Below are positions 1 through 33,836 of a stretch of DNA of 33,836 nt, piece by piece. Below the pieces are notes generated by a model. The model was not told where the DNA came from, ran no database searches, and saw only the letters and a program-made list of their open reading frames with translations. The DNA comes from Treponema sp. UBA3813 (lineage in GTDB: Bacteria; Spirochaetota; Spirochaetia; Treponematales; Treponemataceae): contig DFEB01000037.1 in NCBI GenBank assembly GCA_002368605.1, positions 1 to 33,836 of the forward strand, written 5' to 3'. The position numbers and the translations under genes were made by a program. Each line of letters opens with the position of its first letter. Position 1 is the first letter of the stretch.

Positions 1-5
1 TCAAG

Positions 6-1676
6 GTGATTGAAAAATATAATCAAAAAGAGCAGCTTGTTCATCTGTATAATGGTGAAGAAGAGAGCAGGCAGTTCAACCGCCTTGCCATTTCCCTTCA
101 TATTTTGCATGACTATTTTGAAAACGGCCTGTATTCAAATCAGGAAGAGGTTGTTGAGCTTAACGGAGAAGGGGAAATCCTCTGGGATAAGACAATCAAT
201 GAAACTTTTGCTTTCATAAAAAACAATACTCCTTATTACCTTGACCTTTACACCCATGACAACACGCAGAATGATTTTGATTTTATCCGCCGTCTTCATG
301 CTGCAATAATTTCAACCTGTTCCCGGGAATTAAATAATGAGCGGCTTTTGGATTTGTTTGCTTTGTCAGAAGCGGAACTGACGGAAGAAACTCTTGAAGA
401 TTTTGGCGATGTTGATTACATAAAATACCGGCTTGAAAGGGAAATAAAAAATCAGTTTGTAACTCGAAAGCAGAATCTTTTAAAAACGCTTTATACTTAT
501 GTTTCAGAACAGTCTTCCAATCAAAGCGATGAATCTTTCAGCCTTTATGGAACCAACGCCTTTAATATTGTCTGGGAAACTGCCTGTGGCGAGATGTTTG
601 AAAACATGAAGTCGGAGTCGTTGAAAAATCTTGCCAGACGAGAACTGATTCCGATGAAGGAAAATTTCAGCGGCAGCCTTGCTGATTATATAGAAATACC
701 TGAGTGGATTATTGACGGACAGAAAGTTTCTTATAAGGGCGACTTGATTCCAGATATTGTTACTTTTCGAAAAGAAGATTCCGGCAATACAGCAATGTAC
801 ATTCTTGATGGAAAATATTATCTGCTTTCTGTTTCGGACGGAAAGCTTTTTGGAAATCCGGGAATTCAAGATGTTGTAAAACAGTATGTGTATAACGCCT
901 CTTTAAAATCTTTTATAGACACATTTCAGATTGGCGAAATTGCGAACGCTTTTTTGATTCCTGCCTTGGAAAGCGAGAATGCAGAAAATCAGAATTATGG
1001 CGAGGTTCCATACTGGACAGCCCAACATTCGCCTTTTAATGAACTGCCGTCTGTTCAGGTAATAAAATTGCAGGCTCAGAAAGTATGGGATTTTTATCTT
1101 GGAACGCAAACTGAAACTGCGCCGATTTTTAATCTGATTCAAAAATCTCCGACAAAAAACTATCTGTATCACAATGAAAATGACAATTCCATCATTCAGA
1201 TTAACGATGGCAAGAAGCATATTCTCGTTGGTTTTATGCGGAAGGATTATTTTGACACAGTTTGTTCTTTATGCGAAAAGGGAGAAAAAAGTTTTATATT
1301 CTATTTTAGGGCAACTGCTGATGATAAAGAATCTAAAAAGTTTATACGCTATCCGCTTCATCCATTTATAGACTCATGTTCTGAATTTATTGGTTATTCA
1401 AACGACAGAAAGCATTTTATTCACGGAACTTTGAGACAAGTTTATAATCGATGCAGAATAGACGAAATGACGGCCGAGCGGCTGTCTGCACTATTGCCTG
1501 TGAAAGCCAGAAATGCAAAGACCTATTATATGGTTACCGTTGAAAACTGTTCTGAAGTTTCAAATATTCCGTATGAGGGAGTAATTTCTAGCAATGAAGA
1601 TTTGAACCACTTGATACGGAAAAATGGCTTGAACGATGTGCTATCACGATATTCGCCCAAGGTGATTGATGTTTAG
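6..1676 (+). CDS. LlaJI/McrC-like PD-(D/E)XK restriction endonuclease, possibly 5'-truncated by the window edge
   Basis: The reading frame is open to the left edge; the first possible start is GTG at 6 but codons continue upstream, so the true start may lie outside. At least 556 residues. The central part has a PD-(D/E)XK nuclease look: PDIV near residue 247 followed about 20 residues later by ILDGKYY, i.e. the acidic residue, the second acidic residue and the catalytic lysine. The N-terminal segment (NGEGEILWDKTINE, PYYLDLYT) resembles my memory of LlaJI-family restriction endonucleases, which act with a McrB-like GTPase. The last ~170 residues form a separate domain that I do not recognise. 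A methyltransferase or McrB-type partner would be expected to the left of the window. Family call is moderate; nuclease fold is more secure than the exact family. Confidence 0.55.
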   Translation: MIEKYNQKEQLVHLYNGEEESRQFNRLAISLHILHDYFENGLYSNQEEVVELNGEGEILWDKTINETFAFIKNNTPYYLDLYTHDNTQNDFDFIRRLHAAIISTCSRELNNERLLDLFALSEAELTEETLEDFGDVDYIKYRLEREIKNQFVTRKQNLLKTLYTYVSEQSSNQSDESFSLYGTNAFNIVWETACGEMFENMKSESLKNLARRELIPMKENFSGSLADYIEIPEWIIDGQKVSYKGDLIPDIVTFRKEDSGNTAMYILDGKYYLLSVSDGKLFGNPGIQDVVKQYVYNASLKSFIDTFQIGEIANAFLIPALESENAENQNYGEVPYWTAQHSPFNELPSVQVIKLQAQKVWDFYLGTQTETAPIFNLIQKSPTKNYLYHNENDNSIIQINDGKKHILVGFMRKDYFDTVCSLCEKGEKSFIFYFRATADDKESKKFIRYPLHPFIDSCSEFIGYSNDRKHFIHGTLRQVYNRCRIDEMTAERLSALLPVKARNAKTYYMVTVENCSEVSNIPYEGVISSNEDLNHLIRKNGLNDVLSRYSPKVIDV

Positions 1677-1689
1677 GGGAGAAAACACC

Positions 1690-2676
1690 ATGTACACACC
1701 GCCCTTTACCGTCAGCGCAAAAGCAATAAACCTTATCTCGGAAATCTCCGCAAGCTTGGAGCGCTTTGTTATCCGCATGGAATCGGAAGACGGAATCAGG
1801 CTGCGCAAGGTGAACCGCATGAAAACCATTCACGGCACGCTTGCAATCGAAGGCAACACGCTGGGCGAAGAACAGGTAACGGCACTGCTCAACGGAAAGC
1901 ATGTTGTGGCTCCTGCAAAAGAGGTTCAGGAAGTTCGTAACGCAATTACAGCCTACGATTCCTTTATGGACTTCAATCCATATAATTACAAAGACCTGCT
2001 CAAAGCTCATGGTCTTATGGCTCTGGGACTTGTTGATAATCCCGGTCATTTTAGAAAAGAGCCGGTGGGTGTTCTTGGAAAAGATGGCATCGCCCATATT
2101 GCTCCTCCTGCCGACCGTGTTCCGCTTTTGATTGGCGACTTGTTTGAATGGCTTAATAATTCCCAGGATCATGTGCTGATAAAATCTTCTGTCTTTCATT
2201 ATGAGTTTGAATTTATTCATCCCTTTATGGATGGTAACGGCCGTATGGGGCGCTTCTGGCAGTCAAGGCTTCTTGCTGAATGGAATCCTGTTTTTGCCCA
2301 TCTTCCTATTGAAAACATGATTTGGGAAAATCAGAGTGCATATTACAAGGCGATTCAAGATTCCACCGATGCCAATGATTCAGGGATTTTTGTTGATTTT
2401 ATGCTTGGTATTATTCTTGACGCCTTGAAATCTCACCGAAAGCCGGCAGATAAAGAAGATAGGGTGAATGTAAAGGTGAATGTAAAGGTGAATGTAAATC
2501 AGCAGAAAATTCTTGATGCCATAAAACAGAATCCCCGCCTTACGATGGGTGAACTTTCTGAAATTGTTGGCATTGCAAAAAAGAATATTTTTAATAACAT
2601 GAAAAAACTTCAGGGAGCAGGCCTGCTTGTTCGTCACGGAGCGGATAAAAATGGCTGGTGGGAAGTAATCGAATAA
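1690..2676 (+). CDS. Fic family protein (AMPylator) with N-terminal inhibitory helix and C-terminal winged helix
   Basis: Fic enzymes transfer AMP or another nucleotide moiety to hydroxyls of target proteins. The full catalytic motif HPFMDGNGRMGR starts near residue 177, with the catalytic histidine intact. An inhibitory motif of the (S/T)xxxE(G/N) type, TLAIEGN, sits at residues 50-56, which places it among the N-terminally self-inhibited Fic proteins. The C-terminal ~60 residues look like a winged helix-turn-helix (MGELSEIVGIAKKNIFNNMKKL). Between the two lies a VNVK repeat. An ATG also exists at 1669, but AGGGGA at 1675-1680 sits correctly for ATG 1690. The gene begins 13 bases after the upstream nuclease gene and its stop overlaps the next start (TAATG), so the three genes are probably co-transcribed. 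Cellular target unknown. Confidence 0.85.
   Translation: MYTPPFTVSAKAINLISEISASLERFVIRMESEDGIRLRKVNRMKTIHGTLAIEGNTLGEEQVTALLNGKHVVAPAKEVQEVRNAITAYDSFMDFNPYNYKDLLKAHGLMALGLVDNPGHFRKEPVGVLGKDGIAHIAPPADRVPLLIGDLFEWLNNSQDHVLIKSSVFHYEFEFIHPFMDGNGRMGRFWQSRLLAEWNPVFAHLPIENMIWENQSAYYKAIQDSTDANDSGIFVDFMLGIILDALKSHRKPADKEDRVNVKVNVKVNVNQQKILDAIKQNPRLTMGELSEIVGIAKKNIFNNMKKLQGAGLLVRHGADKNGWWEVIE
2464..2499 (+). repeat. Three tandem 12-bp units inside the Fic gene
   Basis: Units gtgaatgtaaag, gtgaatgtaaag and gtgaatgtaaat at 2464, 2476 and 2488. They are in frame and encode VNVK-VNVK-VNVN in the linker between the Fic core and the winged helix. Because the unit is a multiple of three, slippage would change linker length without breaking the gene. 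Confidence 0.95.
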
Positions 2677-3080
2677 TGAAATCCCTCCCCGTAGTCGCCG
2701 CCCTCATCTTCCGCACCTCATCTCAAGGCACTCGCTCCGTCTTTGCCACCCAGCGGGGATACGGCGAATGGCGTGGTTTTTGGGAATTCCCCGGCGGAAA
2801 AATCGAATCTGGCGAAACACCCCAAGCTGCCCTTGCTCGTGAAATCCGCGAGGAGCTTGCAACTCAAATCAGTGTGGGAGAGAAAATCGCCACGATTGAA
2901 TACGACTACCCGACATTTCATCTTTCAATGCAGTGCTTTGCCTGTCGGGTGCTTTCGGGAAAGCTGGAGCTTTTGGAGCACGAGAACGCCGCCTGGCTCA
3001 CGGCGGAAAACCTCCGTTCTGTAAAATGGTTGCCCGCAGATGAATTAATATTAGATAAGATTGAAGGGCTTTTGAGGTGA
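2676..3080 (+). CDS. mutT: MutT-type Nudix hydrolase (8-oxo-dGTP diphosphatase-like)
   Basis: A 134-residue protein of normal MutT length. The Nudix box is complete at about residues 41-63: G-x5-E-x7-REIREEL. It is preceded by GEWRGFWEFPGG, the typical MutT context for sanitising oxidised nucleotides or hydrolysing (d)CTP. ATG 2676 overlaps the Fic stop codon by one base (TAATG), arguing for translational coupling and against the longer frame that opens at 2658. The neighbouring Fic and nuclease genes give no direct functional hint; substrate within the Nudix family cannot be told from sequence. Confidence 0.8.
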   Translation: MKSLPVVAALIFRTSSQGTRSVFATQRGYGEWRGFWEFPGGKIESGETPQAALAREIREELATQISVGEKIATIEYDYPTFHLSMQCFACRVLSGKLELLEHENAAWLTAENLRSVKWLPADELILDKIEGLLR

Positions 3081-3182
3081 TTTTTCCTTACGAAAACGCC
3101 TCTCATTCAGCACAGCTTTATCCCTGCATCATTTTCCTAGATTTTTCTTTTCACTTCGATTAAAATAAAACTGAGGTGAATC

Positions 3183-3713
3183 ATGAACGAGACATTGAAG
3201 ATTTTGGAAAGCCGGCGCAGCTGCCGCAAATTCATTGCGGATAAAATGCCCTCTGAGGAGGATTTAAAGGCTATCGCTCGCGCGGGAACTTTTGCGCCTA
3301 GCGGTCATGGAAGTCAGTCTGGCAAGATAATCGTTGTTACGAACAAAGCTTTGCGTGACAAAATCAGCGCTGAGAACGCAAAAATCATGGGGCAGCCAGC
3401 TGGATTCGATCCATTCTACGGTGCTCCGGTCATTATGATTGTTCTGGTCGATAAAAATGCCCCCACTTATAAATACGACGGTCCTCTTGTAATGGCAAAT
3501 CTCATGACGGCGGCTGAAAGTCTCGGAATCTCCAGCATTTGGATTCACCGCGCAAAAGAGGAATTCGACTCTGATTTCGGAAAGCAGATTTTAAAAGAGC
3601 TCGGACTTGAAGGCGAATACGAAGGTGTCGGTCATATAGCCCTTGGCTATGCCGCAGATGGGGCAATCCGCCCTGCCGCTCCCCGCAAGGAAAATGTTTT
3701 CTGGTGCCGCTAG
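3183..3713 (+). CDS. Nitroreductase family FMN-dependent oxidoreductase
   Basis: 176 residues, typical of small nitroreductases. N-terminal ILESRRSCRKF matches the family's FMN-phosphate-binding RRSxRxF start; APSGHGSQSG corresponds to the usual APSxxNxQ segment; the C-terminal GHIALGYA is the conserved end of the fold. These homodimeric flavoproteins reduce nitro or quinone compounds with NAD(P)H. The ATG is supported by GAGGTGA at 3173-3179. A possible -10 TAAAAT lies at 3161-3166 without a clear -35. The next gene starts 15 bases after this stop, so addA may be co-transcribed. Natural substrate unknown. Confidence 0.85.
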   Translation: MNETLKILESRRSCRKFIADKMPSEEDLKAIARAGTFAPSGHGSQSGKIIVVTNKALRDKISAENAKIMGQPAGFDPFYGAPVIMIVLVDKNAPTYKYDGPLVMANLMTAAESLGISSIWIHRAKEEFDSDFGKQILKELGLEGEYEGVGHIALGYAADGAIRPAAPRKENVFWCR

Positions 3714-3728
3714 AATTTTCTGCTCAAA

Positions 3729-6700
3729 ATGATAGAAGGCAAACGCGATTCTTTTGAAATTTCTGATTCTTATCTCGAAACTCTTTCTTCCGGCTTGAAT
3801 GCGGAGCAGCTTTCTGCCGTCAAGGAGACCCGTAATGTGGTGGTTTCGGCGGGGGCTGGTAGTGGTAAGACTACGGTTCTTGCCAGCCGCTATGCCTATT
3901 TGGTTGAGGCGAAAAATCTTCCCTGCGACAGAATTCTCACCCTCACTTTTACAAAAAAAGCCGCCAACGAGATGAAAGAGCGAATCTTCAAGGGCTTGCG
4001 CTTCCATCTTCAGGGAAAGGATGTCAAAGGAAAAAAGGATTTGCCCCCTGATTTCGAGCATCTTGGCCAGATTAAGGCTAGGGCGCAGGCGGCGATTGAG
4101 TCTTTTGACAAAAGCCATATCCAGACTCTGGACAGTTATTTTTCTGAAATCGCAAAAAAAGGCGCCCGATATTACGGAATCAATCCGAATTTCACCCTTG
4201 ATGACGATAAAATCAATTCAGTCGTTAATTTTAAGGCGACAAAGTATGTCCTTGAGCATCTTGATGACCAGGAAATAAAAGAAATCGCCCAGATTTTTCA
4301 GATTCAGAATCTTGCGAGTGAGCTTTTTGCCCATTCCATTCTAAAATTTTCTACGGTTCTCACGCCAATTGATTTTGAAAAAAGCCTTGCCGCCCAAAAA
4401 AATCGGATTTTAAAGGATTATGAGAAAATAACGGCTCTAATCGAAGACGAGATCGCTTCATTCCTTTTACTGCCCAAAGTTCCCAAACCCGGCGCGACGC
4501 TCCTTAAATTGTACGACTACATGGCTGAATTTGGAAATCCCGAAAAACCTTCTTTAAATGCAGAAATTTTTGAAAGGGGAGAAAAGGCAAAATCCTTCCT
4601 TAACGAGAAATTTTTCGCTTATTGCAAAAGCGTTTCGGGCTACTGCTCAAGCACATTTTCTTATATCCGTGATGACGCATACAAAACTTTCAAGGCAAAT
4701 CTTCTCTCTCTCCTTGAAAAACTTTATCTTATTGCAAATTCAATTTCTGGCTTTGACCTGCAAAAAAAAGTCTTCGCTCATCTGGCTTCTTTTCAGGAAG
4801 ATGTGAACAGGACTAAACGCACGGGCGGAATCCTTTCTTTTGCCGATGTGAGCCAGCTTGCCCTTGAGAGCCTTTCTGAACACGAAGAAATCCGCCGTAT
4901 CGAGCAGCAGAAATTCGATGCCATAATGATTGACGAATTTCAGGACGACAACAGCCTTCAGTGCGATGTTCTTTTGATTCTCTCGGACGCTCATGAAAAA
5001 TATGATGAAAAGGGCAATTACATTCTGCCCAGGCTTTCTGATTCAGATTTGAGCCAAAGACTGGACAGTCACAAGCTTTTCTTTGTCGGCGATGACAAGC
5101 AGAGCATTTATCGTTTCCGCGGGGCTGATGTTTCGGTTTTCAGGAATTTGTCTGCCTCAATTCCTGTTTCAATCCAGCTTAAAACAAATTACCGCTCTGA
5201 CCCTGAACTGATTCGCGCTTTCAACGCATTTTTCGGAGGCTATGATTATCCTTGCGGCGAAAAAGTGAATGATTCTCTGCCGGCTATTTTTATGACAAAA
5301 GAGAAATTTCCCCAGAGGCCGGACGGAAGCGAGCAGATTCCAGATTATGAGGCGGATTACAAGCGGGTGGAAGTGCCCGGCTTCAAGCTTGAAAATTGCG
5401 ATTTCTCACAAAAAAAAGTCACGGTCGCCCTTTATCCCAAAAGCGATGATAAAAAAGTTGCCGCAGATTCTTCTGCCGAAAACAGCGGGGAAAAGACCGA
5501 GGCTGAGCGAAAGAGCTACGAATGTGAGGCGAGTTTCGTTGCGAGGGAAATTAAAAAACTGCTGGAAGAAAAAGACGAAAAGGGCAATCAGAAATATCAC
5601 AAAAGCGACATTGCCCTGCTTTTCCGCACGGCCACGCCCACCGCGCCCTACGAAAATATCCTTCTTGCGGCGGGAATTCCTTATTCCACCGAGGTTTACA
5701 AGGGATTTTTCTCAGACGGTCCAATCAACGACATCATCGCCCTGCTCAAACTTTGCGTTTACCCCGAAGACAAAAATGCCTACGCAAAACTTCTCCGTTC
5801 GCCTTTCTGCTCACTCACATTTGCCGAGCTTGAAAAAATTCTGGTGAACACGGAAGAGACATATAAATCTCCCTTTGACGAGAAAATGCTTGCTTCCATT
5901 GCCGACGATTCCGATTTGACCCAAAAAATCCTCAATCTCAAGACAATTTACGAAGACATTTGCATCCGGCTCAAAAGCGAAAAACTCACAAAAACCATTT
6001 CTTATATCTGGTACGAGCTGGGCTACCGCTATGAAACTTTATGGAACAAAAGCGTCTCCATGTACGCTTCTTTTTACGACATTCTCTTTGAGATGGCGCG
6101 GCTTGCCGAGGACAAAACGGAGAGCCTCGCATCTTTCATCGACATGGTAAAATCCTACGAAGACTCCGACCGAAAATTGGACGGCCTTGATGTGGTCATG
6201 GATGCCGAAGACGCGGTTCAGATTCTCACGATTCATAAAAGCAAGGGTCTGGAATTCAAAGTCGTTTTCGTTTGCGGCGTTTCTGCGACCAGCCGCGGGG
6301 GAATGGAAGCGACCGCCTTTGACAAGGATTTTGGATTTTTGCTGAAAACTCCCGCATGGAAAGACTATGACAGGGCTGCGGAAGGACTTTCTGAAAGCGG
6401 CGATATTCGCAAAAATCTTATCTCACAGAATTACTGCATGTTCTCGGTTCATAAAGAAAACGAGAGGCAGGAAAGTGCCGAATTGCGCCGCCTTGCCTAT
6501 GTCGCCTTTACCCGCGCCGAAGAAAGACTTTACATCGTGGGAAGCGATAATGCTGAATTCGAGGACGAAGAAAAATCCGCCGAAAAAGCCGTTCCGAAGG
6601 CCATTTACCACTTTTTGATTCCCCTTTTGTATCAGTTCAACACTGAAAAGGGCGTGAATCACCCGGCCTTCAATTTTGTAAATGACAGGGAATCTTTTGC

Positions 6701-7697
6701 CCCTATTTCAGTCGAAAAAAGCGAGAAAATCGAAAAGTCAGACTTTATCGCAAGCCTGCCAGATTCAGAAAAGTTCACCGTGGAGCAGGAAAAGCTCTCG
6801 CCGAAAGTTTATGTCTCACCGAGCAAATTGAAGAAATTGGGTGGGGGAAGTCTCCCCCTCGCTCCAATACCACTCACTACGCGGAAAAGACCTGAGCAAG
6901 CTCGGTCACTTCCTCTCCGTTCGGGTATTTCCGCTACCCCCTCTGCCAGCGAGGATTATTCTTTGATTAATTTGATTGTTGCCAGCACTGTGCCTGGTGG
7001 GGAAACTCTGGATTTGGAAGATGAAGGTGAGGAAGACGACAGGCATCAGTCTGAGCAGGAAAATCCACAAGAACCTCTTTCAGTCTCTCCTCTCTTTAAC
7101 TTTACAAATTTCGGTACGATTGCCCATGCTTACATGGAAGGAAAGGTGCTGGGTAAAGAGCCTAAAATCAGCGGCCGGGAATGGATTGGCATGAATGAGA
7201 GCTTTATTCCCAAAGTCGGCATGGAAAAATGGCCGGGCGAGACAAACCGCGACAAAAAAATCGCAAAAATCCGCGAGCTTTGTGCCGATATGGCGGCCAA
7301 ATTTGAAAATTCTCCTATATATAAAGAGGCCTCTGCCGCCAGCTGGAAAAAAACAGAATACTCTTTCAGGAGCCTTGTCGATAAATCCTTTGTTGAAAAC
7401 GGCGATTCCAACAAAGGGGAGGACTCAATCGAAGGCGAAAATTACGCTGACGAGCTGATTGTCACCGGTCAGATTGACCTGGTTTATCAGAACGCGCCCG
7501 GCTCAAAATACAAATACACTATCGTCGATTACAAGACCAATCAGAAAATAGAGCCGGAACTTTATTACAGCCAGCTTGCCTGCTACCGTAAAGCCATAAG
7601 CCAAATGCTGGGCCTGGCCGAAAGCGAAATCCGCTGCGTCCTCTATTATTTGCGCTTCGCCACAGAAATTGATGTGACGGAGCATTGTCGGGCTTGA
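3729..7697 (+). CDS. addA: AddA-type ATP-dependent helicase/nuclease (UvrD-like helicase plus RecB-family nuclease)
   Basis: 1322 residues. Superfamily 1 helicase motifs occur in order: Walker A AGAGSGKTT (41-49), motif Ia LTFTKKAANEM, Walker B DEFQD (402-406), GDDKQSIYRFRGAD (about 454-466), NYRS, TIHKSKGLEF (about 834) and VAFTRAEERLY (about 925). The C-terminal nuclease has H1133 (IAHAYME), D1250 (GQIDL) and VDYKT (D1267, K1269), then QLACYR. This is the AddA arrangement; AddAB resects double-strand DNA breaks for RecA. No addB lies in the window, although addB is normally adjacent. Residues about 1039-1076 are encoded by a palindromic element in the linker between helicase and nuclease. 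The last residues HCRA and the stop fall in a partial copy of a second repeat. No clear Shine-Dalgarno precedes ATG 3729. Confidence 0.85.
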   Translation: MIEGKRDSFEISDSYLETLSSGLNAEQLSAVKETRNVVVSAGAGSGKTTVLASRYAYLVEAKNLPCDRILTLTFTKKAANEMKERIFKGLRFHLQGKDVKGKKDLPPDFEHLGQIKARAQAAIESFDKSHIQTLDSYFSEIAKKGARYYGINPNFTLDDDKINSVVNFKATKYVLEHLDDQEIKEIAQIFQIQNLASELFAHSILKFSTVLTPIDFEKSLAAQKNRILKDYEKITALIEDEIASFLLLPKVPKPGATLLKLYDYMAEFGNPEKPSLNAEIFERGEKAKSFLNEKFFAYCKSVSGYCSSTFSYIRDDAYKTFKANLLSLLEKLYLIANSISGFDLQKKVFAHLASFQEDVNRTKRTGGILSFADVSQLALESLSEHEEIRRIEQQKFDAIMIDEFQDDNSLQCDVLLILSDAHEKYDEKGNYILPRLSDSDLSQRLDSHKLFFVGDDKQSIYRFRGADVSVFRNLSASIPVSIQLKTNYRSDPELIRAFNAFFGGYDYPCGEKVNDSLPAIFMTKEKFPQRPDGSEQIPDYEADYKRVEVPGFKLENCDFSQKKVTVALYPKSDDKKVAADSSAENSGEKTEAERKSYECEASFVAREIKKLLEEKDEKGNQKYHKSDIALLFRTATPTAPYENILLAAGIPYSTEVYKGFFSDGPINDIIALLKLCVYPEDKNAYAKLLRSPFCSLTFAELEKILVNTEETYKSPFDEKMLASIADDSDLTQKILNLKTIYEDICIRLKSEKLTKTISYIWYELGYRYETLWNKSVSMYASFYDILFEMARLAEDKTESLASFIDMVKSYEDSDRKLDGLDVVMDAEDAVQILTIHKSKGLEFKVVFVCGVSATSRGGMEATAFDKDFGFLLKTPAWKDYDRAAEGLSESGDIRKNLISQNYCMFSVHKENERQESAELRRLAYVAFTRAEERLYIVGSDNAEFEDEEKSAEKAVPKAIYHFLIPLLYQFNTEKGVNHPAFNFVNDRESFAPISVEKSEKIEKSDFIASLPDSEKFTVEQEKLSPKVYVSPSKLKKLGGGSLPLAPIPLTTRKRPEQARSLPLRSGISATPSASEDYSLINLIVASTVPGGETLDLEDEGEEDDRHQSEQENPQEPLSVSPLFNFTNFGTIAHAYMEGKVLGKEPKISGREWIGMNESFIPKVGMEKWPGETNRDKKIAKIRELCADMAAKFENSPIYKEASAASWKKTEYSFRSLVDKSFVENGDSNKGEDSIEGENYADELIVTGQIDLVYQNAPGSKYKYTIVDYKTNQKIEPELYYSQLACYRKAISQMLGLAESEIRCVLYYLRFATEIDVTEHCRA
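6843..6954 (+). repeat. Palindromic element inserted in frame within addA
   Basis: About 112 bp with nested inverted repeats: GGGGGA 6843-6848 with TCCCCC 6853-6858; outer CCTCGCT 6857-6863 with AGCGAGG 6948-6954; GCGGAAA 6881-6887 with TTTCCGC 6928-6934; GACC(T)GAGC with GCTCGGTC over 6889-6907; and CCG-TT-CGG 6917-6924. The encoded stretch is rich in S, P, R and L (GGGSLPLAPIPLTTRKRPEQ...), unlike the acidic protein around it, and lies between helicase and nuclease domains. This resembles protein-embedded palindromic elements known elsewhere (for example in Rickettsia). No second copy is present in the window, so repeat status is inferred from structure. Confidence 0.7.
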
Positions 7698-7784
7698 GCA
7701 ATAAGTATGAGTCATTGCCGTGCTCGATACGGCAATCTCTTGTATTGCAATTAAATGGATTTTCGGGTCAAGCCCGAAAATGAC
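7683..7784 (+). repeat. REP-like interspersed palindromic repeat cluster at the 3' end of addA
   Basis: Three related units are visible. CATTGTCGGGCTTGA at 7683-7697 forms the last four codons and stop of addA. GTCATTGCCGTGCTCGA at 7711-7727 continues into a hairpin ATTGCCGT 7714-7721 / ACGGCAAT 7729-7736. A reverse-oriented unit at 7765-7784 forms hairpin TTTCGGG 7761-7767 / CCCGAAA 7773-7779. The block 7711-7784 is bounded by inverted ends GTCATT and AATGAC. It may also serve as a bidirectional barrier between addA and the convergent dfx gene, but neither side has a strong U-tract. Confidence 0.7.
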
Positions 7785-7817
7785 ACTTTTTGAACTTATT
7801 GGACAGCCCCCTCTTCC

Positions 7818-8192
7818 TTACGCCTCAGCCTTCCACAAGCCGTGTTTGTTGCAGAATTCGTAGGCAGTGAGAAGTTTTTCGTCAGAGAGGGTGAAACTTG
7901 CTTTTGGCTCCTGACCGGGATTCAGGTATTTTCTCTGAACGCCCTTGTCTGTTTCGATTTGGATCCACTGAATGTAGTGGTCGGCTTCCATTGGATGAAT
8001 AGCCGAGCCGACTGTTACCGTAACTTTGTCGCCGTTCTGCTCGATGACAGGAACATGCTTTTCGGTGGCTCCGTCGCTGGTATTTGCTTTAAGCTCTGTC
8101 ATTTCATCGCCACAGCAGACGACCACAGGGCAGCCCTTGTTTACGACTTCAAGAATCTTGCCGCATTTTTTGCATTTAAAGAATTGTGCCAT
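7818..8192 (-). CDS. dfx: Desulfoferrodoxin (two-iron superoxide reductase)
   Basis: 124 residues, normal for 2Fe superoxide reductase, which reduces superoxide to peroxide without making oxygen; typical of anaerobes. The N-terminal desulforedoxin-like centre I has C7-x2-C10 and the C26-C27 pair. Centre II has four histidines and one cysteine: H46 (EKHVP, with the family's E44-K45), H66 (AIHPM), H72 (DHYI), C114 and H117 (CNKHGLW). Both iron sites therefore look intact. AAGAGGT precedes the ATG. The gene is monocistronic, convergent with addA and driven by a recognisable promoter. Confidence 0.95.
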   Translation of the reverse strand: MAQFFKCKKCGKILEVVNKGCPVVVCCGDEMTELKANTSDGATEKHVPVIEQNGDKVTVTVGSAIHPMEADHYIQWIQIETDKGVQRKYLNPGQEPKASFTLSDEKLLTAYEFCNKHGLWKAEA

Positions 8193-8224
8193 TTCGTACC
8201 TCTTTCAATAAAAAATCCTGTTCT

Positions 8225-8253
8225 ATTTTAACCGAGGATTCTGTATAAAGCAA
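8225..8253 (-). promoter_or_regulatory. Promoter of dfx
   Basis: On the minus strand TTGCTT (8253-8248) is separated by 17 bases from TAAAAT (8230-8225), 32 bases before the dfx start codon. Good spacing and a sigma-70-like -10. Confidence 0.55.
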
Positions 8254-8265
8254 AGAAAATATTTC

Positions 8266-8295
8266 TTGCAGAAACCGAAAGTCTTGGGTTATACT
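8266..8295 (+). promoter_or_regulatory. Promoter giving a probably leaderless transcript
   Basis: TTGCAG 8266-8271, 18-base spacer, TATACT 8290-8295. Only six bases separate the -10 box from ATG 8302, so transcription would start at or next to the start codon. No Shine-Dalgarno is present. Confidence 0.5.
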
Positions 8296-8301
8296 GAATT
8301 C

Positions 8302-8790
8302 ATGTCAAAGAAAACTCAGCAGATTTACAAAGCCATTGCCTCCCTTGAGGACTTGCAGAATCAGATTTCAATTATAAAAGAGCTGGCAAAGTCAAAGGAG
8401 GGGAGCGAAATTTCAGAAAGCGAGCGAGCCGAAGAAATCCGTCATCTTGAGAACATTGAATTTGAGATGAGCCAGCATTTAAAATCCCTGCGCTTTTGGA
8501 TTGGATCCCTTTATTCTTACAACGGAAAATCCACCAGCAGGGCAAAAGTCGCGGCAAGTCAGGAAAACGGCAAGAAGGGCGGCCGGCCTCCCAAAGAAAT
8601 CACGGAAATGAAAAAACGCCGGGCGGAACTGGAATCTTTGATAGAAGAAGCCAATCGCGAAAAGCTTGTGACCACGGATTTTGAAAGGGAAGAGGAACTG
8701 ACCCGCCAAATCGAAGACTATGAAAATGAGCGCGTAAGAATAGAAGAAAAAATAGAAAAATGGAAGGATGAGCGAGATGCTTTAAAATAA
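8302..8790 (+). CDS. Unknown charged coiled-coil protein with a GRPPK basic patch
   Basis: 162 residues from ATG 8302, chosen because it lies directly after a promoter-like -10 and fits the leaderless pattern; the frame is open a further 12 codons upstream. I do not recognise a family. The N-terminal half (residues 1-75) is helical. A basic stretch GKKGGRPPKE near residues 93-102 resembles an AT-hook-like or DNA-binding tail motif. Residues about 103-162 are a long, highly charged heptad-like helix (KKRRAELESLIEEA, RIEEKIEKWKDERD), predicted coiled coil. No signal peptide or membrane segment. Monocistronic, next to a tRNA gene. A nucleic-acid-associated role is only a guess. Confidence 0.65.
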   Translation: MSKKTQQIYKAIASLEDLQNQISIIKELAKSKEGSEISESERAEEIRHLENIEFEMSQHLKSLRFWIGSLYSYNGKSTSRAKVAASQENGKKGGRPPKEITEMKKRRAELESLIEEANREKLVTTDFEREEELTRQIEDYENERVRIEEKIEKWKDERDALK

Positions 8791-8897
8791 AAAACATCAG
8801 CACTCTTTGCGGAATAGTAGACTCGAACTACTGACCCCCACGATGTCAACGTGATGCTCTAACCAACTGAGCTAACCCCGCAGACAGTGCTGATGTT
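8784..8897 (-). terminator. Leader/trailer stem enclosing the tRNA, with terminal U-tract
   Basis: In the minus-strand transcript AACATCAGCACT (8897-8886) just before the tRNA is perfectly complementary over 12 bases to AGTGCTGATGTT (8804-8793) just after it. The trailer continues as TTTTATTTT. The closed stem plus U-tract resembles an intrinsic terminator whose loop is the whole tRNA. The U-tract overlaps the end of the convergent coiled-coil gene. Confidence 0.6.
8808..8881 (-). tRNA. tRNA-Val (anticodon GAC)
   Basis: 74 nt on the minus strand folds as a cloverleaf: acceptor GCGGGGT with ATTCCGC, D-arm GCTC...GAGC, anticodon loop TTGACAT giving anticodon GAC, and T-arm AGTAG-TTCGAGT-CTACT. 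The discriminator is A. No CCA is encoded, so CCA would be added enzymatically. Confidence 0.95.
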
Positions 8898-8904
8898 GTA
8901 TAAA

Positions 8905-8934
8905 ACTGTATCAGAAAAACATCGTGTATGTCAA
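8905..8934 (-). promoter_or_regulatory. Promoter of tRNA-Val
   Basis: Minus-strand TTGACA (8934-8929), 18-base spacer ending in TGA, then TACAGT (8910-8905), giving an extended -10. Seven bases further is position 8897, exactly the first base of the 12-base leader arm that pairs with the trailer. Confidence 0.65.
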
Positions 8935-8999
8935 GGGAAAATTAGCAGAGAGAAGTAAAAAAAACAATGAAAAATTTTCTTTCTTTATAAAAAAAGTAT

Positions 9000-9007
9000 G
9001 CTATAAT
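9000..9007 (+). promoter_or_regulatory. Extended -10 promoter of the GGDEF gene
   Basis: TATAAT at 9002-9007 preceded by TG (8999-9000) and one base, i.e. TGnTATAAT. The -35 is poor (TTTCTT at 8980-8985), as expected with an extended -10. The surrounding sequence is AT-rich. Confidence 0.5.
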
Positions 9008-9039
9008 TAAAAAAATATATAATCGTTGGGAGCCATGGT

Positions 9040-10926
9040 ATGGGATTACGAGCAACACGAAAGATTTCCTTCTATATAGTATTCGCAGTTCTTCTCGCTT
9101 TCATTACTATTTTTTCTTTCATTCATTTTGAGCGCTCGGTCAGCCGCACTGTCTCGGAAAGTTCAACCAACTTCCTTAAAGAAACAGCTTTTTTGTACGC
9201 AGGTACTTTTCAGGTCAAACTCAATGACCAGCTTTTCATGCTTGAGTCTCAGGCCCGCTATTTTCAGGAAATCGACATGAACGATTACAATACCGTAAAA
9301 GCCACGATTATGGCGACAAAGGGCGTGGGTGAATTCAAACGAATCGCCGTCGCCAATACGAGCGGCATGACGGTAAATTATGATGGTCAGTCTTCGGGCA
9401 ATATTCTTATGAAGGATTATTTCAAGAAGGCTATGCGGGGCCTGGCGCAAATTTCTTCTAATATATCGATTGATGAGGACGGCGAGCCGGTTCTCACGCT
9501 GGCGGTTCCGATTTTTCAGAACGAAAAAGTCGTGGGTGTCATTACTGGCACATTCTCTTATTCAGTTTTGAGCAACATCTTTTCTGTGGACACTTTCGGT
9601 GGTCAAGGGTATTCAATCATCAGCGACAAGGACGGCTTGATTCTTATCGGCACGAACAGTCCCAATCATCTTTGCTTTGTCGAAAACTGGTTTGAATTTT
9701 TCAAAAACAACAAGGCTCTCCCTGTTTCAGAGTTGAGTTCAATTTACAATGAGATGCAATCGAATCGCACGGGAATTTTTGAATTCTCGGTGGGGAGTGC
9801 CAGCCGTATCGTCGTTTACACTCCGGTCGGTGTAAATGATTGGTATGTTCTTTCTACGGTTACGGCAGATTACATTCTTTCACAGGAATACAAAATCACC
9901 CGAATTACGATTATGCTCATCGTTGTCATGCTTTTTGTTTTTACATGCATTATGATTTTCTTAAGCCGTATCCTCGTTCAAAAAGCCAGGGTCGAAAAGG
10001 ACAACTCCCGCTATGCAATCAACTCAGAAAACAGCCAGACTTTAATCTTCGAGTATGATTTTGAGAAAAAGCTGGTTGAATTCACCGGCAATACGGATTT
10101 TGTTTTCGGCGAGAATATTAAGCAGGTTCCCCTTACAGATTTTGACAAGATTGAGGAACGCATTCACGAGTCAGAAAAAGGCTTGCTGGATGATTTGCGT
10201 GATTTTATCGCTACTGGTCAGACCTCTTACGCTTCGGAACTTCGCCTTCTTTCTCGGAGCGGGGATTATGTCTGGTACCGGCTTTCGGGCACGGTCATTC
10301 TCGATAAAGAAAACAGTCCTCTTAAATTCATCGGCAATGTGGTCAATGTAAATGCTCAGGTTATGCACGAGCAGGAACTTAAAGCCCAGGCAGAAACGGA
10401 TTTGCTTTCGGGCTTGCTCAACAAAATCTACATGGAAAAGAGCGTTTCAAAATTCATCAGCGAAAACAAGACCTCAACTTTCGGAGCTTTTTACATCATC
10501 GACTTGGACAATTTCAAGCAGGTTAACGACAGGCTGGGGCATTCTTTTGGAGACCAGGCGATTTGTGACACTGCCAACAAGCTTTCCCTCGTTTTTTCCG
10601 AAAAGGATTTCATTGGCCGAATCGGTGGCGACGAATTCTGTGTTTTCCTCTGCATCAAAAATACGGTCAAAAATCCTCATGCAATTGTCGAAGAAAAGGC
10701 GAACACTCTCAAATCGATTTTGGCTGAATATTATTCCAACGGTGAAACTTCGGTTCAGGTCACGCCCAGTATCGGAATTTCCCTATTCCCGGAACAGGCA
10801 ACTTCTTTTAAGGACTTGTTCATGCGGGCTGATTATGCGCTCTACCATGTGAAAAACAATGGTAAAAATAATTTTGCAATTTATGACAGCACTATGAAAA
10901 ATGCTGGGGAGTCGGTCTATGAGTAA
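9040..10926 (+). CDS. Membrane cache-PAS-GGDEF diguanylate cyclase
   Basis: 628 residues. A first membrane helix at about residues 8-27, an extracytoplasmic dCache-like sensor of about 255 residues, and a second helix at about 287-311. Then a PAS/PAC region (about 325-440, ending GNVVNVNAQV) and a C-terminal GGDEF domain with intact GGDEF at 529-533 and FYIIDLDNFKQVND. It should make cyclic di-GMP in response to an external small molecule. The usual product-inhibition site RxxD five residues upstream is replaced by SEKD, so feedback inhibition is probably lost. ATG 9040 is preceded by GGGAG at 9028-9032; the ATG at 9035 is out of frame. Its last eight bases overlap the following TRAP binding-protein gene, suggesting joint function. 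Confidence 0.85.
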   Translation: MGLRATRKISFYIVFAVLLAFITIFSFIHFERSVSRTVSESSTNFLKETAFLYAGTFQVKLNDQLFMLESQARYFQEIDMNDYNTVKATIMATKGVGEFKRIAVANTSGMTVNYDGQSSGNILMKDYFKKAMRGLAQISSNISIDEDGEPVLTLAVPIFQNEKVVGVITGTFSYSVLSNIFSVDTFGGQGYSIISDKDGLILIGTNSPNHLCFVENWFEFFKNNKALPVSELSSIYNEMQSNRTGIFEFSVGSASRIVVYTPVGVNDWYVLSTVTADYILSQEYKITRITIMLIVVMLFVFTCIMIFLSRILVQKARVEKDNSRYAINSENSQTLIFEYDFEKKLVEFTGNTDFVFGENIKQVPLTDFDKIEERIHESEKGLLDDLRDFIATGQTSYASELRLLSRSGDYVWYRLSGTVILDKENSPLKFIGNVVNVNAQVMHEQELKAQAETDLLSGLLNKIYMEKSVSKFISENKTSTFGAFYIIDLDNFKQVNDRLGHSFGDQAICDTANKLSLVFSEKDFIGRIGGDEFCVFLCIKNTVKNPHAIVEEKANTLKSILAEYYSNGETSVQVTPSIGISLFPEQATSFKDLFMRADYALYHVKNNGKNNFAIYDSTMKNAGESVYE

Positions 10927-11944
10927 AATTAAATTTGCTTTGCTTGGCATCTGCGTTCTCGCGCTTCTGTCGTCATGCAACAAAAAAAATGCGTCACAGG
11001 TTGCCGAAAAGCAGCCGGAAGCAGAAAAGGCGGTTTCGGCTACCATTTCACTGGGCTTTTCTACGAATCTTGAAGACCCGCGGGGAGTTGCTTCCATTCT
11101 TTTTAAAGAAGAAGTCGAAAAAAATTCCAATGGCAGAATCAAGATTGACATTCATCCCAACGGCGAATTGGGCGGTGACGGTGAATTAATCGATGGCATC
11201 ATCAGCGGAAAAGTCGATATGACTGTCTCTAGTGCGGGAAATTTTGCCGTTTATGCCACAAAACTGGGGATTTCTGCCATGCCCTTCCTCTTTTCAGATT
11301 TTGACGAAGCATGGGCTTTTATGGACGGAGACTTGGTTGCCGAAGTAAACAAAACTCTTGAGGAATTCGGAATCGTCGTTCTCTCTCATTTTGATAACGG
11401 TTTCCGCTGTGTCACTACGACTAACAGGCCTGTCAAATCTGTCGCTGACATGAAGGGCTTGAACATCCGCACTCCGCCAAATCAAATCGTCATGGAAACG
11501 ATGTCTGCCCTGGGAGCTACTCCAAAGCCTTACGCATTCAACGAACTCAAAAAAGCACTGAGAGACGGACTTTTTGATTCTCAGGAAAATCCCATTCCTG
11601 TCATTTACAATTCAAAGCTCTACGAAGAGCAGAAATATCTTGCGGTTACCAACCACAGCTACGATGCCATGCCCCTTGTTATCCGAAAAGATTTGTGGGA
11701 TATGTTCTCTGATTCAGACAAGGCTCTCATTCTTGCCGCTGCAAAAAAAGCTCAGGACTTAGACCGAAAACTCGTTAAAGAGCAAACTGATTCCTATGTT
11801 TCAAAACTCAAGGAAGTCGGCATGACAATCACGACGCCAGATTTAAAGGCATTCCAGAGAGCTACAAGCGGTGTCATGAATGTATTCACGAATGTTTACG
11901 GCGAGGAGCTTTTAAAGAAACTTGCTGAAACGACGGCGAAATAA
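10919..11944 (+). CDS. dctP: TRAP-type substrate-binding lipoprotein (DctP family), orphan
   Basis: 341 residues from ATG 10919, which overlaps the GGDEF stop as ATGAGTAA. The N-terminus is a lipoprotein signal with lipobox LLSSC. The DctP fold is shown by IHPNGELGGDGELIDGI, the LNIRTPPN segment containing the conserved carboxylate-binding arginine, and FDSQENP, close to the family's DGQENP. Such proteins bind carboxylates for TRAP permeases, but no DctQ or DctM gene follows; ribD does. With the cache-GGDEF gene directly upstream and overlapping, I infer that it may deliver a ligand to that sensor or serve a permease encoded elsewhere. The stop overlaps ribD's start (TAATG). Confidence 0.85.
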   Translation: MSKIKFALLGICVLALLSSCNKKNASQVAEKQPEAEKAVSATISLGFSTNLEDPRGVASILFKEEVEKNSNGRIKIDIHPNGELGGDGELIDGIISGKVDMTVSSAGNFAVYATKLGISAMPFLFSDFDEAWAFMDGDLVAEVNKTLEEFGIVVLSHFDNGFRCVTTTNRPVKSVADMKGLNIRTPPNQIVMETMSALGATPKPYAFNELKKALRDGLFDSQENPIPVIYNSKLYEEQKYLAVTNHSYDAMPLVIRKDLWDMFSDSDKALILAAAKKAQDLDRKLVKEQTDSYVSKLKEVGMTITTPDLKAFQRATSGVMNVFTNVYGEELLKKLAETTAK

Positions 11945-13143
11945 TGCTACCCGCTTCTGATTCTCAAAAAGATGATATTGCTTTCATGCGCCGGGCCATT
12001 GAGCTTGCCAAAGGCGGTGAGGGCAAAACCAATCCAAATCCTCTCGTGGGCGCGGTCATCGTAAAAGACGGCCGCCTTATCGGTGAGGGATTTCATCGTG
12101 CCTATGGCGAATTACATGCCGAGCGGGATGCCCTCAAAAATTGCGCTGAGCGGGGCGAAAATCCTCAGGGGGCAACGATTTATGTTACGCTGGAGCCCTG
12201 CTGTCATTTTGGAAAGCAGCCTCCCTGCACCTATGCCCTTGTGGAATCGGGAATCAGCCGTGTGGTCGTGGGAAGCCGGGATCCAAATCCCCTTGTTCAC
12301 GGAAAGGGAAACGCCTATCTCAGGGAGCATGGAATTTCTGTAGAAGAAGATTTTTTGCGGGATGAGTGCGATTGCCTGAATCCTATTTTCTTTCATTATA
12401 TAAGCACAAAAACTCCTTTCCTGGCCTTAAAATATGCCATGACCCTCGACGGAAAAATCGCCACCAAGACCGGCGAATCAAAATGGATTACAAACGAAGA
12501 TTCCCGGAATTATGTTCATGTACTCCGTAATCGTTATGCGGGAATTCTCGCCGGAATCGGAACTGTCCTTGCCGATGATCCCATGCTGAATTGCAGGCTT
12601 ACAAACGAAAAAGGCGAGGCCGTGGGCAGAAATCCAGTGCGCATTATCTGTGACAGCGACTTAAAAATCCCCCTTCTGAGTAAAATCGTAAAAACAGCAG
12701 GGGAGATTCCGACTATTATCGTTTCATGCAAAGATGGCCGTAGCGAAGACGATGAGAAAATCTATATTGAAAAAAAGGCAGTTCTTGAAAGTTCTGGCCT
12801 TCAGGTGCTGGAAGTTCCGGGCGTAAATCTTTCAGAAGAGTCTGGCGCAAGAGAAAAAAAGCCAAAACCTCAGGTTGATTTGCCCTCGCTCATGAAAATT
12901 TTAGGCGAAAAGGGAATCGACAGCCTGCTTGTGGAAGGCGGCTCAGAGATTCATTACAGTGCCTTGAAATCAGGAATCGTGAATAAAATCTACGCCTTTG
13001 TCGCTCCGAAATTTTTTGGCGGGGCAGGAAAGTCTCCTGTGGGCGGCGAGGGCGTGAATCTTCCGAGCGAGGCATTTAACTTCCAACTTGAAAAAATATC
13101 AAGATTCGGCGATGATGTCTTGCTAGAATACAAAAAAATATGA
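11944..13143 (+). CDS. ribD: Riboflavin biosynthesis bifunctional deaminase/reductase RibD
   Basis: 399 residues. The N-terminal zinc deaminase has H58-A-E60, P85-C86-C87-H and C95, so zinc ligands and the catalytic glutamate are present. The C-terminal reductase domain begins at about residue 148 with LKYAMTLDGKIATKTGESKW and contains LLVEGGSEIHYSAL. It deaminates the pyrimidinone released from GTP and then reduces the ribosyl chain. About 20 extra charged residues occur near 288-300 (EESGAREKKPKP). ATG 11944 overlaps the dctP stop by one base. ribE follows after 31 bases; ribA, ribB and ribH are not in the window. No FMN riboswitch is seen upstream, consistent with transcription from the GGDEF promoter. 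Confidence 0.95.
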   Translation: MLPASDSQKDDIAFMRRAIELAKGGEGKTNPNPLVGAVIVKDGRLIGEGFHRAYGELHAERDALKNCAERGENPQGATIYVTLEPCCHFGKQPPCTYALVESGISRVVVGSRDPNPLVHGKGNAYLREHGISVEEDFLRDECDCLNPIFFHYISTKTPFLALKYAMTLDGKIATKTGESKWITNEDSRNYVHVLRNRYAGILAGIGTVLADDPMLNCRLTNEKGEAVGRNPVRIICDSDLKIPLLSKIVKTAGEIPTIIVSCKDGRSEDDEKIYIEKKAVLESSGLQVLEVPGVNLSEESGAREKKPKPQVDLPSLMKILGEKGIDSLLVEGGSEIHYSALKSGIVNKIYAFVAPKFFGGAGKSPVGGEGVNLPSEAFNFQLEKISRFGDDVLLEYKKI

Positions 13144-13174
13144 ATTATGCATTGAGCATTATGAATTGGGGCTT

Positions 13175-13828
13175 ATGTTTACTGGAATAATAGAAGAAAT
13201 CGGAAAGGTCAAAAAAATCTCTTTGGGCGGTGCGTCCGGCTCCCTTGAAATCAGCGCAAGAAAAGTCCTTGAAGGAAGTAAAATCGGCGACTCAATCGCA
13301 GTGAACGGAGTCTGCCTCACAGTCACAAGCATGACTTCATCTTCATTCACGGCTGATGTCATGGCAGAAACTTTGCGCCGCTCTTCTTTAGGCTCCCTCG
13401 TCTCTGGCAGCGGAGTCAATCTTGAGCGGGCAATGGCTGCCAACGGAAGATTCGGCGGCCACATCGTAAGCGGTCATATCGACGGCACGGGCACGATTTC
13501 CCGCTTTGTCCGCGAAGAAAACGCCGTCTGGGTTCACATCAAAGCCAGCGGGGAGATTTTGCGCCTCATCGTCGAAAAAGGCTCAATCGCCATTGACGGA
13601 ATCAGCCTTACTGTTGCCAGCGTGAGCGACAGTGAATTTGCCGTGAGCGTGATTCCCCACACGGCAGAAGAAACCACTCTCCTTTCAAAAAAAGCCGGCG
13701 ACCTTGTGAATCTCGAAAATGACATAATCGGAAAATATGTTGAAAAATTATTGGGCGGCGCACATTCTAAGGATGGCTCGGATTCTGAAAAAGACGATAA
13801 ATTCTTGAAGTGGCTGGGCGGGGAGTAA
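13175..13828 (+). CDS. ribE: Riboflavin synthase alpha subunit
   Basis: 217 residues beginning MFTGIIEEIGKV, the nearly universal start of riboflavin synthase, so ATG 13175 is preferred over the upstream frame opening. Two lumazine-binding repeats are visible: residues 1 to about 97 (GDSIAVNGVCLTV) and about 98 to 195 (GHIVSGHIDGTG, SIAIDGISLTVA). It joins two dimethyl-ribityl-lumazine molecules into riboflavin. The tail after about residue 195 (GGAHSKDGSDSEKDD) is a charged extension. It follows ribD by 31 bases and probably shares its transcript. Confidence 0.95.
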   Translation: MFTGIIEEIGKVKKISLGGASGSLEISARKVLEGSKIGDSIAVNGVCLTVTSMTSSSFTADVMAETLRRSSLGSLVSGSGVNLERAMAANGRFGGHIVSGHIDGTGTISRFVREENAVWVHIKASGEILRLIVEKGSIAIDGISLTVASVSDSEFAVSVIPHTAEETTLLSKKAGDLVNLENDIIGKYVEKLLGGAHSKDGSDSEKDDKFLKWLGGE

Positions 13829-13862
13829 GGCTTTCCCCTTCTAGATATGCATTTTGGGAATA

Positions 13863-13871
13863 TGTTATACT
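13863..13871 (+). promoter_or_regulatory. Extended -10 promoter giving a probably leaderless transcript
   Basis: TGTTATACT at 13863-13871 is a TGn-TATACT extended -10. Exactly six bases separate it from ATG 13878, the same spacing as at 8290-8302. No Shine-Dalgarno is present before the ATG. Confidence 0.5.
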
Positions 13872-13877
13872 GTTTTT

Positions 13878-14330
13878 ATGAATTACATGGATGAAGCCCT
13901 AAAAGAGGCATACGAAGGAATAAACAATAATCATGGAGGACCTTTCGGGTCGGTTATTGTCAAAGATGGGAAAATCGTTGGGCGGGGACACAATCAAGTT
14001 TTGAGCAAGCATGACCCTACCTGTCATGGCGAAATGGAAGCAATACGCGATGCCTGCAAAAATCTAAAAAGCCATGATCTTTCTGGTTGTGAATTGTACA
14101 CGACGGCTGAGCCTTGCCCTATGTGTCTCGGTGGAATTCTTTGGGCAAATATCAGAAAAGTTTTTTATGGATGTCGGATAAGTGACACTGATAAAATTGG
14201 TTTTCGTGATGATAAATTCTATAAGAATTTTGAGAGCAAAGGCGGTGAGTGTACTACGGAAGAATTTGAAAGAGAAAAATGCCTGACCCTCTTCGATGAT
14301 TATACAAAACTGAATGCTCAACGCTACTAA
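13878..14330 (+). CDS. Nucleoside/guanine deaminase-like zinc enzyme
   Basis: 150 residues of the cytidine-deaminase-like fold. Zinc site: H50-G51-E52 (HGE instead of the usual HAE) with the catalytic glutamate, and C80-x2-C83 in EPCPMCLGGILWAN. GGPFGSVIVKDGKIVG and the segment ISDTDKIGFRDDKFYK resemble small GuaD-type guanine deaminases rather than tRNA adenosine deaminases. Guanine deaminase converts guanine to xanthine with release of ammonia. The start is set by the promoter six bases upstream. It lies between ribE and cbiC and may head the cobalamin run, which follows 24 bases later. Substrate is an inference. Confidence 0.75.
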   Translation: MNYMDEALKEAYEGINNNHGGPFGSVIVKDGKIVGRGHNQVLSKHDPTCHGEMEAIRDACKNLKSHDLSGCELYTTAEPCPMCLGGILWANIRKVFYGCRISDTDKIGFRDDKFYKNFESKGGECTTEEFEREKCLTLFDDYTKLNAQRY

Positions 14331-14354
14331 GGAAAAACTTTGGAGCGATAAATC

Positions 14355-14996
14355 ATGCAAGAATTTGAGCACATTGCGCCAGCCGACATCGAAAAAACAA
14401 GTTTCTCGATTATTGCAAAGGAATTGAGCGAGAAAAATATTTCGCTTCCCCAAGAGCTTGCCCCGGTCATCATGCGGGTAATTCATACCACGGCGGATTT
14501 TGACTATGCCGAAAGCCTGAAATTCTCGCCTGATGTTTTGGAAATCATAAAAAAAGCCATTCTTGGCGGAGCAGACATCGTGACTGATACCAATATGGCT
14601 CTTGCGGGAATTAACAAAAAGACGCTTTCTCGCTTTGGGGGAGAAGCCCATTGTTTTATGGCAGACGAAGATGTGGCGGCCAGGGCTAAAGAGCAAAATC
14701 TTACCCGTGCGGCGGTGAGCATGAAAAAGGCGAGGGAGCTTTCAAAACCCCTTATTTTCGCCATCGGGAACGCGCCCACGGCTTTGGTGGAGCTTTGCTC
14801 CCTCATGGAAAATGGCTTTAAGCCAGTGGCAGTCATAGGTGTGCCGGTGGGATTCGTGAATGTGGTCGCCGCAAAAAAGATGATTATGAAAAGCGGCGTG
14901 CCTTACATTGTCAACGAAGGCCGGAAAGGCGGAAGCACGGTGGCGGCGGCAATCTGCAACGCGATTTTGTACTCAATTTCAAAAGAAAAAAGCTGA
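14355..14996 (+). CDS. cbiC: Cobalt-precorrin-8 methylmutase CbiC
   Basis: 213 residues, normal for CbiC/CobH. It moves a methyl group from C11 to C12 to form cobyrinate or hydrogenobyrinate. Family segments present: RVIHTTADFDY with the catalytic histidine (H44), GADIVTDTNMALAGINK, AIGNAPTALVEL and GVPVGFVNVVAAK. GGAG precedes the ATG by eight bases. It opens a string of anaerobic (early-cobalt) corrin genes that continues in the same direction to 20.2 kb. Confidence 0.95.
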   Translation: MQEFEHIAPADIEKTSFSIIAKELSEKNISLPQELAPVIMRVIHTTADFDYAESLKFSPDVLEIIKKAILGGADIVTDTNMALAGINKKTLSRFGGEAHCFMADEDVAARAKEQNLTRAAVSMKKARELSKPLIFAIGNAPTALVELCSLMENGFKPVAVIGVPVGFVNVVAAKKMIMKSGVPYIVNEGRKGGSTVAAAICNAILYSISKEKS

Positions 14997-15009
14997 AAAT
15001 CGACGAAAA

Positions 15010-16278
15010 ATGCCAAAAAGAACGAACGATAGTAAATCATTCTTCCTCCTCAAAGAAATTTCTGAGCCTGACTTCGGCTTTACCACGGGAACTTGCGCCA
15101 CTGCGGCCAGTCTTGCCGCAACGAGAATGCTTTTGACTCAGGAACTTGTTTCTTATGTGATTTTAAGTACGCCCAAAGGAATCAAGGTTTGCATAGAAAT
15201 CAGCGACCAAAAATTTTCTGGTCAGGAAGCGAGCTGCTCAGTAAAAAAAATCAGCGGCAGCGACCCGGATGTAACCAACGGAATCAAGATTTTCTCCACG
15301 GTGAAAAAAATTCCTTCCCAGTCTGAAGATGGAGCGGAATCAAAAATAGTCACAAATTCTCAACGGAAAATCAAAATCGACGGCGGGAAAGGAGTGGGGC
15401 GAGTCACATTGCCCGGCCTTGACCAAAAGCCCGGCGAGGCGGCAATCAACCGTGTTCCCCGCAAGATGATTTACGATGGCGTAAAGTCAGAATTAGAAAG
15501 ATTTCTCGCAAGCGACATCCCGGCCATCTCTGTCATAATCAGCGTACCAGATGGCGAGGAAATCGCCAAAAAGACCTTCAATCCCAAACTGGGCATTGTC
15601 GGCGGAATCTCAATCCTCGGTACGAGCGGAATCGTCGAACCCATGAGTGAGCAGGCCATTTTGGACACGATTCAAGTGGAAATGAATGTGAGAAAAGCTC
15701 AGGGCTACGGGATTTTGCCCTTGGTTCCGGGAAATTACGGCAGCGAATTCATGCAGAGAGAATTCGGTTTTTCTTTAGAAACGGCGGTGCATTGCTCCAA
15801 TTTTGTCTACGATGCCCTTCAAATGGCGGCCAAGAGCGGATTCAAAAAAATACTTTTCTGCGGTCATATCGGAAAGCTGATAAAAGTCGCCGGGGGAATC
15901 AAAAACACCCACTCAAAATACGGCGATCACCGCATGGAAATCCTCTGTGACATAGCGAAAGATTTCCTTTCAGACGAAAGTTTTTCTTCTATAAAGAATG
16001 AACTTATGGCTTCTGTCTCCACGGAAGAGGCGATTCGCAGCCTTGATTCACTTGATTCTGATTCGGCGGGAAAATCGGGATTAGAAAAAAGCTGCCACGA
16101 GACTAGAGACAAAATCATGAAGGAAGTGGCAAGGCGGATTCAGAAAAATATGACGGACTGGGCGGGCGGCGCCATTGAAATTGAAGTCGTGATTTTTACA
16201 AACGAGCAGGGGCTTTTGGCCGAGACAGGCGGGGCACGGTCTTCCGCTATGAATTTCTTCAAATTACTGATAAACTAA
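15010..16278 (+). CDS. cbiD: Cobalt-precorrin-5B C1-methyltransferase CbiD
   Basis: 422 residues from ATG 15010, 13 bases after the cbiC stop; the frame opens at 14908 but that part overlaps cbiC. The signature DFGFTTGTCATAAS is near the N-terminus, followed by KGVGRVTLPGL, GEAAINRVPR, GGISILGTSGIVEPMSEQA and the GHIGKLIKVAGGI segment. It methylates C1 after CbiG opens the lactone. It is somewhat longer than usual, with an insertion around VKKIPSQSEDGAES and another around residues 325-370. The Shine-Dalgarno is weak, so translational coupling to cbiC is likely. Confidence 0.9.
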   Translation: MPKRTNDSKSFFLLKEISEPDFGFTTGTCATAASLAATRMLLTQELVSYVILSTPKGIKVCIEISDQKFSGQEASCSVKKISGSDPDVTNGIKIFSTVKKIPSQSEDGAESKIVTNSQRKIKIDGGKGVGRVTLPGLDQKPGEAAINRVPRKMIYDGVKSELERFLASDIPAISVIISVPDGEEIAKKTFNPKLGIVGGISILGTSGIVEPMSEQAILDTIQVEMNVRKAQGYGILPLVPGNYGSEFMQREFGFSLETAVHCSNFVYDALQMAAKSGFKKILFCGHIGKLIKVAGGIKNTHSKYGDHRMEILCDIAKDFLSDESFSSIKNELMASVSTEEAIRSLDSLDSDSAGKSGLEKSCHETRDKIMKEVARRIQKNMTDWAGGAIEIEVVIFTNEQGLLAETGGARSSAMNFFKLLIN

Positions 16279-16285
16279 AATCAAT

Positions 16286-17047
16286 ATGGTTTACTTTGTC
16301 GGTGCAGGGCCTGGCGCGGTGGATTTGATTACCGTGCGCGCTCAAAAATTACTTTCAGAAGCAGATGTGGTGATTTATGCGGGCTCCCTTGTGAACAGGG
16401 ATTTGCTCTCAATCTGCAAGTCTGACGCAGAAATCCATGACAGCGCAAAAATGACTCTTGAAGAAGTCCTTGAAGTGATGAAAAGGGCAGAGGAAGACAA
16501 AAAAATGACTGTCCGCCTGCACACTGGAGACCCATGTTTGTACGGCGCAATCCGTGAGCAGATGGACGCTTTGGATGACTTGGGCATCGCCTACGAAAGT
16601 GTTCCCGGAGTCAGTTCATTTTGCGGCGCGGCGTCAAGCCTCAATCTTGAGTACACCCTTCCTGATGTGAGCCAATCGGTGATTATCACCCGTCTTGAAG
16701 GCAGAACCGGCGTTCCCGAAAAGGAAAGCCTTAAATCCCTTGCCCGGCACAATGCTACGCTGGTGCTTTTTTTAAGCTCCGGTATGTGCGAAAGAGTGCA
16801 GTCTGAGCTTCTTGAAGCGGGAATTCGGCCGGAAACGCCAGCAGCACTCGTTTACAAGGCGACTTGGCCTGACGAAAAACGCATTTTTTGCACGGTCGCC
16901 ACTCTTGCCCAGTCAGCTAAAGCGAATGAGATTTCAAAAACGGCGCTCATCATCGTCGGTAATGTGGTCTCTCACACGAATTATTCTCGCTCAAAACTTT
17001 ATGATCCTTGTTTTACGACGGAATTTCGTCAGGCTCAGCAAAAGTAA
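16286..17047 (+). CDS. cbiF: Cobalt-precorrin-4 C11-methyltransferase CbiF
   Basis: 253 residues of the tetrapyrrole methylase fold. VYFVGAGPGAVDLITVRA at the N-terminus is the SAM-binding start; LHTGDPCLYGAIREQ and PGVSSFCGAA are typical of CbiF/CobM. It uses SAM to methylate C11 of the corrin precursor. It starts seven bases after cbiD. The early-cobalt context supports CbiF over the aerobic CobM. Confidence 0.9.
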   Translation: MVYFVGAGPGAVDLITVRAQKLLSEADVVIYAGSLVNRDLLSICKSDAEIHDSAKMTLEEVLEVMKRAEEDKKMTVRLHTGDPCLYGAIREQMDALDDLGIAYESVPGVSSFCGAASSLNLEYTLPDVSQSVIITRLEGRTGVPEKESLKSLARHNATLVLFLSSGMCERVQSELLEAGIRPETPAALVYKATWPDEKRIFCTVATLAQSAKANEISKTALIIVGNVVSHTNYSRSKLYDPCFTTEFRQAQQK

Positions 17048-17062
17048 AAGGAAGAATCTCTT

Positions 17063-18418
17063 TTGAAAGAATCGATTTTGCTTGCCCGAATGAGGCGTGG
17101 AGACAAACTTTCTCTTAAAGAGCAGCTTTCCCTGATTGTAGAGCTGAGCATTCCCGCCGTTCTTGCGCAACTTTCTTCAATTATTATGACTTACATAGAC
17201 GCTTCTATGGTCGGTCATTTGGGTGAGCGGGAAGGGGCGGCAATCGGACTTGTGGCTTCGTCAACATGGCTTTTGTACGGACTCTGCTTTGCCTGCGCTA
17301 TGGGATTTACGGTTCAAATTTCTCATTTAATCGGGGCCGGAAAGGAAGATGAAGCTAGAAATCTTCTTAAAGTGTCTATTCTTGTAAACATAATTTATGC
17401 GATTTTCCTTACTTTTGTCATTTGTGCTATTTCTCCATTTGTCCCGATTTGGCTTGGCTGCGATGAAGAGATTTATTCGGATTCTTACCATTATTTTCTG
17501 ATTTTTGCCCTGAGCATTCCCATAATCCAGTTCAACAATCTTGCCGGAGCGGCCTTGCAGTCATCGGGAAACATGAAAATCCCCAGCGCCATGCAGATTC
17601 TTATGGGCATCCTCAATGTGATTCTGAACTATGTTTTTATCTATCTTTTGAATATGGGGGTGAAGGGGGCTGCCATTGCCACTTTGATTTCAAGATTTAT
17701 GACCACCGTACCCCTCGTTATTTTCCTTTTATTTAAAAGCGAAATGCTGCATCTAAGGAAAGACGAAAAAATCTACTTCAAAAAAACATATTTCTCAAAC
17801 GCCTTGAAAATCGGACTTCCCACAGCCTTTGAGCAGGCGATTATGACCGGCGGCCAAGTTGCTTTTACCAAAATCGTCAGTCCTTTGGGGCAGACCGCGC
17901 TTTCTGCCAATTCTTTTGCCATTACGGCGGAAAGTCTCTGTTACATGCCGACTTACGGACTTGCGGCGGCTGCTACTACGATTTGCGGCCAGTGTTACGG
18001 AAGCGGACAAAAAGAGATGACGAGAAGATTCGGCTGGCTCACAACGATTGTAGGCATGATTTTTATGGTGATTTCGGGCAGTCTCATGTTTGTTTTTGCC
18101 GGCGAGATGATAGCCTTTATTTCCCCGGAAATTGCCGTCATCGCTATGGGAACAAAAATCCTGAGAATCGAAGCCTTCTGCGAACCCTTTTACGGAGCCA
18201 GTAACATTGCCAGCGGAGCCATGCGGGGAACTGGCGACACCTTCGTTCCCAGCTGCTATAAATTCTTCTCCATGTGGATGGTAAGGATTCCTCTGGCCTT
18301 ATTATTGCGGTCAAAATATGGTCTTGCTGGCATTTGGGCGGCCATGAGCGTGGAACTTTGCGTCCGAGGCATTCTATTTTTGATTCGTCTTTCGGGGAGA
18401 AAATGGGCGGAAAGATAA
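17063..18418 (+). CDS. MATE-family efflux transporter inside the cobalamin run
   Basis: About 451 residues with some twelve membrane helices in two related halves, typical of MATE antiporters (LSIPAVLAQLSSIIMTYIDASMVGHLG, cut here by a helix boundary; second half LKIGLPTAFEQAIMTGG). MATE proteins expel cationic drugs or metabolites using Na+ or H+. The proposed start is TTG 17063 with AGGAAG about nine bases before it; an ATG ten codons in is the alternative. It begins 15 bases after cbiF and its stop overlaps the cbiG start (TAATG), so it is embedded in and coupled to corrin synthesis. The substrate is unknown; a corrinoid-related role is only suggested by context. Confidence 0.85.
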   Translation: MKESILLARMRRGDKLSLKEQLSLIVELSIPAVLAQLSSIIMTYIDASMVGHLGEREGAAIGLVASSTWLLYGLCFACAMGFTVQISHLIGAGKEDEARNLLKVSILVNIIYAIFLTFVICAISPFVPIWLGCDEEIYSDSYHYFLIFALSIPIIQFNNLAGAALQSSGNMKIPSAMQILMGILNVILNYVFIYLLNMGVKGAAIATLISRFMTTVPLVIFLLFKSEMLHLRKDEKIYFKKTYFSNALKIGLPTAFEQAIMTGGQVAFTKIVSPLGQTALSANSFAITAESLCYMPTYGLAAAATTICGQCYGSGQKEMTRRFGWLTTIVGMIFMVISGSLMFVFAGEMIAFISPEIAVIAMGTKILRIEAFCEPFYGASNIASGAMRGTGDTFVPSCYKFFSMWMVRIPLALLLRSKYGLAGIWAAMSVELCVRGILFLIRLSGRKWAER

Positions 18419-19470
18419 TGAACATTCATATCATTTCATTTACGAAAAAAGGATTTTCTCTCTCAAAACGCCTTAAAGATTTGCTTGAAGAAGAAGTAAG
18501 CCTGTCTTTCGGCGGTAAGATTGACTCAGAGGAAAAGTCTTCGCAAAAAAATGAGCTTTCTTCCATACATGTGCCACTTTCTGAATGGGTAAAAGCTCAC
18601 TTTCGGACGGGAAATGTCCTTGTATTTGTGGGGGCGGCGGGGATTGCCGTGCGGGCTATTGCACCCTTTATCCGCGACAAAAGTACTGACCCCGCTGTAA
18701 TCGTGATAGACGAGAAGGGTTCTTTCGTGATTCCCATTCTTTCAGGTCACATCGGCGGAGCAAACTCCCTTGCGAAAAAAATCGCCGGCCTTTTGAGAGC
18801 TCAGGCTGTCCTTACCACGGCCAGCGATGTGAACAATCTTCCTGCCATCGATGAATTTGCCGCCCGGAACAATCTTTCAATCAACGACATGGAAAAAGCC
18901 AAGGATTTTGCCGCAAAAGTCCTGAATGAATCCTGGCATTCCGCAGAAAGCCGTCAGCCTGCTGAAAGTGACGAGGGAGCTTTACCACAATTTACAATCT
19001 CCTTATATATCAAAAATGATATACTTTCTCTGATTCCCAAATGCGTGATTCTTGGAATCGGCTGCAAAAAAGGAAAATCCCCGGAAGAACTTGAAGGATT
19101 TGTCCGAGAAAGCCTTGATGAACACAAAATAGACTACCGTTCGTTAGCTAAAATCGCCTCAATCGACCTTAAAAAAGATGAAAAAGCCCTTGTCTCTCTT
19201 GCAGAATCGCTGAAAATCCCTTTCGTAACATTTTCCGCTCAAGAATTGAACCAAATCCAGCAGAAAGTCACGCCATCTGCCTTCGTTTCAGAAATCACAG
19301 GCACTGACAATGTGTGCGAGCGTTCGGTTTTTGCGGCAGGGGCAAGTGAAATCATCGTTCACAAAAGCGCTTGTAACGGCATGACCCTTGCCATCGGAAT
19401 CAAAAAAATCAATATAGAAATCCCGGAGGAATTTCAAAAATTCTTTATAAAAAATTCGGAGGAAAATTAA
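18418..19470 (+). CDS. cbiG: Cobalt-precorrin-5A hydrolase CbiG
   Basis: 350 residues. The N-terminal CbiG domain contains GAAGIAVRAIAPFIRDKSTD, DEKGSFVIPILSGHIGGAN and LTTASDVNNLPAIDE. The C-terminal CbiG domain contains ILGIGCKKGKSPEEL, IASIDLKKDE and IPFVTFSAQEL. It opens the delta-lactone of cobalt-precorrin-5A with loss of the C20 carbon as acetaldehyde. ATG 18418 shares a base with the MATE stop codon. cbiH starts directly after its stop. Confidence 0.9.
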   Translation: MNIHIISFTKKGFSLSKRLKDLLEEEVSLSFGGKIDSEEKSSQKNELSSIHVPLSEWVKAHFRTGNVLVFVGAAGIAVRAIAPFIRDKSTDPAVIVIDEKGSFVIPILSGHIGGANSLAKKIAGLLRAQAVLTTASDVNNLPAIDEFAARNNLSINDMEKAKDFAAKVLNESWHSAESRQPAESDEGALPQFTISLYIKNDILSLIPKCVILGIGCKKGKSPEELEGFVRESLDEHKIDYRSLAKIASIDLKKDEKALVSLAESLKIPFVTFSAQELNQIQQKVTPSAFVSEITGTDNVCERSVFAAGASEIIVHKSACNGMTLAIGIKKINIEIPEEFQKFFIKNSEEN

Positions 19471-20232
19471 ATGATGCAGGGAAAACTCATCGTCGCGGGA
19501 ATAGGGCCTGGAAAATACGAGCTTATGACCCTTGAATGTGCAGAAGCGTTGAAAAATTGTGACTGTATCATAGGCTATGAAGTCTATATCCAGCTGGTAA
19601 AATCCCATTTCCCAGAAAAAGAATTCCTCTCAACTCCCATGCGAAAGGAAGAAGAACGCTGTCGCCTCGCCCTAAAAGAGGCCGCAAAAGGAAAAAACGT
19701 GGTCTTCATCTGCTCAGGGGATGCGGGCGTGTACGGCTTGTCCGGCCTCATTTATGAGATTGCCGCCAGCTCCGAGGAATTTAAGAATGTCCAAATCAAT
19801 GTATTGCCGGGGATTACGGCGGCTTTAAGCGGCTCGGCCTTGCTGGGCGCCCCTCTGATTCACGATTTTGCCGTCATCAGTCTCAGCGATTTAATGACTC
19901 CCTGGAAAAAAATCGAAAAACGGCTGGAGGCGGCTTCTCAAGCGGATTTCTGCCTCGTCCTTTACAATCCCATGAGCCATAAGAGAAAGGACTATCTTTT
20001 CAAAGCCTGTCAGATTTTGCTAAAAAATCTCCCCCAAAACCGCCCTTGCGCCTGGGCAAAAAACATAGGGCGGGCAGGCGAGGAATGCCAAATCAGCACT
20101 TTATCCGAATTGCAGAACGCCCAGTTGGACATGTTCACCACGGTCTTTGTGGGAAATTCCCAGACAAAAGTGATTGAGACGACTCAGGGAAAAAAGCTGG
20201 TCACGCCCAGGGGATATGAGTTTGAGAGATAG
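19471..20232 (+). CDS. cbiH: Cobalt-precorrin-3 C17-methyltransferase CbiH
   Basis: 253 residues, tetrapyrrole methylase fold. N-terminal LIVAGIGPGKYELMTLECAE, then FICSGDAGVYGLSGLIYE and VLPGITAALSGSALLGAPL, all characteristic of CbiH/CobJ. It methylates C17 and drives ring contraction. GGAGGA lies about ten bases before ATG 19471 (a second ATG follows at once). It is the last gene of the run; cbiA, cbiB, cbiE, cbiJ, cbiL, cbiT and cobalt chelatase genes are not in this window. Confidence 0.9.
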   Translation: MMQGKLIVAGIGPGKYELMTLECAEALKNCDCIIGYEVYIQLVKSHFPEKEFLSTPMRKEEERCRLALKEAAKGKNVVFICSGDAGVYGLSGLIYEIAASSEEFKNVQINVLPGITAALSGSALLGAPLIHDFAVISLSDLMTPWKKIEKRLEAASQADFCLVLYNPMSHKRKDYLFKACQILLKNLPQNRPCAWAKNIGRAGEECQISTLSELQNAQLDMFTTVFVGNSQTKVIETTQGKKLVTPRGYEFER

Positions 20233-20249
20233 GGGTAAACTTTTTCAGT

Positions 20250-20345
20250 CTAGTTTTTAACCCTGCGCATAATAAATGGTAACGCTATTTCTTTTCCGTC
20301 AGAGCCGAACCCACGCGCAATGGTAATCACAAAGTTCTTCGCCAT
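20250..20345 (-). pseudogene. Remnant of a cytidylate-kinase-like gene
   Basis: A 31-codon minus-strand frame starts MAKNFVITIARGFGSDGKEIA, the typical beginning of AAA_26/cytidylate-kinase-like proteins, whose usual form is xxVITIxRxFGSGGxxIA. It then runs LPFIMRRVKN and stops. The full proteins have about 200 residues, so nearly all of the gene is missing, probably by deletion. A good ribosome site (AAGGGGG) still precedes the ATG, and the frame begins 28 bases after the permease stop, so it was probably the last gene of the leftward operon. It also sits in the only spacer between cbiH and the permease. Confidence 0.6.
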
Positions 20346-20373
20346 AGAAGCCCCCTTTTTTGCAGCCCCTTTA

Positions 20374-21852
20374 TCAGCCAAAAATCATCGGGATAAAGTA
20401 GATTCCCACGGAAATGACCGTCGCGATAATCGTGCCCCATTTCCAGATTGTGTATTCGCGGTCGATTTTTGCCTTTTCTTCTGCCGTCGGCTCGTCGATT
20501 TCACCGATTTCTTCTTCAAGTGACGGAATCTTGTTTTCGTGCCGGCGCGTGAAGATGAAGTAATAGAGGGCGGCAAGGGCGCAGACGATAAGCCCCGTGA
20601 TGCTTGCCGCATATTCGACGAACGGGAGCAGGGCAGTGTAGGTGACGAATGTGACGATACAACCGAGCGTTCCGTGCGGAGCCTTATATGGTCGCTTCAT
20701 GTCGGGGTAGTTCTTTTTGAGACCGAGGTATGCGGCGCATCCAATCATGTAGCAGAGGGCAAGCGAGAAGAGCGAAACAGATGCGATGTAGTTGATTGAA
20801 CCAGTTCCAATCAGAATGTAATTCACGATTCCGACGAAGATGAGCGCAATATATGGTGTTTTTGTCTTCGGATGAATCTTTGCGAAAATCGCGGGGAGCG
20901 TGTGGTCTTCTGCCATCGTGAAGATGTAGCGGGCAGGGGCAGCGATTCCAGGATTGATGGTAGAAAGGTCTCCGCCGAACGCAATGCCGATACAGAGCAG
21001 AATGACCGGGAAACCGACCAAACCCATCGCTTTTAATCCTTCCGCATAGGGAGCGTCAGCGAGTGCAAGAAGCCCGTACTTTTCGGGAGAGACAAGCGCG
21101 ACCAAAAACCACTGGAAGAGCGCGTTTGCTACGAACACGAGGAAAACTGACAATTTGAGTGCGCGGGGGAGCGTGTACTGGGGGAATTTTGTCTCCGCGC
21201 CCATTGAGCAACAAGTTTCAAAGCCAGTGTAGCACCACCACACAAGACCAAGAATATACATCAGCTCACGGAACGGCGGAAGTTTGTCCATAGTAAAGCC
21301 GCCGAAATATTCAAGATGCACATGCGGAATCATATACAAGAACCAGGCAATTGCGCATCCCCAAAAGAAGAAGATGAAGCCCGTCTGAGCCTTGCCCGAG
21401 AATTTGATTCCAAGCAGATTGAGAACAAGAAAAATCGTCACGAGCGTCATCGCGATAATTCGCGGATCAACGACCGAAAGATTGATGCCGAACTGCTCAA
21501 AGAGAATCGTAAAATAGTTGGCGAATGCGAGCGTCTCTCCCGCGCCGATGCCGATGACCGAGATGATGTAGTTCCAGCCCGCGATGTTCGCCCAGACTCG
21601 GTTTAGCCCGCGTTTTGCGTAGTTGTAAGTGCCGCCCGCGCAGGGAAGGGCTGCCGACATCTCGCCGTAAATGAGGCACGGCCAGATTGAAATCAAGAGC
21701 GAAACTGCCGTCAAAACGATAATCCACGGGCCGACCAAGCCGACCTGTGCCGAACCGCAGGTAAAAAGCCCCACGCCCACGACCGTTCCGATTGTCATGC
21801 CGATAGATTCACGCAATCCAAGTGCGCGAACAAGTCTGTTCTTTTCTTCCAT
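20374..21852 (-). CDS. APC-superfamily amino acid/amine permease
   Basis: 492 residues with twelve predicted membrane helices plus a C-terminal thirteenth (WGTIIATVISVGIYF) after a long acidic cytoplasmic loop (SLEEEIGEIDEPTAEEK). The first helix carries the APC signature GMTIGTVVGVGLFTCG, and CAGGTYNYAKRGL follows helix two. APC porters take up amino acids or amines with H+. AAAAAGGAG precedes the ATG by six bases. It lies downstream of genes for a PII protein and an APH-fold kinase; context suggests uptake of an amino alcohol such as ethanolamine or hydroxylysine, but the substrate cannot be read from sequence. Confidence 0.85.
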   Translation of the reverse strand: MEEKNRLVRALGLRESIGMTIGTVVGVGLFTCGSAQVGLVGPWIIVLTAVSLLISIWPCLIYGEMSAALPCAGGTYNYAKRGLNRVWANIAGWNYIISVIGIGAGETLAFANYFTILFEQFGINLSVVDPRIIAMTLVTIFLVLNLLGIKFSGKAQTGFIFFFWGCAIAWFLYMIPHVHLEYFGGFTMDKLPPFRELMYILGLVWWCYTGFETCCSMGAETKFPQYTLPRALKLSVFLVFVANALFQWFLVALVSPEKYGLLALADAPYAEGLKAMGLVGFPVILLCIGIAFGGDLSTINPGIAAPARYIFTMAEDHTLPAIFAKIHPKTKTPYIALIFVGIVNYILIGTGSINYIASVSLFSLALCYMIGCAAYLGLKKNYPDMKRPYKAPHGTLGCIVTFVTYTALLPFVEYAASITGLIVCALAALYYFIFTRRHENKIPSLEEEIGEIDEPTAEEKAKIDREYTIWKWGTIIATVISVGIYFIPMIFG

Positions 21853-21906
21853 AATGAACTCCTTTTTACTTTTTCGAAAATTTTTGAAAAACTCTCAGTA
21901 TCTTAC

Positions 21907-22248
21907 TTACAATGCTTCTTCGCCGCGCTCACAAGTACGGATTTTTACAGCGTCCTCGATTGCCCGCACGAAGATTTTTCCGTCTCCGAAGCTGCTGGTG
22001 TTCAGCTCGACGAGAGCCTTTTCGATGATTTTCTCGGCGACTTCGTCCTTTACGACTGTCCGAACGCTCAGTTTCGGAAGCAAATTGATTCCCGGATTTT
22101 CCTCGCGTGTGTAGACTTGTCCTTGCCCCCGCTGATGACCGTAGCCGGAAATCTGGGTAATCATTACGCCCCTCGCTCCCGAAGAGTCAAGGATGCGCTT
22201 TACATTTTCCAATCGCTCAGGTTTGATGATGATTTCAAGTTCTTTCAT
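21907..22248 (-). CDS. PII nitrogen-signalling protein, T-loop variant
   Basis: 113 residues, typical PII length. MKELEIIIKPERLENVKRIL, LLPKLSVRTVVKDE and FGDGKIFVRAIEDAVKIRT match the GlnB/GlnK core and the nucleotide and 2-oxoglutarate-binding loops. The T-loop reads GYGHQRGQGQVYTREENPG; a tyrosine matching position 46 remains, but Tyr51, the uridylylation site of GlnB, is absent and the loop seems one residue longer. Regulation would then rest on ligands rather than uridylylation. ATG 22248 is chosen because TAAGGAGA lies just before it; the longer frame overlaps the kinase gene. Sitting between a kinase and a permease, it may control the permease or the pathway in response to nitrogen state. 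Confidence 0.9.
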   Translation of the reverse strand: MKELEIIIKPERLENVKRILDSSGARGVMITQISGYGHQRGQGQVYTREENPGINLLPKLSVRTVVKDEVAEKIIEKALVELNTSSFGDGKIFVRAIEDAVKIRTCERGEEAL

Positions 22249-22258
22249 TTTCTTCTCC

Positions 22259-23251
22259 TTAGCCGAACAGCCGTTTGTAGCGTTCTGCAAGCTGAATCGT
22301 GCCCTCCATCCAGTTGGTGACTTCTTTTGCCGGGTCTGAGTCGGCATGACTTGCAAGCCACGCCGTAAATTGCAGTCGGCGCATCATAATGAATGTGTCG
22401 ATTTCCTCAAAATCCGTGTCGGTAAACGGAAGCACTTTTTTGTAGCCCGAGAGCCACGCGTTCACGAGTTTCGGCGCAAAGGGCTTGTCCTCAATCAGAC
22501 TGAGTGCCGCCGCAAGGTCGTGCAAGTGCCAGCCGAATCCGCAGTCGTCAAAATCAATGACCTTAATCTGGTCGCCGTCAATCAGAAGATTCGTGTGCCG
22601 CAAGTCCGCGTGAATCAGCCCCCAGTTTGTGTTTGTCTTTCCGTAGCGCGAAAGCCGCTTTTCGATGATTTTTTCGACCTCATTTAAAAGCACTTCGGCT
22701 TCAGGCGTAATTTCGGGAAAGGCGCGCCAGTCGCCCCACGCCGCGTTTTTGCCGATAATCGTGTCAAAATCCCAGTTGATTCGCTTGAGTGTCTTCGTGC
22801 CGTTCCAGATTTCTGTCTGGCGGTGAAGATATGCCGTCGTTTCGCCCAAAAATTTAAAAGTCGTGACAAGCTGCTCCTCGTTGTCCAGAACAGGATTCGC
22901 TCCCGTCAAGAATTCGCAGATGACGCAGAAATAGGTGTTTCCGTCCGTTCCTTTCACTTGCTGCACGGTCGTGCCGTCCAGAGCTGGAATCGGATTTGCA
23001 ACGATGAGCGGCGTGTACTCGTTAATCTGTTTGAGCCACTTCATCTCGGACTGCAATTCTTCCAAGTCGTGGTATCCCGGTCTGCTCACGCGAAGCACGC
23101 CGTCAGCCTTGCCGCTTGTTTTGTTGCGCACAAGATAGGTCGCGTTCTCAGAAAGCACGATAAGTTTTGTGTCGTCCGTGTTTTCAAGCCCGTAGTTCTT
23201 CAGCGCACTTTGAGCGACATCATTAAAAATGTGGATATTCTCAAATGCCAT
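22259..23251 (-). CDS. APH-fold small-molecule kinase (hydroxylysine/ethanolamine/homoserine kinase-like)
   Basis: 330 residues from ATG 23251, preceded by GGGGGA; an ATG six codons upstream lies in the terminator U-tract region and is less likely. The aminoglycoside-phosphotransferase fold is shown by GLIHADLRHTNLLID (catalytic HxDxxxxN, near residue 210) and VIDFDDCGFG (metal-binding DFD). This group includes homoserine kinase II, choline/ethanolamine kinases and hydroxylysine kinase. The divergent neighbour is a phospho-lyase-like PLP enzyme whose substrates are O-phosphorylated amines, so I infer that this kinase makes that phosphate ester. The PII and permease genes follow in the same operon. 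Confidence 0.8.
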   Translation of the reverse strand: MAFENIHIFNDVAQSALKNYGLENTDDTKLIVLSENATYLVRNKTSGKADGVLRVSRPGYHDLEELQSEMKWLKQINEYTPLIVANPIPALDGTTVQQVKGTDGNTYFCVICEFLTGANPVLDNEEQLVTTFKFLGETTAYLHRQTEIWNGTKTLKRINWDFDTIIGKNAAWGDWRAFPEITPEAEVLLNEVEKIIEKRLSRYGKTNTNWGLIHADLRHTNLLIDGDQIKVIDFDDCGFGWHLHDLAAALSLIEDKPFAPKLVNAWLSGYKKVLPFTDTDFEEIDTFIMMRRLQFTAWLASHADSDPAKEVTNWMEGTIQLAERYKRLFG

Positions 23252-23256
23252 ATATT

Positions 23257-23304
23257 CCCCCAAAAACAAAAAGGCGGCATGAAGATGTTCTTCACACCGC
23301 CTTT
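23257..23304 (-). terminator. Attenuator-like terminator in the kinase leader
   Basis: Minus-strand hairpin: AAAGGCGG (23304-23297) pairs with CCGCCTTT (23277-23270), enclosing TGAAGA-ACA-TCTTCA (23294-23280) after a two-base internal mismatch. It is followed by TTGTTTTTG and at once by the kinase Shine-Dalgarno GGGGGA. No gene ends upstream, so this is a terminator inside the leader. A weak GCC-AAAGGC-GGT hexaloop (A1, G4) overlaps its 5' arm. Confidence 0.6.
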
Positions 23305-23384
23305 GGCTTTGTTGACGAAAATCCTAGCGAAAATGGTTTTGGTAATCAATGCAACTTTTGTTCCATTTATTTTTTTTTGCGATT

Positions 23385-23450
23385 GTGCTTAAATCCGATT
23401 GCAGGAAAAACGCAATGAAGCACGGAAAATCTCCGTGCTTTTTTTATTGC
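23385..23450 (+). promoter_or_regulatory. Terminator/antiterminator leader of the PLP-enzyme gene
   Basis: Terminator: AAGCACGGA 23418-23426, loop AAATC, TCCGTGCTT 23432-23440, then T-run to 23445; a perfect 9-bp stem. Competing fold: GTGCTT 23385-23390 pairs with AAGCAC 23418-23423, and ATTGC 23398-23402 pairs with GCAAT 23412-23416, sequestering the terminator's 5' arm. The core GCAATGAAGC at 23412-23421 recurs at 25018-25027 in the ureA leader and can form a GC-closed AATGAA hexaloop, though here only two base pairs close it. Confidence 0.65.
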
Positions 23451-23476
23451 TCATTCTATTTGAAAGGAGATACAAC

Positions 23477-24832
23477 ATGGCAACAGATTCAAGCATTATG
23501 GACGCAAACAGTTTCAAAAGCTCAGATGCAGATTCGCTCGATGCGCGTACGAGAAATCTTGTGGAGAGAAGGGAAAAAGTTCTCGGGGAATCTTATCGTC
23601 TTTTTTATAGGAAACCCGCGCACCTTACGCAGGGAAAGGGCGTGTATCTGTGGGATGCCGATGGCACAAAATATCTCGATATGTACAACAATATTCCGAG
23701 TATAGGGCATTCAAACAAGGCAGTTGTTGAAGCCGTATATGAGCAGATGCAGAAAATCAACACGCACACGCGCTATCTTCACGAAAACATCATCGCGTAC
23801 AGCGAGCAGCTGCTTTCTCTCATGCCGCCTGAAATCAACAAGGTGATGTTCATGTGCTCAGGTTCTGAGGCAAATGACCTTGCGCTCCGTATGTGCATGA
23901 ATTACACGGGCGGAACGGGCATTTTGCTTTCAAAAGAGGCGTATCACGGAAATACCTTTCTCGTGAGTGCGGTAAGCCCGGCTCTTGGTGGCGAGCAGGA
24001 GTTGTGGAACGGAGGATATCTTGTTCCGACTCCTGATTTTTACAGAAGCGGAATGAACGAGGAAGAATTCACGGAATGGTATTGCGCGCAGATTCAGAAA
24101 GCGATTGATGAGTTAAAGGCACGGGGAATCAAACTCGCCTGTTTTATCGCAGACTCGATTTTTTCATCAGACGGTGTTCACCCGAATCCAAAAGGATTTT
24201 TAAAAGCGGCGGTTGATGTGGTTCACAACAATGGAGGACTTTTTATAGCCGACGAAGTGCAGCCAGGCTTTTGCAGGACAGGCGACAGTTTTTGGGGGTT
24301 CGCACGGCATGGCATTGTTCCCGACCTTGTGACGATGGGAAAACCGATGGCAAACGGAATACCGTGTTCTGCTTTAGCCGGAAAAGCGGAGATTCTTGCA
24401 TCTTTCAGCGAGAAATTTCCGTATTTCAATACATTCGCGGGGAATCCTGTCTCAATGGCAGCGGCTCTGGCAGTCCTCAAATTCATAAAAGATGAGGACA
24501 TTCTTTCGCACACCAAGAAAGTCGGCTCAGAATTGTTCTCGGCTTTGAAAGAAGTGCAGTCTCGTCACTCAGAAATTGTCGGCGATGTCCGTGGCTCAGG
24601 CTTGTTCATTGGATTTGAGCTTGTGAGCGACGCAAAAAATAAAAAGCCTGACAAAGAAGGCACGCTTCGTCTCATTGATTTGATGTACGACCGGAAAGTG
24701 CTTACATCAAATTGCGGAACATACGGAAATGTTTTAAAAATCAGACCGCCGCTCGTATTCCAGTCGAAAGACATTGACTGGTTCTGTACAGCCCTTGATG
24801 AAAGTCTTTCCATACTTGAAGGACGAAAATAG
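23477..24832 (+). CDS. Class III PLP-dependent enzyme, probable O-phospho-amine phospho-lyase
   Basis: 451 residues from ATG 23477, chosen because AAAGGAGA at 23463-23470 precedes it and the upstream frame runs through the leader terminator. PLP lysine K289 lies in [29 protein letters not shown] and [13 protein letters not shown] are class III aminotransferase segments. Strings such as [18 protein letters not shown] closely resemble the human ethanolamine-phosphate and 5-phosphohydroxylysine phospho-lyases (NTxxRYLHxNI, [10 protein letters not shown]). Those enzymes eliminate phosphate and ammonia to give an aldehyde. The divergent APH kinase, PII and permease fit a pathway of uptake, phosphorylation and ammonia release. 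A conventional aminotransferase role is the alternative. A leader terminator controls it. Confidence 0.8.
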
Positions 24833-24927
24833 AACCGTTTGTCGGGCTGTCCGGAAGGTCAGACGGCAGTCGCCGAATGGGGATTGAACATAGAACTAAA
24901 GTTCCAAAGGAAAAAATCATAAAAGAC

Positions 24928-24955
24928 TTACAAAAAGCCTTTAAAAGTGTAAAAT
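24928..24955 (+). promoter_or_regulatory. Possible urease operon promoter
   Basis: TTACAA 24928-24933, 16-base spacer, TAAAAT 24950-24955 in AT-rich DNA. A start near 24962 would place the first hexaloop hairpin about 12 bases into the transcript. The stretch 24833-24927 holds no recognisable gene or strong signal. Confidence 0.4.
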
Positions 24956-24973
24956 ATAAGTATCCTATTCTTT

Positions 24974-25016
24974 GGCAGAGAAGCCTTTTCGTTTTCAGCG
25001 GAAAGGCTTCTTTTTT
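24974..25016 (+). promoter_or_regulatory. ureA leader unit 1: hexaloop hairpin overlapping terminator 1
   Basis: Hairpin GGC-AGAGAA-GCC at 24974-24985; the six-base loop has A1 and G4. It overlaps the 5' arm of a strong terminator: 24979-24991 pairs with 24999-25011 (AGAAGCCTTT with AAAGGCTTCT plus three more pairs), loop TTTTCAG, then T-run 25011-25016. Hairpin and terminator exclude each other. The loop pattern matches ANTAR-protein target hairpins. Confidence 0.65.
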
Positions 25017-25059
25017 GGCAATGAAGCCGCTTTGGAGCAAAATCCAGGGCGGCTTTTTT
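25017..25059 (+). promoter_or_regulatory. ureA leader unit 2: hexaloop hairpin overlapping terminator 2
   Basis: Hairpin GGC-AATGAA-GCC at 25017-25028; loop with A1 and G4. It overlaps the 5' arm of terminator 2: AAGCCGC 25024-25030 pairs with GCGGCTT 25049-25055, extended inside by TGGA 25033-25036 / TCCA 25043-25046 with two G-U pairs, loop GCAAAA, then T-run to 25059. The ureA Shine-Dalgarno GGAGG (25065-25069) follows at once. GGCTTC 25005-25010 can also pair with GAAGCC 25023-25028, breaking both terminators. Confidence 0.65.
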
Positions 25060-25074
25060 ATTTTGGAGGATAAT

Positions 25075-25386
25075 ATGAGGCTGACTCCACGGGAAAGTGA
25101 AAAATTACTTTTGAGCTATGCGGGTTTTCTTGCCGGGCAGCGAAAAGAGCGGGGATTAAAACTCAATTATGTTGAGGCCCTTGCCTACATTTCTTCGGCT
25201 CTTTTGGAGGAAGCCCGCGACGGCAAATCAGTGACGGAACTTATGCGGGACGGTGCGAAAATCCTTACGACAGAAGATGTGATGGATGGGGTGGCTGACA
25301 TGATTCATGAAGTCCAGGTGGAGGCGACTTTCCCTGACGGCACGAAGTTAGTCACTGTGCATAATCCGATTCGGGAGCTTGTATGA
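25075..25386 (+). CDS. ureA: Urease subunit gamma
   Basis: 103 residues beginning [17 protein letters not shown], the standard UreA start; [37 protein letters not shown] complete the family pattern. TTGGAGGA lies just upstream of ATG 25075; the longer frame upstream runs through two terminator hairpins. It forms the (UreABC)3 nickel urease that splits urea to ammonia and carbamate. It overlaps ureB by four bases (ATGA). Confidence 0.97.
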
Positions 25387-25706
25387 AAATCGGAGAAATT
25401 ATTTCTTGCAACGAGACGATTGAACTGAACCGTGGACGAAAAACAATCGAAATCAAAGTGGCGAATACCGGCGACAGACCTGTACAAGTAGGCTCGCATT
25501 TTCATTTTTTTGAGGTGAATCGGCTCCTTTCCTTTGACAGAAAAGCTGCTTTTGGCTTCCGGCTGGATATTCCTTCCGGAATGTCAGTGCGTTTTGAACC
25601 GGGCGAGACAAAATCCGTGCGTCTCTGCTCATTTGGTGGAAAATCTGAAATCTACGGGCTGAACAATTTGACTTGTGGAAAAACGGCAGGAGGAGCGGGA
25701 AAATGA
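25383..25706 (+). CDS. ureB: Urease subunit beta
   Basis: 107 residues. [40 protein letters not shown], and [18 protein letters not shown] match UreB, including the HFHFFEVN strand. The C-terminus after GLNNLTCGK is slightly short compared with the family. Start and stop overlap ureA and ureC by four bases each, giving coupled translation and equal subunit supply. Confidence 0.97.
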
Positions 25707-27430
25707 GTTACATGCTTGACGGAAAAAAATATGCCATGATGTACGGGCCTACGACAGGTGACAAAATCAGGCTCGCGGATACAAACCTTGTGATTCAGAT
25801 TGAAAAAGATTTTACGCAGTACGGAGACGAGGCAAAATTCGGCGGCGGCAAAACCCTTCGTGACGGAATGGGGCAGTCCGTGAATTCAAATCGCGCGACT
25901 GGTGATTTGGACTTGGTGATTACAAATTGCATAATTCTTGATTATACTGGGATTTACAAAGCTGACATCGGAATTCGGGACGGAAAAATCGCGGGAATCG
26001 GCAAGGCGGGAAACCCGGACACAATGGCTGGCGTAACGGAGGGAATGACTGTGGGCGCCGGAACGGAGGCACTTGCGGGCGAAGGCCTGATTGTAACGGC
26101 GGGGGGAATCGACTCGCACATTCACTTTATTTCGCCGGAACAGGTCGAGACGGCTCTGTCTTCCGGAATTACCACAATGATTGGCGGCGGCACAGGCCCC
26201 GCAGACGGCACAAATGCGACCACCTGTACTCCGGGAAGCTGGAATCTGGAGATGATGCTAAAAGCGACGGAAGATTTTCCCATGAATATCGGTTATCTGG
26301 GAAAGGGAAATTGCTCAAATAAAAACGAAGACAGCGAGCTTGTCTCTCAAATAAAGGCCGGAGCCTGCGGCTTGAAAATCCACGAAGACTGGGGCACGAC
26401 CCCGGCTGTCATCGATGCGGCTCTTACTGTCGCTGATAAATATGACGTTCAGGTTTGCATTCACACTGACACCCTCAACGAGGCCGGCTGTGTGGAAGAC
26501 ACGCTCCGGGCAATTGCGGGCCGCACGATTCACACTTATCACACCGAAGGGGCTGGTGGCGGCCATGCTCCTGATATTCTGAAAGTGGCGGGCTTTCCCA
26601 ATATTCTGCCTGCCTCAACAAATCCCACAATGCCCTTTACGGTGAACACGCTGGATGAGCACTTGGACATGCTTATGGTCTGTCATCATCTTGACAATAA
26701 AATTCCGGAGGATGTGGCATTTGCTGATTCGAGAATCCGGCCGGAAACGATTGCGGCGGAAGATGTCCTCCACGATATGGGCGCGCTGAGCATAATGAGC
26801 AGCGACAGTCAGGCGATGGGTCGGGTGGGCGAAGTAATCACCAGAACCTGGCAGACGGCACACAAAATGAAAGATGAGCGGGGTTCTCTTCCCGAAGAGT
26901 CAGGGGAAAACGACAATTTTCGGGTCAGGCGGTATGTCGCGAAATATACGATAAATCCTGCGATTGCCCACGGAATTTCCGAATATGTTGGCTCAATTGA
27001 AGCGGGAAAAATGGCTGATTTGGTTCTGTGGAATCCTGCCTTTTTCGGAGCCAAGCCGGACATGGTTATAAAGGGCGGGGCAATCGTTCTTTCAAAAATG
27101 GGTGATTCTAATGCTTCGATTCCGACTTGCCAGCCTGTCTACTACAGAAATATGTTCGGCTTTTACGGTAAGGCAAAATTTCTGACCTGTGTAACCTTTA
27201 TGTCTCAGGCAGCCATTGATGGGAAAATCCCGGAGAAGCTTGGCTTGGAAAAAATCTGCCTGCCTGTAAAAAATTGCCGGAAAATCAGTAAAAAAGACAT
27301 GCGGCTCAACCATGCCCTCCCAGAAATCAATGTGGATCCAGAAAATTACCGGGTGACGGCGGACGGAATGTTGATTACGAGCAAGGCGGCAGCTTCTCTT
27401 CCGCTTGCCCAAAGGTATTTTTTCTTCTGA
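25703..27430 (+). CDS. ureC: Urease catalytic subunit alpha
   Basis: 575 residues from ATG 25703 ([20 protein letters not shown]). All nickel-site residues are present: H139 and H141 in [10 protein letters not shown], the carbamylated lysine K225 in [10 protein letters not shown]254 in [10 protein letters not shown]280 in [11 protein letters not shown] and D368 in SSDSQAMGR. The mobile flap segment [22 protein letters not shown] with its cysteine and histidines is intact. ATGA overlap with ureB. The enzyme should be active once UreEFGD load nickel. Confidence 0.98.
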
Positions 27431-27469
27431 TTTATCAATATGACACTTATCTTTGGTTAAGGAGTTTGT

Positions 27470-27967
27470 ATGATTTGCGAAAAGATTCTCGGGAAAGTCA
27501 GTGACGCTCAATTCAAGGGAAAGGATTTTGATTTCGTAGAATTCGAATGGCATGAGACATATTCAAAGTTGCATAGAAAAAATTCCCGAAAGGGGCGAGA
27601 TATTGCCCTTCGTCTGGATGATTCTATCCTGAAAAGAGGAATCAAGCCCGGCGACGTCCTGGGAATTGACTCCGACGGCACGGTTATTGTCGCTGATGTG
27701 GGCGAGTGCGAAATCCTGAGCGTTAAGACGGCGGACAGGGACTTCCTTGCCACGGCAAAAATTGCCTATGAAATCGGAAACTGCCACGCGCCGCTCTTTG
27801 CCGGAAAGTCAGACTGCGAACTGATAACCTTGTACACAGAGCCAATGGAGCGGCTTTTGAAAAACCTTTGCGGATTCTCGATTTCAATCGAAAGGCGGAC
27901 GGAAAAACTCGACTTTTCCCGGCAGATTTCTTCGATAGTCGGACATTCCCACCACCATGCAGGCTGA
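27470..27967 (+). CDS. ureE: Urease accessory nickel metallochaperone UreE
   Basis: 165 residues. The central GNCHAPL corresponds to the family's GNRHxPL with the metal-binding histidine, though the arginine is cysteine. A short histidine-rich end GHSHHHAG replaces the long tails of some UreE proteins. It delivers nickel to the UreFGD complex. AAGGAG precedes ATG 27470; 39 bases separate it from ureC. The last 11 bases overlap ureF. Confidence 0.9.
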   Translation: MICEKILGKVSDAQFKGKDFDFVEFEWHETYSKLHRKNSRKGRDIALRLDDSILKRGIKPGDVLGIDSDGTVIVADVGECEILSVKTADRDFLATAKIAYEIGNCHAPLFAGKSDCELITLYTEPMERLLKNLCGFSISIERRTEKLDFSRQISSIVGHSHHHAG

Positions 27968-28634
27968 TTTTTTTGAATTGCTCCAGATTAACGATGCGGC
28001 ATTTCCTATCGGGAGCTATACGCTTTCATGGGGCTTGGAGACTTTCGTTCAGCAGGGGCTGATTTTTGACGCGGAATCGGCGGAATCATTCTTAAAGTCC
28101 GAGATTTCGCTTAATTTTCTCACGAACGAGCTTCTTCCTGCCCGTCTTTCCTGGGAGGCCGCCAGCTCAGGAAATTGGGAAAAGGTCAGAGAAATCGATG
28201 AAATCTACAATTCTGGCAAAAACGCAAGAGAAATCCGCGAGGGGAGCAAAAAACTTGCCCTCAGATTCTTGAAAACGGTATCGCTGTGGGAAAAATCAGG
28301 GGAAAATGAGGAGAATCCGCTTCTAAGGGCAGAAATCCGGCATTTTTCGGTTTTCTACGGCGCATATTGCGCAGTGAAGGGAATCAGCGAGGACGAAAGC
28401 CTTTCCGCCTTTTTCTACAGCCAGATTTCTTCCCGGATTGTGACGGCGGTAAAGCTCGTTCCCTTGAGCCAGAATGACGGTCAGATGATTTTGCACTCTC
28501 TTTTCAAGGATTTTGAGAATCTGCTGGAAAAAGTCATGGATTTTTCTGAAAAAGATTTGTGCCGCTCCTGCCCGGCCAGTGAAATCCGCGCCATGCAGCA
28601 TGAGTTTTTATACACAAGACTCTACATGAGCTAA
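27957..28634 (+). CDS. ureF: Urease accessory protein UreF
   Basis: 225 residues, all-helical family. LLQINDAAFPIGSYTLSWGLETFVQQG is the characteristic N-terminal segment (AFPIGSYxxSxGLE). The C-terminus LYTRLYMS resembles the family's conserved RLFxS end. UreF gates UreG GTP hydrolysis in nickel insertion. It overlaps the ureE end by 11 bases. Confidence 0.93.
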   Translation: MQADFFELLQINDAAFPIGSYTLSWGLETFVQQGLIFDAESAESFLKSEISLNFLTNELLPARLSWEAASSGNWEKVREIDEIYNSGKNAREIREGSKKLALRFLKTVSLWEKSGENEENPLLRAEIRHFSVFYGAYCAVKGISEDESLSAFFYSQISSRIVTAVKLVPLSQNDGQMILHSLFKDFENLLEKVMDFSEKDLCRSCPASEIRAMQHEFLYTRLYMS

Positions 28635-28677
28635 TTTTTAGGGGCACTTTGCCCAATATAAGGAAAAGAAGGAAAAA

Positions 28678-29325
28678 ATGGAGGAAAGAGAAAAAATGAA
28701 ATTTACTAAAATCGGAGTGGCAGGTCCGGTCGGCTCCGGTAAGACTGCCCTTGTGGAGGCCCTTACCCGTCGGCTTGCTGAAAAGTATTCAATCGGCGTA
28801 ATTACAAACGACATTTACACGAAAGAAGATGCGGAATTTTTGGCAAAAAATTCCGTGCTGCCAAAAGAGCGGATTCTGGGAGTGGAGACAGGCGGCTGTC
28901 CCCATACGGCAATTCGTGAGGACGCTTCCATGAATCTTGAGGCCGTGGATTTTCTGCGGGAAAAATTCCCTGACATAGAGCTGATTTTTATCGAGAGCGG
29001 CGGCGACAATCTGTCGGCAACATTCAGCCCGGAGCTTGTGGATGCGACGATTTTTGTAATTGATGTCGCGGAAGGGGATAAAATTCCCCGAAAAGGCGGG
29101 CCTGGAATCATGAGGAGCAATCTTCTTGTAATCAATAAAATCGACTTGGCTCCCCTTGTGGGCGCGTGCCTTGAGGTTATGGCAAGGGATTCCCGGAAAA
29201 TGCGGGGGCAAAAGCCTTTTGTTTTCACGAATATTCGGAACGGCGAGGGAATTGACGAGGTGCTTGCTTTTTTGGACAGAAATGTCTTTTTCGCTGATTT
29301 AGCCGCTTCAATGGAATCAAAATGA
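28678..29325 (+). CDS. ureG: Urease accessory GTPase UreG
   Basis: Up to 215 residues. P-loop [10 protein letters not shown], nickel-binding-region motif [17 protein letters not shown] (with the CPH nickel site) and VINKIDLAP for guanine recognition are all present. It hydrolyses GTP to drive nickel transfer. Two starts are possible: ATG 28678 (AAGGAAAAGAAGG upstream) and ATG 28696 (GAGGAAAGAG upstream), the second giving the shorter, more usual N-terminus. The stop overlaps ureD's ATG. Confidence 0.96.
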
Positions 29326-30170
29326 CAAATCAGTTTGGGAAGATTTCTCGTTTTGAGCTAAAGGCATCATGCTCAAAAAGCGGGAAGACTTTTATCAGCG
29401 ACAGTTTTTTCACCTCTCCTTTTAAAATCATGAAGCCATTTCAGAATCAAGACGGCTCAATTTTCCTGTATCAGCAGACTTCTTCGCCGGGAATCTTTGC
29501 CGGAGACATTCAGGAATATCATATACTAATAGAAGAAAACGCGAAATTAGAAATAATGAGCCAGTCTTTTGAGAAAATCTTCAAGATGGAGGAAAATGAA
29601 CTTGGCGAGCGGAAAATCCGCCTGCAATTACAGAAAAACAGCAGCCTGTTTTTTTCGCCGCTTCCCTGTATCCCTTTTTCGGAAAGCAGATTTCGCTCTG
29701 AAAGTAAGGTTTTCCTTGCGGATAAGAGTTCCCGCTTTCTCTACGAGGACATTTTGTGTGGCGGGCGAATTTCTCACGGCGAGCTTTTTGATTTTGATTT
29801 ATATCAGAATCTGATTGAGGTGAGGCGGGGGAAAAAGCTGATTTTCCGGGACAATGCTTTTTTTGAGGGCAGCAAGGGCGGCAAAAATCCGGAAAGGAAA
29901 CGCTTCCTGCAGGCGCCTTCTGTCTTCGGCGGCTTTACCCATGCCGGAAGTCTCTTGCTTTTCGGATTTGAAAAAAATCAATGGGAAATCAGAAAAGTTT
30001 TGGGGCTTGAAGAAAAACTTCTTTATGCCCAGAAAGCCGAATCAGAGTCAGAAAGGCTTGTTTGCGAAGTGACTGAAACTGATTCGGGGGATATAGCCCT
30101 CCGCGCCCTGGCATATTCTGCGGAGGAAATACAGAAAAGTTTTGAGCGCGTCAAGGCTTTTATCCGATAG
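29322..30170 (+). CDS. ureD: Urease accessory protein UreD (UreH)
   Basis: 282 residues, divergent but recognisable: [33 protein letters not shown] aligns with the SPGGLVGGD...LTTQAATKVYR block of UreD, here split by description, and [14 protein letters not shown]-like SHGELF follows. It scaffolds UreF and UreG on apo-urease. ATG overlaps ureG. Its last 11 bases overlap the convergent urtE. The operon order is thus ureABCEFGD. Confidence 0.85.
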
Positions 30171-30855
30171 ACATTTTTGACTGAATCAGCTCGCTGTCGG
30201 CATCTTTTGTAAGTCCGCTTAGGGTGATTTCCCCTTTGTCCATCACATAATAGCGATTGCTGACTGAAAGGACGAAATCAAGATATTGCTCCACAATCAG
30301 CACCGTGATTCCAAGCTTCGAGTTCACCCTCTGAATGGCAGAGGCAATGTCTTCAATGATTGAAGGCTGGATTCCTTCCGTCGGCTCGTCAAGAATCAGA
30401 ATCTTAGGGTGAGAGACCAAAGCCCGCGCGATTGCCAGCTGCTGTTGTTGTCCGCCACTCAGGTTTCCGCCCTTCCGTTTCAAAAAAGTCTTAATAATCG
30501 GGAAAAGCTCAAAAATCTCTTCGCCGATTTTTCCTTTCCCGCCGTTTACCTGCAATCCTAATTCAAGATTCTCTTCCACCGTGAGCTGGGGAAAAATCTC
30601 CCGGCCTTGCGGAACAAAGCCAATTCCCAGGGAGGCTCTCTCGTAAGTCTTCTTGCGGATAATTTCCTCGCCGTTCAGGAGAATGCTCCCCGATGTGGTT
30701 TTTACCATGCCCATTATGCTTTTTAGGCTGGTGCTTTTTCCCACACCATTCCGTCCCACCAGACAGACAATCTCGCCCGCGGGAACATTCATGGAAAGCG
30801 AGGGGATTATCCTGCTTTCCCCATACCATGCGCTCACATCCTTGATTTCAAGCAT
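30160..30855 (-). CDS. urtE: Urea ABC transporter ATP-binding protein UrtE
   Basis: 231 residues, LivF-like ATPase. Walker A GRNGVGKST, signature LSGGQQQQLAIARAL, Walker B ILILDEPTEGIQPS, H-loop region VLIVEQYLD. The DVSAWYGESRIIP start and EGIQPSIIEDI are typical of UrtE. It follows urtD by 21 bases; convergent with ureD by an 11-base overlap. Assignment to urea rather than branched amino acids rests on the neighbouring urease and on UrtD features. Confidence 0.9.
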   Translation of the reverse strand: MLEIKDVSAWYGESRIIPSLSMNVPAGEIVCLVGRNGVGKSTSLKSIMGMVKTTSGSILLNGEEIIRKKTYERASLGIGFVPQGREIFPQLTVEENLELGLQVNGGKGKIGEEIFELFPIIKTFLKRKGGNLSGGQQQQLAIARALVSHPKILILDEPTEGIQPSIIEDIASAIQRVNSKLGITVLIVEQYLDFVLSVSNRYYVMDKGEITLSGLTKDADSELIQSKMSIG

Positions 30856-30876
30856 TTTTTCCTCCTGTAAAAAGGC

Positions 30877-31713
30877 CTATGCACCGGCCAGCTCATTTTC
30901 TTCTGTTTCTTCGATGCCGCTTTTATGGAATTTTCCCCGGCCAAGATAAACGGCCTTTACTTTTTCGTCTGACAGCACGGAATCAGCATTTCCCTCGGTC
31001 AGGATTTTTCCTTCATGCATGACCGTCACCGTGTCAGCCACCTTGCGGACGAATTCCATATCGTGCTCGACGACGACAACGGCATATTGTTTTGCTATTT
31101 TCCTGATAATCTCGCCCGTTTTTTCGGTTTCAGCCTTTCCCATTCCGGCAACAGGTTCGTCAAGGAGAAGAAGGCTTGGCTCCTGCACCAGAAGCATTCC
31201 GATTTCAAGCCATTGCTTTTGTCCGTGGGAGAGAAAAGCCGCCTTTTCATTCTTCTTTTCGCTGAGATTTATGAAATCAAGAATCAGTTCGATTCTTTCC
31301 TTTTGCTGCCGGGAAATTTTAAAAAGCAGGGAAGAAAGCACGGTTTTCTGTCCTTTAAGGGAGATTTCCATGTTTTCCCATACCGAAAGACTCGTGAAGA
31401 CTGATGGAGCCTGAAATTTCCGTCCGATTCCTTCGTTGGCAATATCGGCTTCACGCATCTTTGTCACATCCATGTTCGTGTATTTGCGCAAGCCTACATC
31501 GACTCCGCCATGATAAATAATCTTGCCGGAAGCAGGCTTTGTTTTTCCGCAGATGATGTCCAGCAGAGTTGTCTTCCCGGCTCCGTTTGGCCCGATGAAA
31601 AAATGCACTTTGTTGGGCATTATCTTTGTCGTCACATTGCTGAGGGCTTTAAATCCGTCAAAAACTACAGAAATATCCTGAATCTCTATGACTGGTGTAA
31701 TCACTTTGCTCAT
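30877..31713 (-). CDS. urtD: Urea ABC transporter ATP-binding protein UrtD
   Basis: 278 residues, LivG-like ATPase. Walker A GPNGAGKTT, GIGRKFQAPSVFTSLSVWENM, signature in the UrtD-typical form LSHGQKQWLEIGMLL rather than LSGGQ, Walker B LLLLDEPVAGMG. These details distinguish it from LivG. The C-terminal ~20 residues (SGIEETEENELAGA) are an acidic extension. ATG overlaps the urtBC stop by four bases. Confidence 0.92.
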   Translation of the reverse strand: MSKVITPVIEIQDISVVFDGFKALSNVTTKIMPNKVHFFIGPNGAGKTTLLDIICGKTKPASGKIIYHGGVDVGLRKYTNMDVTKMREADIANEGIGRKFQAPSVFTSLSVWENMEISLKGQKTVLSSLLFKISRQQKERIELILDFINLSEKKNEKAAFLSHGQKQWLEIGMLLVQEPSLLLLDEPVAGMGKAETEKTGEIIRKIAKQYAVVVVEHDMEFVRKVADTVTVMHEGKILTEGNADSVLSDEKVKAVYLGRGKFHKSGIEETEENELAGA

Positions 31714-33710
31714 GCGGCTGCCTCCTCAGATTTTTCTTTTTTCAACTGATTTAGGGTGCGAAATACTTTTTCTTTTGCATCGATGAAGATTCCGGTAAGT
31801 CCTCGTGGCAGGAATATCACGACGAGGACGAAAATAGCTCCGATAAAGTATGACCAGATTTCGGGAAAGTTCTCGCTTACAAGAGTTTTTGTGATGTTCA
31901 CGAGAAAGGCCCCGATGACGGCTCCAATCAGCGAGCCTCTGCCGCCTACGGCCACCCAAATCGCCATATCTATTGAATTTGAAATGCTCATCTCTGACGG
32001 GGAAATAATTCCTGAAAATGGCACGAAAAGTGCGCCCGCGATTCCCGTAAAGATTGCGCTCAGCACATATACGAAGGTCTTATAATTTGCGACCTGATAA
32101 CCTGAAAATCGAGTCCTGTTTTCTCCGTCGCGGATTGCCACAAGAACCCGCCCGCATTTTGTCTGCATGACCCAGGAATAAAAAACGTAAGTCAGGATTA
32201 AAAGGAAAAGCGCGACATAGTACCAGATGTATTTTGTGCTTATGCGGGCAATGGGGAGACCGAAAAGCGTAGTGAATTCGGTAATGCCGTTTGTGCCGCC
32301 GGTGTAGCCTTGAAGTCCTATAAAAAGCGTGACGAAAACCAGGGCGAGTGCCTGAGAGAGAATCGAAAAATAAACGCCCTTGATTCTGTTGGTGAAGGTG
32401 AGCAAACCAAGCACAAAGGCGAGCAGGGCTGGAATCACGAGAATCATGAAAATGCTGGTCGGGGCAGTCTTATAGAATTCCCAGAACCAGGGGAGTGTAG
32501 TGCGGCCGCTCCAGCTCATAAAATCAGGAAGATTCGAACCGCTTGCCACAAGTTTCAGGTACATGCCGAAGCCGTAGCCGCCAAGACCGAAGAAAACTCC
32601 GTGCCCAAGGCTTAGAATTCCCGTATAACCCCAAATCACATCCAAAGAGAGGGCTACGATGGCGAATGTGATGAATTTCCCCACAAGGGAAACCCTGAAA
32701 GGCGAAAGAAAGACAGGCATAAGGGCAATGATTGCGACAATCACTGCGAAGGCGAAGTTTTTCTTTTTCGCGCTGATTCCGCTTAATCCCGTTTCTCCGC
32801 CTCCATTCTCGTCGAGAATTCTGGAATGAATGGTGAACAAGCCCTGAGGCTTCTTCTGTAAAAAAAGAATTACGAGGAAAAGTACGATTGCCTTTGCGAT
32901 GTTGGCCGAGGTTCCGAACTGAATCGCCGCGTTGCTCATTCCGATCAGGCCTGCGCCCGCGATAGAGCCTGCAAGACGGCCTACGCCACCCAGCACGACG
33001 ACCATAAAAGTGTCCACGATATAATTCTGGCCGAGAGAAGGTCCCACCGAACCGAGCAAACAGAGGGCACAACCCGCTATTCCCGCAAGTCCGGAGCCGA
33101 TGGCAAAGGTGAGCGTGTCGATTCTGTTCGTGCGGATTCCAAGGCATTGGGCCATGGGCCGGTTCTGCATGGTCGCACGGACGCGTTTTCCGTAGGAAGT
33201 CTTATACATGAGCAGATACATGGCGACAAGGCAGAATGTGACCAGAAAAATGATGAAAATCCTTTTGTAAGTCATGATTACGCCGGCAATCTCCAAGTTT
33301 CCGTTGAGTACGGAAGGCGCGCTGACGTTCACATTGGGAGCACCGAAGATTGTTCGGGCGAGCTGCTGCAAGACAAGGCTAACGCCCCAAGTCGCAAGGA
33401 GGGAATCAGTTTCCCGGCCGTAAAGCCTTTTTATGACAAGCTGCTCCAGAATTGCGCCGAATAAAGCCGCAACTATAAAAGACATTACGATTGCAAGGGG
33501 ATAGTAAAAATCGAAAAATCTGGCCGGAAAATAGGCAGTGAAAAAATTCTGTACGAGAAAGGTCGTGTATGCGCCAATCATAATGAACTCACCATGAGCC
33601 ATATTGATGACGCGCATAAGTCCAAAAGTTATAGAAAGTCCCAGTGCCGCCAAAAGCAGAATCGAACTGAGACTAATACCGTTAAACAAAATCGTAAAAA
33701 ATGTATTCAT
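31710..33710 (-). CDS. urtBC: Fused urea ABC transporter permease UrtB-UrtC
   Basis: 666 residues containing two complete permease domains. Residues 1 to about 290 are UrtB/LivH-like (ILLLAALGLSITFGLMRVINMAHGE, GIRTNRIDTLTFAIGSGLAG). After a short linker (about 295-315, ENGGGETGLSGISAKKK) residues to about 650 are UrtC/LivM-like (VALSLDVIWGYTGILSLGHG, GENRTRFSGYQ, VGGRGSLIGAVIGAF). There is no stop or frameshift between them. These normally are separate genes, so the membrane heterodimer is here one chain. Start ATG 33710 has AGAGGA upstream. The urea-binding protein gene urtA is not seen and would be expected beyond the right edge. Confidence 0.92.
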   Translation of the reverse strand: MNTFFTILFNGISLSSILLLAALGLSITFGLMRVINMAHGEFIMIGAYTTFLVQNFFTAYFPARFFDFYYPLAIVMSFIVAALFGAILEQLVIKRLYGRETDSLLATWGVSLVLQQLARTIFGAPNVNVSAPSVLNGNLEIAGVIMTYKRIFIIFLVTFCLVAMYLLMYKTSYGKRVRATMQNRPMAQCLGIRTNRIDTLTFAIGSGLAGIAGCALCLLGSVGPSLGQNYIVDTFMVVVLGGVGRLAGSIAGAGLIGMSNAAIQFGTSANIAKAIVLFLVILFLQKKPQGLFTIHSRILDENGGGETGLSGISAKKKNFAFAVIVAIIALMPVFLSPFRVSLVGKFITFAIVALSLDVIWGYTGILSLGHGVFFGLGGYGFGMYLKLVASGSNLPDFMSWSGRTTLPWFWEFYKTAPTSIFMILVIPALLAFVLGLLTFTNRIKGVYFSILSQALALVFVTLFIGLQGYTGGTNGITEFTTLFGLPIARISTKYIWYYVALFLLILTYVFYSWVMQTKCGRVLVAIRDGENRTRFSGYQVANYKTFVYVLSAIFTGIAGALFVPFSGIISPSEMSISNSIDMAIWVAVGGRGSLIGAVIGAFLVNITKTLVSENFPEIWSYFIGAIFVLVVIFLPRGLTGIFIDAKEKVFRTLNQLKKEKSEEAAA

Positions 33711-33749
33711 AAAAAATCCTCTAAAACAAGGATGTCAGGTTTTGGGAAT

Positions 33750-33833
33750 TTACGGATATTGCAAAAAAAGGCGCGAAGGAGTGAAACGACTTACGAAAAC
33801 ACTCAGTTTGCGCTGCCGCGTAAGCGGCAAACG
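33750..33833. repeat. Possible palindromic repeat at the right edge, upstream of urtBC
   Basis: Hairpin GTTTG 33806-33810 and CCGC 33816-33819 pair with GCGG 33824-33827 and CAAAC 33828-33832, with a five-base bulge. The preceding stretch (GCGAAGGAGTGAAACGAC) has the look of an interspersed repeat. The element is cut by the window edge. No clear promoter is seen for urtBC in 33711-33836. Confidence 0.35.
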
Positions 33834-33836
33834 TAT

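Follow-up and report, generated by a model that had tools for sequence, protein, structure and literature searches.

The closest described relatives of the leader analysed here are the dual-hexaloop targets of EutVW (Ramesh 2012, Walshe 2022), in which a REC-like plus ANTAR regulator acts on nitrogen genes through hexaloop hairpins, with A at loop position 1 and G at position 4 (A1/G4), that overlap the 5′ arm of a terminator. In the EutV experiments presented in PMC8934654 and PMC3369931, one hexaloop suffices for binding and two are needed for antitermination, both are required in vivo, and activity is lost on adding 20 nt between them (PMC8934654). The actinobacterial ANTAR hits described in PMC8164766 were curated with a 2–25 nt linker, and the extent to which single-hexaloop motifs are used is raised as a question in the EutV structure paper (PMC8934654). 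A second relative is AmiR/AmiC of the Pseudomonas amidase operon, with a dual motif reported for amiE (PMC3369931). A third is the group of ANTAR nitrogen regulons such as that of Desulfotomaculum acetoxidans (13 hits in six units in the account of Ramesh 2012, PMC3369931), in which a single genome carries several such leaders, placed on ammonium, glutamine, glutamate and urea-transport genes.

The window, a 33,836-nt stretch from Treponema sp. UBA3813, carries a urease operon whose leader shares with the EutVW targets the A1/G4 hexaloop hairpin over a terminator 5′ arm, the link to nitrogen genes and, in the genome, a REC-like plus ANTAR protein. Unlike those targets, it has one hexaloop per terminator, a few nucleotides from the predicted RNA 5′ end and with no P1; stacked hairpins stand 31–111 nt apart, the receiver is degenerate, and a His replaces the stacking Tyr164. 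The ANTAR protein resembles AmiR in its pseudo-receiver and in the EAH.H...EAM motif of the ANTAR helix, but its neighbour is a glutamine synthetase instead of an amide-binding protein, and its candidate targets form a regulon instead of one operon. The D. acetoxidans set likewise comprises several leaders on nitrogen genes in one genome; it was found with a dual-hairpin model, and its main-text section names no urease genes (Ramesh 2012). From sequence comparison, we consider it very likely that the leader comprises two tandem, independent single-hexaloop attenuators, at which the genome's ANTAR protein would antiterminate urease when nitrogen is short.

ANTAR control of urease is not described in the listed titles and abstract openings of open-licence papers, among which two reviews (PMC6794450, PMC7602753) contain both terms, and in that literature nothing was found that joins ANTAR domain, Treponema and glutamine synthetase, or ANTAR, Treponema and terminator. 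The main text of Ramesh 2012 (PMC3369931) contains no word beginning 'spirochaet' or 'Treponema'. The original prediction cited no precedent for such control of urease; the case is less isolated than it supposed, as urea transporters are named among the ANTAR hits in the text of Ramesh 2012 (PMC3369931) and similar leaders occur at six of nine clostridial ureA loci.

Architecture of the urease leader

All parts of the leader lie on the plus strand. A consensus scan placed a promoter, CTTACA-17-TAAAAT, at 24927–24955, and transcription would start near 24962, judging from this promoter and from the promoter-to-hairpin distances in 38 leaders. The region 24974–25059 reads as two GGC-N6-GCC hairpins with A1/G4 loops, as had been predicted. 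The first ANTAR-type hexaloop hairpin (GGC-AGAGAA-GCC, 24974–24985) was matched by our covariance model at 24971–25018 with 39.5 bits, and the second (GGC-AATGAA-GCC, 25017–25028) at 25014–25061 with 33.7 bits; both are training members, and the second match came from the genome-wide search and was not listed in the window-only search. Terminator calling and folding placed intrinsic terminator 1 at 24978–25016 (stem 24978–25012, T-run to 25016), with hairpin 1 contributing its loop G4 and its 3′ arm to the terminator's 5′ arm, and intrinsic terminator 2 at 25023–25059 (stem 25023–25056, T-run to 25059), its 5′ arm starting with G4 of hairpin 2. The second T-run ends five bases 5′ of the ureA Shine-Dalgarno sequence GGAGG (25065–25069), which with the ATG at 25075 spans 25065–25077. 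Sequence and folding agree with the expectation that each hairpin overlaps the 5′ arm of its own terminator, immediately ahead of the ureA ribosome site. The genes ureA, ureB, ureC, ureE, ureF, ureG and ureD occupy 25075–30170 (Pfam; both UreE domains fall just under the cut-offs), and beyond them urea ABC-transporter-like genes lie on the opposite strand (Pfam).

Each 3-bp hairpin folds with −2.8 kcal/mol, compared with −22.5 kcal/mol for terminator 1 and −23.6 kcal/mol for terminator 2. Because the terminators are so much stronger, the hairpins are plausible only with a bound partner holding them. No Rfam model matched the ureA leader at gathering score. In the lowest-energy fold, the start of the leader, AUCCU (24962–24966), pairs with AGGAU at the ribosome site (25067–25071); this AUCCU sequence was not seen in the leader of the closest relative.

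Two further observations concern the surroundings of the leader. A palindrome, GAACTAAAGTTC, lies at 24893–24904, upstream of the ureA promoter, and has no other exact copy in the genome; it is exact in 5/17 ureA leaders and present with one or two changes in 4/17 more, and a near copy lies between a LuxR-type gene and a divergent short gene. It is possibly an operator for a DNA-binding urease regulator. Antisense to the urease alpha-subunit gene, the Rfam family 5_ureB_sRNA (RF02514) matched positions 25855–26153 on the minus strand with 87.3 bits, a match that may merely reflect conserved coding sequence.

Conservation of the leaders and number of hexaloops per terminator

Twenty same-genus ureA loci gave 17 leaders, two loci having no ureA leader of their own and one being cut by a contig end. 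In all 17, the final 200 nt include a terminator whose 5′ arm bears an A1/G4 loop, the conservation in orthologous leaders on which the original prediction depended. The 3-bp stem is intact in 13 of them (11 by a strict automatic test, plus L027 and L028, which a filter had excluded) and is interrupted by a mismatch in the remaining four (L020, L022, L025 and L026, one sequence group). Counted by terminators called in ureA leaders, 12/19 have their 5′ arm overlapped by a 3-bp hexaloop hairpin that includes at least two G-C pairs, and 12/12 of these are A1/G4. The 30 amtB loci examined yielded 27 terminators in 19 loci, with A1/G4 loops at 22 (16 loci). As a comparison set, 50 other terminators in the fetched sequence had a hexaloop of this kind in 11 cases and an A1/G4 loop in five, four of which lie just before a gene; the ureA and amtB frequencies are thus above chance. 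Outside the first set, T. bryantii B25 has the ureA unit GGT-AATGGA-GCC. The last amtB unit of this genome (L092:1549 onward) and of two relatives (L093, L097) carries G as its first loop base (GATGAT, GATGGT); A stands there in other relatives, and this position seems tolerant.

Stacking is the exception, since 15/17 ureA leaders consist of a single unit. Stacked units are confined to the leader in the window and to L015, in which the second unit has two pairs only, and the closest relative, with a 99% identical ureA, has unit 2 only. The hairpins are 31 nt apart here and 31–111 nt apart across 11 stacked leaders, ureA and other. For 38 first units, drawn from this genome, from ureA leaders and from further targets, the best upstream promoter, often TTGACA-17-TATAAA, leaves a median of 13 nt between the end of the −10 box and the hairpin. 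The RNA is thus predicted to start about 7 nt before the hairpin, which leaves no place for P1, and no A1/G4 hairpin with at least two G-C pairs was found between predicted start and unit in these 38 leaders. Five leaders have −10-to-hairpin gaps of 22–49 nt and the best −10 of L014 abuts the hairpin, which makes the promoters of those leaders uncertain. Clostridial leaders have ~23–47 nt between −10 and hairpin, so that an upstream element is possible there.

Among the alternatives, the one that survives best, itself improbable, is that proposed originally: a canonical dual-hexaloop ANTAR element in which hairpins 1 and 2 serve as P1 and P2 and terminator 1 falls within the linker. Two A1/G4 hairpins do follow one another, the second of them overlapping a terminator directly ahead of the ribosome site; of the features of the canonical motif, the leader has the A1/G4 hexaloop on a stem of at least 3 bp and the terminator overlap. 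It lacks the pair of hairpins joined by a short linker, however, as the 31-nt gap (like the 31–111 nt of the stacked leaders generally) exceeds the linker in the curated hits of PMC8164766, and an insertion of 20 nt cost EutV its activity in the experiments of PMC8934654. Moreover, hairpin 1 overlaps a terminator of its own, and a single unit is all that the closest relative and 15/17 ureA leaders possess. The pairing of hairpins across terminator 1 does not hold up, given the lone unit 2 of the closest relative and the absence of room for P1 before the predicted RNA 5′ end. Single-unit leaders, the lack of upstream room and stacked gaps of 31–111 nt led us to reject the canonical dual motif. 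What is found corresponds to the minimal, single-hexaloop form of ANTAR site (Walshe 2022), with a lone A1/G4 hexaloop in a genome that encodes an ANTAR protein, and it is likely that each unit would act as a self-contained attenuator, working alone.

Stem covariation, the ANTAR protein and the nitrogen genes

To compare stems, we set the units in register using only the loop motif A-R-N-G-R; stems were scored afterwards. The 69 terminators called in chosen leaders (a few of them, at glnN, the APH gene and an asnB-like gene, chosen by the stem test, a sampling bias) included 64 with the motif, which gave 54 distinct units; the other five, which included three whose loop starts with G, were dropped. 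The anchor put some rows out of register; MAFFT corrected four, and others, such as L078 and L079, stayed wrong and were kept. Over the 54 units, 92.8% of stem cells are paired, compared with 68.8% in shuffles, and the covariation score is 0.580, compared with 0.186 (sd 0.034), both values being reached by 0/500 shuffles; as descent relates the units and inflates these scores, they are support and not a probability. Sliding the partners lowers pairing to 22–51%. Two coarser measures are weaker: double-change pairs number 3 against 1.8 in shuffles (reached by 41/500), and further pair types 10 against 7.4 (reached by 20/500). The arm pairs observed are GGC/GCC, GGC/GUC, GAC/GUC, CAC/GUG, CGC/GCG, UGC/GCA, UUC/GAA, AUC/GAU and GUC/GAC. 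The consensus terminator stem starts at loop position 4, and in the aligned sequences the terminator stem opens with the very G on which EutV stacks. In most units the terminator does not include the 5′ stem arm, which nevertheless covaries with the 3′ arm.

A covariance model (R1) trained on 26 units was then run on the genome, where it scored 150 of 1923 candidates and returned rough E-values. At least 12 units scored E ≤ 0.0135, the next match listed being at E 0.27, and 12/12 precede a gene on the same strand. Two units lie before ureA; others precede the LuxR-type regulator, amtB running into a P-II domain, glnA, gltB, gdhA, a second glutamine synthetase (two units) and an APH-type kinase, and the last two precede a gene for a short membrane-looking protein and an ATP-grasp-like gene, labelled by eye with no NCBIfam match. 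We take the second glutamine synthetase to be glnN from its N-terminal signature, its profile scores being low. Seven of the 12 are outside the training set (gdhA, gltB, glnA, glnN twice, the membrane-looking and the ATP-grasp-like genes). Across the glnA genes examined, 3/14 have a leader unit of their own; a strict scan found a unit in 2/13 fetched glnA leaders, several of the others seeming to lie directly behind another coding gene.

The LuxR-type gene has a paralogous two-unit leader (L003:3110–3240) in which both loops are AAGGGA; it encodes a 111-aa LuxR/GerE-type regulator (L003:3226–3561) near urea transporter genes, and the LuxR-type gene of the closest relative is preceded by a similar unit. 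On the minus strand at L003:2220–2280, a terminator-like hairpin, seen by eye, precedes the urtA ribosome site with no obvious A1/G4 unit, and none of the R1 matches listed falls at the urtA leader.

The genome assembly (2.6 Mb, 83 contigs, 88.5% complete) encodes one ANTAR protein over the cut-off, so that the search for such a protein, a condition of the original prediction, succeeded. It is a 188-aa pseudo-receiver plus ANTAR protein whose gene lies 12 nt behind the glutamine synthetase gene glnA, an arrangement in which glnA adjoins the ANTAR gene at 29/30 same-genus ANTAR loci. ANTAR is present in 168/196 same-genus genomes and in 20/20 of those with ureA. We aligned 36 ANTAR proteins (its own, 30 from the genus and five from outside) at the EutV residues with RNA-contact roles described in PMC8934654. 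K149 and M172 are invariant (36/36), the K143 and K147 columns hold R or K, the Y164 column is His in 36/36, as in AmiR by alignment, and R142 is not conserved. In the receiver, the first acidic residue is S/T in 34/36, the Asp column is kept in 35/36, and the Lys column is not Lys in 14/36, including this genome. The intact phosphorylation pocket of EutV is therefore missing, and the protein has the AmiR-type layout of an ANTAR domain behind a degenerate receiver. With the first acidic residue lost, phosphorylation by a kinase is unlikely, and the sensor kinase suggested originally is not expected; regulation through a partner protein, on the model of AmiC/AmiR, is the more plausible guess.

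R1 gave 36 matches, 0 to 10 each, in ten ANTAR-positive same-genus genomes (97–99% complete) and three matches, none with an A1/G4 hexaloop, in eight ANTAR-negative ones (94–99% complete). Thirty of these matches came as loci; A1/G4 with three pairs is found at 23/27 from ANTAR-positive and 0/3 from ANTAR-negative genomes. Judging by protein-start signatures, the genes behind the matches are presumably glnN, amtB, gltB, gltD, asnB, purF, pyrG and others, a few having no obvious nitrogen role. A point against the ANTAR reading is that hexaloop amtB leaders also occur in six genomes with no detected ANTAR gene, G073 (92% complete) and G124, G157, G043, G076 and G186 (65–83%). For most of the six the gene is likely missing from the assembly, which is unproven for G073 and the single-contig G157. 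G013, G039 and G174 are three further ANTAR-negative genomes with amtB, and G110 proved ANTAR-positive.

These data bear on a second alternative, that the leader holds two ordinary constitutive terminators whose preceding A-rich bases mirror the U-tract, the hexaloops being by-products. A-tracts are common before terminator stems, the consensus stem starting at loop position 4 could explain part of the A/G conservation, and A1/G4 loops do occur in a few genomes with no detected ANTAR gene. We nevertheless regard it as very unlikely, because the 5′ stem arm, mostly outside the terminator, covaries with the 3′ arm, such loops are rare at other terminators, and the eight ANTAR-negative genomes gave no hexaloop-bearing match. 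Both terminators also lie directly before the ribosome site with no room for a promoter behind them, so constitutive terminators would always damp urease.

Proposed mechanism and distribution beyond the genus

The units are very probably ANTAR-target attenuators, and the ANTAR protein encoded beside glnA is highly likely to be their regulator. By default, RNA polymerase would stop at terminator 1 or 2. Under nitrogen shortage, the ANTAR protein would bind each A1/G4 hexaloop as it emerges and stabilise the 3-bp hairpin, which would then withhold the overlapping 5′ arm of the terminator and allow read-through into ureABCEFGD. Two units in series would demand two successes and so give a tighter off state. 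The same device before the operons for ammonia uptake and assimilation (amtB-PII, glnA, glnN, gltB, gdhA) would create a nitrogen regulon. The direction, on under nitrogen shortage, is suggested by the target genes, and the glutamine synthetase itself might be the sensor, as AmiC is for AmiR, a tentative guess. Hairpins, terminators, conservation, covariation, regulon membership and ANTAR presence are read from sequence; binding, antitermination and the nitrogen signal we infer. With an ANTAR gene present and the A1/G4 loops conserved, the idea that ANTAR-type antitermination controls urease, with each terminator guarded by a hairpin of its own, appears sound in outline.

An alternating RNA switch in which some other factor or a ligand acts through the central pairing of GGCTTC with GAAGCC is hardly credible: the 6 bp can form (−11.1 kcal/mol for the local fold), and the pairing recurs with 9 bp including G-U in the paralogous L003 leader and could form with 7 and 9 bp including G-U in the amtB leaders L081 and L083, but it is much weaker than the two terminators together, measures 3–6 bp in 7/9 other stacked leaders, a pairing to be expected in part since units repeat the same stem, is impossible in single-unit leaders, and comes with no Rfam family matching the leader. 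The suggestion that this pairing could open both terminators thus finds no consistent counterpart among stacked leaders; compared over the 11 of them, with 3–6 bp in seven, a central antiterminator was rejected as a shared mechanism.

Candidate units of the proposed kind also occur outside Treponema. Under strict filters and with 20 candidates scored per genome, at least 26 of 296 genomes of the phylum yielded a match with E ≤ 0.001. A full A1/G4 hexaloop is present in six of ten genomes from beyond the genus; five of these have ANTAR, with the unit before what we take, by signature, to be a glutamine synthetase-like gene, and in the sixth, G299, the unit precedes another gene and no ANTAR was found. 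In G428, which has no ANTAR, the A1/G4 loop sits on a stem with one of its three pairs missing, and G214, G291 and G381 have neither loop nor ANTAR; G299 and G428 count against the ANTAR reading, G428 making it slightly less probable. Among the nine clostridial ureA loci for which upstream DNA sufficed, an A1/G4 hexaloop followed by a T-run is present at six and a loop beginning with G at a seventh, and all seven genomes encode ANTAR; of the other two, L242 has no such leader and no ANTAR, and L255 has ANTAR and no such leader. A test for a 4-bp A1/G4 hairpin with T-run was passed at 4/9 clostridial, 7/19 Treponema and 2/51 other ureA loci.

On balance, we lean slightly towards a broader view in which a lone hexaloop at the transcript 5′ end would be a general ANTAR mode, used in host-associated Treponema, another spirochaete family and perhaps gut Clostridia. 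In Treponema it would act through a glutamine-synthetase-coupled pseudo-receiver ANTAR protein as global nitrogen regulator, with stacking setting leakiness and urease, and so urea recycling in rumen and gut, as one output. The analysis puts forward a candidate nitrogen regulator for rumen Treponema, together with its regulon; on this view nitrogen status would switch urease in rumen Treponema and some gut Clostridia via transcription read-through. As each terminator in leaders throughout the genus apparently comes with a single hexaloop and leaves no space for another, these leaders make the single-hexaloop question directly testable.

The window holds two further units upstream of the urease leader. 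At 24832 and below, to 20374, genes for the APH-type kinase and an amino-acid permease diverge from a class III aminotransferase gene, each side with a hexaloop-terminator unit. The unit GCC-AAAGGC-GGT with its terminator (23264–23310, minus strand; 36.4 bits, a training member) precedes the kinase gene and, further on, the permease gene (Pfam). A weaker unit with loop AATGAA, two pairs and a mismatch, also with a terminator (23408–23447, plus strand; 25.2 bits, a training member), precedes the aminotransferase gene; it was found in the window search and is absent from the 15 genome-search matches listed. The pairing of kinase and aminotransferase domains is reminiscent of the kinase-phospholyase routes by which amino alcohols are processed, possibly a further nitrogen source.
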